Origin: Schlesneria sp.
GTDB taxonomy: Bacteria; Planctomycetota; Planctomycetia; Planctomycetales; Planctomycetaceae
Direction: 5' to 3'
Length of the DNA stretch: 64,000 nucleotides
Assembly (NCBI GenBank): GCA_028291515.1
Contig: JAQGHU010000106.1
Coordinates: 62,001 to 126,000 of the forward strand
Positions 1-64,000 of this stretch are shown here, piece by piece. The notes beneath the pieces were generated by a model, which was given only the letters and a program-made list of their open reading frames with translations, was not told the origin of the DNA and made no database searches. A program made the translations under genes and the position numbers. Position 1 is the stretch's first letter. Every line of letters starts with the position of its first letter.

Positions 1-1930
1 GAGCGATTTCGATGAAGGCACCGAAATCCTTGATCGAACTGACAGTCCCGTTGTAAACGCGACCGACCTTGATTTCTTCGGTCATCGCTTCGACGCGAGC
101 GAGTGCGTCTTCGGCACCTTCGCTCTTGCCGCACGAGATCATCACAGTCCCGTCGTCGGTGATATCGATCGTTGCGCCAGTTTCTTCCTGAATCGCTCGG
201 ATCGTCTTGCCGCCGGGGCCGATCAACAGACCAATCTTGGCAGGGTCGATCTTGGTACGCAGCAAACGCGGGGCGTTGACGGAGATTTCGGATCGCGGAC
301 GGCGAATGCCGGTCAGCATCGTCTTCAACAACTCGATGCGGGCCTTGCGAGCCTGCTCGAGCGTCTTGCGAATGATCTCTTCATTGATCCCGGCAATCTT
401 CAGGTCCAACTGGATACCGGTCACACCCTTCTGAGTTCCCGCGACCTTAAAGTCCATGTCGCCGAAGTGATCTTCGTCGCCCATGATGTCGGTCAGCAGT
501 TCATACCGATCTTGCTCCTTGACGAGGCCGATCGAGATCCCTGCCACGGGTTGAGTGATTGGCACACCGGCATCCATCAGCGACAGAGTCGCGCTGCAAA
601 CCGACGCCATCGAGCTGCTGCCGTTCGATTCCATGATGTCTGAGATGACACGAATCGTGTACGGGAACTTTTCTTCGGCTGGAATGACGGACTGCACCGA
701 ACGCTCGGCCAAAGCTCCGTGACCGATTTCTCGACGTCCAGGACCACGGATTGGACGACATTCACCGACCGAATAGGACGGGAAGTTATAGTCCAGCATG
801 AATCGCTTCTGAATTTCGTCGAACAACCCGTCAACGCGCTGAGTATCTCGAGCGGTACCGAGTGTGACGGTTGCCAGCGACTGAGTTTCGCCGCGGGTAA
901 ACAGCGCCGAGCCGTGGACGCGTGGCAGCATGCCCACATCGCACGAGACTGCTCGCAGATCGTCTGGCTTGCGGCCGTCCAGGCGTTGCTTCTTATTCAG
1001 GATCAGGTCGCGAACGACGCGTGATTCCAAAGCGTAGAAGGCCGTTGAGAATTGTTCGCGAGTCCAGCCGTCAGCAGTTGCCACGGCAGCATTGGGGAAG
1101 AACTCTTCGATCAACGCGGCTTTCAGATCGCTGCGAGCACCGCGGCGGTCAGCCTTCACTCCGCCAACCTTGGCGTCTTCCATCCGCTGATAAGCGTTCT
1201 CACGCAGAGCGGCATCGAATGGGTTCACAGCAGCCGCTGGCAATTCGATCTTCACCTTGCCCAGCTTCTGGATGAACTCGGTCTGCATCTGACAGAGTTC
1301 GGTAATGGCTCGTTGAGCGAACATGATCGCGTCAGCCATCTGGTCTTCAGGAAGCTGATGGCCGAAGCCTTCGATCATCAGCACCGAATCGTGGCTACCG
1401 GCGACGATCAGATCCAGGCGGCTGGTTGCCATCTGCTGGCGCGTTGGCATCAGCACGAACTCTTCTTCCAGCAAGCCCACTCGCACTGCGGCGATCGGGC
1501 CCTGAAATGGAACCGGGGCGATGCTCAATGCGGCACTCGCCCCGATAATCGACAGTACGTCTGGATCGTTCTCGGAATCGACCGAGAGGACATTCGACAT
1601 CACCTGGACTTCCTCGATGTATCCTTCGGGGAAGAGGGGTCGGATGGGTCGGTCAGTCAGACGACTAGTCAGGATTTCCTTGGTGGTCGGCCGACCTTCG
1701 CGCTTGATAAAGCCACCGGGGAACTTGCCAGCGGCGGCCGAACGTTCGCGATAATCGCAAGTCAGTGGGAAAAAGTCGGTTCCGGGTCGCGATGGACCGT
1801 TCTGAGCAGCCACAAATACAACGGTATCACCAAACCGAACCAATACCGCTCCAGCGGCCTGCTTTGCCATTTCACCGCTGGTCAGGCTTAATGTTCGACC
1901 AGCAAATTCTCTTTCGACGACTACTTTCAC
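1..1930 (-). CDS. pnp: Polyribonucleotide nucleotidyltransferase (PNPase), 3' end cut by window
   Basis: Cytoplasmic phosphorolytic 3'-5' exoribonuclease of mRNA decay. Reading the minus strand from a GTG at 1928-1930 gives an open frame of 643 codons that runs off the window. I see the two RNase PH-like halves (N-terminal start VKVVVEREFAGRTLSLTSGE; second half around LDGRKPDDLRAVSCDVGMLP), then a KH domain (KIGLLIGPGGKTIRAIQEE) and the beginning of the S1 domain (EEIKVGRVYNGTVSSIKDFG). The GTG start is chosen because it is preceded by AGGA at a suitable distance and matches the family N-terminus; no ATG fits. It lies directly downstream of rpsO, the classical bacterial rpsO-pnp pair. Only the last part of the S1 domain and the C-terminus are missing, because of the window edge. 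Confidence 0.97.
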   Translation of the reverse strand, partial: MKVVVEREFAGRTLSLTSGEMAKQAAGAVLVRFGDTVVFVAAQNGPSRPGTDFFPLTCDYRERSAAAGKFPGGFIKREGRPTTKEILTSRLTDRPIRPLFPEGYIEEVQVMSNVLSVDSENDPDVLSIIGASAALSIAPVPFQGPIAAVRVGLLEEEFVLMPTRQQMATSRLDLIVAGSHDSVLMIEGFGHQLPEDQMADAIMFAQRAITELCQMQTEFIQKLGKVKIELPAAAVNPFDAALRENAYQRMEDAKVGGVKADRRGARSDLKAALIEEFFPNAAVATADGWTREQFSTAFYALESRVVRDLILNKKQRLDGRKPDDLRAVSCDVGMLPRVHGSALFTRGETQSLATVTLGTARDTQRVDGLFDEIQKRFMLDYNFPSYSVGECRPIRGPGRREIGHGALAERSVQSVIPAEEKFPYTIRVISDIMESNGSSSMASVCSATLSLMDAGVPITQPVAGISIGLVKEQDRYELLTDIMGDEDHFGDMDFKVAGTQKGVTGIQLDLKIAGINEEIIRKTLEQARKARIELLKTMLTGIRRPRSEISVNAPRLLRTKIDPAKIGLLIGPGGKTIRAIQEETGATIDITDDGTVMISCGKSEGAEDALARVEAMTEEIKVGRVYNGTVSSIKDFGAFIEIA

Positions 1931-1959
1931 TATTGTTTTCCTACAAAGAATGGATTGAG

Positions 1960-2031
1960 GGTTGCCCGCAGATGTGCGTTGGCAACCGAGTTCGATTGGG
2001 TCGGGCTAACGACTGATGACCGTACCGACCC
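1960..2031 (-). promoter_or_regulatory. Double hairpin in the pnp leader (rpsO-pnp intergenic)
   Basis: Two inverted repeats lie between rpsO and pnp. The start-proximal one pairs GGTTGCC (1960-1966) with GGCAACC (1981-1987) and contains an inner CGCA/TGCG stem (1967-1970 with 1975-1978), so 11 pairs interrupted by a small bulge. The distal one pairs GGGTCGG (1998-2004) with CCGACCC (2025-2031). Neither has a T-run, so they are unlikely to be simple terminators. In Escherichia coli the pnp leader hairpin is an RNase III processing and autoregulation site; a similar role here is inference from position. Confidence 0.55.
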
Positions 2032-2080
2032 GCTCAGGCAACAGACCAGACGCCTGTCGCCACAACAATTTGGGCTGCAA

Positions 2081-2350
2081 TTACTTACGCAGTCCGAGTC
2101 GGCCGATAACTTCTGTATATCGGCTCTTGGCATGGCTTTCGAGATAGTTCAACAGCTTGCGACGCTTGCTCACCAGCATCAGCAAACCGCGGCGTCCTGC
2201 ATGATCCTTCACGTGACCTTTTAGATGTTCGGTCAATTGGGAAATGCGCGACGACAACACCGCAATCTGAACTTCAGGAGAACCCGTATCGACGTCTCCG
2301 CGTCGATACTCTTGAATCAACTCTGTCTTACGTTCTTTCGTGATTGACAT
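2081..2350 (-). CDS. rpsO: 30S ribosomal protein S15
   Basis: An 89-residue protein of the usual S15 length, binding 16S rRNA in the platform of the small subunit. Diagnostic stretches are [19 protein letters not shown], the conserved HxxDHxxRRGLLxLVxxRRKLL core ([20 protein letters not shown]) and LNYL near the C-terminus. The start is the ATG at 2350 giving [10 protein letters not shown]; an in-frame ATG six codons earlier (2368) is less likely, because AGGA sits just upstream of the chosen ATG and the family begins here. pnp follows 150 bases downstream on the same strand, so the two are probably co-transcribed. Confidence 0.97.
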
Positions 2351-2666
2351 CTCAGGTCCTAACCTCAACTACTTGCTGGCAAATGCGTTCTGACAAAATC
2401 CCTACCGCCAGCCGCTTTTCACGACACTCTACGACGGAGCAGAGTTTACCACGCGGGACCAAAGATGCAACGGTTCACGGAACTGGCGGCAGCAGGTGGC
2501 TATAATATGGCCTGCCGAACTCCGGATTGTAGCATGACTGGTTCACGTCCCGATGCCACGTTCGCATCAAAAAACTCCCAGCTCTCGCTTGGTTTGTCAT
2601 TTCTTGCGGCTATCATGACCGGCTCAACCTGTGTTTTGACTGCTTGCATCTGGAAGGACCGAAGCT
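2351..2666. other. Intergenic region between divergent rpsO and the esterase gene
   Basis: No supported gene. A perfect TATAAT occurs at 2501-2506 on the plus strand, about 160 bases before the esterase start, but I see no good -35 partner at 16-18 bases, so the promoter assignment is weak. The rpsO promoter should also lie here; I cannot place it. Confidence 0.4.
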
Positions 2667-4391
2667 GTGCAACCTTGTTCATTGCGCTTTGCGGTATGGT
2701 TTGCGGCGATTGTCGTCGCCGTTTCGTCTCACAACTCCCAAGCGGCGGACGACACCGTCCCGAAGGGAGAACTGATCAAGTTCCCCTTTGCCGAGAGCAA
2801 GATCTTTCCGGGAACGACTCGCGACGTGTCCGTTTACATTCCAAAGCAATACGACCCCGCCAAGCCGGCCTGCGTCTATGTGAATCAAGACGGCGTGCAA
2901 TACAACGCTCCCACAGTCTTCGATCAATTGATTCACAAAGGCGAGATGCCGATCACGATTGGCGTATTTGTCACTCCGGGCGTGGTGAAAGCGACTTCTA
3001 ATGAATCGCTGCCGCGATTTAATCGCAGCTTCGAATATGACGGCCTGGGAGATGGCTATGCGCGATTCGTGCTGGACGAACTACTGCCCGCCGTCGAAAC
3101 GAAGTCCACCGCTGATGGGCGAGCAATCAAGCTTTCGAAAGATGGCAATGACCGCGCGATTGGCGGGGCGAGCAGCGGGGCCATCTGTGCTTTCACCGCC
3201 GCTTGGGAGCGACCAGACGCATTCCGCCGTATCTTCAGCGCGATCGGCACTTATGTCGGTCTGCGCGGTGGTCAGAATTACTCGACCTTGATTCGAAAGT
3301 ACGAACCCAAGCCGCTGCGAGTCTACCTGGAAGATGGCAGCAAAGATCTGAACATTTATGGCGGCGACTGGTGGATGGCGAACCAGGCGATGGAACGATC
3401 ACTGGTTTTCGCCGGGTATGAAGTCACCCACAACTGGGGCGATGGCGGACACAACGGTAATCACGCGACGGAGCTCTTTCCCGAAGCGATGCGTTGGCTC
3501 TGGAAGGATTGGCCGCAACAGGTCGCCATCGGCAAGGGGTCGCCACAAATACAGGAGATTCTGATTCCCGGCGAAGAGTGGAAGTTGGTCGGCGAGGGAT
3601 ACAAGTTCACCGAAGGTCCGTCGGTGAATTCAAAGGGCGAAGTCTTCTACAACGATGTCGGTGCCAGCAAGACCTTCAAGCTGGGGCTTGATGGCAAAGT
3701 GACCGAGTTCCTCGCCGAGTCGCAGCGAGGTGACGGACAAGCGTTTGGTCCCGATGGTCGACTGTACGCCAATGCTGGTGCGACCGAACAGGTGCTGGCT
3801 TGGGACGCCACAGGGAAGTCGACCGTCTTCGCGGACGGATTCAAGGGAAATGATTTGGTCGTTCGTCACGACGGCAGTCTGTTTGCGACGGCTCCATTCG
3901 TCGCGCCCGACAGCAAGATCTGGTACGTCTCATCCAAGGGCGAAAAGAAGGTCGTCGACTCCGGCCTGAAGTTCGCAAACGGGTTGTGCTGTTCGCCCGA
4001 TCAGACATTGCTGTATGTCGCCGATAGCCGCAGCCACTGGGTCTACAGCTATCAGGTCCAAACAGATGGAACGCTGGCTCACAAGCAGAAGTATTTTCAT
4101 CTGCATGCGCCCGATACGGCTGACGATTCCGGGGCCGATGGAGTTCGTACCGATCGCGATGGCCGCGTCTGGGTAGCGACTCGCATGGGCTTGCAGGTCT
4201 GCGATCAACCCGGCCGAGTCAACTGCATCATCCCCACTCCGAACGGCAAGGTTTCGAACCTGACCTTCGGCGGACCCGACTTTGATCTGCTGGTCTGCAC
4301 CTGCGGCGATCGCGTCTATTCGCGTCGGGTCAAAGTGAAAGGGGCCAATGGTTGGGATGCCCCGAACAAGCCGGGCAATCCACGACTGTAA
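2667..4391 (+). CDS. Exported esterase D-like / SMP-30 (gluconolactonase-like) fusion protein
   Basis: A 574-residue two-domain protein. Residues 1-26 are a signal peptide ending SHNSQA. Residues about 35-285 are an enterochelin-esterase/esterase-D type alpha/beta hydrolase: nucleophile Ser169 in GGASSGA, Asp near 224-227 (EDGSKD) and His262/266 in GGHNGNH. Residues about 290-574 are an SMP-30/gluconolactonase six-bladed propeller (EGPSVNSKGEVFYNDV; FANGLCCSPDQTLLYVADS; DGVRTDRDGRVWVAT). The start is GTG at 2667, with AAGGA upstream. Probably periplasmic hydrolysis of a sugar ester or lactone, substrate unknown. It is followed by a terminator-like hairpin, so it is likely monocistronic. The domain calls are firm, the substrate is not. 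Confidence 0.88.
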   Translation: MQPCSLRFAVWFAAIVVAVSSHNSQAADDTVPKGELIKFPFAESKIFPGTTRDVSVYIPKQYDPAKPACVYVNQDGVQYNAPTVFDQLIHKGEMPITIGVFVTPGVVKATSNESLPRFNRSFEYDGLGDGYARFVLDELLPAVETKSTADGRAIKLSKDGNDRAIGGASSGAICAFTAAWERPDAFRRIFSAIGTYVGLRGGQNYSTLIRKYEPKPLRVYLEDGSKDLNIYGGDWWMANQAMERSLVFAGYEVTHNWGDGGHNGNHATELFPEAMRWLWKDWPQQVAIGKGSPQIQEILIPGEEWKLVGEGYKFTEGPSVNSKGEVFYNDVGASKTFKLGLDGKVTEFLAESQRGDGQAFGPDGRLYANAGATEQVLAWDATGKSTVFADGFKGNDLVVRHDGSLFATAPFVAPDSKIWYVSSKGEKKVVDSGLKFANGLCCSPDQTLLYVADSRSHWVYSYQVQTDGTLAHKQKYFHLHAPDTADDSGADGVRTDRDGRVWVATRMGLQVCDQPGRVNCIIPTPNGKVSNLTFGGPDFDLLVCTCGDRVYSRRVKVKGANGWDAPNKPGNPRL

Positions 4392-4441
4392 GCCGTAGCG
4401 GTCACTGGCAGTGGGATGAGATTGGGATTGATACCGAACAG

Positions 4442-4472
4442 CCCCGGCGATAAACCGGGGTTGGTTCGTTTT
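4442..4472 (+). terminator. Rho-independent-type terminator after the esterase/SMP-30 gene
   Basis: CCCCGG (4442-4447) pairs with CCGGGG (4455-4460) around a 7-base loop, followed by the T-rich TTGGTTCGTTTT. It stands 50 bases after the upstream stop codon and just before the ribosome binding site of the next gene. Confidence 0.6.
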
Positions 4473-4486
4473 CAGGGAGGAATGAT

Positions 4487-4810
4487 GTGACAGAGTTTTT
4501 CCATGGCTGCCGATTGCGAATCAGCGTGATGGCGGCTTTTTTGCCGTTTTTGTGCTTTCTCCCCATCATGATTGCCTGCCAAGATCAACCCGCTGAAGGT
4601 TCGCCCATGGGTTGGGAGTATGCGGCATTGATTTATTCAGTAGCCATGTCGTTTCTGCTACCACTGATCCTTGTTGGGAGGAGCACGCATGTATGGAGGC
4701 GTGGGCTTCGCGATGCACTCATATTCGCAACAGCTTGGCTTGCCATGCAGTTCGTCATGATATTTGTACTCGCCTTGATCAGTGTTGCTCTTTTTGGTGA
4801 TGGTCCATAA
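4487..4810 (+). CDS. Small integral membrane protein of unknown function
   Basis: A 107-residue protein with three hydrophobic segments (about residues 11-31, 44-64 and 76-102), the first possibly a signal anchor. It starts at a GTG with a strong AGGGAGG six bases upstream (4474-4480), which decides the start. I do not recognise a family. It sits alone between the esterase terminator and the DUF2784 gene, about 100 bases from the latter. A real gene is supported by the ribosome binding site and the membrane pattern. Confidence 0.6.
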   Translation: MTEFFHGCRLRISVMAAFLPFLCFLPIMIACQDQPAEGSPMGWEYAALIYSVAMSFLLPLILVGRSTHVWRRGLRDALIFATAWLAMQFVMIFVLALISVALFGDGP

Positions 4811-4912
4811 CCATCAATCTGACCTCAATATCGTGACGGCTTTCCGATCGGGCGTTTTGAGAAACGCGGGCCGAAACGGGAATAATCGGTTGGAGAGCGG
4901 GTCTGATTTTGC

Positions 4913-5323
4913 ATGACGCTCATGTACCGCCTGACCGCCGATTTAGTGGTGATTGTCCACATGCTGTATGTCCTGGTCGTGGTCCTCGGACTACCGGCGA
5001 TCTGGATTGGGATCTTGCTCCGACAGCGCTGGGTCCGGAACTTCTGGTTGCGAAGTGGCCACTTGGGCATGATCATCGTCGTAGTTGCGGAAGCTTGGGC
5101 CGGTATCACTTGTCCGCTGACAACTTGGGAGCGGAAGCTGCGATCACTCGCGGGCCAGGAATCGTACCAGGGGGCCTTCCTTGCCAACCTTGTCCATGAT
5201 CTGCTCTTCTATGAAGCCGAGCCTTGGGTTTTCACCGTGATCTACACGGTGTTTGGAACGCTCGTCGTGGGATCATTCCTGTTGGCTCCTCCGCGCTGGC
5301 CAAGGCAGAAAGCGGCCCCGTAG
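4913..5323 (+). CDS. DUF2784 family membrane protein
   Basis: A 136-residue protein with three or four transmembrane segments. It carries the family pattern of an N-terminal MYRLTADLVVIVHMLYVLVV helix and the central ITCPLTTWERKLR motif, followed by a conserved H-D-L-L-F-Y region near residue 94-99. DUF2784 proteins are short bacterial inner-membrane proteins with no established function. The start ATG at 4913 precedes the first helix by only a few residues, as is usual in the family. The next gene on the same strand follows 45 bases later and may be co-transcribed. Confidence 0.85.
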   Translation: MTLMYRLTADLVVIVHMLYVLVVVLGLPAIWIGILLRQRWVRNFWLRSGHLGMIIVVVAEAWAGITCPLTTWERKLRSLAGQESYQGAFLANLVHDLLFYEAEPWVFTVIYTVFGTLVVGSFLLAPPRWPRQKAAP

Positions 5324-5368
5324 TAACCGATCAATTTCCCGGGCTCGAATGATTACTGTTTGGAGTTC

Positions 5369-6994
5369 ATGGTGACCGCGAAGCCAATCATCGCCGGCGT
5401 GGGTTTGATCGTGTTGCACTGCATGATCGCTCAAGCCGCGCCGCCGGATGCGACATCACTGTTTCCGGCTGGCTGTCAGCAAGGCACTTCGGCCAGCGTG
5501 ACCATCCAGGGGAAACTCGGTGATGGGGTGAATCGAGTCTGGTGCTCGCGCCCCGGGGTGACTGTCTCATTCCCCGAGAAGCCCGGCCCCATCAAGATCG
5601 ATGTCGCCTCGTGGGCCGAACCCGGCGTGTGTTGGCTGCGCTTCTACAACGATGATGGAGCATCAGGCCTGCGGCCATTTGTCATTGGCACATGCCCAGA
5701 GATCGACGAAGCAGAACCGAATGATGAAGTCGCGAAAGCCCCGCAGTTGCCCGATCTGCCAGTGGTGGTGAACGGTCGGCACGGCAAGAACGGAGACGCC
5801 GATTGCTTCGCGGTGTCATTGAAGAAGGGACAGATCATCGTCGTGTCGCTGATGGCGAACCGAACACTGGGATCGCCTCAGGACGCTGTGCTGCAGATCC
5901 TGGGACCGGAAGGGTTCGTGCTGGAACAGAACGAAGACGACCAGGGATTAGACCCGCAACTGAATTTCACCGCCCCTCAAGATGGGATCTACACACTACG
6001 GACATGGGCCTTTCCCGCGACGCCCGACAGCAGCATTCGCTTGTTTGGCAGTCCGGCGTGTGTCTATCGGCTGCTGGTCACGGGAAGCTCGTTCGTCGAC
6101 CACGTGTTGCCGCTCGCGATTCAGGGTGGTCAGACTCAACATCTTCAGCTGCGTGGCTGGAACCTGGTACGGAACGAAATCGCTGTCACAGCTCCGGTGT
6201 CGGTGATTGGCCGGCGATTTGAATGGCCCGTTGACGGATTGAGCCAACGCCTGCCCGTTTCGATCATCGTCTCTCCGGATGCCGCGATCGTGGAGCATGA
6301 ACCGAACGATCTGGCACACGCTACGCCGATCACCGTGCCCGGAGTTGTCAGCGGCGAGATCTCACAACCTCGCGACATCGATGCCTATCAATTTCAGGCG
6401 AAGAAAGGTCAACGACTACGGTTCGAGGTGAGTGCTCGCGAATGGGGATCCCCATTGGATCCGGTCATCGGCATCTACGATGCCGCGGGGAAACTCCTGA
6501 GAGAGGCCGACGATGACGGGAGGCAATCGATCGATCCCGACGTGGAGTATACGTTGCCGGCCGACGGCGTATTCCGCGTGACGGTTTGCGATCGGTTCTC
6601 TCACGGTGGCGAACGGTACGCCTACCTGCTTTCGATAACGGAGACGCAGCCCGACTTCACGTTGTCGGTCGCCACCGATGCGTTCATGTTGAGCGCCGGG
6701 AAGCCGTTGGAAATCCCCGTCACAATCACGCGGTCGGCATTTGAGCAGGAAATCGCCGTCCGGGCGATTGGTTTGCCCGACGGAGTGTCAGCCGAACCGG
6801 TGATGTCGGCTCCCAAGGGAGACAGTTCCAAGACGGTGAAGCTGATTCTGAAGTCGGACGGCCAGGCGACGTTTTCGGGGCCGATTCAGATTGTCGGTCG
6901 ACCGGCAGAATCGTCCAACGTTAAGGTCGCGACAGTCACTCTGAAGGCGTTCCAGACGGAATCTTCTGCGATCTGGCTCACGGTCAAAAAGTGA
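5369..6994 (+). CDS. Exported protein with PPC (bacterial pre-peptidase C-terminal) domains
   Basis: A 541-residue protein with a signal peptide (VTAKPIIAGVGLIVLHCMIAQA) at its N-terminus. Two PPC-type beta-sandwich domains are visible: each begins with an acidic 'EAEPND' or 'EHEPND' signature (EIDEAEPNDEVAKAPQLP; IVEHEPNDLAHATPI) and continues with a D-C/AYxFxxKKGQ strand (ADCFAVSLKKGQII; IDAYQFQAKKGQRLRFEV). Such proteins are abundant in planctomycetes, often encoded with DUF1549/DUF1553 or DUF1501 genes, which are absent here. Start: ATG 5369 with GGAG upstream; an in-frame TTG at 5360 is less likely. Exact role unknown, presumably extracytoplasmic binding. Confidence 0.82.
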   Translation: MVTAKPIIAGVGLIVLHCMIAQAAPPDATSLFPAGCQQGTSASVTIQGKLGDGVNRVWCSRPGVTVSFPEKPGPIKIDVASWAEPGVCWLRFYNDDGASGLRPFVIGTCPEIDEAEPNDEVAKAPQLPDLPVVVNGRHGKNGDADCFAVSLKKGQIIVVSLMANRTLGSPQDAVLQILGPEGFVLEQNEDDQGLDPQLNFTAPQDGIYTLRTWAFPATPDSSIRLFGSPACVYRLLVTGSSFVDHVLPLAIQGGQTQHLQLRGWNLVRNEIAVTAPVSVIGRRFEWPVDGLSQRLPVSIIVSPDAAIVEHEPNDLAHATPITVPGVVSGEISQPRDIDAYQFQAKKGQRLRFEVSAREWGSPLDPVIGIYDAAGKLLREADDDGRQSIDPDVEYTLPADGVFRVTVCDRFSHGGERYAYLLSITETQPDFTLSVATDAFMLSAGKPLEIPVTITRSAFEQEIAVRAIGLPDGVSAEPVMSAPKGDSSKTVKLILKSDGQATFSGPIQIVGRPAESSNVKVATVTLKAFQTESSAIWLTVKK

Positions 6995-7033
6995 CTCGAG
7001 ACGAACGCCTTGTCACTCATCACTTTCTTCTCG

Positions 7034-7744
7034 TCACTTCTCTTCCGACTTATCACCCGTCAGCTGCAAGCGTTCGGGCCGATCTGGGGCGGATTCATAG
7101 GCGGCGTTGAAGGCGACGGTCGTTGGCAAAGGCTGGATTGGCTGATTCGGCAGAGGAGTTGTTGTTTCTTTGAGTTCCCGGCGGGCGGACCCCGATTGGA
7201 ATGGCCCAACTCCCATGACAAACAGGTTGTTGTCATCAGACTGCGAGGACGATACGCCGCCCGCCCCCAGTAGCTGATGAGACTTCGCGTCGTAAGCGAC
7301 CATCCCGATCTTGGCCAGAGCCGACTGCCGCGTTCGCGTCACCAGTTTCACTTCAGGAAGCGTCAGCATCCCGGGCAGAACGATCTGCGGAATCCCGATA
7401 TAGGAATCCGCGTCATCGGTGCCGACGCCGCCGCTTCGTAATTCCATCACGACATCAGCTTCTTCGGGTTTGGCAGCAATGGAAGCACCATTGATCATCA
7501 GTCGGTGCCGGATGGAGCCGATCACGTAGCCCTTGTCGCTACAGTCCAGGTACTTCTCTTCGACGAGAACCTTTTGCCCCTGGAAGGCGGCGAAATCCAC
7601 TTTCGCCAAAGCTTGATCGACGGCGTTCGAAATCAACAACTGTTCGCGAGCCGTTCGAGCGGTATTCGACTGACGAGCTGTTGTGCAGCCACATGCGAGG
7701 GTGACCGCCAGCAAAACAACAGCCGCGTGACGTGGGTGGAACAT
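7034..7744 (-). CDS. Predicted lipoprotein of unknown function
   Basis: A 236-residue protein with a lipobox in VTLACGC (Cys near residue 20), so it should be lipidated and exported. The body has a mixed alpha/beta pattern (NAVDQALAKVDFAAFQGQKV; DVVMELRSGGVGTDDADSYIG; RTRQSALAKIGMVAYDAK) that resembles a family of planctomycete lipoproteins I know only as domain-of-unknown-function (DUF6655-like, not certain). It converges with the PPC-domain gene, separated by only about 40 bases. Confidence 0.72.
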   Translation of the reverse strand: MFHPRHAAVVLLAVTLACGCTTARQSNTARTAREQLLISNAVDQALAKVDFAAFQGQKVLVEEKYLDCSDKGYVIGSIRHRLMINGASIAAKPEEADVVMELRSGGVGTDDADSYIGIPQIVLPGMLTLPEVKLVTRTRQSALAKIGMVAYDAKSHQLLGAGGVSSSQSDDNNLFVMGVGPFQSGSARRELKETTTPLPNQPIQPLPTTVAFNAAYESAPDRPERLQLTGDKSEEK

Positions 7745-8184
7745 CAGCAGTCACCTTATGGCCAAAAACGGTGCAGGGGCATCGCGCAGCCGTGGATTAG
7801 AACTTGTCTATAAATTAGGGGAGAGCCGGACTTCTAATTCAGGCCGGATTTTGCTGCAAGACGAATTTCGGGTCGGTACACCAACTTCGGCAAACCGCAA
7901 TCGATCTTCGGAAGCGCCTGCTCAGTAAAGGGTTGCCGGACAATCTCGCAGCACTGCCTGAAAAGGAACGTGCGGTCAGCATCGGGTATGCACTTCATGT
8001 GGTTTTGAAACAGTGCCAACTCGCCAAATTGATGAGAAGTACAGACGAATTTAACGATTACTGACGGTCGTGGTTGTCCACTATTGACTTCCTGTCTTTC
8101 TGGCACGCAGGTTGCGTTTCATCAGGTTCAGCTCGCCCGCCATCTCAATTGCCCACCCCCCTTGTCTGCCTTCGCGGCATTTCA
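7745..8184. other. Intergenic region without a supported gene
   Basis: 440 bases. A 90-codon minus-strand frame (7834-8106) has no ribosome binding site or family features and I do not accept it. No tRNA, terminator or clear repeat recognised. Confidence 0.4.
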
Positions 8185-8589
8185 ATGGCGAACCCGATGA
8201 TTGCGACTGCCCCCACAAATTCACGCGCCGCCTCTCCTCGACTGGAGTTTGAACACCTCGTCCTGGGTGATCTGCGCGAACTATTGAACGACGAACCAGG
8301 ACGCGAACGCGACCGCTGGTTACTGGCAACACTCGATATGTTGCTGGTCTCTCGCCCTCGCCGGTCGCTGGTTTATCTGCCGGTCATCCCACGGGACGCC
8401 GATTGGGTGGCGGGAGCCTCCAATCCGTCGGAACTGCCGCTCCCTTTTGAGCGTCTCCAACGGCTGCGCGATCGAATTGCTCATCGGGCTCCGTACGAAG
8501 CTCTCGCTCAGGAATTGATTGTCGACTTACGTCTGTATTTTGAAGGTCTGCGGATGCAACGCGAAACGTCACTGCCTATTGCGTCGTGA
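8185..8589 (+). CDS. Conserved-looking hypothetical cytoplasmic protein
   Basis: A 134-residue soluble protein. After a low-complexity N-terminus it has an amphipathic helical body (EFEHLVLGDLRELLNDEPG, RERDRWLLATLDMLLVSR, FERLQRLRDRIAHRAPYEAL). No family recognised. I chose ATG 8185 (MANPMIATAP) over a longer frame starting at 8074, because the earlier part has no protein-like character. The gene converges with the peroxiredoxin gene and shares a strong hairpin with it. Confidence 0.55.
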   Translation: MANPMIATAPTNSRAASPRLEFEHLVLGDLRELLNDEPGRERDRWLLATLDMLLVSRPRRSLVYLPVIPRDADWVAGASNPSELPLPFERLQRLRDRIAHRAPYEALAQELIVDLRLYFEGLRMQRETSLPIAS

Positions 8590-8654
8590 AGATTCGTTCG
8601 CTGTCGACCTTCGACGCGAGCGAAAGAAATCGCGGCTACCGATCCACGGCGCCT

Positions 8655-8698
8655 AAAAAGAGCCCTCGTTCCATGCTGGATGGACCGAGGGCTCTTAA
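8655..8698 (-). terminator. Strong hairpin terminator, mainly for the peroxiredoxin gene
   Basis: AAGAGCCCTCG (8658-8668) pairs with CGAGGGCTCTT (8687-8697), and an inner TCCAT/ATGGA stem extends it. On the minus strand the stem is followed by a run of five T, so it terminates the peroxiredoxin transcript; it may also act on the converging plus-strand gene. Confidence 0.8.
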
Positions 8699-8727
8699 AC
8701 TCTTTGGCAAACGCGGCTGATCCGAAA

Positions 8728-9270
8728 TCAGTTCAGCGTCTTGCCCCCCTTCTTCCAGTTGCAGGGGACCAATTTGTCCGTTTGCAGAGCGTCGAGGACT
8801 CGAATTGCTTCTTCGACGTTGCGTCCCACTGGCAGATCGTGAATGGCCAGGTAGCGGATGATCCCTTCTGGAGAGATCAAGAAGATGCCGCGATAGGCGA
8901 TCCCTTGCTCTTCGATGAGCACGCCATAATCAGAGGAGAGCTTGTGATTGGTGTCGGCCAGCATCAGATGCTTCATCTTGGCCAGATCAGGATTGCTATC
9001 ACACCAGCCTTTGTGCGAATACACGCTGTCTGTGCTGGCGGTCAGCAAGACGCAATTGCGGCTGTTGAATTCGCCGACGGCGTCGTCGAAAGCCACGATT
9101 TCGGTCGGGCAAACAAACGTGAAGTCCAGCGGATAGAAGTACAGACAGACCCACTTGCCTTTGAAATCGGCGAGCTTGACCTGAGTAAATTGTTGATCGG
9201 TCCCGTCCTTGGTGCGATCGTAAGCTTGAACTGAGAAATCCGGGGCGACTTGACCGAACGTTGCGCTCAT
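8728..9270 (-). CDS. 2-Cys peroxiredoxin (AhpC/Tsa type)
   Basis: A 180-residue thiol peroxidase reducing hydrogen peroxide and organic peroxides in the cytoplasm. The peroxidatic Cys54 is in FTFVCPTEIVAF and the resolving Cys170 is in VPCNW, as in typical 2-Cys Prx1/AhpC enzymes; catalytic Thr51 and Arg127 (AYRGIF) are also present. The frame is open for 73 more codons upstream, but the ATG at 9270 (MSATFGQVAPDF) is the family start and has AGCAGG upstream. A strong terminator follows. The gene stands alone, with no reductase partner (AhpF) beside it. Confidence 0.95.
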   Translation of the reverse strand: MSATFGQVAPDFSVQAYDRTKDGTDQQFTQVKLADFKGKWVCLYFYPLDFTFVCPTEIVAFDDAVGEFNSRNCVLLTASTDSVYSHKGWCDSNPDLAKMKHLMLADTNHKLSSDYGVLIEEQGIAYRGIFLISPEGIIRYLAIHDLPVGRNVEEAIRVLDALQTDKLVPCNWKKGGKTLN

Positions 9271-9716
9271 AAAACCTGCTGCCTCTACTTTTGGGACAAT
9301 AGTATCCGACGCAGCCGCGACGACTGGCCGTTTCAATCTGAAGCGCCAGTATAGCCGAATCGGGAAGGATCGACCACGGCTCAAGCACCGCCTGGAAATC
9401 ACCGACAACGTCGTTTTGCGAGTCTTCGGTGACGATTTTGCCAAGTTTCTCCCGCCGCTACTGTCATTCCCGCGCAGGCGGGAATCCATTCGTTCCGTAG
9501 CGAATCTTCATCAGTCATCGTTGCGGGACAAGCACGCGGGCGACGGACGCAAAGTCCTCCGAAGGGCTCTAGACATCGCTGTTCTCCTCCCTTTCGACGG
9601 CAATGAATTCACCGCTGTCAGCAGCTTCGTACGTTCGTTGACAGCATGTCTATAAAGCGATCATGATGCTGACGGAATCCCTCTCTTCACGATGCACCTC
9701 AAATCAGGATCGTCTC
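9271..9716. other. Intergenic region with one palindromic repeat
   Basis: 446 bases between divergent peroxiredoxin and DUF3467 genes. Apart from the dRS3-like palindrome at 9466-9485 I see nothing that I can support as a gene. Confidence 0.45.
9466..9485. repeat. dRS3-like 20-bp palindrome
   Basis: The sequence has ATTCCC (9466-9471), 8 bases, then GGGAAT (9480-9485). This equals the ATTCCC-N8-GGGAAT pattern of the dispersed dRS3 repeats described in Neisseria, and a close variant (CATTCCCGCgxxxGCGGGAATC) occurs in many bacterial genomes. The inner GCGCAGGC makes the full element a hairpin. Only one copy occurs in the window. Confidence 0.6.
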
Positions 9717-10037
9717 ATGACGGAACAATCTCCGCAGGAACTTGCCACCCAGCAACAACACGTCATCGAGCCTGAAAGTCTGGAGCCGCTGTACGCGAAT
9801 TTCGTGCGAGTGGCCGGACTACCCGAAGAGCTGGTGCTGGATTTCGGTTTGAATCCACAACCGTTTGGAGCAAAGCCCGCACCGGTTAAAGTGTCGCAGC
9901 GAATGGTGATGAACTACTTCACCGCCAAGCGACTGTGGCTGATGCTCGGCGGTTTCTTGCAGCGTCACGAGCAAGCTTTTGGCAATGTTGAGATCGATGT
10001 TGCCAAACGCGTGATTCCAAGCACTGAAAAGCGATAA
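9717..10037 (+). CDS. DUF3467 domain protein
   Basis: A 106-residue protein. The DUF3467 signature is the stretch YANFVRVAGLPEELVLDFGL followed by a hydrophobic TAKRLWLMLGGFLQRHE segment (about residues 45-95). Family members are short, widespread in planctomycetes, and have no established function. I chose ATG 9717 (MTEQSPQELA), 18 codons inside the longest frame, because that is where family-like sequence begins. Only 22 bases separate it from the J-like membrane gene, so it may lead that operon. Confidence 0.8.
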   Translation: MTEQSPQELATQQQHVIEPESLEPLYANFVRVAGLPEELVLDFGLNPQPFGAKPAPVKVSQRMVMNYFTAKRLWLMLGGFLQRHEQAFGNVEIDVAKRVIPSTEKR

Positions 10038-10059
10038 CTCCATTTCAGCTTGGTGATTC

Positions 10060-10911
10060 ATGGATGACTCGCACAGACCGTGGTGGCTAGTCGTGCTGCT
10101 GGGAGTCTGCGTCGTCGGATTGGCCGTTTGGCAATCAATCCGCTTCAAGCCGCAAGTTCGGGCTGGAGCGATGTTGCTGGCGCTGATTTACCTCGCGTTC
10201 CTGGCTTTCACGATCGGTGGTGATCCGCGCGGCGTGGCGACTTGGCGATCGTGGAGCACTCAGGACTATTTGTTCATCGGACAAGCGGTGCTGTCCGTCA
10301 TGGCAGCCATCCTCCTGGTTGGTCGCCCCCATCTTCGGGGCCAAGCCGTTTGGTTCGGCCTGATGTCCATCATGAATGCGATCATTTGCGCCGCCGAAAA
10401 ATCGACTGGCACTGCGACTTTGTTAGCGCTACTGGGATTTGCCTGCGTCATCTACCTGATCAGGGAATACTGCTCCGGCAGACCACTGCGAACGGAAGAC
10501 CTTTGGCCGAAGCTTTTCTTGAAGCAGGAGGACAACGCTGCTGGAGCGATCTGGTTGAGTGCTGCGACAGGGCTGGTCGTCTCGGTGCTGTTGATCGGGA
10601 CGATTCACTACGCGCTGCGTGCCGAATCGTCACGGGCAACTCCCACACGGCGGCTGTCCGCACTGCCTCAGTCGGCGCGAATTCGAATTCTGCTCAACAT
10701 CCCCGCCACTGACCAACATTCGGGCTCGACGACTTGGACGGCCTTTGGCAGACGCCCGGACATCGTCGTCCTGTTGTCGGTGCTGGCCTTCATCTCCTTT
10801 TCCGCCGCAGTGGCAAGGCGTTCGATTTCGGACGGTGAAGATTCACCTCCAGTGAGCATGGAACGCAGTATTCAAGAGGGCGATCAGCCAGCAATGGAAC
10901 AAGCTACGTGA
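10060..10911 (+). CDS. NuoJ-like membrane protein (divergent)
   Basis: A 283-residue membrane protein with about six hydrophobic segments. The region QAVLSVMAAILLVGRPHLRG through AEKSTGTATLLALLGFACVIYL (about residues 77-135) has the spacing of the NuoJ core, in which a helix carrying 'A-E-F' precedes the conserved YAGAIMVLFLF helix; that motif itself is not kept. The assignment rests mainly on its position directly before K-like and L-like genes in the order J-K-L seen in Complex I operons. It is longer than typical NuoJ, having a soluble C-terminal tail. Alternatives: unrelated membrane protein of the same operon. Confidence 0.5.
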   Translation: MDDSHRPWWLVVLLGVCVVGLAVWQSIRFKPQVRAGAMLLALIYLAFLAFTIGGDPRGVATWRSWSTQDYLFIGQAVLSVMAAILLVGRPHLRGQAVWFGLMSIMNAIICAAEKSTGTATLLALLGFACVIYLIREYCSGRPLRTEDLWPKLFLKQEDNAAGAIWLSAATGLVVSVLLIGTIHYALRAESSRATPTRRLSALPQSARIRILLNIPATDQHSGSTTWTAFGRRPDIVVLLSVLAFISFSAAVARRSISDGEDSPPVSMERSIQEGDQPAMEQAT

Positions 10912-10929
10912 TTTGAGGCGCTAACCATC

Positions 10930-11244
10930 ATGGATCATATCGATTGGAATCGCGGCCTCTTGCTCGGCTGCCTGCTGATCACGATCGGCGGAATGGCTGT
11001 CGTTGCCGGGCATTCGGTCCGCGATCGCGTCTTGGCGATGGGCGTGCTCGTGCAGGGGATTGCGATCGTTTTTGTGACCGGCGGTGGATTCCTTTTTCGC
11101 GACGAATTCGATCTTGCGGCCGCAGCGTTGCTGTTGGTGTTTTGCTTGTGGGGCATTTGGATGATCCCCATCGCAAAGAGGTCCCTTCGGGCGACTCAAC
11201 CAGACGCGACAGCTTCTGCTGATGAATCGCGGGCTTCCGGATGA
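10930..11244 (+). CDS. NuoK/MrpC-like membrane protein (divergent)
   Basis: A 104-residue protein with three transmembrane helices, the length and topology of NuoK and MrpC. Helix 1 is LLLGCLLITIGGMAVVAG, helix 2 RVLAMGVLVQGIAIVFVTGG, helix 3 LAAAALLLVFCLWGIWMIP. The two membrane glutamates that are characteristic of NuoK (in helix 2 and helix 3) are not present; hydrophobic residues occupy those places by my alignment. The stop codon overlaps the start of the L-like gene (ATGA), which indicates translational coupling. Confidence 0.6.
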   Translation: MDHIDWNRGLLLGCLLITIGGMAVVAGHSVRDRVLAMGVLVQGIAIVFVTGGGFLFRDEFDLAAAALLLVFCLWGIWMIPIAKRSLRATQPDATASADESRASG

Positions 11245-13127
11245 CCATTTTTACCCAGTGGCTGATCGTCGTACCGGTGGCGCTCCCCTTGCTGGGAGCC
11301 GTCATCGGACTGTTATTGATACTGTTCGATAGTCGATCAGAACGAGCAGCCTCGCTTGCTGCAACTGGCGGTCTGGCGGGTGCCTGTGTCGGTTCCATAA
11401 GCCTCTTCGTGATCATGCAGGTCGCTGGTTTCTCCACCGTCGATATAGAACCAGGAACTTGGCTCGTGACGGCGGGAATGCGACCTCAGCAGATCAATTG
11501 GGGATGGCACGTCGACAAGTACGCAGTCATCTGGCTGGCCGTGATGACAACACTGGCGTGGTTGACGGCAACGTTCTGCGGCGACAGATCACAGTCAGGG
11601 ACGGCGGTCCGCTTCAAGATTGCGACGGCGATCGTCGTTGCTTCGGCGAGTGGCCTGGTGATGGCTTCAACCTTGGTTCATATGCTCGTTTGCTCGTTGA
11701 TGTTGTCGGCGGGTACGCTGTTGCTGACAAGTCGATCATCGTCCGCATCCGCGACACAAGGGATGCATCGCGCCTTAGTGGTCGGCTTGATGAGTGACTT
11801 ACTCCTCTTCTGGGCCGTGGTGTTGATCGGCGTCATGGAAGGTTCGAGTTCGTTCACGACAGTGCTGTCAGACGAGGGCCTTCGTCGGTTGGCAACGGAC
11901 AACCCCGCCATTATCGGACTTATCAGCAGCCTGATCGTGATCAGCTCGCTATGCCGTTGCGGGCTGTTTCCCTGGTTTGGATGGCACTTTCAGTCTTCGA
12001 CTTGGGAAAGTCCCTCCTGCATCGTTATTTATGCCGTCGGATACGTCCCCTCTGCAATCTGGGTCCTATTGAAATGTCAGCCTCTACTGGCGGCTTCAGA
12101 AACGTCGCTGACCTTACTAGGGGGCTTCGGCACGCTCGGCGCCATTCTGGGAGCATTTGTCGCCGGCGGACAAGTCGAAAAACGTCGCAGGCTGACCTAT
12201 CTGATCACGTCTCAAATGGGCGTGGTTTTGGTGGCACTCGGCAGTGGACAGCCACATGCTGTCGCGTTGTGCATCGGTCATCAGTGCATCATCTCGATGG
12301 CAGCTTTTCTTCTGTTTGGGTCGCGACGTCTCGATCAGGTTGCCAACCGGACATCGTCGGTGGCGGTCTGGTGCGGCTCGTTGGCGATCGCAGGGCTACT
12401 CCCCTTTGGTTGGATGCAACACTCACTGATTGAACTCAACACGCAGCCCATGCAGGTGAGGTCGCTCGAGTCAGCAAGTACCGACAACGCTGCCGATGCG
12501 ACCAATCCGACAAGCACGATGGCCGAACATTGGGAGTGGGTGTACGGACTGTGGATCGCTCAAGGATTGTCCGCATTCGCTATTGCGGGAGGATTGGCCA
12601 GATCGCGTTCCTTGGAAGAAAATGGCGGTCTTCGAGCGCCAATGGTGCCATCGTTGCCAGGCCCCGCCTTGGGATTCGTGAGCATCCTGCTGTTCACAGC
12701 CGGTATTGGTTTCTGGTTAAGGCAGATCGTCGCCACGCCGATGACCTCCGGCGAATGGATGCGGTGGGGAATCGGACAGGTCTTGGTTCTGATAGGCCTT
12801 GTCGCTGGCTGGCGAACTGGCCAGATCGTGCTTCCAGCATCCGCGAGTGCCTGGGAGTCGCTTGCTCGCCTGAGGCGAGAGCGGATGTATGTGGATCCGT
12901 TGTTTCAATCGGCCTTCCGTACTCCCTGGCATTCGATCAGCCGGTTCTTTGTTCGATCTGTGGACGCGATTGCGATTGATCGAGCGTGGCAACGGCTGCT
13001 CGTCCAGGGAGCGGCTTGGATTGGATTCCGAATCGAAGGATTGCAGGTATCGCGAATCGATTTTTACGTCGCGGCGATGCTTCTCGGGACAGCGACGCTG
13101 CTGCTGACGCTGATTCTGGTGGCGTAA
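11241..13127 (+). CDS. NuoL/antiporter-like (proton_antipo) membrane protein (divergent)
   Basis: A 628-residue protein with about 15 transmembrane segments and the length of NuoL. Recognisable landmarks are CGLFPWFGWHFQSSTWESPS (about 240-259), matching the NuoL stretch FPLHTWLPDAMEGPTPVS, and KRRRLTYLITSQMGVVLVAL (314-333), matching DIKRxLAYSTISQLGYM. By hand alignment the helix 5 glutamate is replaced (around Met148), the discontinuous-helix lysine is Arg239, and the lysine of the HAFFKALLF motif is replaced (around Ser352). The start ATG overlaps the preceding stop. The family is clear, the activity as a proton channel is doubtful. Confidence 0.75.
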   Translation: MTIFTQWLIVVPVALPLLGAVIGLLLILFDSRSERAASLAATGGLAGACVGSISLFVIMQVAGFSTVDIEPGTWLVTAGMRPQQINWGWHVDKYAVIWLAVMTTLAWLTATFCGDRSQSGTAVRFKIATAIVVASASGLVMASTLVHMLVCSLMLSAGTLLLTSRSSSASATQGMHRALVVGLMSDLLLFWAVVLIGVMEGSSSFTTVLSDEGLRRLATDNPAIIGLISSLIVISSLCRCGLFPWFGWHFQSSTWESPSCIVIYAVGYVPSAIWVLLKCQPLLAASETSLTLLGGFGTLGAILGAFVAGGQVEKRRRLTYLITSQMGVVLVALGSGQPHAVALCIGHQCIISMAAFLLFGSRRLDQVANRTSSVAVWCGSLAIAGLLPFGWMQHSLIELNTQPMQVRSLESASTDNAADATNPTSTMAEHWEWVYGLWIAQGLSAFAIAGGLARSRSLEENGGLRAPMVPSLPGPALGFVSILLFTAGIGFWLRQIVATPMTSGEWMRWGIGQVLVLIGLVAGWRTGQIVLPASASAWESLARLRRERMYVDPLFQSAFRTPWHSISRFFVRSVDAIAIDRAWQRLLVQGAAWIGFRIEGLQVSRIDFYVAAMLLGTATLLLTLILVA

Positions 13128-13132
13128 ATCGG

Positions 13133-13172
13133 CACACCCCTCGTCCACAATGAAGTGGACGAGGGGTTGTCC
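13133..13172 (+). terminator. Hairpin terminator of the J-K-L-like operon
   Basis: CCCCTCGTCCAC (13137-13148) pairs perfectly with GTGGACGAGGGG (13155-13166) around a 6-base loop, 10 bases after the last stop codon. The T-tail is weak (TTGT). Confidence 0.7.
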
Positions 13173-13757
13173 GATCGCCCCGTCGTCTTACCCACGAACA
13201 ACCGACTGCAACATCATTTAATCGGGTCTGAACCGCGACGAAACGGAGCCAGCCGCAAGGCCGTTGAAGGAAGTTGGCAGGTAAGACAATGGTTTCTATC
13301 GGCAATTGCGACATGAGGGGATGAGGCAGATCTTAACAATTGTAACGATGGCGCGATCGCGATTTTCACCGAAACGAAACGCGGTCCCATTTCGACTCAA
13401 GATTGTCTTTGCGAGCACATTGACAACTTCATGGCCACGCGACTTATCTTCTGCACCACCATACCCTTTGCGAAAGCGCTCAGTCAGAGAGCAACGGGTG
13501 ATGCGCGCGGATTCTTCATGCGGAGTGGTTGCCACCAACTATTCGCTTCCCATCCGTGTTCAATCAGTGTTTCATCTGTGGCTAAAACTCTTCTCTGCAC
13601 CTTCTCGATTCCCATTGCCACCCGACTCACCCGATGGCGGGATCAACCATTCGCAAAATACTGCTCGTGGACTTTGAGTCTTTTGGCCAGTTATACTTCA
13701 TAGTTCACTCTCACCCCGGAAATCCCTCCGTCCTCTCCGCTGCCCGAAGGTGTTGCC
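13173..13757. other. Long non-coding stretch
   Basis: About 585 bases. Frames at 13306-13677 and 13431-13703 have no ribosome binding site and read as random sequence. The segment 13551-13590 (CATCCGTGTTCAATCAGTG, TTCATCTGTGGCTAAAA) resembles a dispersed 'CATCTGTGTTCATCTGTGGCTAAA' repeat seen in many genomes. Nothing else is supported. Confidence 0.4.
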
Positions 13758-16370
13758 ATGCATATTCCCGTGACCTGCGCTGCCTGCGGCCAGGCCTTTC
13801 GGGTCGACGCGAAGTTTGCTGACCGCCGTGGGAAATGTCCAAATCGCGATTGCCAGCACACTTATACAGTGCCCACCTTGGAAGCGACTGAGATCGACGA
13901 AGAGGAAGTACCGATCTCCAGAACTAAACGTGGCGATAGTTTGTCGTGGGGTGAGCGAGCCAAATCGAATCGACCGTCGAAGCGGAAAACGACCTGGTGG
14001 CAGCGCATTGATCGCTCTTCATTCCTGGTCGGGGCGGGTCTGTCGGCCGCCGCCACAACGGTTGTGTTGCTACTGCTGTCTCTGATGGCTTCCACGAAGC
14101 GACATACCCAGGCGGCCGAGTCTGGACCACCGAAACCGACATATGCGCAAGCGGTTGTGCCCGTGGTCACGAAGTATTGCGGCCAGTGCCACAGTGGCGA
14201 TGACGCCGAAGCAGGGATCTCGTTTGCGAAATATCACGACGAAGCGGCGATGCTGAAGGATCGCAAAACGTGGGAGCGATCGTTCGAGATGATCTCGAAT
14301 GGAAATATGCCCCCGGCGGATAGTCCTCAACCGACCGCGGCGGAAAAGGCGCAGCTCATCGAGTACCTCGAGGCGGCCTTGTTTCGTATCGATTGCACGA
14401 AGGTCTCTGATCCCGGTCGAGTGACGATCCGGCGCCTTAACCGATCGGAATATAACAACACCATTCGAGACCTGCTGGGAGTTGCCGTTCGCCCCGCAGA
14501 TGACTTTCCTTCGGACGATGTCGGCTACGGTTTCGACAACATTGGCGACGTGTTATCCCTGCCAACATTGCTGATGGAAAAGTATTTGGATGCGGCCGAG
14601 AAAATTGCTGCTGAAGCAATCATCGTTGTCGATCCCAACAAGCCCGTCGTGCGTGAGTTCGCGCGCCACCAGTTGAAACAGAGCAAAGCCGCCCGCCCGC
14701 ATGGCGAAGACGCCACCATCCTGGTTTCGCTCGGAGATGTCACTGCCGAAATGGACTTTCCCCTCACAGGTGAGTACCTGTTGCGGACAAAAGCGGCGGA
14801 AACCCCAGCCGGGGACGAGCACGCCAAGATGGAATACCGGCTGGATGGCAACGCGTTTCATACGTTTGATGTCAGTGCGAAAGATGCCAAGCCGGAGACT
14901 TGTGAATTTCGCTTCAAAGCGTCCAAAGGGCATCACAAGCTGGCGGTCGCTTTTCTCAATGACTTTTACGACGAGAAGGCGAAGGACAAGTCCAAGCGTG
15001 ATCGGAACCTGATAGTCCGCGATGTCGAGATTATTGGCCCGTTGGATCTGGAGCCGGCTGAACCCCCCGCGTCACATCGGCAACTTGTGGCAAGCATCCC
15101 CGGTAGCGAAAAGACTGTCGCTCAGGCTGCGCGAGAAAACCTGCAACCATTCGTTCGTCGCGCGTTTCGTCGTCCCGTGACCGAGGCCGAAGTCGAACGG
15201 TACGTCGGGTTCGTCGAGCAAGCCGTTAAAAACGGTGAACCGTTCCCGTTCGGCGTGCGCGTGGCTGTCACCGCCGTACTGGTGTCGCCTCACTTCCTCT
15301 ATCGCATCGAGACCGACAAAAAGCCGGATGATCCAGAAGACAAGCATGCGCTCAACGACTACGAACTCGCCTCGCGGCTCTCTTACTTCCTCTGGAGCAG
15401 CATGCCTGACGAGCAACTCCTCGCGCAGGCGGCTCAGGGTGATCTGCACCACGATGCTGTCCTGGACGATCAGGTTCGGCGAATGCTCAAGGATCCCAAG
15501 TCGCAAGCTTTGGTCGACAACTTCGCCGAACAGTGGCTGCAACTTCGTATCCTGAATGAAGTGACACCCGATCCCGAAAAGTTTCCCGAGTTTGGACCGG
15601 ATCTTCGCGACGATATGAAGCAAGAAACTCGACGGTTCTTCGAAGCGATCATGCGAGAAGACCGCTCGATCCTGGATTTCCTCGACGGCGAATACAGCTA
15701 CGTGAACGAACGTCTGGCCCGTCATTACGGGTTGCCAGATATCAAAGGGGACTTCCAGCGAGTCAGCCTCAACGGAAAAAATCGAGCCGGTCTGCTCACC
15801 CAGGCCAGTATTCTGACGCTAACTTCCAATCCGGACCGCACGTCCCCTGTCAAACGTGGCAAGTGGGTGATGGAAGTGATTCTGGACAAACCGCCCCCTC
15901 CACCGCCCCCAAACGTTCCCGAACTGGCCGAGACGGCCAAGTCGTCTCCTGACGCAACCTTACGCCAGCAACTCGAGTTGCATCGCCAGAATCCAAGCTG
16001 CAATTCCTGCCATAAGGTCATGGATCAGTTGGGTTTCGGGATCGAAAACTTCGACGCCATTGGTCGTTGGCGCGATATGGATAATGGCAAACCTTTGGAT
16101 ACGACCGGAGAACTTCCCGGCGGAAATCGCTTTCATGGCCCCTTGGAATTGGCACATGTGCTACGCGGGAAAGAATGCGAATTCGGTGAATGTCTGTCAG
16201 AAAAGATGCTGACTTATGCTTTGGGGCGCGGTTTAGAGTTCTATGATCGGTGTGCGACGGATAAGATTGTGAAAACTTTGAAGGAACAGAAGTTCCGATT
16301 TTCAGTGCTTGTCGCCGAAATCGCGAAGAGCGATCCGTTTCGGATGCGACGTGGAGAAGAATCCAAGTAG
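13758..16370 (+). CDS. DUF1592-type planctomycete cytochrome-like protein with N-terminal zinc ribbon and TM segment
   Basis: An 870-residue mosaic. Residues 5-37 hold a four-Cys zinc-ribbon-like motif (CAAC at 7-10, CPNRDC at 27-32), residues 87-110 a transmembrane helix, and residues 130-200 a c-type-cytochrome-like module with CGQCH (141-145). Then follow the usual planctomycete DUF1587 (TIRRLNRSEYNNTIRDLLG), a DUF1595-like block (PFVRRAFRRPVTEAEV), DUF1592 (DYELASRLSYFLWSSMPDE), DUF1588 (RAGLLTQASILTLTSNPDRT) and DUF1585 (with CNSCHKVMDQLGFGIENFDA). A conserved proline run (PPPPPP) precedes DUF1585. These proteins are usually secreted and paired with DUF1552 proteins, one of which lies 1.3 kb downstream. 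The start ATG has AAGG upstream. Function unknown; redox or degradative roles are inferred in the literature only loosely. Confidence 0.92.
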   Translation: MHIPVTCAACGQAFRVDAKFADRRGKCPNRDCQHTYTVPTLEATEIDEEEVPISRTKRGDSLSWGERAKSNRPSKRKTTWWQRIDRSSFLVGAGLSAAATTVVLLLLSLMASTKRHTQAAESGPPKPTYAQAVVPVVTKYCGQCHSGDDAEAGISFAKYHDEAAMLKDRKTWERSFEMISNGNMPPADSPQPTAAEKAQLIEYLEAALFRIDCTKVSDPGRVTIRRLNRSEYNNTIRDLLGVAVRPADDFPSDDVGYGFDNIGDVLSLPTLLMEKYLDAAEKIAAEAIIVVDPNKPVVREFARHQLKQSKAARPHGEDATILVSLGDVTAEMDFPLTGEYLLRTKAAETPAGDEHAKMEYRLDGNAFHTFDVSAKDAKPETCEFRFKASKGHHKLAVAFLNDFYDEKAKDKSKRDRNLIVRDVEIIGPLDLEPAEPPASHRQLVASIPGSEKTVAQAARENLQPFVRRAFRRPVTEAEVERYVGFVEQAVKNGEPFPFGVRVAVTAVLVSPHFLYRIETDKKPDDPEDKHALNDYELASRLSYFLWSSMPDEQLLAQAAQGDLHHDAVLDDQVRRMLKDPKSQALVDNFAEQWLQLRILNEVTPDPEKFPEFGPDLRDDMKQETRRFFEAIMREDRSILDFLDGEYSYVNERLARHYGLPDIKGDFQRVSLNGKNRAGLLTQASILTLTSNPDRTSPVKRGKWVMEVILDKPPPPPPPNVPELAETAKSSPDATLRQQLELHRQNPSCNSCHKVMDQLGFGIENFDAIGRWRDMDNGKPLDTTGELPGGNRFHGPLELAHVLRGKECEFGECLSEKMLTYALGRGLEFYDRCATDKIVKTLKEQKFRFSVLVAEIAKSDPFRMRRGEESK

Positions 16371-16567
16371 AAGCTTGTCGGACGGGCCGTCGCCCTCCTT
16401 GTGCGAGATGTTCCGGATTCGAGTACTGATTTTTGCCAACGCAACGTGCCTCGGCGTGCGTGGGAGATAGGGCGGCAACAAGCTGGCCCGACCGAGGTTC
16501 GATGTGAAGTCAGAGGCGAGTGCCTCGTTTGAATGGCGGATCTGCCGCCAAGTGCGAAGGAAACATT

Positions 16568-17578
16568 GTGAACGATCAAGAATTGCCGGAAGACGGCACC
16601 CATCTGGACCCGGCTGCTCAAATGCATGTCGCCGACATCGAAACTGATGAGGACCTCGAAGAGAACCTCGACGAAGAGTTCAGTGATGAAGAACTCGCGG
16701 AAGTTGACCCCGACGAATTCGAAGATGATGAAGAACTCGAAGCCACCCGGTCCATGATCGACGAACTCTTCGACGAAGATGACCTCGGCGAAGTCATGAG
16801 CGAACTGGACGTGCTGACGCTGGAAGATGCCGCGGCCTATCTGAAGGTCGAATACGGCCAGATTCGTCGCCTTGTCAAAGAGCAGGGTTTGCCAGGTCGC
16901 AAGATCGGTGAAGATTGGCGCTTCCTGCGAGGTGCCATCGCCGATTGGCTGAGCGAACCGACCGGGACCGCCGCAACTCCGGCACCTGCACCGGTGCAGG
17001 AAAAGCGTCAGGAATTCACCGCCCGCCCGCCGCTGAAAGAACGATTCGCGCAAGGGGCTGATCAGGACCGGCCACCACGATTCCCACAACAGGGTGGATC
17101 GCGTTATCCACAACAGGGACAGGGAAACAATCGGTACCCTCAACAGGGCGGACAACAAGAAAGTCGACCACCACGCCGCAATGAAGGTGGCTACCAGGGT
17201 GGCGGTCAAAATCAAGGCAGCGGCCACAACCAGGGTGGCAACCAGTTTCAAGGTGGAAACCAGGGCGGCAATCGGAATCAGGAAGGCTATCCGCCACCGC
17301 GCCGACCTGCTTATGGCAACAACCAGGGACAACAGTTCCCTCAAGGCGAATACCGACCTCCACGACGCGGCAACTTTGAAAACCAAGGTGGCGCTGGAGG
17401 AAATGCGGGGGGAGGCGGGGGCCAATTCTCGGGCGGCCAGTTTTCCGGCGCCAAGAAGTTCGACGGTCCTAAGAAGCCAAAACGGAAGGCCTTGAACGAA
17501 CAACGATTCAAACGACTGGATCGTCGTAAGTTCGATGGCGAAGAAGGCGGAGCCGCACCTCAGGATTCGCAAGATTGA
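16568..17578 (+). CDS. Excisionase/HTH_17-type DNA-binding protein with acidic head and Q/N/G/R-rich tail
   Basis: A 336-residue protein in three parts. Residues 1-80 are extremely acidic (DEDLEENLDEEFSDEELAEV). Residues 81-130 are a MerR/excisionase-type winged helix (DVLTLEDAAAYLKV, IRRLVKEQGLPGRKIGEDWR, FLRGAIADWL). Residues about 150-320 are low-complexity Gln/Asn/Gly/Pro with repeated PPRR and YPQQG units, ending in a basic KKPKRK tract. The GTG start at 16568 has AAGGA seven bases upstream and is preferred over an in-frame ATG at 16520. No integrase is nearby, so 'excisionase' is only the fold. It lies between DUF1592 and DUF1552 genes in the same direction and may share their transcript. 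Confidence 0.8.
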   Translation: MNDQELPEDGTHLDPAAQMHVADIETDEDLEENLDEEFSDEELAEVDPDEFEDDEELEATRSMIDELFDEDDLGEVMSELDVLTLEDAAAYLKVEYGQIRRLVKEQGLPGRKIGEDWRFLRGAIADWLSEPTGTAATPAPAPVQEKRQEFTARPPLKERFAQGADQDRPPRFPQQGGSRYPQQGQGNNRYPQQGGQQESRPPRRNEGGYQGGGQNQGSGHNQGGNQFQGGNQGGNRNQEGYPPPRRPAYGNNQGQQFPQGEYRPPRRGNFENQGGAGGNAGGGGGQFSGGQFSGAKKFDGPKKPKRKALNEQRFKRLDRRKFDGEEGGAAPQDSQD

Positions 17579-17676
17579 AAATGTCGATATGATGGAAGCT
17601 AGCCGTGAGCGGATCGTTTGATTCGCTCACGGCAATTTCCGACTCGTGTTTGCGGCCAACTTCGCAAAGGTTCGTC

Positions 17677-19026
17677 ATGAGCAGGCATCCCAAACTGGAA
17701 CGACGCACGTTTGTCAAAGGATTGGGAGCCGTCCTGGGGTTGCCGCTTCTGGAAGCGATGATTCCCGGAACCGGATATGCCGCGGGTTCGATCAGCGCAC
17801 CGAAACGAATGGCCTTCGTCTTCGTTCCCAATGGCGTCATCGTTCCCGAATGGGAACCGAAGGGCGATGGTGCAAACTGGGAACTTTCACCAACGCTCGA
17901 ATCGTTGGCGAAAGTGAAAGAAAAAGTCTGCGTCTTCAAAGGCCTGGCTCAAGACAACGCGCGAGCCAAAGGTGACGGCCCCGGAGATCACGCTCGATCA
18001 TCCGCCGCATTCCTCACCGGGGCTCATCCCGTCAAGACGGGCGGTGTCGACATCAAGGTCGGTCAGTCGGTCGATCAGGTCGCAGCCGAAAAAATCGGCA
18101 CGCAGACCCGACTACCCTCGATCGAACTCGGTACCGAAGGGGGCCGCAACGCCGGCCAGTGCGACTCGGGTTACAGTTGTGCCTATTCAAACAACATCTC
18201 GTGGAAAACTGCTTCCACACCGATGTCCAAAGAGATCAACCCCAAGCTCGTCTTCGAACGCTTGTTCGGATCAGCCGATGATCGCGATGCGGCCAAAGGT
18301 CTCGCCAAACGAAACGAGTACCGCAAGAGCATCCTCGATCTGGTCAGCGACGACGCCTCGCGACTGAAACAACAACTCGGCCAGACCGATCGACGGAAGA
18401 TCGACGAATACTTTTCCAGCGTCCGCGAGATCGAGCAACGGATCGAACGCTCACGCGAAGACGATTCGAAGCGTCAGATTCCCGACATCAAGCTACCCAA
18501 CGGTGTCCCCAAGCAATTGGACGAACACATCACCTTGATGTTCGACCTGATGACGCTGGCGTTCCAGACCGATACGACCCGAGTTGCCACCTTCATGATG
18601 GCGAACGAGGGAAGCAATCGCAGCTATCCGATGATTGGCATCAACGATGGGCATCATCACTTGTCGCATCATCAGAACAAGCAGGACTGGATCGATCAGC
18701 TCAAGAAGATCGACAAATACCTGGTCGGCCACTTCGCCAGGTTCCTGGAAAAGCTGGACGACATCCGCGAAGGAAACGGAACGCTGCTCGATCAGTCCAT
18801 GATCGTCTACGGCAGTGCGATCGCTGACGGCAACCGACATGATCATCACGACCTGCCAATCCTGTTGGCCGGTCGTGGTGGGGGCACCATCAACTCCGGT
18901 CGTCGACTGTCGTATCCGAAGGACACGCCGCTGAACAACCTGTTCCTGTCGCTGCTGGACCGCATGGACTCCGGCGTCGATCAACTCGGCGACAGCACCG
19001 GTCGCCTGAAGGGTCTCGACACCTAG
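17677..19026 (+). CDS. DUF1552 family protein, Tat-exported
   Basis: A 449-residue protein beginning with a twin-arginine signal (LERRTFVKGLGAVLGLPLLE). The family signature includes MAFVFVPNGVIVPEWEPKGDG, HARSSAAFLTGAHPVKT, and a C-terminal GNGTLLDQSMIVYGSAIADGN with DLPILLAGRGGG, as in the alkaline-phosphatase-like DUF1552/DUF1501 group. The ATG at 17677 has AAAGG upstream; an earlier in-frame GTG (17605) would disrupt the Tat signal position. It is the normal partner of DUF1592 proteins in planctomycetes. Exported folded by Tat, which suggests a cofactor or metal, but the function is unknown. Confidence 0.93.
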   Translation: MSRHPKLERRTFVKGLGAVLGLPLLEAMIPGTGYAAGSISAPKRMAFVFVPNGVIVPEWEPKGDGANWELSPTLESLAKVKEKVCVFKGLAQDNARAKGDGPGDHARSSAAFLTGAHPVKTGGVDIKVGQSVDQVAAEKIGTQTRLPSIELGTEGGRNAGQCDSGYSCAYSNNISWKTASTPMSKEINPKLVFERLFGSADDRDAAKGLAKRNEYRKSILDLVSDDASRLKQQLGQTDRRKIDEYFSSVREIEQRIERSREDDSKRQIPDIKLPNGVPKQLDEHITLMFDLMTLAFQTDTTRVATFMMANEGSNRSYPMIGINDGHHHLSHHQNKQDWIDQLKKIDKYLVGHFARFLEKLDDIREGNGTLLDQSMIVYGSAIADGNRHDHHDLPILLAGRGGGTINSGRRLSYPKDTPLNNLFLSLLDRMDSGVDQLGDSTGRLKGLDT

Positions 19027-19087
19027 CCCGGCCGCGCCAGCTTAACTCTGCGCGTTCAAACTCAACGCTTGGATACCGCCGAAGAGT

Positions 19088-19105
19088 GTTATGCTGAAGC
19101 ATAAC
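19088..19105. terminator. Short perfect hairpin downstream of DUF1552
   Basis: GTTATGC (19088-19094) and GCATAAC (19099-19105) pair around a TGAA tetraloop. No T-run follows, so termination is possible but not certain. Confidence 0.4.
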
Positions 19106-19120
19106 CTACGAAGGTACGAA

Positions 19121-19147
19121 ACTCAGCACACGGTGTGTGCCGTCTAC
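19121..19147. repeat. Copy 1 of a palindromic CACAC/GTGTG dispersed repeat
   Basis: 27 bases, ACTCAGCACAC then GGTGTGTGCCGTCTAC. It matches 24 of 27 positions of the copy at 44735-44761. The centre CACACxxTGTGTG is an inverted repeat, so each unit can form a hairpin. Confidence 0.65.
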
Positions 19148-19274
19148 GCTCAAGCGCCCGATTCGGGTTTTTCTCTTGTAAACGCCGCGACTCAGTTACA
19201 ATTCGAGTTGCGGCGATTCACATCACCACGTCTATACACATTGAGCAATCTCTCTCGCTCACTGAGGAAACATC

Positions 19275-21041
19275 ATGTCGTACCGTTGGGCGGTCTTGAG
19301 TTGTTGCGTCTGGTCGATAATCGCTTCTTTGGCCGTTGCTGACGAATCCCCAACTGCCGGTCCCGACTTAACAGCTTCCACTCGCGTTGCGCGAAAGGCC
19401 GAGCAGAAGTTACTGCAATCGATGCAAATGAAGATCAAGGCCCAATGGGCGGACGTGACGCCGCGCGAGGTCTTGACGAGTCTGACAAAGCAATCAGAGA
19501 TCGGCCTGTGGATTGATACCGAGGCCCTCGCCGCTGTGGGGTATTCGACAGATCACAAGATCACCTTGAATCTCGGCGAAGTGACGGTCGAGACCGCTCT
19601 CTACTTCCTGCTGACCCCGCTGAGCCTCGACTGGCAGGGGCAAACCGGAGTTCTGGAAGTTTCGACGCGAGAGAGAATCAAAGAGACACTCTTCACGCGA
19701 ATCTACGACGTCTCGGCCCTTAGCAAAGTGCTCGAACCGCAACTCGAAGCCGTGAACTGGCAGCCTTCAGTGCCCGCCGGAATTCTTGGTGGCGGAATGG
19801 GCGGCGGTGGGATGGTTGGTGGCGGCGTGATGTTCAGTGTTGCCAATGACGATGATACCGCAGAACCATCTCTGCTTGCTCAATTCGGCGGCATGGGCGG
19901 TGGGGGATTGGGTGCCCATCCCCCGGTGTCACCCGTTAGCAAGGGTTGGACGATCGCACCGCGGATTCTGCGAGCAGAAACGGCATTGATAGAATCGATT
20001 CAGTCGTCTTGTGCCGTTGGCTGGCAAGCCACTGAAGGTGAAGGCGGAGATATCAGCGCCTTGCCCGGTCGCTTGATCGTTCGCCAGAACTATCGCGGTC
20101 AATCTCAAGTCCAATCGCTGCTTCAGGCGTTGGAATCGCTGCTGGTCCACGGTGTGAAGTCGAAATCAATCAGCGTTCAACGGGCAGGTTACCCCGCCAC
20201 AGAAGATGCCGCGATCGTCAAGGCGTTGGCAGAGCCGATCGCAATGGACCATGAACACCTTCCCCTGGACAAGATCCTGCAGGCCATTGCCAAGTCGGTC
20301 GGCGTTCGGATCCTGCTTGACCTTCCCGCCTTTGCCGACGAAGACATCGCCGCTAACCAGCAGGTCTCGATACACTACAAATCGATTGCTCTGAATGTCG
20401 TCCTGAAACATCTGCTGGAACCGTTAAGGCTGACCTATCTGGTTCACGAGGGAACTTTGATCGTGACGACGCAAGCCAAGGCAGCCGAAGAACTGGAGGT
20501 ACTGATTTACAACAGCGCCGACATCAGCGGAAATGCGAAGGAGTTGGTGCCGATCATAGAAAAAAGCACTCCCGGAACATGGATGTCGATCGACGGCGAC
20601 GGCGGAACTGTGACTCCGCTGGGAGCTAGCTTACTAGTCATCCGACAAACGCAGCGTTGCCACGTGGAGATTAGCAGCCTGTTGAATGAACTGCGGGAGA
20701 AGGCTGATCCTCCAAGAGCATCGGAGCCACCTCCTCTCGTGCAGCGGATTTACGTCGTGCAAGATCAGACCGCGAAACAAGACCTGATGCTAAGTCTGCC
20801 TGAGATGGTTACAGGTTGGGACAGCCAACGTGGATCGGTGCTTCAACTTGGCCACTGCCTGGCGATCAAGCAGCCCGCTCAAGTTCAGGATCGCATCGGC
20901 GAGATCATCGGGGCATTGAATACCGCGAATGGTTTCTTAACCCCCAAACCATCCGCGGGAAACGCTCCGACCAAGACCGCCGCTTCGCCATCGATCGGTG
21001 CCCCGCCGGCGGCTCCTGTCAAACTAGCACCAACGCCATAG
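19275..21041 (+). CDS. Exported protein with STN/secretin-N0-like modules
   Basis: A 588-residue protein with a signal peptide ending near SLAVA-DES. Two regions resemble short STN/N0 beta-alpha-beta modules of secretins and TonB systems: KIKAQWADVTPREVLTSLTK with DTEALAAVGY (about 52-120), and MDHEHLPLDKILQAIAKSVG with IALNVVLKHLLEPLRLTY (about 315-395). Each has the 'F/L-x-x-x-P-L-x-x-x-L-x-x-L' arrangement. A glycine/methionine-rich linker lies between them (about residues 170-220). I see no secretin pore domain. This multi-domain type is common in planctomycetes with unknown function. ATG 19275 has GAGGAAA upstream. Confidence 0.7.
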   Translation: MSYRWAVLSCCVWSIIASLAVADESPTAGPDLTASTRVARKAEQKLLQSMQMKIKAQWADVTPREVLTSLTKQSEIGLWIDTEALAAVGYSTDHKITLNLGEVTVETALYFLLTPLSLDWQGQTGVLEVSTRERIKETLFTRIYDVSALSKVLEPQLEAVNWQPSVPAGILGGGMGGGGMVGGGVMFSVANDDDTAEPSLLAQFGGMGGGGLGAHPPVSPVSKGWTIAPRILRAETALIESIQSSCAVGWQATEGEGGDISALPGRLIVRQNYRGQSQVQSLLQALESLLVHGVKSKSISVQRAGYPATEDAAIVKALAEPIAMDHEHLPLDKILQAIAKSVGVRILLDLPAFADEDIAANQQVSIHYKSIALNVVLKHLLEPLRLTYLVHEGTLIVTTQAKAAEELEVLIYNSADISGNAKELVPIIEKSTPGTWMSIDGDGGTVTPLGASLLVIRQTQRCHVEISSLLNELREKADPPRASEPPPLVQRIYVVQDQTAKQDLMLSLPEMVTGWDSQRGSVLQLGHCLAIKQPAQVQDRIGEIIGALNTANGFLTPKPSAGNAPTKTAASPSIGAPPAAPVKLAPTP

Positions 21042-21184
21042 TTTCTGCGTTGCCCCGGCCGACGCGGCCGCGCGAATCGGTATGACGTATCGCCGCGTGG
21101 ATGGTTTTGGAGTCTTGTCGCGGACTCCAAGACCGTGGCACCTCCGCTTGATGCGAATCCGCGAGCAGAATCGCGCAACATCAT

Positions 21185-21814
21185 TTAGCGTTGGGGACGT
21201 GTCCGACCACCAGTTCCGGGGCCTCCAGGCCCACCAGGTCCCCCGGGACCGCGACTTTGCATTTGACGCAGTTGCTGTTGCTGGTCTGATGTCAGGATCT
21301 TGCCGAGTCGAGCATCAACGTCCTTCTGAAGATCTTGAAGGTCGCGACGCTGGGTCTCGGTCAATTGCAGTTCGTCCTGCAGGAACGGAGGCAGCACTTG
21401 ACCGGGTTGTGGTGGTCCACCAGGTCCACGACCACCTGGGCCTCCGGGTCCACCGCCACCTCCAGGCCCGCCACCAAAACCGCCTGGACCTCCACCCGCT
21501 CCCTGGCGTTGGCTGTTGGCATTCTCTTTGGTGATCTGCGCTGTCAGTTCTTCCTTGGTAACTGTTCCGTCGTTGTTTGCATCGGCCCGCTTCAGTAATG
21601 GCTGAAGTCGCTGGTCTGTGATTTCGGTGAGTGTCAATTTGCCATCACCGTCGGTATCGAGTGACATCAGTTTTTTGACGGCTGCATCGACGCTGTTCGC
21701 GTCTTGCCCTTGTCCTCGACCGGGTCGCCCCGGCGGTTGGGCGTCAACAGATCCCGCAACACCGATTGCAACAATCAATCCAGCAGTCCAATTTGCCAAG
21801 CGAGTGAATCTCAT
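21185..21814 (-). CDS. Exported EF-hand protein with Gly/Pro-rich linker
   Basis: A 209-residue protein. A signal peptide (residues 1-25, ending GSVDA) precedes two EF-hand calcium-binding loops, DTDGDGKLTLTE (about 53-64) and DANNDGTVTKEE (about 78-89). The middle is a Gly/Pro/Gln-rich linker, then a helical segment with LTETQRRDLQDLQKDVDARL, similar to the LTxxQ pattern. EF-hand proteins of this type are very frequent in planctomycetes. Probably periplasmic or secreted calcium binding; no partner gene is evident. The plus strand opposite contains only shadow frames. Confidence 0.82.
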   Translation of the reverse strand: MRFTRLANWTAGLIVAIGVAGSVDAQPPGRPGRGQGQDANSVDAAVKKLMSLDTDGDGKLTLTEITDQRLQPLLKRADANNDGTVTKEELTAQITKENANSQRQGAGGGPGGFGGGPGGGGGPGGPGGRGPGGPPQPGQVLPPFLQDELQLTETQRRDLQDLQKDVDARLGKILTSDQQQQLRQMQSRGPGGPGGPGGPGTGGRTRPQR

Positions 21815-21857
21815 GAGATGACCTTAACAGATGCGGAGGTGATGTAGGCTGATGCAA

Positions 21858-22544
21858 CTACTGGGTACGGATCGAGCGTTCGTCTGGAGTCCGGCCCAGG
21901 ACAATATCGAACTGAGCGTGAACTTCGCCGATTTTGGAGTCCTTCACTGGATTGAAATCGGCCATGACGAGTTCTTTGTCAACGACATCGTTCAGTCCGC
22001 CGAAGACGCCATCGCGTCCGTTTCCTTCGTGATCGCGGACGAAGATCTGAGTAATCATCAATTCGCGATCACCTTTCTTCACTTTGACGTGGATGTGCGG
22101 AGCGGGACGACCTGGATACGGAACCGGCTTGATCGTGCGGAAGCGATATTCACCCGCAGAGGCCGTTGTAAAGCGACCAAATCCCTGGAAGTGACGATCC
22201 TGTTGAGCGGCCTTCGGAGTGCTGTCGCGCGAATGTAAATACACAGCGTTCGCATCACACTGCCAGATCTCGACCGTGGCGTTGTTGACCGGTTCGCCTG
22301 ACGCGGTCAGCACTCGACCTGTCAGGTGTGTGATTGTTCCCACGGCCGGAGTGGTGCTGTCCTTGATGATGATCAGATCATTGTCCTGATCGAGGGGCAG
22401 TTTGTCAGGGTAGAAGGGGCCTTCGGTCAGCGATGGCGATGGCAGCAGCAGTTGTTCGGCAAACAGTCCGCGCGTTGTGAAGAACGCAGCGCCGAGAGTT
22501 CCCAGGAAGAGACGGCGATTGGGCATGTGGATCAAATGGCTCAT
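21858..22544 (-). CDS. Exported intradiol ring-cleavage dioxygenase-like protein
   Basis: A 228-residue protein of the protocatechuate 3,4-dioxygenase/intradiol family, which opens catechol rings using non-haem Fe(III). The four iron ligands can be proposed as Tyr102 (ANAVYLH), Tyr143 (PVPYPGR) and His150 and His152 (PHIHVKV). An N-terminal NRRLFLG motif with a following hydrophobic stretch is a Tat signal, so the enzyme is exported, unlike the usual cytoplasmic ones. Start ATG 22544; a second ATG at 22526 is possible. There is no neighbouring aromatic catabolic gene. The true substrate is unknown. Confidence 0.85.
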   Translation of the reverse strand: MSHLIHMPNRRLFLGTLGAAFFTTRGLFAEQLLLPSPSLTEGPFYPDKLPLDQDNDLIIIKDSTTPAVGTITHLTGRVLTASGEPVNNATVEIWQCDANAVYLHSRDSTPKAAQQDRHFQGFGRFTTASAGEYRFRTIKPVPYPGRPAPHIHVKVKKGDRELMITQIFVRDHEGNGRDGVFGGLNDVVDKELVMADFNPVKDSKIGEVHAQFDIVLGRTPDERSIRTQ

Positions 22545-22800
22545 GAGGCTTCTTTCAGATTGTCGGGATGAAAACGCATCAGGTGGCACGGGATCGAAAT
22601 GAAGGAAACCAATCCGCGTCGCACCTGAATAGGTCTGCGGATCTAACTCCTAGAACGAGAAATGGTATCGGTCCGCGCCCGGCTCTGCAAAAAATTAAGC
22701 CGGTGTTCAGGTTCGCCAGTCGTGGAATCAGCGCGTACCGATGGCAAGGAAATGCGGTGATCCGGTATAGATCCTGATTCAAAATCCTTGTCGTTGATCC

Positions 22801-23220
22801 CTATCGCGGCTTCCAGAGAATCAGGTAGACGGAGAGAAGTGTCAGGGGAGCCACGATGGACCAGTATGAGACGGCGAGCGCCTCGGAGTATGGCTTGTCA
22901 ATTCGTGTGATTCCCAGCCATCTCCATTGCCAGTTTTCTTTCCACGAAATTGGAGGTCTGTTGCGCTGACCAATAGGCCAAGGTTCCGTGGTACTCCACC
23001 ACAGCCCAAACGGCTTATTTCCGAAGTGCCGTTCTGTTGGAAACATCACGGCCACACTTTCCACTGTGGAGTGAATGCTCATTGGATGAAGAACAGAAAA
23101 GTAGATACGCAACTCGTCTGTCTTCGTTGTGCTTCTCATCCACCCACCCAAAAACACGCAGGCCATCACGAGCGTGACTACCCCCGCCTTTCGTCGCCAG
23201 CCGTGGAAGAAAGTGAGCAT
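22801..23220 (-). CDS. Short planctomycete-type membrane protein
   Basis: A 139-residue protein beginning MLTFFHGWRRKAGVVTLVMA, a start I recognise from a large set of planctomycete membrane proteins. Helix 1 is at residues 12-28, and a C-terminal helix at about 115-135 (VSYWSIVAPLTLLSVYLIL). In between is a soluble region with Trp-rich stretches. Family members usually come as paralogues in the same genome. Function unknown. Confidence 0.68.
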   Translation of the reverse strand: MLTFFHGWRRKAGVVTLVMACVFLGGWMRSTTKTDELRIYFSVLHPMSIHSTVESVAVMFPTERHFGNKPFGLWWSTTEPWPIGQRNRPPISWKENWQWRWLGITRIDKPYSEALAVSYWSIVAPLTLLSVYLILWKPR

Positions 23221-23275
23221 TGCGGCATGTTATCGAGTCGGTGGGAAACCAAAACGAAAATCGACACAGCAAAAT

Positions 23276-24382
23276 CTAGGTCTCGACAGCGACCAGTTTC
23301 CCGTCCTGACGTGCTGAAGCCACCGTCGCTTCGACGACGCGTTGCGTTTGCAGGGCGATCTGGCCCCACGATTCGTCGGGCTTTTCGGACAGGGCAAGCT
23401 TCGAGAAGTTGCGGAACAGATTCGTTTCCTGCGCACTCGGTGAACTGTTGCCGTACTCGGCGATCGCCACTCGTCGCGTATGTTCTTCCATGTTGAAGTC
23501 ACACCCCTGCGTGACGAACTTCGTGTTGTTCACATCGAACGACACTTCACTGCCGTAGTAAGGGCACACGAAACTGGGGACGTGAATGTATCCCTTCGTG
23601 CCGCTCAGGTTCGCCCACTGCTGATTTTCATTCAGAAACGAACAATAGAAGCTGGCCGAGACTCCGTCTGCGAAGAACAGCTCGCCCGAGAACTCCATCG
23701 GAACGTCACCGTCTCCGGCGCGTCCGGCCTGCGTCAACAAGCGACCACTAACCTTCTGAGGGGTTTGGTACTTCATTGCCCACAGCGTGAACCGGATGTT
23801 GTACCAGCCCAGGTCGCCAAGGCAGCCAAGTGGTTCCAGGCCGCCGCTGGTGCGAATGTTACTCGACACGAATTCATCGGAGGCGCAGAAACTGAACTGC
23901 GAGCAGATCCGGCGCAGCTTGCCGACACTCTCGCCATCGTCCAAGACTTCGCGCAGCTTTGTCAGCCGCTGGCTGTGCATGAACATCACACCATCCATGA
24001 ACTGCACGTTGTTCTTCTTACAGGCAGCGAGCATCTCGACGACATCGGCGGCGGAAACTCCGACTGGCTTTTCGCACAGGACATGCTTACCCGCGTTAGC
24101 CGCCTTGATCACCCATTCCTTGCGGACGCCTGTCGGCAGCGGGATGTAGACAGCATCTACGTCGTCACGCTTCAACAGTTCGTCGTAGCTGCCGCATGCT
24201 TCAGGCACCTTTGCGAATGGAGCCGACGCCTGACATTCATTGATGAACTGCTGGCTCTTCTCGATCTTGCGGCTGCCGACCACTGTGACAACGGCGTTCC
24301 CCGTATTGCGGATCGCCAGCCAGTTCTTCCGGGCGATGTTAGCGGTCGACAGAATTCCCCAGCGGCAAACGCGGTCACTCAT
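23276..24382 (-). CDS. Gfo/Idh/MocA family oxidoreductase
   Basis: A 368-residue NAD(P)-dependent dehydrogenase. The N-terminal Rossmann fold starts with RWGILSTANIARKN, and the family motif CEKPVG is at residues 103-108. The C-terminal alpha/beta domain carries GALxDLG-like LGCLGDLGWYNI. Substrates of this family are usually sugars or inositol derivatives; none can be assigned here. No Tat signal is visible, unlike many planctomycete members, so it is probably cytoplasmic. ATG 24382 is preferred over a 37-codon longer frame. The gene stands alone between unrelated genes. Confidence 0.92.
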   Translation of the reverse strand: MSDRVCRWGILSTANIARKNWLAIRNTGNAVVTVVGSRKIEKSQQFINECQASAPFAKVPEACGSYDELLKRDDVDAVYIPLPTGVRKEWVIKAANAGKHVLCEKPVGVSAADVVEMLAACKKNNVQFMDGVMFMHSQRLTKLREVLDDGESVGKLRRICSQFSFCASDEFVSSNIRTSGGLEPLGCLGDLGWYNIRFTLWAMKYQTPQKVSGRLLTQAGRAGDGDVPMEFSGELFFADGVSASFYCSFLNENQQWANLSGTKGYIHVPSFVCPYYGSEVSFDVNNTKFVTQGCDFNMEEHTRRVAIAEYGNSSPSAQETNLFRNFSKLALSEKPDESWGQIALQTQRVVEATVASARQDGKLVAVET

Positions 24383-24545
24383 GAGTCGTGATTCCTTGGT
24401 GTCTGATCGGGTCAGCGAAAGTTGACATAGGATAACATCCGCAGAACGAATTCTCTTCTGTGAGGCGACACCCTGAAAACGAACAAACTCCACGGCGCAG
24501 TGACTCGCCGTGGAGTTCGATGATTGGGTTCAGCAGATTCTCAAG

Positions 24546-25673
24546 TTACTTGACGCGAGGCACGGGAATCACCTTAGGGGCTGAATCAAATGTCCAAACC
24601 TGTACTGGTGGCGATTCCTTCGTTGGTCCCGGCAGATACTCTGTGTGGTTCGTCCGGACCTTCGGCATTTGGTCTTTTTCTTCTTGTGTCAGTTCGGCAC
24701 CCGTGGCTCGACGAGCTTGGCTCACCGCCCGCAGATCGGGCTCCCACTTGGGGCTATAGTATTCACCGACAACGCGGATTCGTGGATCGTCGGGAGAATC
24801 GAAGCCACCAACGGTCACGATCGATTGGAATTTGTCGTGATGCACATAGGCTTCATTCAGGCCAGTAGATCCGTTAGAGCCTTTGCTTCTCAGATATGCT
24901 GCCAGTCGTTCGGCCTCTTCACCCGCACGGTCCAGGTTAAACCCTGTTTCACCGCCGAGCTTAGATTCGAACCAGCCTTCCCGGCCGCGATAGGTGCTGT
25001 TTCCGAGTGGTGTGGCGGATTTGCCGGCAAACGTCGCTACTTGCACCGTGTATTTGTGCTGATTCTTAATCAGCGGATTTCGGCCCCCGGAATTGAGGAT
25101 CTTAATCTCCTTGTCCGCGGTCTTCTGAACGATATCTTTCGGATCGATTAGCGGATTGATCGTCATGAACGCGCCCACCAAAGGCCCACGCTCGGCCGAA
25201 TCGGCTCGCACGATCGCGCCGCTCTTGGTGTCTTTTAAGAACCTGGGATGGAACTTCTTGATGAAGCTCAGCGTTTTCTTGCCGACGGCGTCGTCGATCG
25301 CTTCGTAGTTGCCGGCCAGGACGCAAATCATGTCGCGTTGAGCAGCATAGATCCGGCGATCATCGCGGCCCAGCCGGTCGCGAGTATCAATCTGGCCTTT
25401 GACCGCATCTTGCGAGAACGCGTAGGCAGGGATCCCCTTCTCACGCAGTTCAAAGACCAGTTCGGCCGCCGCTTGTTCGGCGGTCAAACCGTCCTTGCGC
25501 ATATCTTCATCGCGGACATTCCGAAAGCTGGTCACCATGATCATCCATGGTCCATGCTTTTGTGTCACGTGATACGGCTTACCGCGCACGTTCTCGATGG
25601 CATGCGATGGCGAGGCCACTGATAGGGACAGCGCGGCGAATAAAACAGTCACGATCAATTTCAGGGTTCGCAC
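24546..25673 (-). CDS. Exported protein of unknown function
   Basis: A 375-residue protein with a clear signal peptide (RTLKLIVTVLFAALSLSVAS-PSHA). The mature part is rich in alpha/beta segments: KHGPWMIMVTSFRNVRDEDM, TAEQAAAELVFELREKGIPA, and a C-terminal EAYVHHDKFQSIVTVGGFDS. The pattern around 'TVQVATFAGK' and 'EAYVHHD...VTVGGFD' resembles SPOR-type repeats, which bind peptidoglycan, but I am not certain. GTG 25673 is chosen because GGAG stands six bases upstream; ATG 25685 is possible but has no spaced ribosome binding site. Typical of planctomycete exported proteins. Confidence 0.68.
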   Translation of the reverse strand: MRTLKLIVTVLFAALSLSVASPSHAIENVRGKPYHVTQKHGPWMIMVTSFRNVRDEDMRKDGLTAEQAAAELVFELREKGIPAYAFSQDAVKGQIDTRDRLGRDDRRIYAAQRDMICVLAGNYEAIDDAVGKKTLSFIKKFHPRFLKDTKSGAIVRADSAERGPLVGAFMTINPLIDPKDIVQKTADKEIKILNSGGRNPLIKNQHKYTVQVATFAGKSATPLGNSTYRGREGWFESKLGGETGFNLDRAGEEAERLAAYLRSKGSNGSTGLNEAYVHHDKFQSIVTVGGFDSPDDPRIRVVGEYYSPKWEPDLRAVSQARRATGAELTQEEKDQMPKVRTNHTEYLPGPTKESPPVQVWTFDSAPKVIPVPRVK

Positions 25674-26179
25674 GACAAACTCCATCCTTGGGTGGCGAAC
25701 GAAACATAAACCGTGATCGCAGGTCGGTCTGTTGGCACAGACGATCCACAATCAGAAGAGAGACGAAGCATCTGCAGGATGGCCTCGGTGGATCACCGAT
25801 TGGTCCATCGCTGAAAATGTCGCCGACTCAGTAAATAGCTAAAGTTTCGGGAGAAACTGTCCGACGCGGCGGAAAGTAGCAGTAGAGGGACATCGTGTCC
25901 AGATGTTGTTTTTGATGCACTGTGGCATGCCACGTGCGTAATCCCCCTGATGATGAGATATGGGCTGTCTGCCGACGGGGGGGACAGGCAAGTGACCGCT
26001 GGATTCTGGTCTCTTGTCAACGTCGGCTGATCTGCGAGAAACGCCTGAAAACAAGCGTTTCAGTTCACATCCAATGATTCGATTGAAGCTAGGATGGCAA
26101 CGATCAGGTCATTGTAAATTGTGCCGCGAGAACGCGGTGGAATTTGGAAAAAACTACAAAAGGCACGGAGGCCGAATTT
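25674..26179. other. Intergenic region between divergent genes
   Basis: About 506 bases holding the promoters of the two flanking divergent genes. Minus-strand frames at 25793-26054 have no support. No repeat or RNA gene recognised. Confidence 0.35.
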
Positions 26180-27805
26180 ATGCAGCGGACCGATTCTCGC
26201 TCGCAATCGCTGGTGGTTAGCTCCACCGATCTCGCCGGTGTCCCGCAATCTCATCTTTCTGCTGCAGCCTCATGGAAACTGCTGCTCGCTGTTGTGCTTG
26301 CGTTTAGTTACGGGCGTATCAGCGTTGCCGATGACAATAACATTCTATTGGACTTCACGGCGACCTGGTGCGGTCCTTGCCAGCAGATGAGTTCCATCGT
26401 CTCGCAGTTGGAACGCCAGGGACTGCCCGTTCGCAAAGTCGATGTCAATCACGAGTCGGCACTCGTCCGCAAATACGATGTCAGGACGATTCCCTGCTTC
26501 GTGCTGGTCGCGAATGGCAAGGAACTGGATCGCGCGAATGGAATCACCACCGAACAACAATTGCGGAAGATGATTAGTCGACTGCCGAAAGATCTTCCCG
26601 TCGAAGCGACGCCTTCGCAACGCAATAATTCCAAGGCGGGTGGTCTGGGTCTTCCCGTCGCGTTAATTCCGAGCAGCAAGGAATCGCGTTCGAATCCGTT
26701 TTCACAGTTGGATGTGGGCAAAACCAAAGAGCAAGCGGCAATCGGTGATGGGATCTTCCGCGGTCAAGCCCCTGAACCAGATGCCTTGCGATCAAGCGTG
26801 CGAATTCGCGTAAAAGATGGATCTGCGATCAACTATGGTTCCGGAACGATTATCGAAAGCCAACCTGGGCAAGCGATCATTCTGTCGTGTGGCCACATCT
26901 TCCGTAAGCTGTCCAGCAGTGCTGTGATCGAAATTGATCTCTACACAAATCCAAAATCAGCCAAGCCGGAAACCGTCGCCGGTCGCGTGCTGGTGGCCGA
27001 CATGGATGCCGACGTGGGCCTGGTGAGCATCAACTATTCGCGACGTCTGTCCAGCATGCCACTCGGGATTTCAGCCGGAGCTTTGGCTGTGGGCGATGCC
27101 TTGTTCAGCATTGGCTGCAGCAGCGGGGACAATCCTTCTCGCGAGAATGTCGAATTGACCAGGATCAACAAATACCGCGGTCCCGAAAACTTGGAATGCA
27201 CCATTCGACCCATCAAAGGGCGATCTGGTGGCGGACTGTTCCGTGACGATGAGCTGGTTGGTGTTTGTATCGCGGCAGATCCAGATCATCCCCGCGGGCT
27301 GTACACCGGCTTGCAACCGATCCTGCAACTGGTGGAGAAGGCCGGCTTTCCGCATCTTTTGCCTCGCTCAACCACACAAGCGGACAATGCCCCGATCGCG
27401 ACCATGGACGAGTTGAAGCGAGCCACTCCCGAAACAATGATCCCCGAGTCCGCATTCGCATCGACGGACGACGACGCGATCGGGCGAATGCTGGCAGAGC
27501 AACTGAACAATCTCGATCGCGGCGGCGTCAGCGGCGGTGCATCGAATCAGGTTCCTGAAGAATTCGCCGGAGCAGAAGTCTTGTGCGTCGTGCGATCCAA
27601 AGTGCCAGGGAAGCCTGATCGAGTGATCATCGTCAAGCAGGCCAGCGATCGTTTCCTGGGAGATCTGCTCCAGGGAACCGATCCTGTTAGCAGCCAGCGG
27701 ATGGCGGTCGACCGCCCGTCAAAGCGAACGACCGGCAATCCCGGTTCACGTGCTCCTATCGAAACCTCGGCTGAATTTCAGCAATACCAGCGAGACCTGA
27801 AGTAA
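26180..27805 (+). CDS. Thioredoxin-trypsin-like protease fusion, membrane anchored
   Basis: A 541-residue fusion. A hydrophobic anchor or signal at 32-50 is followed by a thioredoxin fold (CxxC WCGPC at 63-67, cis-Pro TIPCF at 103-107). Residues about 205-390 form a chymotrypsin-like protease: His239 in LSCGHIF, Asp in DMDADVGLV (276 or 278), Ser349 in GRSGGGLF. The C-terminal 150 residues are low-complexity. ATG 26180 is preceded by GGAGG. Such thioredoxin-first fusions are known in planctomycetes; a role in extracytoplasmic redox-linked proteolysis is inference. A second fusion with reversed order lies at 48160-51222. Confidence 0.85.
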   Translation: MQRTDSRSQSLVVSSTDLAGVPQSHLSAAASWKLLLAVVLAFSYGRISVADDNNILLDFTATWCGPCQQMSSIVSQLERQGLPVRKVDVNHESALVRKYDVRTIPCFVLVANGKELDRANGITTEQQLRKMISRLPKDLPVEATPSQRNNSKAGGLGLPVALIPSSKESRSNPFSQLDVGKTKEQAAIGDGIFRGQAPEPDALRSSVRIRVKDGSAINYGSGTIIESQPGQAIILSCGHIFRKLSSSAVIEIDLYTNPKSAKPETVAGRVLVADMDADVGLVSINYSRRLSSMPLGISAGALAVGDALFSIGCSSGDNPSRENVELTRINKYRGPENLECTIRPIKGRSGGGLFRDDELVGVCIAADPDHPRGLYTGLQPILQLVEKAGFPHLLPRSTTQADNAPIATMDELKRATPETMIPESAFASTDDDAIGRMLAEQLNNLDRGGVSGGASNQVPEEFAGAEVLCVVRSKVPGKPDRVIIVKQASDRFLGDLLQGTDPVSSQRMAVDRPSKRTTGNPGSRAPIETSAEFQQYQRDLK

Positions 27806-27822
27806 TCTGGCGTATCGAACGT

Positions 27823-27860
27823 CCCTGGTGTTGCCTGCAGAAATTGCTCCACACCAGGGG
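27823..27860 (+). terminator. Hairpin after the thioredoxin-protease gene
   Basis: CCCTGGTGT (27823-27831) pairs with ACACCAGGG (27851-27859) across an 19-base loop, 18 bases after the stop codon. No T-tract follows. Confidence 0.5.
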
Positions 27861-28132
27861 CGATCAACGATGCGATAGAGACGCTGTCCGCAGCTCGAGG
27901 TCACTCGATCCCGACACTTCGTGAGCCGTGCTGCGTTAGAGATCGACACGGGGCATGCGGATGCCACGTCTCAGAAACTTCGATGGGAACATCTGGCGCA
28001 CACCAGAACGCTGGTGTCAAAGCAGGCAGACTCCGCTGCTGTCGCCTGCGGAAAATCTGAACTCGTCGCGCAGGCCAGTTGCCGTGCGGTTCCACGATGA
28101 GACCTCAAACCGGCTAAGCATCCGCGCACCAA
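27861..28132. other. Intergenic stretch
   Basis: About 270 bases; together with the preceding hairpin the gap is just over 300. I see no gene; minus-strand frame 27901-28095 is not supported. Confidence 0.35.
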
Positions 28133-28432
28133 CTATTGCCCGATAAAACTGGCTAGGTCGGCGAGAATCGCTTCGGCGGTTTTCTCCGCGGCGTCGCGCG
28201 ATAGGAATTCGCCACGGCCTAATCGGCGGCGAACTTCTTCGATCACCTCTGCTCGCACTTCGGGGATCTCGTGCAGTGATCCCACCAGTGCCGCTGTTTC
28301 GGCGGAGACCGTCGATTCGGATTCCGCGGCTTGGTCCGTGCGCGACGTTGATGCGGAGGACGATCCCTGTACCGATCGTCCGATCTTTCGCCCGTTAAGC
28401 GGGTTCCCTTGGAAGCCAGGATCGATTCGCAT
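28133..28432 (-). CDS. FlgM-like anti-sigma-type small protein
   Basis: A 99-residue protein. The C-terminal half (IPEVRAEVIEEVRRRLGRG, EFLSRDAAEKTAEAILADLA) resembles the FlgM pattern in which a helix with V-R-x-x-x-V-x-x-x-R is followed by a G-x-Y/F-x-x-D turn and a final A-x-x-L-L helix. The N-terminus is Ser-rich and probably disordered, as in FlgM. If right, it would bind and hold a flagellar sigma-28 factor. No flagellar gene lies nearby, so this is tentative. It is divergent from the TPR gene with a short shared upstream region. Confidence 0.5.
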   Translation of the reverse strand: MRIDPGFQGNPLNGRKIGRSVQGSSSASTSRTDQAAESESTVSAETAALVGSLHEIPEVRAEVIEEVRRRLGRGEFLSRDAAEKTAEAILADLASFIGQ

Positions 28433-28547
28433 GCTAGCACCCGGGGCGGTTTATGCCGACGAAGAAGGATTCGGACGAAAAGAATTTGAACTTGGGAAAA
28501 GGCGGGGGCATATTTGCTGGTTTGGGGTCTTTGGTCAAGGTCAACTC

Positions 28548-30683
28548 ATGGCGACGGAAACTACAGAAACGCAGGATGTACCGGATGGACAGGACATTCC
28601 GTCAACCGGACTGCGTGGCTTTTCGATGCTTGTCGTCGTGATCGCCGTGTTTCCAATTGCCTTGGGAATCGGCTTCACCCTGCAAACCGCAACACCACCC
28701 CCCGGAAAGTTGGATGCCGCCGAGCAGCCCGCGCCAGCAGTTCCGAACCAGATCCAGCAGCATCTCCCTCTGAAACCGGGCCCAGATCGGTCGAAGGGGG
28801 ATGAGTTGCTCCGTGAAGGACGCCACGAAGCTGCCCTTCACCTTTATAGATCGTTGGGAAGTGCCGATTCCTTGCGGGTGGCCGCAGATTTGTCACTCCG
28901 AATGGGTTTCTGTCAGGAAGGGCTGGGCCAATGGGATGAGGCGCTAGCGACGTACCGATCAGTCACAGACTCGCATCGACCGGTGTTGGCGGCCTGCGCA
29001 ACGCTCGGCCAAGCCAGGATCTGGATGCGGCTGAATGACTTCAATGCCGCGGAACCTTTGCTTCGCTCCCTCTTGCTGCGATCGGGTGACGGTCTGCCTA
29101 CCGGGATGAGTGACGAGGTCGCATTACTGTACTCGATCGTCGCTGCCGAACAGACATTACCTGCGAATAGCCCACTGACGGCCGGGTTATCGCCCGTCAA
29201 CAATCTCATTGAATGGTCGCAGGCCGAGATTCTGAAATGGGCTGACGCCACACCAGATCAACCGGCGACAGTCGACGAAATCCAGTTGCGTGTCTCTGCA
29301 CCTCACAAACCAGCCGCCGAAGCGGATTTCGCAGACAATCAGGTGCCTGGAGCAACTCTGCTGGGAACACCGTTCCAAATCACCGCTCGCCAACAGTCGA
29401 TCAACCAGATTGTGACGCGACTGGCAGACGAATGTGATTTCCGGTTGGAATGGTCTGACGAGGCCGTTGAACAACTTGCCTCGAGTCGGGTGCTTGATGT
29501 CACTGTTGGCGATCTGCCACTGTGTCTGATGTTGTCGTCGTTGTGCCAGGAAGTTCGAGCGACCTGGACTTTGCAGATGCACACGCGAACGCTGCTGATC
29601 ACCACGACCAACAGCGAGTCTGACGCGCTGCAAATCCACAAGTCGGCAACGATGTCACTGGCTTCGACGGTGGCGATGTTCCCTGAACATCGCCTGGCGG
29701 CACCGGCGATTTTCGCGCGAGCCCAGTTGGCTGCCGCAGACTCGCGTTTGGTGGATGCCGCCGAGACCTATTCTTCGCTCATTGGTAAATCCGTCTCCCC
29801 ACTTGGCATTCGTGCGGCATTCAATGCGGCCTTGGCCTACCATCGAGCGGGCGATCTAGTCGGAACCTGCCGCATGCTGGAAGTGATTGTGCATGGGGCA
29901 CCGGGAAGCGATCTGCATACTCGATCGATGATCCTCTATGGCCGAGCGTTAATGGATCGCGGTGAGTTCCGCGAAGCAGCTTTTCAATTGAAACGAGCGG
30001 CCAATTCGCGTCAGACCCCGGACGATCAGGCTCGCGCGGCAGTCTTCCTGGCGATGGCATTGCTGCTCGATGGCAGACCTCTGGATGCTGGTGAAGCTCT
30101 CTTCTCACATCGACTTCAGTTCCAGGATCGATCGGTTCGAAACGCGGCCGCATTAATGACCTCACTCGCTCGCTGGCGGACCGCGACAACCGCGGGAAAA
30201 GCTCGCGAAACCGCATTCTTGTATCGATCGATCGTTGCCGTCGACGGCGATGCCGAATGGCTGGGACCGACGGGCCAGTTGTTGCTTGGTCAAGCGATGC
30301 ACGAAGCTGATCTCGACGATCGTATGCTGGAACTGTATTCCAGCGTCCTGGAGCACGGCGCCTGCGAACTGGTCGAGATGCAAATGAAGTTGGCTTTGGC
30401 CGACTACCGGCGCGCCCACGACCAGATCGAAGAAGCCAAGGTGATCTGGTTGGAAATCTATGCCGTGGATCGTCCCGAGTCCGTCACAGCAGGGATGCGA
30501 TTGGCCCAGCTCGCTTTAGATGAACTGAACCTCGCATTGTGCCTGGAATTGTGCCATGCCCTTCAGGACCGCGATCATGTTCCAAAAACAGAGCTATTGA
30601 AGCTGGCGGGCCGAGCGTATGACCTGGGAGGCTATCCAGTATTGGCCGCACAGTGTTATGCAGGGAAATGGCCCCTGCCGTAG
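28548..30683 (+). CDS. Membrane-anchored TPR protein with an STN-like module
   Basis: A 711-residue protein. A transmembrane helix at about 20-42 (MLVVVIAVFPIALGIGFTL) is followed by helical repeats of the TPR/tetratricopeptide type (DELLREGRHEAALHLYRSLG, EGLGQWDEALATYRSVTDS). Residues about 275-365 resemble an STN/N0 module (ITARQQSINQIVTRLADECD, LDVTVGDLPLCLMLSSLC), then more TPRs run to the end (AAFNAALAYHRAGDLVGTCR). ATG 28548 has AAGG upstream; an open frame begins 70 codons earlier but overlaps the divergent gene. It shares the STN-like unit with the exported protein at 19275. Likely a periplasmic-side scaffold; the partner is unknown. Confidence 0.72.
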   Translation: MATETTETQDVPDGQDIPSTGLRGFSMLVVVIAVFPIALGIGFTLQTATPPPGKLDAAEQPAPAVPNQIQQHLPLKPGPDRSKGDELLREGRHEAALHLYRSLGSADSLRVAADLSLRMGFCQEGLGQWDEALATYRSVTDSHRPVLAACATLGQARIWMRLNDFNAAEPLLRSLLLRSGDGLPTGMSDEVALLYSIVAAEQTLPANSPLTAGLSPVNNLIEWSQAEILKWADATPDQPATVDEIQLRVSAPHKPAAEADFADNQVPGATLLGTPFQITARQQSINQIVTRLADECDFRLEWSDEAVEQLASSRVLDVTVGDLPLCLMLSSLCQEVRATWTLQMHTRTLLITTTNSESDALQIHKSATMSLASTVAMFPEHRLAAPAIFARAQLAAADSRLVDAAETYSSLIGKSVSPLGIRAAFNAALAYHRAGDLVGTCRMLEVIVHGAPGSDLHTRSMILYGRALMDRGEFREAAFQLKRAANSRQTPDDQARAAVFLAMALLLDGRPLDAGEALFSHRLQFQDRSVRNAAALMTSLARWRTATTAGKARETAFLYRSIVAVDGDAEWLGPTGQLLLGQAMHEADLDDRMLELYSSVLEHGACELVEMQMKLALADYRRAHDQIEEAKVIWLEIYAVDRPESVTAGMRLAQLALDELNLALCLELCHALQDRDHVPKTELLKLAGRAYDLGGYPVLAAQCYAGKWPLP

Positions 30684-30778
30684 CAGAACCAAGTGGTCCC
30701 TCCATCGGCCCCCGGTTTCAAGTACTGGCCTCTGGCCTGAAAAGAAATGCTGCGAAGCAGCGACGACGTTCACGGCAG

Positions 30779-31981
30779 TCAGTCGACGGAGTCGGTTTCC
30801 ACCTTCAGCAAGCTCTCGGGCGGAACCGGTGAGCCCGTCATCCGGTCCCAGACGAGTCGTTGTGAATCGGAGAGGTACTTCAAACCAAGCTGAAGAGTCT
30901 CTTGTCGAATCGCCAACTTTTCATGAGGTGCAAGTGTAGTTGCCACCGGGTGAGCGGTCAGCAATCGATCGAGCGAATTGATTTGATCGTCGGAGAGCCG
31001 TGCCGCTTCTCGGAATACGCGTTCGAGCAATGCCTGCTCGCACAATGACTGAAACTGTAGTTCATTCAATCGTGTCTTCTGGTCCTCGCTGAGGATTTTG
31101 TCGCAGAGTGCGAAGTAGGCCCGTTGCGTCTGAAGCACGGTTCCCGTGAACTCGGCTCGTTCAAGTGAGGTGCCGGTCATTTCAGCTCGTTGTGCCGCGA
31201 GCTTTTGATATTTCGTACGTGCTTCGGTCAGCTGTGCAACTTGATCGTCCGTGAGTCGAAGCTGTTCTCTACCGACTGGTTTTTCGAGATGAATATAAGG
31301 AGGAAGGGAAATGATCCGCCGAGAGGTCGTCTCTTTCGCAGGTTCGGGAACAGGGCCGGGAAGCAAAGGGGCTCTGCACTGAATCGCTTCCGATGGTTCT
31401 CCGACCATTTCCTTCCACTTGGCACGTTGCATGTCATTCAAGATCGCATAGCAAGCGTGGCCAAAGGTGGCGTATGCTTCAGGTCCGGGTAGTCCTTTAC
31501 TATGGAGAATGTCTCGTTGGGCATCTCTCATACGCAACTGTTGCGCGGCTGAAATCTCCAGTTTGGGTGCGAAGTCGGATCGAACCACCCTCACCGCTCC
31601 GCCTTGTTGAATATCCAATTGGGCTAATCGCTGGCGCTGTTCATCGCTAAGGATCGAATTCAGTTTTTCGTCCGCAGCTCGTGCGAAGGAGATTTCGCCT
31701 TCCTTTGATGGGCTCGCATTCCGACTTCGCGTTTTGTCTTGTTCACGCGTGAAAAGCGATATTTCCTCCCGCAGCGCCGCCAACTCCACATGTTGGCCGT
31801 TGGTGATCTGCAGTTCAGCAGCGACCGTTACTGGCACGCCTCGCTGACGCCTTAACATCATCATTTTGTGCTGTACGGCGCGCAAATCCCGAACGTCTCC
31901 TTCGGAAGTCTGGGCGATCGCTTGAAGAGAAACTGACGCCAGTAGCCCAAAAGTAAAGATACTCAGCATCGAAGTCCCCAT
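30779..31981 (-). CDS. Exported helical protein with LSDEQ repeats
   Basis: A 400-residue protein with a signal peptide (MLSIFTFGLLASVSLQAIAQ) and an all-helical body. It contains several copies of the I/Y-L-S-x-D/E-Q-x-x-R/L pattern (ILSDEQRQRLAQL, ILSEDQKTRLNELQ, YLSDSQRLVWDRM). That pattern occurs in many planctomycete exported proteins and recalls LTxxQ proteins such as CpxP/Spy, but real homology is not shown. No partner gene is close. It converges with the TPR gene at a gap of about 95 bases. Confidence 0.65.
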   Translation of the reverse strand: MGTSMLSIFTFGLLASVSLQAIAQTSEGDVRDLRAVQHKMMMLRRQRGVPVTVAAELQITNGQHVELAALREEISLFTREQDKTRSRNASPSKEGEISFARAADEKLNSILSDEQRQRLAQLDIQQGGAVRVVRSDFAPKLEISAAQQLRMRDAQRDILHSKGLPGPEAYATFGHACYAILNDMQRAKWKEMVGEPSEAIQCRAPLLPGPVPEPAKETTSRRIISLPPYIHLEKPVGREQLRLTDDQVAQLTEARTKYQKLAAQRAEMTGTSLERAEFTGTVLQTQRAYFALCDKILSEDQKTRLNELQFQSLCEQALLERVFREAARLSDDQINSLDRLLTAHPVATTLAPHEKLAIRQETLQLGLKYLSDSQRLVWDRMTGSPVPPESLLKVETDSVD

Positions 31982-32350
31982 GGAATCACGAACAGCAAGT
32001 AAAATCGCGACGAGTGGTCTTTCAGGTCACGTTTGGTTGATCGAGGATATATCTTCTGCGGCGTTCTGTAACTTCCTGTGAAGAAATGGCAACTATTCGG
32101 TGTAGGTGCTCGCCCAATTCAAACTGCAATGAACTAATCATCGGCGCTGCAACCTGATGGTGATCTTTGACGATTGCGTCAGCGCGGGCTAGTATCTGCC
32201 TTCTCATCGACATGTCTTTCGGTGCGGACACAGACCAGCGATTTCTACGATCACATGACATGCTCGACCGAAGGTCACGCGGCATCCGGCGTCGATCGTT
32301 CTCGGCATTCATTTCATTCAGCGGCTGAACTACATTCCGGAGTTGGCATC
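31982..32350. other. Intergenic region, possible small gene on the minus strand
   Basis: 369 bases between divergent genes. Minus-strand frame 32022-32213 (63 residues, starting MSMRRQILARADAIVKDHHQ) looks somewhat protein-like but has no strong ribosome binding site; I leave it open. Confidence 0.3.
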
Positions 32351-33859
32351 ATGAAATTGTGGAGCTTGTCCTCTCGAATTTCGTTCGGTATCGCAATCGG
32401 GGTGTTCGGCTTGACGGTCGCTGTGGCATGCGCCGAAGTTCCGACGAAGCTGTTGCCGTGGGTTCCCGCGGATGCCAATGCGGTTGTCGTCATTGATGTT
32501 GATTCGCTGTTTCATTCCCCACTGGCAACGCGTGAGAACTGGCGCAAGCAGGCGGGGGATCGTTTTGCGAACCAGGAGATCAGCGTTCCGCCGGAAGCTC
32601 GACGAGTCGTGATGGCATCGCAACTGGACTTGAGCGGAGGCCTGCAACCCGTCTGGGAACTGGGGGTCATGGATGTCGAACGGACTCCGTCGTTCGCACT
32701 GATTGCGCGACGCGAAGGTGGCCATCTCGACACGATCGCCGGACACTCGGCCGTCACTCTGCCGGGAGGGCGAAGCGGAGTCGAACTTGATGCGGGTGTG
32801 ATCCTGGTGACATCACAACCCAATCGCCAGGTGATCTCGCGCTGGGTCAGCTCCGCGAAAAAGGACGCCGCGCGGTTGTCGCCATTCCTGGCAAAAGGAC
32901 TGGAGCAGGCCGATTCCAAATCGCATCTGGTTGTGGCAGTGGACCTGGCCGACAGCGTGACAGCGGCACCGATTCGCGAACTGCTGACGAAGTTTGAGCC
33001 GTTAAAAGGGAAGACTGCGGACCAGGCCGACATCGCCGACATTCTGGCCAGCGTCAAAGGAGTTGTGCTAACCGTTCGCGTCACTGATAAGCGCGAAGGT
33101 GCGCTCCAGATCGACTTCGCCAAGCCGACTGCCATCATCCAACCCGTGGCTAAGCCACTGATCGAAGAGATCCTGCAGACCTTACAAATCGGCTTGGCGG
33201 ATCTGGACAATTGGACAGCATCCACTTCAGGAACGTCACTGACGATGAAGGGCGAGTTTTCGCAGGCGGATCTGCGAAAGATCGTCAGCCTGTTTGCTGC
33301 ATCACCAAGTACCCATGATGTCCGAGAGAACTCGGCAGAATCGGGCGCACCGACCCCGCCGAGTGCCGAGACCCTTAAGGCCGAGGCGTCGCAGAAGTTC
33401 TTTCATTCGATAAAGAGGCTGCTCGATGATCTACGCAAGACGCTCGACAAGACTCAACGCGACAACCAGCTTGTCTGGATGGAGCGCTATGCTCGCAAGA
33501 TCGACGATCTGCCGATGAAGGATGTCGATAAGGACCTGCTGACGTTCGGCGGTAACGTCAGCAGTTCACTGCGATACCAGGCCCAGGCTGCCCGCGTGTC
33601 ATTCCTGCGCAGCGGCGTGCGAACGGCCCAACCCGTCTATCAAAGCTACTCGTACGGTGCTGGAGCGGTCGGGCCCTACGGCACCTACGGCGGCTATTCG
33701 TTCTCGGGAACTGTTCAAGTCTCCCCCAATTTCGGCCAGATCCGCACGGAAGAGCATGCCAACGCCGCTCAGGTGAAAGTCGCAGAAATGAAGCAGATTG
33801 AAGACGGCCTGGTCCAGATCCGCCGCGCGATGACCGAACGCTACAATGTCGAATTCTAA
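32351..33859 (+). CDS. Exported planctomycete protein of unknown function
   Basis: A 502-residue protein with a signal peptide ending near VAVACA. The first mature segment is VPADANAVVVIDVDSLFHSP, a start common to a group of planctomycete exported proteins that have repeats of a 'VPADANAVxxID' type. The rest is alpha/beta with a KGEFSQADLRKIVSLFAAS segment. Near the C-terminus is a Tyr/Gly-rich stretch (YQSYSYGAGAVGPYGTYGGY). ATG 32351 has GGAG upstream, and the 59 codons before it are not protein-like. Function unknown. Confidence 0.72.
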   Translation: MKLWSLSSRISFGIAIGVFGLTVAVACAEVPTKLLPWVPADANAVVVIDVDSLFHSPLATRENWRKQAGDRFANQEISVPPEARRVVMASQLDLSGGLQPVWELGVMDVERTPSFALIARREGGHLDTIAGHSAVTLPGGRSGVELDAGVILVTSQPNRQVISRWVSSAKKDAARLSPFLAKGLEQADSKSHLVVAVDLADSVTAAPIRELLTKFEPLKGKTADQADIADILASVKGVVLTVRVTDKREGALQIDFAKPTAIIQPVAKPLIEEILQTLQIGLADLDNWTASTSGTSLTMKGEFSQADLRKIVSLFAASPSTHDVRENSAESGAPTPPSAETLKAEASQKFFHSIKRLLDDLRKTLDKTQRDNQLVWMERYARKIDDLPMKDVDKDLLTFGGNVSSSLRYQAQAARVSFLRSGVRTAQPVYQSYSYGAGAVGPYGTYGGYSFSGTVQVSPNFGQIRTEEHANAAQVKVAEMKQIEDGLVQIRRAMTERYNVEF

Positions 33860-33998
33860 GTTCAGTCGACTGAACTTTTTCTGCTGGTTCTGAATCCAGA
33901 TTGGATTCCAACGGTGAGGTCTCTATTTTGGATTGTCGCTACCCACTGACGGTGGCGGTGATCTTTGATAAGTGAGCCTGCCGAACTGCGAGGGGAAA

Positions 33999-34787
33999 AT
34001 GGATTTCGGCAGCTGGATCGGCATGCTTCCGCTGTGGGCTCTTTTCGTGCTCACGTTGGTGCTTTGTATGAGCGCCGTGGAAGGAGGAGCCGCGCTGGCA
34101 GGAATCGTGCTCCGGCACAAGAATGAGAAAGAGCCGGAAGCTCCGCTGGGCTCACTCGTAGGGTCAGTCCTGGGGCTATTGGCATTTATTCTCGCCTTTA
34201 CGTTCGGCATGACGGCCTCCCGATTCGATGCTCGTCGCCAGTTGGTATTGGATGAAGCCAATGCCATCGGAACGACCTACCTGCGAGCCGACTTGCTGCC
34301 TGAAAAAGAAGGCCTGGAAATCCGGCGGCTATTGCGCGAATACGCCGATCTTCGATTGAATGCAACGAAGAAGAATGTCAACGAGATCTTGAAATCATCG
34401 ACTGACCTTCACAGTCGACTATGGGCTCAGACGAAAATGTTGGTCCAGGAAGAAATGGACTCCGAGTTGCGGTCCTTGTTCGTCGCCTCGTTGAATGAAT
34501 TGATTGATCTGCATCAAAGCCGTGTGACGATTGGATTGCAGTATCGGATTCCTGGAACTGTTTGGCTGGCGGTGTACGTCCTGACGATGTTGTCGATGCT
34601 GGCGGTGGGATATCAGGTTGGGATGTCCGGGATTCGGCGACTGCGAGGCACGCCGGTGTTGGCGGCGGCATTCTCACTGGTGATCGTGATGACGGCCGAC
34701 ATCGATCGTCCCGCGGAAGGTCTCTTGCGAGTGAGTCAGCAAGCCATTGCCGACGTGCAACAAATGATGCTTGGCAATATGCCTTAA
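33999..34787 (+). CDS. DUF4239 (bestrophin-like) membrane protein
   Basis: A 262-residue protein with four hydrophobic helices: two at the N-terminus (residues 6-28 and 48-68) and two at the C-terminus (about 188-208 and 218-236). The central region is soluble and helical. The pattern, including GMTASRFDARRQLVLDEANA after helix 2, fits the DUF4239 family. ATG 33999 is preceded by AGGGG; an in-frame GTG at 33972 is less likely. The DUF2252 gene follows 10 bases later and probably belongs to the same transcript. Channel-like function is only suggested by the family name. Confidence 0.75.
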   Translation: MDFGSWIGMLPLWALFVLTLVLCMSAVEGGAALAGIVLRHKNEKEPEAPLGSLVGSVLGLLAFILAFTFGMTASRFDARRQLVLDEANAIGTTYLRADLLPEKEGLEIRRLLREYADLRLNATKKNVNEILKSSTDLHSRLWAQTKMLVQEEMDSELRSLFVASLNELIDLHQSRVTIGLQYRIPGTVWLAVYVLTMLSMLAVGYQVGMSGIRRLRGTPVLAAAFSLVIVMTADIDRPAEGLLRVSQQAIADVQQMMLGNMP

Positions 34788-34797
34788 CGTAGGAATC

Positions 34798-36334
34798 ATG
34801 ATGGCCAAGAAATCGTCCGCGCGGACTGCAAATCCGCCCGATTTGTCGGATCAAGCAGTGGCGGAAACCACCCGTCCGCATCCCTTCGATGGACTGCGGG
34901 AGTTCTGGCAGACAACCGCTCCATATGATCCCCACAGACCTTTGGAGTCGTTGCAAGCTCGGTACGATCAGGGGAAGGCGTTGCGTCAGCAGACACCACG
35001 CGAGTCTCACGCGACATGGACGCCGCCCGTGGATCGACCGGATCCGGTCTCGACAGTGTTGGACAGCAATGCAGGACGTGAAGAGGGATTGATCCCGCTG
35101 CGGATGGAACGCATGGCCGAGTCGCCGTTTGCGTTTTTACGCGGTGCGTGTGCGGTCATGGCCAGAGATCTGGCTCAGACGCCGATCAGCGGACCGCAGG
35201 TCATGCTCGATGGCGATGCGCACATCAACAACTTCGGGCTGTATGGCACGCCGCAGCTCGATGTCGTGATCGACATCAACGACTTCGACGAAGGGACCGT
35301 GGGAATGGGATCTAAAGCGACTGGTCGCCAGCGTCAATGTGGGTGGTCGTGACAATGGACTCGATCTTCAGGAGCGGCGTTCGGCGGTGATGCGGTGTGT
35401 GTCCGGATATGCAGTGAATGCCCAGCGACTGATGAAGCTGGGGATCTTGGAAACCTGGTCGCTGTTCGCTTATGCCGAGTTGGAACGGAACGAACCGGTG
35501 CTCAGTCGGGCAGGCGTTCAAATCAGCAACAAATTTCGGGCCATCGCCAGAAAGGTTCTAGCAAAGGCTCAACGGACCCACAGCAAATCTCTGTTAGACA
35601 AGGTGGCTGGGCGTCAACCCGACGGCACTTGGCGATTTATCGAAGCCCCGCCAATCCTCACGCATCTTGATGAGCCGACGCGACAGAAGGTGATCGCTTC
35701 ACTAGTCGACTATGCCGAGACGCTATCCCCCGAGTACCGGTTCATGTTGCGTCGCTATTCAGTCGCCGATGTTTGTCACCGCGTGGTCGGGGTTGGTAGT
35801 GTCGGACTGCGCGCTTACTTGCTGCTGCTATTTGGCAAAGGCGAAGACGATCCGTTGTTTCTGCAAGTCAAAGAGGCGGTTACACCGGCGCATGCGCCGT
35901 ACCTGCCGAAAGTCGAATACCGAATCGATCACGAAGGCCGTCGAGTCGTCACAGCACAGCGTGCCCTGCAATCTCTGGGTGATCCGCTACTCGGTTATGC
36001 GACGATCGATGGGCGGCATTACTTCGTCCGTCAGATGAAGAACTTGAAGGCCTCCATGCCAGTGGAATGGCTGACCGGTGAGTCGTTTGAATTCTGGTGC
36101 TGGATCTGTGGTGTCCTGCTGGCTCGTGCGCACGCTCGCACCGGCGACATCGCCAAGATCGCAGGGTACATTGGCAAATCCGACGCGTTTGCGAGCGCGC
36201 TGGCCACGTTTGCAGAAACCTATGGTGACCAGACCGAGCGCGACCATGCGGCACTTGTCCAAGCGGTCGCCGCGGGCCAGGTGAATGCAAGCTACCAGGA
36301 CAATCTCGAATACGATCAAGCGATTGAGACGTGA
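34798..36334 (+). pseudogene. DUF2252 family gene interrupted by a frameshift
   Basis: The first frame (34798-35352) encodes a DUF2252 N-terminus with RMERMAESPFAFLRGACAVM and the catalytic-like GDAHINNFGLYGTPQLD and DINDFDEG. After that it reads nonsense to a stop. The second frame, from about 35300, continues exactly as the family should (WEWDLKRLVASVNVGGRDNG) and goes on to the end at 36334. The break is therefore near position 35299, within DFDEG-T-x-WEWD, where a few bases seem lost. I cannot distinguish a true mutation from an assembly error. The DUF2252 fold is kinase-like, function unknown. ATG 34798, AGGA upstream. Confidence 0.85.
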
Positions 36335-36406
36335 GGAAAATCGCCCTTGTTCAACCATTAGGTAGCTAGTCGGCATTCTTCTAATGCACAATTCACAGGA
36401 CCACCG

Positions 36407-36997
36407 TCACTCGTCCTTGAGTTCCTTCAGGCGAGTCTTGACCCGTTTCTTTTTCTTCTTCACCTTCACGACTTTTTCTTGGGCGACGGGTTCGGGCATC
36501 CAATAAGGTTGCGAGAGAATTGCCAATCGCCCAGCGACGACAAACCCGAAGATAATCATGCAGAAGCCGATGATCGGATACAAAGCGCGATTTGCAATGA
36601 TGCCGTCATGAACCTTGGCATACGAGACGATCTGCTGGCCATCTCGTTCGATCTGCCAGATCCAGGCATTTTTGAAGGCGTCCGTCCAGACTGTAATCGT
36701 CTCGCCCGATTTCACGGCCTCGGTTAGTTCGCTCGCCTGCGGAAACCAATACGGATACGTGAATCGCTGGCGGTTAACAGTGAAGACCGGATACGGCTTG
36801 GACGAACGGCGAGATCGATAATACTCGGTCTCGACCTGCACGACGCCGGTCAACTGCTGCAATGACTCCAGCGGCACTACTCCCGTTTCCACGTGAGCCT
36901 TGATCAGCAGAAACACACCGACACCCACACAGCCGATCGCCGTCACGCCAAGACGCAGAAAATCTCCGACCGGCATCTCGAATTCAGAACGGCTCAT
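36407..36997 (-). CDS. Membrane protein (DUF3592-like)
   Basis: A 196-residue protein with two transmembrane helices (about 13-33 and 142-164) flanking an extracytoplasmic domain with KPYPVFTVNRQRFTYPYWF. This helix-domain-helix layout with a YPV/F-V-R-F strand resembles DUF3592 proteins, but I am not certain. The tail is very basic (KVVKVKKKKKRVKTRLK) and probably faces the cytoplasm. ATG start at 36997. Function unknown. Confidence 0.6.
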   Translation of the reverse strand: MSRSEFEMPVGDFLRLGVTAIGCVGVGVFLLIKAHVETGVVPLESLQQLTGVVQVETEYYRSRRSSKPYPVFTVNRQRFTYPYWFPQASELTEAVKSGETITVWTDAFKNAWIWQIERDGQQIVSYAKVHDGIIANRALYPIIGFCMIIFGFVVAGRLAILSQPYWMPEPVAQEKVVKVKKKKKRVKTRLKELKDE

Positions 36998-37565
36998 GAT
37001 TCACCTGACGACGATCGAATGTTGACCCAGTACGCAGGAGCATAGGATTGTCGATATAATGTGTTAATTCAATCGCAACTACGATATACCATTAATCTAT
37101 CGAATCCAACGACTCCACCTTGGGAATGGTCAAGTTGTCAGAAAGCAAATCGGGTTTCCTCGTCATTGCTGCGGGCTGCAGTTTGCCAAATTCCTCCCTC
37201 TGATGGTGATGGAGATCGCGGCGTCCCTAGTCGTCGTCTTGGGCTGGCTGGCCGCTGCTCGCGTTGAGAATCACAGCTATGAATACCTGAACAGCTTGCC
37301 AACGATCGTCATTCTCTCTGCTGCTTGCGGCATCATCGGTCTGACGGCGATTGCTCCTGCCGGTTGCTTTCGACTCCGCAAAACGTAGGCGACCAAAAAA
37401 AACGCTGGCAGATTCGCTACCTTGAGTCTTCAGGGCTGCCAACTTAGCCAACGATGCGAGTAATGATTGGCACAACAAAGAATGAAAGTGAGGGAAGACA
37501 CGGCTTTGTCGAAAACTCCAAAACCGTGGCACCCGAATTCATATGAACCTTCATCGCGCGATCAT
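36998..37565. other. Intergenic region, no confident gene
   Basis: 568 bases. A 61-codon plus-strand frame at 37203-37388 (two hydrophobic segments, IAASLVVVLGWLAAARV and IVILSAACGIIGLTAIAP) could be a tiny membrane protein, but the start lacks a clear ribosome binding site. Nothing else recognised. Confidence 0.3.
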
Positions 37566-40429
<2,864 letters not shown>

Positions 40430-40485
40430 CAGTCAGGAATCCGAAGGACTTCAGTGCGTGCGCACCGAGGCTTCTTTTCACTCCG

Positions 40486-41598
40486 TTAGCGGTCTCGGGA
40501 CAGCGGCATGATCACGTAGGTGTAGTGATCATCCGTCGTCAGTACGGCGGGGTCTTCGTGAGAAATCAGTTGGAAGCGGAACGGCGACCCGCTGTCGAGC
40601 GACTTCAGGAAGTCGGCAACGTAACGCGGATCGAAGGTGATCTTCACTTCTTCGCCATCGTAGGCGATCGGGAGTTCAACCTTGGACTGGCCAATGTCTG
40701 CGGCCTGACTCGCAAGCTTCAGCGTTCCCTTAGTGAAGATGAAATCGACGCCACGGCTCTCTTCGCTGGTGACAATCATCGCCTGGCGGATCGCCCCGTA
40801 GAACGGTGCGGCAACCATGTCGATCTTGGCGGCAAAGGAGGTGGGGACAACGCGACGCCAATCGGGAAATCGACCTTGGACCAGTTGGCTGGTGATCGTC
40901 GTTCCGCCACTGCGGACGGCGATGTCGTTAGGATGAATTGCGATCTGAACTTCCGCTTCGCCTTCGCCCAGGCTGCGTTCGATCAGCGTCATCGCTTTGG
41001 ATGGAACGACCGGTGGCGTGGCTGGTAATGGTGCAGACCCGACGACTTTGCACTCGCCGGAGACGACTGCCAGCCGGCGACTGTCTGTCGCTGCTAAGGT
41101 GACTCGTTCAGGAGTAAACTCGATTTGAATCCCACCCAGGGCATAGCGAGTGCTCTCGGTGTCGGTCGCGAAGATGGTGCGACGAATCAATTGTCGCAAC
41201 GTGGCGGCGGTGATGACGAAGTATTCTTCGTCGCCAAAAGTCGCGACGGGCGGGAAGTCGGCGGGGTCTTCGGCGGACAGACGGAATTCGCTGTATCCAC
41301 AGCGAATCCAGATCGCATCGCTGGTGATTTCGAGTTTGACGACATCATCGCTGAGTTCGCGGAGCACGGCCAGCACGCGCGCGGTTGGCAGCAGGGCTTC
41401 GCCGGACGAATCGGCGACGACATCAGGAACTTCGCACCGCAGGCCAATTTCGCTGTCGGTACCGATCAGAACCACTTTGCCGCCGGAGACCTGCAGCTTG
41501 ACGTTCTTCAGAATGTCTTTTGTTGTTCGCGATGGGACGACACCGGCCACGGTTTGAAAGGCGCTCGTCAGGGAAGCGCGCTGGCAGGTCAGCTGCAT
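40486..41598 (-). CDS. dnaN: DNA polymerase III subunit beta (sliding clamp)
   Basis: A 370-residue clamp with three repeats; the N-terminus MQLTCQRASLTSAFQTVAGV and TTKDILKNVKLQV are typical, and the C-terminus ends YTYVIMPLSRDR, close to the clamp consensus YVVMPMRL. It holds polymerase on DNA at the fork. The frame is open 55 codons upstream of the ATG at 41598, but that ATG is the family start. It leads the dnaN-dciA-gyrB cluster; dnaA and recF, frequent neighbours elsewhere, are absent. Two promoter-like elements lie in the 240-base upstream gap. Confidence 0.96.
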   Translation of the reverse strand: MQLTCQRASLTSAFQTVAGVVPSRTTKDILKNVKLQVSGGKVVLIGTDSEIGLRCEVPDVVADSSGEALLPTARVLAVLRELSDDVVKLEITSDAIWIRCGYSEFRLSAEDPADFPPVATFGDEEYFVITAATLRQLIRRTIFATDTESTRYALGGIQIEFTPERVTLAATDSRRLAVVSGECKVVGSAPLPATPPVVPSKAMTLIERSLGEGEAEVQIAIHPNDIAVRSGGTTITSQLVQGRFPDWRRVVPTSFAAKIDMVAAPFYGAIRQAMIVTSEESRGVDFIFTKGTLKLASQAADIGQSKVELPIAYDGEEVKITFDPRYVADFLKSLDSGSPFRFQLISHEDPAVLTTDDHYTYVIMPLSRDR

Positions 41599-41697
41599 AG
41601 TAAGGGGATGCTTTCGGAAGGGGTTCTTTAATCTTGCAGCATCGATCAGCCGGTTGATGCTGCCATTCCTGTGAGACTTACTTTTCTGAGCCGGAAA

Positions 41698-41815
41698 GTA
41701 TACCAAATTTAGGCGGAAAATAGCAGCCTCCCGCGGGCAATTGACACCGGTTTTCGCCCCCACTTTGCCAGTTCTCGCTTCGCCGTCTTATCTCGCCGTA
41801 AATATTGATTGACAA
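41698..41815 (-). promoter_or_regulatory. Predicted promoters upstream of dnaN
   Basis: On the minus strand, TTGTCA (41810-41815) and GATAAG (41787-41792) have a 17-base spacer, 5/6 and 4/6 matches to the sigma-70 consensus. A second possible site is an extended -10, TTGGTATACT (41698-41707), with no good -35. Both are upstream of the dnaN ATG at 41598. Prediction only, by eye. Confidence 0.4.
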
Positions 41816-41838
41816 ATAAGATGCGGCAGGCCGATTGC

Positions 41839-42564
41839 TTAGAGTTGACGCAGATCAGCGACGGTCAAGCGGCCATCGTGCAGAGCGGAGGCAACCAAGA
41901 CGCGCGAAGCCCCCAAAGTCTTGCATTTTTGCAGGTCGCCAACGCCCCGGACACCCCCTCCGCAAGTTAGACAGATCTGGGGAAATTCCGCCTTCAACGA
42001 ACGACATAACGTATCCGTTTGACCGCCACTCGAAGTCCCGACATCAGCCAGATCGAGCACGATCAGTCGCGAGACGCCACTGGCGACCGCTTGCCGGACG
42101 ACCTCCGCAGGGTCGTCGCTCCAGCCTGCCGAATCACTGGAAAGCAGAGTCCGACCGTTCTTCAGATCCAGGCTGAAGGTGACTTGGCCCTGGTTCGCTG
42201 TGACGATCTCCTCAAGCATCTTCGGGTTGGGGCACGATTCCAGCCCGATAATCGGTTCCGCACCGATGCGTCGCAGTTCCAATGATAAGGCGACATCGCG
42301 GACTCCGGCATCAACGAGCAGACTGAAGCCATCTTTGACCAGTGCCTGGTAGCAGTTCCAGTTTGGTTGTCTGTCGACGATGGCATCCAAGTCGGCCAGA
42401 TAGAGATTGGTGAAGCCGAACGTCGATCGCATTGCGCGCGACACATCTAACGGCCGCACGCTGGTCGTGAGTTTGGATTGAAGTGGTCGGTACTCGGATC
42501 GTTGTCCGGCGATTCCGCGGACCACGACACCCCCCAACAGATCGATGACGGGCAGAACTTGCAT
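41839..42564 (-). CDS. HisA/HisF-related TIM-barrel protein
   Basis: A 241-residue (beta/alpha)8-barrel related to HisA (phosphoribosyl-formimino isomerase). It begins MQVLPVIDLLGGVVVRGIAG, has GVRDVALSLELRRIG and the phosphate-binding CGGGVRGVGDLQ near the end, with GASRVLVASALHDGRL. It is shorter and more divergent than true HisA, and is not inside a his operon. The closest family I can name is the COG1411-type HisA paralogues, which in methylotrophs, archaea and planctomycetes accompany tetrahydromethanopterin metabolism; this assignment is inference. ATG start at 42564. Confidence 0.72.
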   Translation of the reverse strand: MQVLPVIDLLGGVVVRGIAGQRSEYRPLQSKLTTSVRPLDVSRAMRSTFGFTNLYLADLDAIVDRQPNWNCYQALVKDGFSLLVDAGVRDVALSLELRRIGAEPIIGLESCPNPKMLEEIVTANQGQVTFSLDLKNGRTLLSSDSAGWSDDPAEVVRQAVASGVSRLIVLDLADVGTSSGGQTDTLCRSLKAEFPQICLTCGGGVRGVGDLQKCKTLGASRVLVASALHDGRLTVADLRQL

Positions 42565-42671
42565 GACGCTTCATAAACGAAGTAGACATTCTCAACTAAG
42601 TCCGCAGATAGTACTCTGCTGGCAGTCGCATCGCGCATTCGCCTTAAAAACTCGGACAGCGAAGGGTCACC

Positions 42672-43604
42672 GTGGCTGACAAGAGATGGCGATTACTGGT
42701 CTATTTGTTCTGGTGTGGATTGGCGGTCCTGATCATGCTGGCATGGATGCAGCGGTTACTGATTTATCATCCGACGAAAAGTAATGACCTAAGAGCGGAG
42801 AATGTCGAAGTTCCTCAGGCCGTCGTCGACGTTCATGTCACCACCCACGACAATTTGAGATTGAACGGCTGGCTGGCATTGGCGGGCCAGAAGCGGTCTG
42901 CGAAGGTGCCCGATGTCACTCAGTTGCTGTCACAAGGCCGGCCGCTGGTGATCATTTTCCCAGGGAATGGCGGCCATCGCGCGATGCGTCAGTATCTGCT
43001 GCAAGCGCTGGGTTTGCTGGGTGCTGACGTGATGATCTTCGATCATCGAGGCTTTGGCGATAATCCCGGCAAGCCGACGGAATCGCAACTAATCAAGGAT
43101 GCTCAGGCGATCTGGAAATACGCGACGGAAGATTTGAAGGTTCCTCCACAGCGGATCGTTCTGTACGGCGAATCCTTGGGTGGCGGGGTCGCTTCGAGGT
43201 TGGCGGGAGATTTAGGTACGAAGGGTATCGAACCCGGCGGCCTGGTGATCCAGGCCTCGTTCGATTCACTTGTATCAGCCGGCAAATATCACTTTCCAAT
43301 ACTCCCCGTCAGCCTGATCCTGATCGACCGATTTGAATCCGCGAAGTACATCGCCAAGTCCAAGTGTCCGATTCTGCATCTGCACGGCGAACTCGACCGG
43401 GTGGTGCCGATCACACTGGGAAAGCGACTGTTTCAAGCAGCCCCGGAAAAGTCGACTTCAGGAGTCCCCAAGCAGCTTGTCGTACTGCCTCGCACCAATC
43501 ATAACGATGTGTTTGGACCCGATCTTCGCCTGGTGATGACGGCACTTAGGGACTTCCTGGCGGGCGTCGAGACTCGTGCCAAGGTCGTGCCGAAAGTCAA
43601 ATAG
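42672..43604 (+). CDS. Membrane-anchored alpha/beta hydrolase
   Basis: A 310-residue protein of the ABHD13/BEM46-like serine hydrolase type. A single N-terminal helix (residues 8-27) anchors it. The oxyanion motif FPGNGGHRA follows at 95-103, and the triad is Ser168 (YGESLGGG), Asp242 (LHGELDRVVP) and His277 (TNHND). GTG 42672 with AAGGG six bases upstream is the start. Substrate unknown. It is followed by a Cys-rich peptide gene 63 bases later. Confidence 0.9.
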   Translation: MADKRWRLLVYLFWCGLAVLIMLAWMQRLLIYHPTKSNDLRAENVEVPQAVVDVHVTTHDNLRLNGWLALAGQKRSAKVPDVTQLLSQGRPLVIIFPGNGGHRAMRQYLLQALGLLGADVMIFDHRGFGDNPGKPTESQLIKDAQAIWKYATEDLKVPPQRIVLYGESLGGGVASRLAGDLGTKGIEPGGLVIQASFDSLVSAGKYHFPILPVSLILIDRFESAKYIAKSKCPILHLHGELDRVVPITLGKRLFQAAPEKSTSGVPKQLVVLPRTNHNDVFGPDLRLVMTALRDFLAGVETRAKVVPKVK

Positions 43605-43679
43605 GCTTCTCAAGCATCGCGATTCTGTTATGATCCTGCCGTCGCTTCGGTATTAGTAGTCCGTCAGGTGCGCTTGTCC

Positions 43680-44117
43680 ATGAGATGGGGCCTGCTCGTC
43701 AATCACGCCTTAAACCTGCTGCTGGCGGTCGCTTTGATGTGGCCGTCGTGGATGTGGGGAAGTTGTTGTTGCTCGCGCCGCTCTGTTGCCCAGAAATCCT
43801 GCTGCCAATCGAAAACGATCGAGACGAAACGCCCCTGCTGTGCAGCGCGAGCGATCGTCAAAGCCGAGCGAGCTAAATCGACGGAAGTCCGTTCGTCGTC
43901 CAACTGCCGCTGCCGGTCTCAGATTCAAACTTCACAACTGGCGAGTTCCGTTCGCACGGATTCGATCACTCCACCAGTTCAGACCGTCGCGGTCGATCGA
44001 GCGCCGGCCCTGTTGTTATCGACGGGGGCTACTCCCTCAACAAGGGAAACTCGCTTCTGGCAAGACTCCATCGACTCACCGGAGCGGTGCGCGCGGCTCT
44101 GTCGTTGGCTGGCCTGA
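43680..44117 (+). CDS. Small exported Cys-rich protein
   Basis: A 145-residue protein with a hydrophobic N-terminus (residues about 4-24) followed by a Cys cluster: SCCCSRR, KSCCQSK, RPCCAAR, NCRCRS, so about 11 Cys in 60 residues. This suggests metal binding, consistent with the neighbouring TRASH/YHS-type protein. The remainder is Ser/Thr-rich and may be disordered. I chose ATG 43680; a GTG at 43668 is also possible. No strong ribosome binding site can be seen, so I am moderately sure that it is a gene. Confidence 0.5.
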   Translation: MRWGLLVNHALNLLLAVALMWPSWMWGSCCCSRRSVAQKSCCQSKTIETKRPCCAARAIVKAERAKSTEVRSSSNCRCRSQIQTSQLASSVRTDSITPPVQTVAVDRAPALLLSTGATPSTRETRFWQDSIDSPERCARLCRWLA

Positions 44118-44250
44118 TTTCTGAGTGGCCAAACTCTTGGCATCTGTCCGACGGTCTGTCCGTCGGTGATTCTGTTAGTCTTACGTTGACTGCTTGTTGA
44201 CCCCATCTCTCGGTTGCAAGATTGCAGCCCAACCTTGAAGGAGCCCGCTG

Positions 44251-44703
44251 ATGACGATTTCCAAGATGACGATGATGTGTTCCGCCCTGTTGCTTGCTGG
44301 TCTGGCTGCTTACGCCGCCGAAGAAAAAGCTGCTGCATTCAAGGCCACGTGCCCTGTTTCCGGCAAGCCCGCTTTGGAAGACAAGACCGCCGAATACAAG
44401 GGAGCGAAAGTTTACTTCTGCTGCGAAAACTGCCCGAAAGCTTTCGCCAAGGATCCCACCAAGTTCGCGACCAAAGCCAATCAGCAATTGGTCCTGACCG
44501 GTCAGGCTACTGAAGTGAAGTGCCCATTGTCAGGTGGCAAACTGAATCCAGAAACCGCCATCGAAGTTGGCGGCGCAAAGGTTGCCTTCTGCTGCAACGA
44601 TTGCAAGGGCAAGGTTGAAGCTGCCAAGGGCGACGCTCAAGCCGATCTGGTCTTCAGCGACGCTGCTTTCGCCAAGGGCTTTGAAGTCAAGAAGGCCAAG
44701 TAG
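44251..44703 (+). CDS. Exported protein with two TRASH/YHS-like Cys domains
   Basis: A 150-residue protein. The signal peptide ends LAAYA-AEE. Two similar domains follow: the first has CPVSGKPALEDKTAEYKG and FCCENCPKAF, the second CPLSGGKLNPETAIEVGG and FCCNDCKG, i.e. CPxSG...FCCxxC. This pattern is like the TRASH/YHS metal-binding fold. Location is outside the cytoplasm. AAGGAG seven bases before the ATG supports the start. Heavy-metal binding or sensing is inferred from cysteine layout. Confidence 0.8.
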   Translation: MTISKMTMMCSALLLAGLAAYAAEEKAAAFKATCPVSGKPALEDKTAEYKGAKVYFCCENCPKAFAKDPTKFATKANQQLVLTGQATEVKCPLSGGKLNPETAIEVGGAKVAFCCNDCKGKVEAAKGDAQADLVFSDAAFAKGFEVKKAK

Positions 44704-44708
44704 TTCAA

Positions 44709-44762
44709 AGTAGACGGCACACTCCGTGTGCCGAACTCAGCACACAATGTGTGCTGTCTACT
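44709..44762. repeat. Copy 2: 54-bp double-hairpin palindrome
   Basis: The sequence AGTAGACGGCACAC (44709-44722) pairs with GTGTGCTGTCTACT at the end (44749-44762, one mismatch), and the inner unit is also an inverted repeat (GGCACAC/GTGTGCC at 44716-44732; CAGCACAC/GTGTGCTG at 44739-44756). The right-hand half 44735-44761 matches the copy at 19121-19147 in 24 of 27 positions. Confidence 0.7.
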
Positions 44763-44774
44763 CTGCGGGACACG

Positions 44775-44809
44775 AGTAGCCCGAAGGTTTACCTTCGGGC
44801 TACTTTTAT
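44775..44809 (+). terminator. Rho-independent terminator of the TRASH/YHS gene
   Basis: AGTAGCCCGAAGG pairs with CCTTCGGGCTACT around a TTTA loop (44775-44804), followed directly by TTTTATT. The stem is perfect. Confidence 0.9.
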
Positions 44810-44812
44810 TGA

Positions 44813-45325
44813 TTACGGCTTGGCAGGAATGGTGGTCGTCAGATCATTGACCAGCTTCGCAAGTAACTCGTGCGTCACTTGCAGCGGCACCGGAACCCGA
44901 CCCGGATTGGCAGCATCGTTTCGAAACCGACGCAACGAAAACCGCCCTGCTCCCTGCGACGACAGCAGCACTTCGTAGTACTTCGTCGTCCCGGGCGAGC
45001 CAACGTCTGGCGGAGTCGATCGAATCAGAACTTCGTTGGCGCTGGCGTCGTATTCGAGCGGCCCCAGGTTCTCAAGCAGATAGGTGATCCGCTTACAAAG
45101 AGCATCGCCCCACTTCTTGAGAGCATCAAGACTCGCCGCATTCAGCGCGGGAACTTCCAACCGCAGCTCTTCACACGACACGCCCAACGCCTCGACGCTC
45201 AGCAGATCAACGGACAATCCGACACCGCTGCCGTCGGCAACAGTCACGGTCTGCGGGGGCAGAAAGTTCTGTCCGATCAGCGGGGTGAGGGCGGCGGCAA
45301 GATCAAGACTCAGAGACATCGACAA
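44813..45325 (-). CDS. Hypothetical protein
   Basis: A 170-residue soluble protein with alternating strands and helices (MSLSLDLAAALTPLIGQNF, LDALKKWGDALCKRITYLLEN, LRLEVPALNAASL). No family recognised. The frame begins MSMSLSLD; a second Met two codons on is equally possible. It converges with the TRASH/YHS gene, whose terminator lies just beyond its 3' end. It is probably a real gene because it uses the full space and has normal amino acid composition. Confidence 0.6.
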   Translation of the reverse strand: MSMSLSLDLAAALTPLIGQNFLPPQTVTVADGSGVGLSVDLLSVEALGVSCEELRLEVPALNAASLDALKKWGDALCKRITYLLENLGPLEYDASANEVLIRSTPPDVGSPGTTKYYEVLLSSQGAGRFSLRRFRNDAANPGRVPVPLQVTHELLAKLVNDLTTTIPAKP

Positions 45326-45662
45326 TCCTTCATCGTCGGAATTTTCGTAGGGGACTCCGTCTCCTAATTATACGTTGAAATTGGTTTGAACTCGCGACTT
45401 GGGAGCTGGAATTTCATGAGAAATCGAACCGATGATGCAACCAAACTCACTCCGGAGTTGTCGCTCACTCAGACAGATGTCCAATTGTGGTCTGGCAGAT
45501 ACCCCTCAATTTAACGAGAACGCATTCAATCCACCTACGCAGATTGAATCATGGTAGACCGCAGAAAAGCGAATTTTTGTTGCGCATGAACAGAAGAAAA
45601 TTCTGTAGATTATTCGACCGGTGTAAAAAGATCGTAGAATTGGGTGGCGGGCGCGAAAAGAC
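45326..45662. other. Intergenic region, no gene seen
   Basis: 337 bases. Frame 45487-45723 is not protein-like. The stretch is somewhat A/T-rich and should contain the promoter of the small gene pair. Confidence 0.35.
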
Positions 45663-45902
45663 ATGGCAGAGCATCATCCGCAGCAAGAGGTCAGCGACGC
45701 GATACAGCATGCATTGGATTTAGGTTGGCGAGTCATACGGGGGACGGGGCACTGCTATGCCACGTTACGCTGCCCGCAGCACGATCGATCTGGATGTCAG
45801 GTGCGTGTCGCGTCGACACCGCAAAATGCAGGCAATCATGCTCGTCGGATCGTCCGCGAGATTGATCGTTGCATGCACTTGCGAGAGGAGAACGAAGAAT
45901 GA
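45663..45902 (+). CDS. Small protein, HicA-like fold suspected
   Basis: A 79-residue basic/His-rich protein: EVSDAIQHALDLGWRVIRGT, GHCYATLRCPQHDRSGCQVR and NHARRIVREIDRCM. The helix-strand-strand-strand-helix order, a central G-x-G-H and a C-terminal helix with RR-I-x-R-x-x-I resemble HicA-type double-stranded-RNA-binding toxins. Two cysteines are unusual. Its stop overlaps the next start (ATGA, 45899-45902), so the two are co-translated. No strong ribosome binding site is seen. A toxin role is inference. Confidence 0.65.
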   Translation: MAEHHPQQEVSDAIQHALDLGWRVIRGTGHCYATLRCPQHDRSGCQVRVASTPQNAGNHARRIVREIDRCMHLREENEE

Positions 45903-46162
45903 TTTGGCGATTCACTTTGGAATTAAAGGTTGTTGAGCTGACTGACGCTCTCGCGGAATCGCTTTACAGTCATTGCAGTGATGCGACATTGTCAGGCTCA
46001 GGTGGCTGTGCGCGAGTAGGCTTTGATCGCGAGGCCGTATCGCTACAGGCGGCGATTCATTCGGCGGTTAACGATGTACGGTCTTTGGGATTGCATGTCG
46101 AGCGGGTCGAAATTGAAGCTCCCGACCTTGTCGAAACTGAGTTGGCGCAATGGAGTGCTTAG
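45899..46162 (+). CDS. Partner protein of the HicA-like gene
   Basis: An 87-residue protein: WRFTLELKVVELTDALAESL, then SGSGGCARVGFDREAVSLQA, then AIHSAVNDVRSLGLHVERVE. The pattern F-D-R-E-A-x-S-L-x-A-A-I-x-S-A-V-x-D-V resembles a small family of proteins found beside the first gene type in other bacteria, as I recall; I cannot name it. An antitoxin-like role is inferred from pairing and translational coupling. The start overlaps the upstream stop. Confidence 0.65.
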   Translation: MIWRFTLELKVVELTDALAESLYSHCSDATLSGSGGCARVGFDREAVSLQAAIHSAVNDVRSLGLHVERVEIEAPDLVETELAQWSA

Positions 46163-46214
46163 TACGAGAACTCAAGAAAGTCCTCCTTGAGTCACGATCA
46201 TGCCTACGATGCGG

Positions 46215-47741
<1,527 letters not shown>

Positions 47742-48159
47742 GTGCGTCCCTGCCAAAGCGAGTTTGATGAAACATCAATTTCGACGGGATCACTCTACCA
47801 AGCAAAACGGCCGTTGCCGAGCCGAGTCTACCGTTCTCTCGATTATTCGGGTTGCCGTATGTGAAGGAAAGGTCGTAGGCAAAATGAGGGGATGGGGCTT
47901 GGGGATAGGAAAACGGAGAGATGCTGTGCATTTCAATTTCCCAATCCCTATACCCTTTTCCCTTCCCCATGGTTGGCGATGCCGGACCCGCAAAGTCTGC
48001 CATTCGAGCCTATGCCGACTAGCTACGAGGCAATCTGCTTGGCGCGTGCCTGTTGAATCGGTAGCGTGAAACGACGCTCTGATCGCTTGGATATTCATCC
48101 CTTCGCTCCCGCTGGCCTTGACCAACGGTGTACTTCTTCAGTGTCGAGGAGATCTTGTC
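47742..48159. other. Intergenic region between divergent genes
   Basis: 418 bases. A purine-rich tract around 47884-47912 and a pyrimidine-rich tract around 47936-47970 face each other as a weak, imperfect inverted repeat. No gene supported. Confidence 0.35.
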
Positions 48160-51100
48160 ATGTCGGGTCGATTGTCGTGTCTCTCGTTATGTCTGCTTGC
48201 GACTACACTTAGTGGCTGTGTGAAACAACCGACTCCGGTGGCCCCGACTCCCGTCGTAAGTCAGGTGGCAAAACCTGCTCCCGCGGAAATGGCAATTGCG
48301 GCCTCCAACCCCGCAGCGGACGTCGAGAAGAACGCTGATTCGGAGATGATCACTGAAAGAACGGATAAGCCTGCAATTCCGGCGGAACCCAAAGCCATCG
48401 CAAAATCGCCGAAGGAAATGCTGAAGCTGGCAGGCAAGGGCGTTGTCATCGTCACAGTCTATGACGCGCTTGGTGAGAAGGTCGGGTTCGGCAGTGGCTG
48501 TATCCTCGACAAGGGCTCCATCTTGACGAACTTTCACGTGGTGTCGGCGGCCGCGAGTGCAAAGGTTCAGCCGCGGGGAACGAAGAATGAATTACTTGGT
48601 GCGCCAATCGATGTCATTGGCTATCGCGTACTCGACGAACGTAACGATTTGGCGATCCTTGCGGTGGATGGGCTGCCAGATCACCTGCATACCTTTAAAT
48701 TGGCTCCGCCCGATCAAATTGAGCAGTACGACAGAGTCTTCGCGATTGGGCATCCCAACGGCCTGAAATTCAGTACCTCGACCGGAATTGTCAGCGGCAT
48801 ATTGAAAACCAGTGACATGCCCGAACAGACTGTGGGGTTGTTGAAAAACCCAGAGGGAGAATGGATTCAGACCGATGCCGTGATTGCGGGTGGAAGCAGC
48901 GGCGGTCCGCTACTGAACGAAGAAGGAGACATTGTCGGGATCAATACGTTGCGATTCGGTCCCCGCACCGGCCTGGCGGTTGCGGTTCGGCACGTGAGCG
49001 ACCTGTTGTCGAATCTGAGTGAATCCAGTTCACCGCTTCCCGTTCCCAATGCGAATGTGCTGGCCACGAGGGAAGTGGCCGAGATCAAACGTGGATTTGA
49101 TCTGGAACTCAACCAATTTGTCAGGGATGTCGAACGAGCGAGAATTGCAGAAGATTCCATCCAAGTGGAGGAGTTGCTCCGGAAAAACGATCCTGCTCCA
49201 GAGTGCGTCGTTCGGTGCCTGGAAATAGTCAGGAAACATCGTGGAGAACGACAGGCCGAAGATGCGATCAGGCTGTGTGTTTTGGTCTTGGCCACAAGCA
49301 CGGGTGAGACCAGTTCGGGGCGGGAATATGTCGACGAACTTTTTGATGAAGCCGCATTGGATCCGAAGTTGATACCCCCGTCGATGAGGGTAATTTATTC
49401 GTTGCAGCCGATGCAGTACTCCGACAGCGTCGCACACTATCTACGCAGTGTGTTGAAGAGCGATATCAAGAGTGAAGTCAAAGCTACGGCTGGCGTGGTA
49501 TTGGTCTCAATCATGGCAGTTAGTGGAAACCCAGGGCTTGAAGCCGAAACGATGGAACTGGCCAAATCGGTTCGTGATGAATCAGGCATGGAGCACTTTC
49601 AGGGAAGTTCCGTAATCGAGATTCTGAATCCGATCATTGACGGTCGCAATTTCGAAGTCGGCAGCCTGGCAGCAGAAATCGAAGGCAAAGACGCCGACGG
49701 CAAGGAGTTCAAGCTGTCGGAATATCGCGGTAACGTCGTGGTCCTCGATTTCTGGGCGGACTGGTGTCCACATTGTCGCAATATGTACCCACACGAACGA
49801 GAACTGGTGGAGCGGCTCAAGGATAAACCATTTGTCTTGCTGGGAATCAACGGTGACGAACCGGCAAGAGCTGAACGAGCGATCGCTGCCGGAAATGTGA
49901 CCTGGCGATCATGGCTGGACGGACCAACAGGTCCCATCGGCGCGCTGTATCAGCTTTCAGCGTGGCCCACGATCTATGTGCTCGATAAGGAAGGTCGGAT
50001 TCGCTTCAAAGACGTGCGCGGAGAAGAACTCGAAGCAGCAGTCGATTCGTTGCTGGAAGACAGCGACGTCCCGTTCCTGTCAGCCAATGACATCGTCGCC
50101 ACCAACGCAGAATGGAAATATCGTCCTGCAACAGCTTCTGACAACCTGGCCAATTGGCAGCAAGCCGAATTTGACGATAGCGCCTGGGTAACTGGGCCTG
50201 CACCATTTGGCTATCACGAAGAGCGCACCAAGCTGGAACAACGTGAACCGGGGCAGCGTCCACTGACGACGGTATTCCGTAGGACGTTCGATTCACCAAC
50301 CGGCAAACTTCCGGCAGCATTGCTGATGAAACTGCGGTATCACGACGGAATCGCCGTGACATTGAACGGAACGGAAGTTTACCGAGATCGGCTGACTGCA
50401 ACGGCCGGTATTGATTCACCAGCTCTGTCACGAGCAGCAGTTCACGAAGCTACCGGGGTGACCATCACCGTCGATTCGAGTCTGCTGAAGCCGACGGGCA
50501 ACTGCATTGCAGTCGAACTTCATCAGTTTTCGGCTTATTCGGCTCATCCGCTCTTCGAATTGACGCTGGGGTCCGCGCCAGACCTGGTGGCGACAATGGC
50601 GACAGCGACCGAGGCTCAGAAAGCCGAAGTCGTGCATCTGCTCAGACAGGCAATTGGATTGCCGGGGGCTGCGGAAATTCTGGAGAAGCTGCAAACTGAC
50701 GAATCGCCTGACCTCCAAGTTCGCGCCGCGGTCGCTGCGGCCATGAACGGATTTCCAGTGAAGCTGGAGACGATCACTGATGAGGAGTCGCTTCGCAGTC
50801 TGGTCAAGGAACTATTTGACCTTAACCAGCTCGCTTGGGACGACGTCAGTCGTGATGATTTAGGCCGCACTCAATACGCCCGGGGCCTCCAAAAGGGACG
50901 TGCTGGATACACGCTGCTGCCTTTGGCGGATCCTCAGTTCAAAAAGTGGGTGGATGGTCTCGTCAACATATACGGAGTCGCTCTTTATCGAAATGGGCAG
51001 TACGAGAAGGCTCAAGAAATTCTCAAAGAATCCGTCGCTGCGAAGGGCGATAACCCCGTCGATTTCGCCTATCTCAGCATGGTCTTGCAGCGTCTTGGCA

Positions 51101-51222
51101 AGACGGATGAAGCCGCGGCACAACGAGAACAAACGGTGAAGCTGCTGAACAGCGACATTTGGAAGCACGACGCGAAGGGTCACAAAGTGAAAATGGAAGT
51201 CAATCGAGTGTTCTCGAACTAA
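48160..51222 (+). CDS. Large lipoprotein: trypsin-like protease, thioredoxin and TPR domains
   Basis: A 1020-residue lipoprotein (lipobox LSGC, Cys20). A Trypsin_2/HtrA-like protease domain spans about 95-285, with His126 (LTNFHVV), Asp163 (RNDLAIL) and Ser247 (GGSSGGP). A TlpA/thioredoxin domain follows at about 505-640, with CxxC WCPHC (C536, C539) and FVLLGINGDEP. Then a beta-sandwich-like region (NLANWQQAEFDDSAWVTG) and C-terminal TPR repeats (IYGVALYRNGQYEKAQEILK). The ATG has GAGGAG nine bases upstream. A second fusion of the same two activities is at 26180-27805 in the opposite order. Extracytoplasmic quality control or nutrient processing is inference. Confidence 0.85.
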   Translation: MSGRLSCLSLCLLATTLSGCVKQPTPVAPTPVVSQVAKPAPAEMAIAASNPAADVEKNADSEMITERTDKPAIPAEPKAIAKSPKEMLKLAGKGVVIVTVYDALGEKVGFGSGCILDKGSILTNFHVVSAAASAKVQPRGTKNELLGAPIDVIGYRVLDERNDLAILAVDGLPDHLHTFKLAPPDQIEQYDRVFAIGHPNGLKFSTSTGIVSGILKTSDMPEQTVGLLKNPEGEWIQTDAVIAGGSSGGPLLNEEGDIVGINTLRFGPRTGLAVAVRHVSDLLSNLSESSSPLPVPNANVLATREVAEIKRGFDLELNQFVRDVERARIAEDSIQVEELLRKNDPAPECVVRCLEIVRKHRGERQAEDAIRLCVLVLATSTGETSSGREYVDELFDEAALDPKLIPPSMRVIYSLQPMQYSDSVAHYLRSVLKSDIKSEVKATAGVVLVSIMAVSGNPGLEAETMELAKSVRDESGMEHFQGSSVIEILNPIIDGRNFEVGSLAAEIEGKDADGKEFKLSEYRGNVVVLDFWADWCPHCRNMYPHERELVERLKDKPFVLLGINGDEPARAERAIAAGNVTWRSWLDGPTGPIGALYQLSAWPTIYVLDKEGRIRFKDVRGEELEAAVDSLLEDSDVPFLSANDIVATNAEWKYRPATASDNLANWQQAEFDDSAWVTGPAPFGYHEERTKLEQREPGQRPLTTVFRRTFDSPTGKLPAALLMKLRYHDGIAVTLNGTEVYRDRLTATAGIDSPALSRAAVHEATGVTITVDSSLLKPTGNCIAVELHQFSAYSAHPLFELTLGSAPDLVATMATATEAQKAEVVHLLRQAIGLPGAAEILEKLQTDESPDLQVRAAVAAAMNGFPVKLETITDEESLRSLVKELFDLNQLAWDDVSRDDLGRTQYARGLQKGRAGYTLLPLADPQFKKWVDGLVNIYGVALYRNGQYEKAQEILKESVAAKGDNPVDFAYLSMVLQRLGKTDEAAAQREQTVKLLNSDIWKHDAKGHKVKMEVNRVFSN

Positions 51223-51248
51223 GAGAACACGGACATTCCCATTGTCGC

Positions 51249-52637
51249 TCACTTGGGCTTCCGTTGCTGATACAGTTGTCGGAAGCTTTGCTTTGGCATC
51301 GGGGGAAGTTCGCGCTGCTTGCCCCAAGGATTCAGGCTGTTATAAACCATGAACCGCGGCAACTTGGGGACCAGCCAGCGACCGATGCGGCCGGCGGTCG
51401 CGAACATCCAGGTACTGCCGAGCAGGATGCGGCCGAACTTCATGCCGATCCGCTTTTTCCAGGGAAGCAAACCGCGAATGAAGATTTCTTTCCGCCAAGT
51501 CAGTAGTTGGGTGTGAAGATCAATCTTCACGGGACAGACATCGCTGCACGAACCGCACAGACTGCAGGCGAACGGAAGGCTCTTGTGTGTCTTGGCATCG
51601 CGGGAAGGAGCCAGGATCGAACCGATCGGTCCCGGGACGGTTGTTTCGTAGCTGTGGCCACCGCTGCGTCGATAGACGGGGCACGTATTCATGCAGGCAC
51701 CGCAACGAATGCAGTTGAGCGAGCGACGAAAATCGGGTGAGCCGAGAATATCGCTACGACCATTATCGACCAGAATAATATGCATCTCACCCCCCTCAAC
51801 CGGGCCGTGGAAATGAGAGGAGTACGTTGTGATCGGCTGGCCGGTTGCTGATCGTGCCAGCAGCCGCAGGAAGACGCCCAGGTCCGCCGCACGAGGGATG
51901 ATCTTTTCAATCCCCATGCACGCGATATGCACTTTCGGCAGCGAGACACCGAGGTCGGCGTTCCCTTCATTCGTGCAGACAACAAAGCCACCAGTCTCGG
52001 CGATGGCGAAGTTCACCCCAGTGATACCGACATCGGCATTCAGGAACTTGCGGCGCAACTCGCCCCGCGCCGCGTTGACCAGGTATGGCGGATCGGTGGC
52101 GCCGGCGTCGGTTCCCAAATGCTTGTGAAACAGGTCGCCGATCTCTTCCCGCTTGATATGGATCGCCGGCATCACGATATGTGACGGCGGCTGATTCAGC
52201 AGTTGGACGATCCATTCGCCCAGATCTGTGTCGACAACTTCGACCCCGTTGCGTTCCAGGAACGGATTCAGGTGACACTCTTCGGTGAGCATCGATTTGC
52301 TTTTGACGACTTTCTTGGCCTTATGCTTTTCCAAGATGTCGAGGATAATCTGGTTGTGCTCGGCGGGGGTTCGCGCCCAGTGGACAGTCACACCGCGTTT
52401 CTGAGCGTTGCGTTCGAATTCTTCCAGGTAGTCGCCCAATCGCGACATCGCATGTTGCTTGATTGCGGAAGCACGAGCACGCAGTTCTTCCCATTCGGGC
52501 AGCGTCGATGCAGCTTTGTCGCGTTTGGAACGCACGAACCACAGCGATTGATCGTGCCAGTGCGCTCGCGAATCGTTGGCAACGAATTCGGAAGCATTCT
52601 CAGGATGTTCGTGGTGAACCGTCAGCGTGTCGGACAC
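51249..52637 (-). CDS. lutB: Lactate utilization iron-sulfur protein LutB
   Basis: A 462-residue iron-sulfur protein of the LutB/YkgF type, part of the L-lactate oxidising LutABC complex. It shows two ferredoxin-like [4Fe-4S] motifs, CIRCGACMNTCPVYRR and CSLCGSCSDVCPVKID, after an N-terminal LUD-like domain (VKSKSMLTEECHLNPFLERN). GTG 52637 is the start, with AAGGAA upstream. lutA lies immediately upstream with a 32-base gap, same strand. lutC is not present in the window beside it. The gene ends 26 bases from the converging lipoprotein gene. Confidence 0.93.
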   Translation of the reverse strand: MSDTLTVHHEHPENASEFVANDSRAHWHDQSLWFVRSKRDKAASTLPEWEELRARASAIKQHAMSRLGDYLEEFERNAQKRGVTVHWARTPAEHNQIILDILEKHKAKKVVKSKSMLTEECHLNPFLERNGVEVVDTDLGEWIVQLLNQPPSHIVMPAIHIKREEIGDLFHKHLGTDAGATDPPYLVNAARGELRRKFLNADVGITGVNFAIAETGGFVVCTNEGNADLGVSLPKVHIACMGIEKIIPRAADLGVFLRLLARSATGQPITTYSSHFHGPVEGGEMHIILVDNGRSDILGSPDFRRSLNCIRCGACMNTCPVYRRSGGHSYETTVPGPIGSILAPSRDAKTHKSLPFACSLCGSCSDVCPVKIDLHTQLLTWRKEIFIRGLLPWKKRIGMKFGRILLGSTWMFATAGRIGRWLVPKLPRFMVYNSLNPWGKQRELPPMPKQSFRQLYQQRKPK

Positions 52638-52669
52638 GGTTTAAAATTCCTTGGCATTTTCAAAACGAA

Positions 52670-53461
52670 TCAGCGAGACACGACAGCGGTAGGTTGAGTA
52701 GTGGCGATCTCTTTGGCGGGTTGTCGTCCCGCCAGGATTTCCGCCACATGCATCACTTGCAGCGGCTTCTTCTGACGAGTGATCAATCCATACATGTGCA
52801 TCAGGCACGACATGTCGCCGGCCGTCATGACATCGGCTCCCGCTTGTTCGTGATCGTGAATCCGGTCCAGTCCCATCATGCACGACACTGCTTCTTCGGC
52901 AACGGCAAACGTGCCACCGAATCCGCAGCATTCGTCGGGCCGCTTCAGTGGCACGAGTTCGATCCCTTCCAGGCCGGACAGCAGTTGCCCCGCTTTATTG
53001 AATCGCTCAACCATCATTTCACTTGAAGATCCCAGGCGCAGTTCGCGTAAGCCGTGGCAACTATTGTGTAGTCCCACCTTGTAAGGGAACCGGCCCTCAA
53101 CTTTGCCGACTTTCAGCACGTCGACCAAGAACTCGCACAATTCGAATGTCTTCTTGCGAAGCTCTTCGAAACCAGGTTGCCCATGCAGTAGTTCTTCGTA
53201 GTGGTGTGTCACCATCGCGGTGCAACTGCCGGACGGACAGACGACGTATTCGTAGTCTTTAAAAATTGCCAGGAACTTCTCAGCGAGCGGCTTTGCTTCA
53301 GTCACACAACCGGTATTGGCCATTGGTTGACCACAGCACGTTTGCGCGGCGGGAAAATCGACTTCGCAGCCATACCGCTCCAGCAACTCCAGCGTGGCCA
53401 TGGCAACTTGCGGATAAAGCTGATCGACATAGCAGGGGATAAACAGGCCAACGCGGGGCAT
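52670..53461 (-). CDS. lutA: Lactate utilization protein LutA
   Basis: A 263-residue protein of the CCG-domain (LutA/YkgE/GlcF-like) family. Two cysteine-rich repeats are visible, with TCCGQP and ECCGFGG, binding Fe-S or a cofactor, and PSGSCTAMV and HNSCHG motifs. It serves electron transfer in lactate oxidation together with LutB. The N-terminus MPRVGLFIPCYVDQLYP is typical. ATG 53461 has AAGG upstream and is preferred; ATG 53476 is possible. Only lutA and lutB are seen. Confidence 0.92.
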   Translation of the reverse strand: MPRVGLFIPCYVDQLYPQVAMATLELLERYGCEVDFPAAQTCCGQPMANTGCVTEAKPLAEKFLAIFKDYEYVVCPSGSCTAMVTHHYEELLHGQPGFEELRKKTFELCEFLVDVLKVGKVEGRFPYKVGLHNSCHGLRELRLGSSSEMMVERFNKAGQLLSGLEGIELVPLKRPDECCGFGGTFAVAEEAVSCMMGLDRIHDHEQAGADVMTAGDMSCLMHMYGLITRQKKPLQVMHVAEILAGRQPAKEIATTQPTAVVSR

Positions 53462-53671
53462 GCAGAAAACCTTCATCTCGAACGAAAGTAGGTAGGCTGT
53501 AGATTATAGTCGGTCAACCAACGTCTGCGTATGGCTCGGGCTCCAGAACCCCTCGCAAAAGTAATGAAGGCCCACCGCGACCGGTCTCGAATTGATCGCT
53601 TTTGGAATTTGCGGCGACTTCGGTACAATCCCAGTGAGAAATTTGGCGGCTCCGCCGTTGAGGTGCATGGG

Positions 53672-54085
53672 ATGAGCATTCGCAGGAATCCGGAATCGGG
53701 ACGTCAGGCCGTTTTGTGGCTGGCGACTGCGTTTGTCATTCTGATCGGTGCCGGGGCCTGCGGTTTCATCGTGCTGGCGGCGGTCGAACAGCCGTCGGGA
53801 CCGCTGCTGCTGGTGGGTGCCATCTTCGGTGGAATTGTGACGCTGTGTCTCGCGGTTGCTTTCCAGCGAGACACCCAAGGCTCCAGTCGGTGGATGTTGT
53901 CATGGCTGACTCGTCATCGAGCGAATCCGCGTCATGTCTTGCGAATTGGCCGCAAATCACGCGACGCGAGAACGGACTACGGCACGAATTCGCCGCCCAC
54001 GCTCGATTCGGTCCGCGAGGCCGCGGAACAGAACGTCACGTGGGTCGCTCATGGAACCCCGCAGGATCGACCGCGGCCCCGCTAA
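53672..54085 (+). CDS. Small membrane protein of unknown function
   Basis: A 137-residue protein with two hydrophobic helices (about residues 14-34 and 43-65) after MSIRRNPESGRQ, and a soluble basic tail (ANPRHVLRIGRKSRDARTDY). ATG 53672 is preferred because the preceding 47 codons have no gene-like character. No family recognised. It lies upstream of the Gly/Tyr-rich gene but 180 bases away. Function unknown. Confidence 0.58.
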   Translation: MSIRRNPESGRQAVLWLATAFVILIGAGACGFIVLAAVEQPSGPLLLVGAIFGGIVTLCLAVAFQRDTQGSSRWMLSWLTRHRANPRHVLRIGRKSRDARTDYGTNSPPTLDSVREAAEQNVTWVAHGTPQDRPRPR

Positions 54086-54267
54086 GACAGGGTCTGCTGT
54101 GCACGATGACGGTCACTGCAACCGATACAACCGGCAATGTCATCGTTGGCCGGGCTGAACTCGTGTTTCGCTCGTGATGCCACCACTTGCAAGCGCCTCA
54201 CTCTCGGATACGTTCGGATTAAGGTTTTTGAATCACAAACTTGGACTTCGAGAAGGGACGCAACATC

Positions 54268-54870
54268 ATGCGCATGACTATGCGAGTCGTCGCGGCAGTG
54301 GCATTGGTGGGGATTGGGTCGCAGGCTTTCATCGCGCAGGCTGGCTGGCGGCATTTCCGTATGTTTCGATCGAATTGTGGTGGGTGCGCCTGTTCGGCTC
54401 CGATGTATGTTGCCGCACCAGTCGCGGCTTACTCCTGTGGCGGGCCTTCCTGGGGTTGTTCGGGGCCAGCCTGCTCGGGCCCAACGTGTTCTTATCCAAT
54501 GTCGTATCAGGCAGGGTACGGTCAGGGGGGATACGGCCAAGCGGGTTATGGTCAGATGGGATATGGCGGACTGCCGATGACCGCCTACGGTGCTGGCTAT
54601 GGACAGAACACCTACGGAACTTACTACGATTTCAGCGCTCCCAGCAGCTACGCCGCTGGCGGCTTCGGTGGGACCGGCCCCGGCGGGGCGTTCTACGGCA
54701 CGCCGATCAGCTATCCGCAGTCTGCCCCTTACGGTGGCCTCAGTTACGGCGGATCGGGGTATGGCGGGGCAGGCTACGGATACGGAAACGGGATGCCTTC
54801 GTATTACGCTCCCGTGCCTTCGCAATACACGCCGGTTCCTCCAGCCCCGTCTTCTGACTTGGTCTGGTGA
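54268..54870 (+). CDS. Exported Gly/Tyr-rich repetitive protein
   Basis: A 200-residue protein with a signal peptide (VVAAVALVGIGSQAFIAQA). The mature part holds a Cys cluster (CGGCAC, CSGPACSGPTC) and then Tyr/Gly repeats (GYGQGGYGQAGYGQMGYGGL). Such proteins are common in planctomycetes and may be surface or matrix components; this is inference. ATG 54268 follows AAGGGA. The codon pattern of the repeats is GGATAC/GGCTAC. A strong terminator follows. Confidence 0.72.
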   Translation: MRMTMRVVAAVALVGIGSQAFIAQAGWRHFRMFRSNCGGCACSAPMYVAAPVAAYSCGGPSWGCSGPACSGPTCSYPMSYQAGYGQGGYGQAGYGQMGYGGLPMTAYGAGYGQNTYGTYYDFSAPSSYAAGGFGGTGPGGAFYGTPISYPQSAPYGGLSYGGSGYGGAGYGYGNGMPSYYAPVPSQYTPVPPAPSSDLVW

Positions 54871-54907
54871 TCCGACTGATTCGCCTCGGTAGAAGAATCA
54901 ATCAAAT

Positions 54908-54948
54908 CGGGCAGGCTCACGACTTGTGAGCCTGCCCGTTCTGTTTTC
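54908..54948 (+). terminator. Rho-independent terminator of the Gly/Tyr-rich gene
   Basis: CGGGCAGGCTCAC (54908-54920) pairs perfectly with GTGAGCCTGCCCG (54926-54938) around a GACTT loop, followed by TTCTGTTTT. Confidence 0.88.
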
Positions 54949-55241
54949 CGGAATTTTGGAGATGCTTCGAGAACACTGAAATGAACGCCAGATGAATAAG
55001 TTTATGCTTACTATCGACTTCCGCTCGTCACGGTACGAAAATTGTTTCTAGCGTGAATTGAAGTGAATTCTTCGACAGGATGTCGCGGAATCAAAGGCGA
55101 TCTATGTTTAAGGTCGAAGTTCAGCATCGGAGGGTCAGGCCCGAAGCGGGGTTCTGGCCTTGCGAATTTGACTCGACTCAGGCATATAATCCGCACCCTC
55201 CGAACGGAACTGGATGGGCCGTTCCCTCAAGGATGCGATAC
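54949..55241. other. Intergenic region before the cyanophycinase-like gene
   Basis: About 290 bases with no gene of its own; an open frame from 55080 reads into the next gene but lacks a ribosome binding site. Confidence 0.35.
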
Positions 55242-56540
55242 ATGTGGCGATGGAAGTCTGCGAGCCTGGCAGTGCTGGGGTCATTGCTGATGACCTCGGT
55301 CGCGCTCGCAGTCGAGGCGGAGCCCGACGAGGCAACTCCTGCTGTCGCCCACGGTTCGCTAGTCATCCTGGGTGGTTCTGAGCGGTTCGATCATCGCGAA
55401 TATTGGGAACAGATCGTCGAATTGGCGGGCGGTCCCGGCAGTCGAATCGCAGTCTTCCCGACAGCCAGCGGCGACCCTGTCAAAAAAGGGGGCTGGGTCA
55501 TTTCGGCTCTCAATAAAGCCGGGGCCGATGCGTTCTTGGTTCCCGTCGCCTGGCGCAAGATGCCATTGTCGCCTCAAGCCGCCGTGGCCGATCCTGAACT
55601 TGTCGAGCAGGTCCGCGAAGCGACCGGGGTCTTTCTGATCGGTGGCGGTCAGGACAAGATCGTCAAAGCGCTGTATACCCCCGAAGGCCAGAACACGCCG
55701 ATGCTGGATGCGGTGTGGGAAGTTTACCGTAAGGGGGGCGTGATCGCGGGGACCAGTGCCGGCGCGGCCGTGATGAGCCGCATCATGTTTCGCAACGCCG
55801 ATTCGGTACTGGACACGATGCTGCACGGAGTCCGCTTTGGGAAAGAGATCGATCGAGGCCTGGGCTTTCTCGATGGCGACTGGTTCGTTGATCAGCATTG
55901 CCTGGTGCGTGGCCGGTTCGCTCGAGCACTCGTCGCGATGCACGATCAAGGTTTCAAGTACGGGATCGGAGTCGACGAAAACTCGGGGATCATCGTTCGT
56001 AACGGGAAGGACATTGAAGTCATCGGCTACAAAGGAGCGCTGGTGATGGACCTGTCACGAGCCGAACACGACCCGAAGCTGGGGCGATTCAATCTGAAGA
56101 ACGTTCGGCTGACATACCTTGATCGCGGCGATCGATACGACCTGAAAACTCGTGAAGTGACGCCGGCCGACGACAAGGTTGATGATGAGGTGTTGGACCC
56201 CAAGTCGCCCGACTTCGATCCGCACGTCAAACGCAAGCTGTTCTTTAACGACATCCTTGGCAACATGACCGTCCCAGATCTGATGGGCAAGCTGATGGAA
56301 AACGTTCACGGCGAGGCTATCGGCTTGGCATTCGACGGCATTGAGGCCCGACAGCATTCCGTCGACGGCTTCGAGTTCAAGTTCACTCGCGATAAAGAGA
56401 GCTTCGCCTGGTATACCGAATCGTATGGTGGTGATGACTACACGGTGTTGAACATCCGCGTCGATATTCGCCCGATCCGAATCACCGGGCCATTGTACGA
56501 CATTGACGAAGATCACCGTGCGGTGAGTACCAAACCATGA
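55242..56540 (+). CDS. Exported cyanophycinase-like S51 peptidase
   Basis: A 432-residue protein of the peptidase S51/cyanophycinase group (class I glutamine-amidotransferase-like fold). The signal peptide (residues 1-23) is followed by LVILGGSERFD and the nucleophile motif GVIAGTSAGAAVMSR (Ser172). A substrate-binding YGIGVDENSGIIV region follows, as does a C-terminal extension of about 150 residues (after about 285) that S51 enzymes normally lack. Cyanophycinases cleave multi-L-arginyl-poly-L-aspartate. ATG 55242 has AAGGA upstream; the frame upstream is open but unlikely. Exported form is common in planctomycetes. No cyanophycin synthetase is near, so the natural substrate is not certain. 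Confidence 0.85.
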   Translation: MWRWKSASLAVLGSLLMTSVALAVEAEPDEATPAVAHGSLVILGGSERFDHREYWEQIVELAGGPGSRIAVFPTASGDPVKKGGWVISALNKAGADAFLVPVAWRKMPLSPQAAVADPELVEQVREATGVFLIGGGQDKIVKALYTPEGQNTPMLDAVWEVYRKGGVIAGTSAGAAVMSRIMFRNADSVLDTMLHGVRFGKEIDRGLGFLDGDWFVDQHCLVRGRFARALVAMHDQGFKYGIGVDENSGIIVRNGKDIEVIGYKGALVMDLSRAEHDPKLGRFNLKNVRLTYLDRGDRYDLKTREVTPADDKVDDEVLDPKSPDFDPHVKRKLFFNDILGNMTVPDLMGKLMENVHGEAIGLAFDGIEARQHSVDGFEFKFTRDKESFAWYTESYGGDDYTVLNIRVDIRPIRITGPLYDIDEDHRAVSTKP

Positions 56541-56804
56541 AACAGAGAAGTAGACTCGTTTAGCAGGTGAGGACTGATGCTAGACCACCGAAAATTGTTG
56601 CCAATCACAGCTCGACCAGCGAAAGCGGGTCGGGCTGTCGTCGTTTTTGGGGTCCCTCCATAAAGATCTTGGCGAGAAATTCTTGAATGGGATCCATGCC
56701 AATCCTCGTAATGCAAAGTTGCCATCCATGCTGAATCTCGTGTGCCAGCGTCAGTCCGGATCTGGACTGGCCGATCGGAACCGTCACCCATCAGGGAGGA
56801 TGAT

Positions 56805-58139
56805 ATGACGCCAGAAGTGAATCGTTCCAAGTTGTTCGTCATCGATACGAACGTCGTCCTGCACGACGCAGGTTGCTTGCGAAACTTCGAAGAAAACGAT
56901 GTCGCCGTTCCGATCACAGTTCTGGAAGAACTGGATCGTTTTAAAAAGGGGAATGAAGATCTCAACTTCCAGGCGCGCGCCTTTCTGCGTCGCATCGACG
57001 AACTGACCGGCGACGTGCTCGCCCCTGAAGGAGTTTCACTCGGTGATGGTCTGGGCTCAATCCGCGTCGTGCTGGAAGCGCAACACAATCAACGCTTGGA
57101 GCAGGCCTTCCTGGCCGATTGCCCCGACCATCGAATTCTGAATGTGGCCCTGACACTGCAGCAACAGGAGGCGCCTCGACCGGTCGTCCTCGTGACCAAG
57201 GACACCAACCTCAGGATGAAGGCCAAATCTTTTGGCCTGACAGCTCAAGACTATATTACCGACAAGGTCGAAAGCTTTGACAAGCTTTACACCGGAAAGC
57301 GATTGGTCAGTGATTTGCCTTCGGAGACGGTCAGCCAGTTCTATGTTAATGGTGGTCATGTTCCCGCCAGTGACTTGGATTGTGTGACTCAACCGATTGC
57401 AAACGAGAACTTCATTCTGCGCAACGGCAGCAAATCGGTGCTGGCGACCTATTGTCCGCAGGAGCGGTCATTCGTCCGTATTGACAAGCTGTCCGCTTCA
57501 GGGATCGCACCGCGCAATGCCGAGCAATCGTTTGCTCTGCGGGCTCTGCTCAATGACAACCTCAAACTGGTGACGCTGACTGGCAAGGCTGGCTCGGGCA
57601 AGACGCTATTGGCCTTGGCGGCCGCGATGGAATGTAAGTCGCGATACCGACAAATCCTGTTGGCCCGTCCGGCGGTTCCGCTCAGCAACAAAGATCTCGG
57701 CTTTCTGCCGGGGGACCTTGGTGCGAAGCTGGATCCGTACATGCAGCCACTATACGACAACATGGCGGTCATGCGACATCCGCTGGGGGATCTGGCCGGA
57801 GCGCCCAAGGTGCAGGACTTATTAGCGGCCAATCAGTTGGAGGTCACACCGCTGGCCTACATCCGCGGCCGTAGCCTGCAGCGAGTCTTCTTTATCGTTG
57901 ACGAGGCTCAAAATCTGACGCCACACGAGATCAAAACGATCATTACTCGTGCGGGTGAAGGAACCAAGATCGTCTTCACAGGCGATATTCAGCAGATCGA
58001 TCATCCGTATCTTGATTCGTTGTCGAACGGACTCAGCTACATGATCAATCGCATGGTCGGTCAGCCACTCTATGCGCACGTTACATTGGAGAAGGGTGAA
58101 CGCAGCGAACTGGCCGAACTGGCCAGCAATTTGTTGTAA
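56805..58139 (+). CDS. PIN-PhoH family ATPase
   Basis: A 444-residue PhoH2/YlaK-type protein. The N-terminal PIN nuclease domain has [11 protein letters not shown] (residues 11-21) and LEELDRFK. The C-terminal P-loop domain has Walker A GKAGSGKT (260-267) and Walker B VDEAQN (Asp366), with [13 protein letters not shown]-PhoH proteins are thought to unwind and cut RNA. ATG 56805 with GGAGG five bases upstream; an earlier in-frame ATG at 56742 is not preferred. It is alone on its strand. Confidence 0.93.
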
Positions 58140-58219
58140 GCCAAGCAGACACCGCGTGCTCAGCCATGAACGGGCCATGGCTGAGCACTGCGTTTAGTCT
58201 GGATTATTCATCGAGGTTC

Positions 58220-58290
58220 ACCAAGATCGGACTCCTGATCAACTTCAACAATACGAAGCTCAAGGTGGAATTCAGCGTTTCGTTCTCTGA
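58220..58290 (+). pseudogene. Truncated remnant of a GxxExxY gene
   Basis: The segment reads KIGLLINFNNTKLK and continues with the same 3' end as the full gene at 58432, but only the last 24 codons or so remain, and one base is missing relative to the intact copy (AAGGTGGA versus AAAGACGGA), which puts the last seven codons out of frame. The copy ends with the same CTCTGA. It forms part of a longer direct repeat (58220-58381 versus 58732-58894). Confidence 0.75.
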
Positions 58291-58381
58291 TTCCTTCGTG
58301 CTCTTCGTGTCCTTCGTGGTGAAAGAATGCCGAACTAGCCGGTCAACTTGACTCGCAGTCACTGTCGGTTCACAGTATTGG
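58220..58381. repeat. Direct repeat, left copy, at the GxxExxY unit
   Basis: 162 bases (58220-58381) closely similar to 58732-58894: the end of the coding sequence, the CTTCGTG/CTCTTCGTG motif, and about 60 bases of downstream DNA (ending TTGG). Differences include a one-base deletion and scattered substitutions. Confidence 0.8.
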
Positions 58382-58404
58382 CGTGTTAAGAGCGGTAGAG
58401 AGTT

Positions 58405-58431
58405 ACCACGAAGGACACGAAGAGCACGAAG
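58405..58431 (+). repeat. Inverted repeat (left), abutting the GxxExxY start codon
   Basis: The 27-base ACCACGAAGGACACGAAGAG plus CACGAAG is the exact reverse complement of 58807-58833, and also of 58294-58320. It ends directly before the ATG at 58432, so it also supplies the AAGGA ribosome binding site. Confidence 0.85.
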
Positions 58432-58803
58432 ATGGAATTTGAAGAACTTTCCAGTCGAGTGATCGGTTGTGCCATCGAGGTCCACCGAATCCTGGGTCCG
58501 GGGTTGCTGGAATCTGCTTATAAGCAATGTTTGGCGTATGAGCTAAGTCGTAGCGGAATTGCATTCCAGACTCAGTGCCCACAACCGGTTCAATACAAAG
58601 ACATTCAACGGGATTGCGGCTATCGGATAGACATTCTGATCGAGAATCGGTTGATACTCGAACTCAAGAGCGTCGAGACGACCAAGGCAATTTACGAAGC
58701 CCAACTGCTGACTTACATGAAATTGGCTGGCATCAAGATCGGACGCCTCATCAACTTCAACAATACGAGGCTCAAAGACGGAATTCAGCGTTTCGTTCTC
58801 TGA
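58432..58803 (+). CDS. GxxExxY family protein
   Basis: A 123-residue protein of the GxxExxY family: VHRILGPGLLESAYKQCL contains G-L-L-E-S-A-Y. Other landmarks are GYRIDILIENRLILELKSVE and AQLLTYMKLAGIKIGRLINF. The D-x-L/I...E-L-K-x-x-E order resembles PD-(D/E)xK nuclease folds, an idea that is inference. Members are frequently found as isolated genes in Gram-negative and planctomycete genomes. The start codon touches an inverted repeat (58405-58431) that also occurs downstream of the stop; the unit is bounded by longer direct repeats. Confidence 0.88.
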   Translation: MEFEELSSRVIGCAIEVHRILGPGLLESAYKQCLAYELSRSGIAFQTQCPQPVQYKDIQRDCGYRIDILIENRLILELKSVETTKAIYEAQLLTYMKLAGIKIGRLINFNNTRLKDGIQRFVL

Positions 58804-58894
58804 TTCCTTCGTGCTCTTCGTGTCCTTCGTGGTGAAAAAATCCTGAACAAGCCGGTCAACTTGACCCACAGTCGTTGTCGGTTCTGAGTGTTGG
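58732..58894. repeat. Direct repeat, right copy, at the GxxExxY unit
   Basis: 163 bases containing the 3' end of the intact GxxExxY gene and its downstream flank; counterpart of 58220-58381. It includes the inverted repeat element 58807-58833. Confidence 0.8.
58807..58833 (-). repeat. Inverted repeat (right) downstream of the GxxExxY gene
   Basis: CTTCGTGCTCTTCGTGTCCT plus TCGTGGT, perfect reverse complement of 58405-58431; a third identical copy in this orientation is at 58294-58320. It starts 3 bases after the gene's stop codon. Confidence 0.85.
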
Positions 58895-58958
58895 TTTGCG
58901 CGGGAATGAGAGAAAGAGCAGTTCAAGCGACCATTAAACCCGATACAGAAAGTTCGGG

Positions 58959-59936
58959 TCATGCTCGACGACCTTTCAGGCCACACGCTTCCTGAACGCG
59001 TTGCAGGACTTGCTGTCCCTTCGCGCGGGCCTTTCGAGCGCCAGCCTGTAGCACTTCTTCGACGTAAGCCGGGTTCGCGACAAGCTCCGCTCGCTTTGTA
59101 CGGGCATTGGCGAAGTAAGTCATGGCGGCATCGTACAGGGCTTGCTTGGCTTCACCGTATCCCATGCCACCGGCACGATAACGCGCGGCCAAAGCCGTCT
59201 GCTGCTCGGGTGTCGAGAACAATTTGTAGAGCGTGTAGAGCGAACAAGTGTCAGGATTCTTCGGCGCTTCCATCGGTGTCGAGTCGGTCTTGATCGACAT
59301 GATCTTCTTCCGCAGCGGTTTTTCCGCCTCGAAGATTTCCAACGTGTTGCCGTAACTCTTCGACATCTTTTCGCCGTCGGTACCGGGCACTTTTGCCCCT
59401 TCTTCCAGAACGCGAGCATTCGGAAGATGCAGGAATTCGCCACCGAAGATCGAGTTGAATCGCTGAGCGATATCGCGCGTCACTTCCAGATGTTGGATCT
59501 GGTCAGCGCCGACAGGGACAATGTCGCTGTCATACAACAGGATGTCGGCGGCCATCAGGACGGGATACGTGAACAGGCCCGCGTCCGCAGCAATCCCCTT
59601 GACCACTTTGTCTTTGTACGAGGTACATTTCTCCAGCAGACTGAACTGCGTCACCGTCATCAACAGCCACATCAACTCGGTCACCTCAGGAACGTCCGAC
59701 TGTCGGAACAGCGATGCCTGGTTCGGATCCAGACCCAAAGCGAGCAGATCGACGGCGGCGTCCCAAACATTTTCTTCCAACTGCTTGCGATCGCGGACAC
59801 TGGTCAGCGCGTGCAGATCGGCGATGAAATAGAACGACTGTTCGTTGTTCTGCAGAGCGATGTACTGCTGGATCGCTCCAAAGTAATTGCCCCAGTGAAA
59901 CCGACCTGTAGGCTGAATTCCGGAAAGGACTCGCAT
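58959..59936 (-). CDS. trpS: Tryptophanyl-tRNA synthetase
   Basis: A 325-residue class I aminoacyl-tRNA synthetase, of normal bacterial length. The HIGH-like motif lies in [16 protein letters not shown], the KMSKS motif at residues 190-194 ([11 protein letters not shown]), and the specific [18 protein letters not shown] stretch is present. It charges tRNA-Trp in the cytoplasm. ATG 59936 is the first and only good start. pyrD is 170 bases upstream on the same strand, but a common transcript is not evident. Confidence 0.97.
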
Positions 59937-60105
59937 GACTCACCAAAAAATGTAAACAACGGACCGATTGAACTTTGCGGTGACAACTCATCCTAGTCAC
60001 GTGAGCCGTGCCACTGGTTGGCCGCTTCGGACAACCAGTGCAAAGCGAATTGACGGGCCAGCCGCATCGGCTTTTCAACTCTTCTCTACACTCCACTCTC
60101 TCCAA

Positions 60106-61098
60106 TCAACTCTCTCGCGGCCCTGCCGCAATGGCACAGGCCTGACTGGCGATCATTTTGGCAACGGTCGAAGGCTGGATCGTTCCGACGATATCACTTA
60201 CCGATTCGCAGCCTTCTTCATCCAGCACGACAGATAGTTGATCGACCAGGTTCGTCGCCAGTGAGGGATTATAGAAGTTGGCGGTTCCAATCTGGACGGC
60301 TGTGGCACCGCAGACGAGGAATTCCATCACATCGTCGATCGACTGGATGCCACCAATTCCAATGATCGGCGTTTTGACGGTTTGGGCCACTTGCCAGACA
60401 ATACGCAGAGCCAACGGTTTGATGGCCGGGCCGCTGAGTCCCCCGATCCCATTTCCCAGCACCGGCTTCCGCTTGCGCCAGTTGACCGATAGACCTTGGA
60501 ATGTATTCACGAGCGACAAAGCATCAGCGCCGGCATCGCTAGCGGCTTTGGCAATCTCAACGATGCTCGTGACGTTCGGCGTCAGCTTCGCAACGATTGG
60601 CAGATCGCAGGCATTTCGAACTGCCGAGACCACTTCGGCCGTCATCTTTGGATTGGTCCCGTAATCGACGCCGCCGCTGACATTCGGGCACGAGACGTTC
60701 AATTCGAGGGCAGCCAGGCCGGGGAACTCGTTCAACCGCTGGGCCATCTGGACAAATTCAGCCGTATTCTTTCCCGCGATATTGGCGATGATCGCCGTCC
60801 CCATCCCCAACAACGCTTCGAGGTGCTTCTCGATGAAGGCTTCCAGGCCGTCGTTGTCGAGTCCGATGGAATTGAGCAACCCGGACGAGGTTTCGACAGT
60901 GCGCGGGGGCGGGTTACCGGGACGCGGCAAGGGCGTCACCGTTTTGGGAATGATTCCGCCCAGTTTGGCGAAGTCGGCATACGCGACCATTTCGCGCGCG
61001 TAGCCGAAGGTTCCCGAAGCAACGAGAATTGGATTCTTCAAGTGAAGACGATTGAGGACGACATCAAGGCGCGCCACAGGCGGTTCTTTCGGGATCAA
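60106..61098 (-). CDS. pyrD: Dihydroorotate dehydrogenase, class 1 (1B type)
   Basis: A 330-residue FMN enzyme of de novo pyrimidine synthesis oxidising dihydroorotate to orotate. The TIM barrel shows [29 protein letters not shown] and the catalytic Cys137 in [13 protein letters not shown], which marks class 1. The C-terminal phosphate-binding [19 protein letters not shown] region follows. Class 1B enzymes need a partner PyrK; none is seen in the window. ATG at 61098. Confidence 0.95.
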
Positions 61099-61220
61099 CC
61101 GCCCGGTCGTGGTCCGATCGCAGCCACATTGGCTTGACGTCAGGATCGAGCAGTCGTCAGCTTCATCGTATCGGTGTCTGCACCGACCGACAACAAACCG
61201 ACGACGTGCCGCGAATCCGA

Positions 61221-61442
61221 TTAGATCACGCCGCCGTGGGTTCGGTATGGCGTCATGACATCGGGCATGTCAAGCATCCACATACGTTCCCAGATCTCGG
61301 TGATGTGTCTGTAGTTTTCCGACGTGAAAATCAACTGTCGAGCGCGAACGTCCGGCGATGAAGAGTAGATCGGAACGATGCAGCCAAGCTGAGCGAAACA
61401 GCTGAGCAGCAAGAAAATTCCGACGTAAAGCCGATTCCGCAT
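61221..61442 (-). CDS. Small predicted lipoprotein
   Basis: A 73-residue protein: signal peptide with lipobox FAQLGC (Cys near residue 21), then a short mature part containing [20 protein letters not shown] and [13 protein letters not shown]. This kind of mini-lipoprotein is frequent in planctomycetes. ATG 61442 has GGAGG six bases upstream. Function unknown; possibly an envelope component. Confidence 0.7.
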
Positions 61443-61525
61443 GATAGCCTCCATGCCAACGCCAGGATCGCAGTCCTGATTTTCAAAACTCTATCACCAG
61501 TCGCGTCATTGGAGGTTCGGCTGTT

Positions 61526-61909
61526 TCAGGATTGCACATCGCTGGGAGTGCTGGCTGGCACTTCAGCGACGTCAGTGGTAGCGGGTTGGTCACCCACCAC
61601 CTGCTGTGCTGCAGCTCGCGCTGCAGCTTCTTCCATCTGCCGAACCTTTTCTTCCATCTCTTTGCCAGGCTTGAAGGTCACGACGAACTTCTCTGGCACA
61701 AATACCTTATCACCGGTCCGAGGATTACGAGCCTTTCGAGCGGCTCGCTTCTTGACTTCAAATACACCAAAGTTCCGCAGCTCGATCCGTCCGTCTTCCA
61801 CGAGCGTTTTGACAATCGCGTCGAACGTCTTCTGAACGATCTCCTTGGTCTTGAGCTGTGTCAGCCCAATGGCTTCGGAAATGTCTTTGACAATCTCTTT
61901 CTTGGTCAC
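61526..61909 (-). CDS. HU/IHF family DNA-binding protein
   Basis: A 127-residue nucleoid-associated protein. The HU fold is at residues 1-90: [60 protein letters not shown]. The DNA-bending RNPRTG motif is intact. A 35-residue Ala/Gln/Thr-rich tail after the HU core is unusual compared with the 90-residue norm. GTG 61909 is the start. The gene is monocistronic. Confidence 0.93.
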
Positions 61910-62241
61910 GTTTGGAGCCCCCCGATCTGAGTCGAATTGAATTTGTTCGACAGAGTTCTGTGATCACCGAGAGACTCAACTGTATTCCCAAAAAAGAGTT
62001 AATGTCAAGTCGTTCGCCGCAATTCGTCTTTCTGCTGATTGCCAAGTCAGGTCGAAACCGTCACCGCAATACGCGAGCAGAATGTCCGCTGCCTTTGTTA
62101 TCGGCCGTCATAACCGAAACCTTCAGAAAATCTCGCCTATGCGGAAATCTTGACGCAATGCCTGCGAGCGGACCCTGATTGACAGGGATGTGTGCGGTCG
62201 TTTTTGTGCCAATCATTGGCCGTTAAGGCTCGATTTTGGCT
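61910..62241. other. Intergenic region, no gene seen
   Basis: 332 bases between HU and the YkgJ-type gene, both on the minus strand. It should hold the HU promoter. No hairpin, repeat or RNA gene that I can support. Confidence 0.35.
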
Positions 62242-62658
62242 TCAAATATCGACGACATCCGCCAAATTGCGGATCTGTTGCAGATCGTATAATTTTCCGC
62301 AACCTGCACCAGGACAAGCAGCTTGCGTCTCTTTCCACGATTCTTCGTCAGCCAGATTCGAATTCCAGAACGGCCATGTTTGGCATTGGGCGGGCCGGGC
62401 GGCGTAGACCGAGCACTTGCGAGTTTTGGGATCCAGAAATGTGCAGTCTCCATTCGGAAACTCGCGCAGAGATGTCCTGCCACCCACGAAACGCAGGTGG
62501 TGAATCTGCATCTCACCCAGGCTCAATCCTTTGTGATCGGCAATCTGCTGAATTTCTTCTGTCGTCACCCACACGAACCCGGGCGAGCCTGAACAGCAGT
62601 CGCCGCACTGGGTGCAGGTGAAGCGCAACCCCTCTTGATACCAAGGGTTTTCATCCAT
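62242..62658 (-). CDS. YkgJ family cysteine cluster protein
   Basis: A 138-residue protein of the zinc/iron-chelating CxCxCC (YkgJ) family: FTCTQCGDCCSGSPG at about residues 15-28, later CTFLDPKTRKCSVY and RPAQCQTWPFW and CPGAGCG. The cysteines are thought to bind metal. ATG 62658 (MDENPWYQEGLRF) is chosen although the frame opens 28 codons earlier. Its role is not known. It is divergent from purM. Confidence 0.88.
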   Translation of the reverse strand: MDENPWYQEGLRFTCTQCGDCCSGSPGFVWVTTEEIQQIADHKGLSLGEMQIHHLRFVGGRTSLREFPNGDCTFLDPKTRKCSVYAARPAQCQTWPFWNSNLADEESWKETQAACPGAGCGKLYDLQQIRNLADVVDI

Positions 62659-62879
62659 TGATCGACTCCATGGACAGCGGCGAAAAGTGAGACGAACGAT
62701 CTGATAACGAGCTTCTGGCCGAGCTTTGTGGCCGACCGACAACCTTGTCTCAGACCACCGAATGATTTTCTACGATTACAGCGGTATTATCCGGGCAGGA
62801 AAATGGCTGGTGGCAAAAGCTGCCGATCAAATGCCACCTTCATGACTGACCCCGCTCTTGCGATGAAGAAACAGCCCGC

Positions 62880-63944
62880 ATGTCGAATGTCACTTATAAA
62901 TCTGCCGGCGTCGATTTGGAACTCTACGACGAGGCCATGCGTCGCCTGCCGAGTTTAATGCAGCGAACGCATACCCCACGGGTTCTGCCGCTGGCCGATG
63001 CCTTCGCGGGATTGATGCGACTGAATCACAGCAGCAAGCCCGGCGCTCACAGCTATGAAGATCCCGTTCTGGTCTCGGGAACAGACGGCGTCGGTACGAA
63101 GTTGAAGGTGGCCCAACTGGTCCAACGGTTTGATACAGTCGGAATCGATCTGGTGGCGATGTCCGTTAACGACGTGCTTTGCCTGGGAGCCGAGCCGCTG
63201 CTGTTTCTCGACTACCTGGCTCTCGGTAAGGACAACCCCGATCTGATCACATCACTCGTGAAAGGGGTCAGCGACGGCTGCGTCGAATGCGGTGCGGCAC
63301 TGCTGGGTGGCGAAACGGCGATCATGCCCGACATCTATTCCGAAGGTGACTTCGACATGGCCGGCTTCTGCGTCGGCGTGGCAGAAAAATCGCAACTGAT
63401 CGATGGAAAAGGAATTCAACCGGGTGATGTTGTCATCGGGATTCCTTCGAGCGGCTTCCACTCCAACGGCTATAGCCTCATCCGACGCGTCGTCTTCGAC
63501 ATCGCTGGCTTGAAAATCGATCAGACCGTCGCAGAACTGCAGCGAACGGTGGGCGACGTGTTGCTCGAGCCGACTCGTCTGTATCCCAAGCTGATTCTGG
63601 GTTTATTGAAAACCCATCGCCCGAATACAGCCATCTCCGGATTGGCTCACATCACAGGCGGCGGTTTGAAGGACAATATCGAGCGACTGCTTCCCGACGA
63701 CGTTCGCCTGAAGATCGATCGCTCCACCTGGGAAGTCCCTGCGACCTTCACCTGGCTACAGGGCTTGGGCGGCATCGACCGTGAAGAGATGTTCCACGTC
63801 TTCAATATGGGGATCGGGTTCACCGTGATCGCCCGGCCTCAGTTTGCCAATGCGATTCAAAGCGATCTGCAACGAGCAGGCAGCCCCAGTTGGGTGATTG
63901 GCGAGATGCAGGCGGGGCCGCGCGGTGTCGACTACGTCAACTGA
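62880..63944 (+). CDS. purM: Phosphoribosylformylglycinamidine cyclo-ligase (AIR synthetase)
   Basis: A 354-residue enzyme of purine synthesis that closes the imidazole ring using ATP. Landmarks are VSGTDGVGTKLKVAQ, GIDLVAMSVNDVLCLGAEPL, GGETAIMPDIY and GIPSSGFHSNGYSLIRR with HITGGGLKDNIER. The ATG 62880 (MSNVTYKSAGVD) is the family start. No purN or other pur gene is within reach; only the first codons of the next gene lie downstream. Confidence 0.96.
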   Translation: MSNVTYKSAGVDLELYDEAMRRLPSLMQRTHTPRVLPLADAFAGLMRLNHSSKPGAHSYEDPVLVSGTDGVGTKLKVAQLVQRFDTVGIDLVAMSVNDVLCLGAEPLLFLDYLALGKDNPDLITSLVKGVSDGCVECGAALLGGETAIMPDIYSEGDFDMAGFCVGVAEKSQLIDGKGIQPGDVVIGIPSSGFHSNGYSLIRRVVFDIAGLKIDQTVAELQRTVGDVLLEPTRLYPKLILGLLKTHRPNTAISGLAHITGGGLKDNIERLLPDDVRLKIDRSTWEVPATFTWLQGLGGIDREEMFHVFNMGIGFTVIARPQFANAIQSDLQRAGSPSWVIGEMQAGPRGVDYVN

Positions 63945-63955
63945 AGGTTTTCAGC

Positions 63956-64000
63956 ATGGCAAATTTCATGTCGGAGGAACTCGGCCATCGTTTGAACTGG
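63956..64000 (+). CDS. Start of an unidentified gene, cut by window end
   Basis: A frame opens at ATG 63956, 11 bases after the purM stop, with AAGG upstream, reading MANFMSEELGHRLNW before the window ends. A second ATG lies at 63968. The piece is too short to identify. Confidence 0.35.
   Translation, partial: MANFMSEELGHRLNW

Follow-up and report, generated by a model that had tools for sequence, protein, structure and literature searches.

A predicted PD-(D/E)XK nuclease gene of the GxxExxY family stands between inverted arrays of a ~9-nt unit in many phyla and resembles a minimal mobile element

An intact GxxExxY gene between perfect inverted repeats

We analysed a 64,000-nt stretch of a Schlesneria sp. 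contig, referred to as the window. Near its end, a GxxExxY locus is flanked by a PhoH-domain ORF on one side and a class I (W/Y) tRNA synthetase ORF, here called TrpS, on the other. The locus contains the following features:

58219..58290, + strand: decayed remnant of a second GxxExxY gene, comprising its last ~72 nt and carrying one 1-nt indel relative to the intact copy
58294..58320, - strand: 27-nt arm of the decayed upstream copy, made of three ~9-nt units, placed by sequence complementarity
58321..58404, no strand: spacer separating both copies, mostly repeat Z (GAAAGAATGCCGAAC...), then GAGCGGTAGAGAGTT
58405..58431, + strand: left 27-nt arm ACCACGAAG-GACACGAAG-AGCACGAAG, abutting the start codon
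58432..58803, + strand: intact GxxExxY / PDDEXK_3 predicted nuclease gene, 123 aa, from the ORF and profile matches
58807..58833, - strand: right 27-nt arm, the perfect inverse of the left arm
58834..58894, no strand: second copy of the Z repeat, a direct repeat of 58321-58381

A sequence-only reading had placed the intact gene at 58432-58803 between perfect 27-nt inverted repeats, and both the coordinates and the complementarity were borne out. The three arms (58405-58431, +; 58807-58833, -; 58294-58320, -) showed 100% complementarity. Their 18-nt core had three matches in the window with up to 3 mismatches allowed, all of them exact, against a mean of 0.06 and a maximum of 1 in 100 dinucleotide shuffles. 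The same reading had described an upstream copy in direct repeat with a one-base frameshift, which the alignment of blocks 58219-58381 and 58731-58894 reproduced: 146 of 164 columns were identical, with a single 1-nt gap. As this gap lies in the coding part, the upstream copy consists of the last ~72 nt of a gene, frameshifted, followed by an arm and ~61 nt of flank. The two copies are direct repeats with a period of ~513 nt. Read by eye, the spacer sequences of 58321..58404 recur beside other arms in the genome, and Z is also found there without arms.

As a single DNA strand, the arms around the window gene pair strongly (z -4.36). The suggestion that the repeats provide the ribosome binding site was rejected as a general explanation: a scan of the window gene for seven Shine-Dalgarno-like words (-20 to -4) found only AGGA, at -20, and in the 55 strong-arm loci of other lineages described below the left arm ended a median of 24 nt before the match start, reaching it (within 3 nt) at only 10. 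Separately, a 13-bp perfect stem (GTGCTCAGCCATG, 7-nt loop) lies 3' of the PhoH ORF at 58156-58188, is kept in the related genome G008 and is perhaps a terminator. Rfam searches gave no match in six loci at the gathering score, nor in window positions 57500-60000 at E up to 1.

Properties of the encoded protein

The 123-aa protein matched PF13366 with 138.2 bits (cut-off 22; 2e-40) and TIGR04256 with 142.9 bits (cut-off 35; 5.1e-42), both above the curated cut-offs for membership of the GxxExxY family. PDDEXK_3 and GxxExxY were its only Pfam and NCBIfam families. Residues invariant in 69 sequences included G22, G24, E27 and Y30 of the GxxExxY motif, together with D67, E77, K79, Q91 and N108. 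The AlphaFold2 model had a pLDDT of 97, and the predicted fold is closest to Cas4: the nearest solved structure was Cas4 SSO0001 (4ic1; Z 9.8, rmsd 3.1 A, 98 aligned), with the next row at 7.8. Foldseek gave a best E of 4e-3 and no match at or below 1e-3, with LHK-Exo and lambda exonuclease among its first rows. The conserved D and ExK in a restriction-endonuclease-like predicted fold place the protein in the PD-(D/E)XK superfamily. Sequence searches of the PDB found no solved relative at E up to 1, and a CRISPR-associated PHROG match was weak (E 0.0099).

A known anti-phage defence system was considered and set aside, as PADLOC returned 0 families for three proteins at E up to 0.1. Among planctomycete copies, dN/dS was 0.03-0.25 in 11 of 21 pairs; dS was inestimable in the other 10, and several dS values exceeded 1. 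Judged by these ratios, the GxxExxY copies are under purifying selection.

Copies of the repeat in the genome and the genus

With up to 2 mismatches allowed, the 18-nt core ACCACGAAGGACACGAAG had 40 matches genome-wide, evenly split between the strands (20 each) and spread over at least 15 contigs, compared with 0 and 1 for a reversed-pattern control. Twenty-six of these copies form 13 convergent pairs, and the remaining 14 face outward in pairs, stand as single arms or match only weakly. We read the content of the convergent pairs by eye. Three contain the gene, in units of 420-429 nt, and one holds a GxxExxY unit interrupted by an inserted ORF, which we take to resemble an IS transposase. 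Three more (L044, L052 and L053) are deletion derivatives in which the gene has retained both its start and its end, four are hairpins of 74-83 nt, and two enclose ~200-nt stretches of other content. The hairpin L045 retains only the ATGGAATT start of the gene and its last ~20 nt, joined where GGAATT is present at both ends. No other recurrent gene was noticed between arms, by eye, in the loci of this genome and in 20 loci of the related genome G005.

PF13366 had 12 matches in the genome. Inverted arms, with ungapped scores of 19-30, surround six of the seven intact genes that have both flanks visible. In the remaining one, L034 (score 11), the arms are of the CGCAGAT/CGCAGAG kind and run mostly in direct orientation. 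One further copy (L038) ends at a contig end, and the other four matches are partial. The inverted arms of the six genes are of four types (CACGAAG, CGCGAAG/CGCGGAG, CGCAAAG/CGCCAAG and CACGGAT).

Other repeat families enclose the array elements. The separate repeat Z, ~110 bp long and bounded by GCCGAAC...GTTCGGC, adjoins many GxxExxY units and also occurs without them (by eye; for example L166:8137-8250 and 6850-6905, and window 58321-58389). Also by eye, the genus hairpins L050, L054 and L176 are embedded in yet another repeat, which has ACAGGCGCGCGGCGACATATG to one side and GGTTGTGTCA close by.

Across 15 genomes of the genus, the core was present in nine, with 0 to 53 matches at up to 1 mismatch, and PF13366 matched in 14. 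Core matches were regularly spaced in G009. Frameshifted and deleted GxxExxY copies were common. Of the 20 places read in G005, three were full units (427-428 nt) and 17 were hairpins, all 82-84 nt long but for one of 73. Sixteen of the hairpins share one loop, while L259 keeps gene-end sequence instead. In the 29-pair stem of these 16 hairpins, 96.7% of cells were paired, against 48.1% at most in slid versions, and the covariation score was matched by none of 500 shuffles. Three stem pairs had changed on both sides, a number reached in 18 of 500 shuffles. These values show co-variation and leave its cause undivided, since gene conversion may also keep the arms alike. These hairpins are gene-less inverted doublets present in many copies with hairpin-preserving changes, a feature shared with REPIN/RAYT systems.

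GxxExxY genes and inverted arrays across phyla

GxxExxY genes across phyla stand between inverted arrays of a ~9-nt unit (NNCRCRRAG). The association of a GxxExxY gene with inverted repeats is a general pattern, and the window locus is one case of it. A first set consisted of the best 80 of at least 571 relatives that alignment A2 recovered from genomes of named species. Inverted repeats were scored between the 200 nt upstream and the 200 nt downstream of each gene; five of the 80 loci had too little flank. An inverted-arm score of at least 30 was reached by 53 of 75 loci, compared with 6 of 242 neighbouring ORFs (at least 100 aa) and 1 of 750 shuffles. At least two CRCRRA[GT] units upstream in forward and downstream in reverse orientation were present at 56 of 75 loci and at 3 of the 242 control ORFs. 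Among control ORFs scoring at least 30, those at L150 and L092 have the same kind of arrays, and those at L097 overlap a PF05635 gene. The mean number of motifs per 200 nt was 2.81 upstream forward and 2.71 downstream reverse, compared with 0.69 for each wrong orientation and ~0.3 for controls. Unit spacing was mostly 9 nt (78), followed by 10 (32) and 8 (28).

With a few gene bases included, 55 of the 80 loci scored at least 30. They fall in 13 phyla, one of them archaeal, as assigned from record titles; many come from MAGs, so a single odd phylum assignment could reflect a binning error.

Genes of a second set were selected in 31 first-set genomes with PF13366 and without recourse to a sequence pattern. 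These gave 135 matches, 30 of them as loci; of the other 105, we took 60 regions (61 genes), mostly higher-scoring, full-length and away from contig ends. Eight genes lying in first-set loci and one with too little flank were removed, leaving 52 further paralogues. A score of at least 30 was reached by 34 of these 52, and the strict two-sided motif count by 21, the lower figure arising because second-set arms also use units like CACTAAT, ACAGAAT and ACAGGAT. Genes below score 30 numbered 22 of 75 in the first set and 18 of 52 in the second. The 242 control ORFs belong to the first set, and the seven intact genes of the Schlesneria genome and the 52 of the second set are given without controls of their own.

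A phage- or plasmid-borne element was considered and rejected, as there was no regular occurrence on such records: tblastn with the window protein matched 0 of 50,697 phage records and 8 of 72,556 plasmid records, and among viral contigs the window protein had 0 matches and alignment A2 had 3.

In the course of the scan we met 23S rRNA intervening-sequence-protein-type genes bracketed by inverted periodic repeats at L097:5553-6047 (score 60) and L401:5340-5931 (score 39). The repeats are CGTATTC units and AAACNGTTCAAACCGTTTAA. PF05635 was shown for the L097 gene, and the L401 gene was linked to it by phmmer. A third gene of this type (L401:19504) was not bracketed (score 16). A second small-gene family, PF05635, may share the bracketed architecture.

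In a literature search covering mainly open papers we found no description of an association of GxxExxY genes with inverted arrays. GxxExxY is named in PMC8934634 and PMC12085832, the available parts of which do not concern inverted arrays, and the part of PMC4060949 available is not about the association either.

Array type and abundance follow the gene

We compared protein and arm similarity in 59 of the 80 loci (the rest had a score below 24, no core motif or no phylum label), giving 1469 between-phylum pairs. For pairs from different phyla, protein identity correlated with arm similarity (Spearman 0.263; 0 of 999 permutations). The correlation was 0.279 when made partial on flank GC (0 of 1999), 0.328 with long arms only (48 loci; 0 of 1999) and 0.323 when L127 was also left out (0 of 1999). 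The gene tree of 77 sequences, built on few columns and with many weak forks, had 36 phylum-label changes for 18 groups (one 'unknown'), compared with a minimum of 17 and a shuffle mean of 51.6, so phyla are both clustered and mixed.

Of 32 gene-bearing genomes from many phyla, 22 contained the strict pattern CRCRRAGNNCRCRRAGNNCRCRRAG, with up to 97 matches, while the reversed control gave 2 in total; the other 10 genomes were without a strict array. Among 244 planctomycete genomes, the pattern occurred in 109 (1626 matches), and the reversed control gave about 36 matches in 20 genomes, so single array matches mean little. PF13366 was present in 116 of the 244. Counting any array, 80 genomes had both, 29 the array only, 36 the gene only and 99 neither (odds ratio 7.6). 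The 116 gene-bearing genomes held 1532 array matches, compared with 94 in the 128 without the gene. The gene was present in 50 of 55 array-rich genomes (at least 4 arrays) and in 66 of the remaining 189; the five other array-rich genomes had no detected gene. With one genome per family (81 families, 200 draws), the co-occurrence had a median p of 1e-4 and a worst of 0.005. Under permutation within families, the value for array-rich genomes was reached 123 times in 5000 and that for array matches 12 times in 5000, a weaker result which indicates that the effect is partly family-level.

Presence and absence of elements between relatives

Two pairs of related species differ in the presence of array elements. 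An empty site for the window locus was sought by TrpS synteny in the 15 genus genomes (blastn), and only G008 also aligned across PhoH. In G008, the closest relative found (TrpS 95% identical), the unit is absent between PhoH and TrpS. In its place stand ~81 nt of other sequence, and no clean empty site was found for this locus in the 15 genomes. Three elements of contig C39 were not found at the matching G008 places, where intergenic DNA is too diverged for junctions; G008 has a different array type at one of the three.

The second pair, G294 and G216, are two species of one other planctomycete genus with 88 and 11 strict arrays, respectively. The G294 array element at 687.7 kb, which lies within a CCCCCTTT..AAAGGGGG repeat, is absent from the matching G216 place. 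The element at 685 kb is also absent in G216, with only the right flank aligning well, as is that at 1139 kb, where both flanks align around ~0.1 kb of other sequence in G216. A gene at 774 kb in G216 gave no clean gene site, being in an 11-kb stretch largely missing from G294. Neither a target-site duplication nor a clean gene-bearing empty site was found at the window locus, C39 or the G294/G216 sites.

As a separate observation, the complete genome G294 holds many copies of a ~240-bp element (L369-L384), rare in the sister species, with the array inside longer inverted ends (CTTATCCTTACCCACATCTTTAAATAC...). A replication-strand bias of G294 arrays was considered and dropped: only + arrays were seen among the matches listed, but reverse arrays stand at the same places.

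In Microcystis, the gene and its flanks were found in three of 11 other genus genomes, and a fourth matches up to the gene start, at a contig end. The other seven have short repeat pieces or weak matches, among the matches listed. Single arms elsewhere in Microcystis G020 belong to a larger repeat, at least ~125 bp long, and the copy number of the left-arm unit varies between genomes. In Microcystis G022, a ~0.94-kb stretch lies between two right-arm copies 3' of the GxxExxY gene (L202); its two small ORFs resemble, by eye, a toxin-antitoxin pair. The stretch is absent from a sister genome, as if cassettes were exchangeable between arms. Both the arm-unit variation and the insert are expected if arrays recombine.

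Discussion

The gene usually lies between mirror-image repeats and gene-less hairpin remnants are scattered over the genomes that carry it, so the whole looks like a widespread minimal mobile element. The sequence-only reading had proposed a small duplicating or mobile repeat-bounded unit, and this proposal gained support from the 40 genomic core copies, the deletion derivatives and the hairpins with the same arms, as well as from the absence of the element in the PhoH-TrpS spacer of the closest relative found, the patchy copy number in the genus and the cross-phylum pattern. We also looked for the opposite picture, repeats unique to the locus around a gene that is syntenic without them, and it does not hold. 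From these comparisons we infer that the array elements are mobile.

The account we consider fairly likely is that of a minimal selfish unit, in which inverted arrays of the ~9-nt unit form the arms of a long hairpin and its loop carries a small PD-(D/E)XK nuclease gene. The GxxExxY nuclease would recognise its own family of arrays, as the co-variation of arrays and protein suggests, and would cut or nick there. Repair by annealing with other arrays would then copy the loop content to new array sites and convert the arms to each other. Gene-less derivatives, namely internally deleted copies and 83-bp hairpins, would spread as non-autonomous passengers, like REPINs with RAYTs.

A broader proposal, which we offer tentatively and regard as possible though doubtful, is that GxxExxY is the mobilising enzyme of an unrecognised class of bacterial, perhaps archaeal, mobile DNA. 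Here a lone Cas4/RecB-type nuclease, with no DDE, HUH or tyrosine/serine recombinase, would recognise NNCRCRRAG-like arrays able to form hairpins, and would spread itself and gene-less hairpins via host repair. If true, it would explain many periodic repeats in environmental genomes of many phyla.

The arrays could instead be the termini of MITEs that an unrelated transposase, DDE or HUH, mobilises, with GxxExxY as a passenger or accessory factor. This would fit the ~240-bp G294 element, whose array is enclosed by longer inverted ends and which is missing from the corresponding places of the sister species, the Microcystis single arms inside a larger repeat, and the five array-rich planctomycete genomes with no detected GxxExxY gene. 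We hold it unlikely, as array type tracks GxxExxY protein similarity between phyla, array abundance tracks gene presence, and no second recurrent gene was noticed between the arms read by eye.

More improbable still, in our judgement, is a host gene around which the arrays evolved as terminators or mRNA-stability hairpins, the other hairpins being ordinary regulatory repeats. Strong single-strand pairing of the arms around the gene, a hairpin covariation that fits a structural role, and purifying selection agree with such a gene; against it are the patchy copy number within one genus, the common frameshifted and deleted copies, the mixing of phyla on the gene tree and the rarity of such arms at neighbouring genes (6 of 242). 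Local tandem duplication by unequal recombination with no transposition, to which the ~513-nt direct repeat in the window, the regular spacing in G009 and the repeated Microcystis arm units point, probably contributes locally, but is contradicted as a full account by copies on at least 15 contigs and the same architecture in 13 phyla, and we give it very little credence.

The minimal selfish unit would suggest a function for a large and little understood family of proteins, and would account for the origin of intergenic repeats recurring in many phyla. It predicts that each GxxExxY nuclease binds or cuts the array bracketing its gene. Confirmation would mean that a REPIN-like lifestyle has also evolved around another nuclease fold, and the known small array-recognising nucleases would gain a member.

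Among known systems, the PD-(D/E)XK exonuclease/Cas4 group (4ic1, LHK-Exo 3syy, lambda exonuclease 1avq) shares the predicted fold, the D-ExK residues and the Q motif. However, the window gene stands between PhoH and TrpS ORFs and not in a cas or phage recombination operon. MITEs are likewise short gene-less inverted-repeat elements, some of them here plain internal deletions of the gene-bearing form (L044, L045 and L053), but neither a DDE transposase family nor a target-site duplication was identified for GxxExxY elements. The 23S rRNA intervening sequence proteins (PF05635) are also small genes bracketed by inverted periodic repeats, in two of three copies met by chance, although the protein family is unrelated and the repeat different.

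In TIRtrons with their TIRYT genes, long inverted repeats enclose the gene and can also form a repeat family (PMC3733652). Their enzyme, in contrast, is a HUH tyrosine transposase, and the available part of that paper mentions no 9-nt array. In REPIN/RAYT systems (REPtrons), as described in the parts of PMC3116915 and PMC3733652 available, a nuclease gene stands beside or between inverted short repeats, and abundant gene-less inverted doublets form hairpins with compensatory changes, as in the GxxExxY elements. RAYTs, however, belong to the HUH tyrosine transposases and a GTAG tag marks the REPs, whereas the GxxExxY element has a PD-(D/E)XK-family enzyme and an array of ~9-nt units with no GTAG tag. 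As the defining RAYT enzyme is absent, the GxxExxY element is not a member of the RAYT system. By analogy, we read it as a REPIN/RAYT-like system in which the HUH transposase would be replaced by a Cas4/RecB-type nuclease recognising the arrays.
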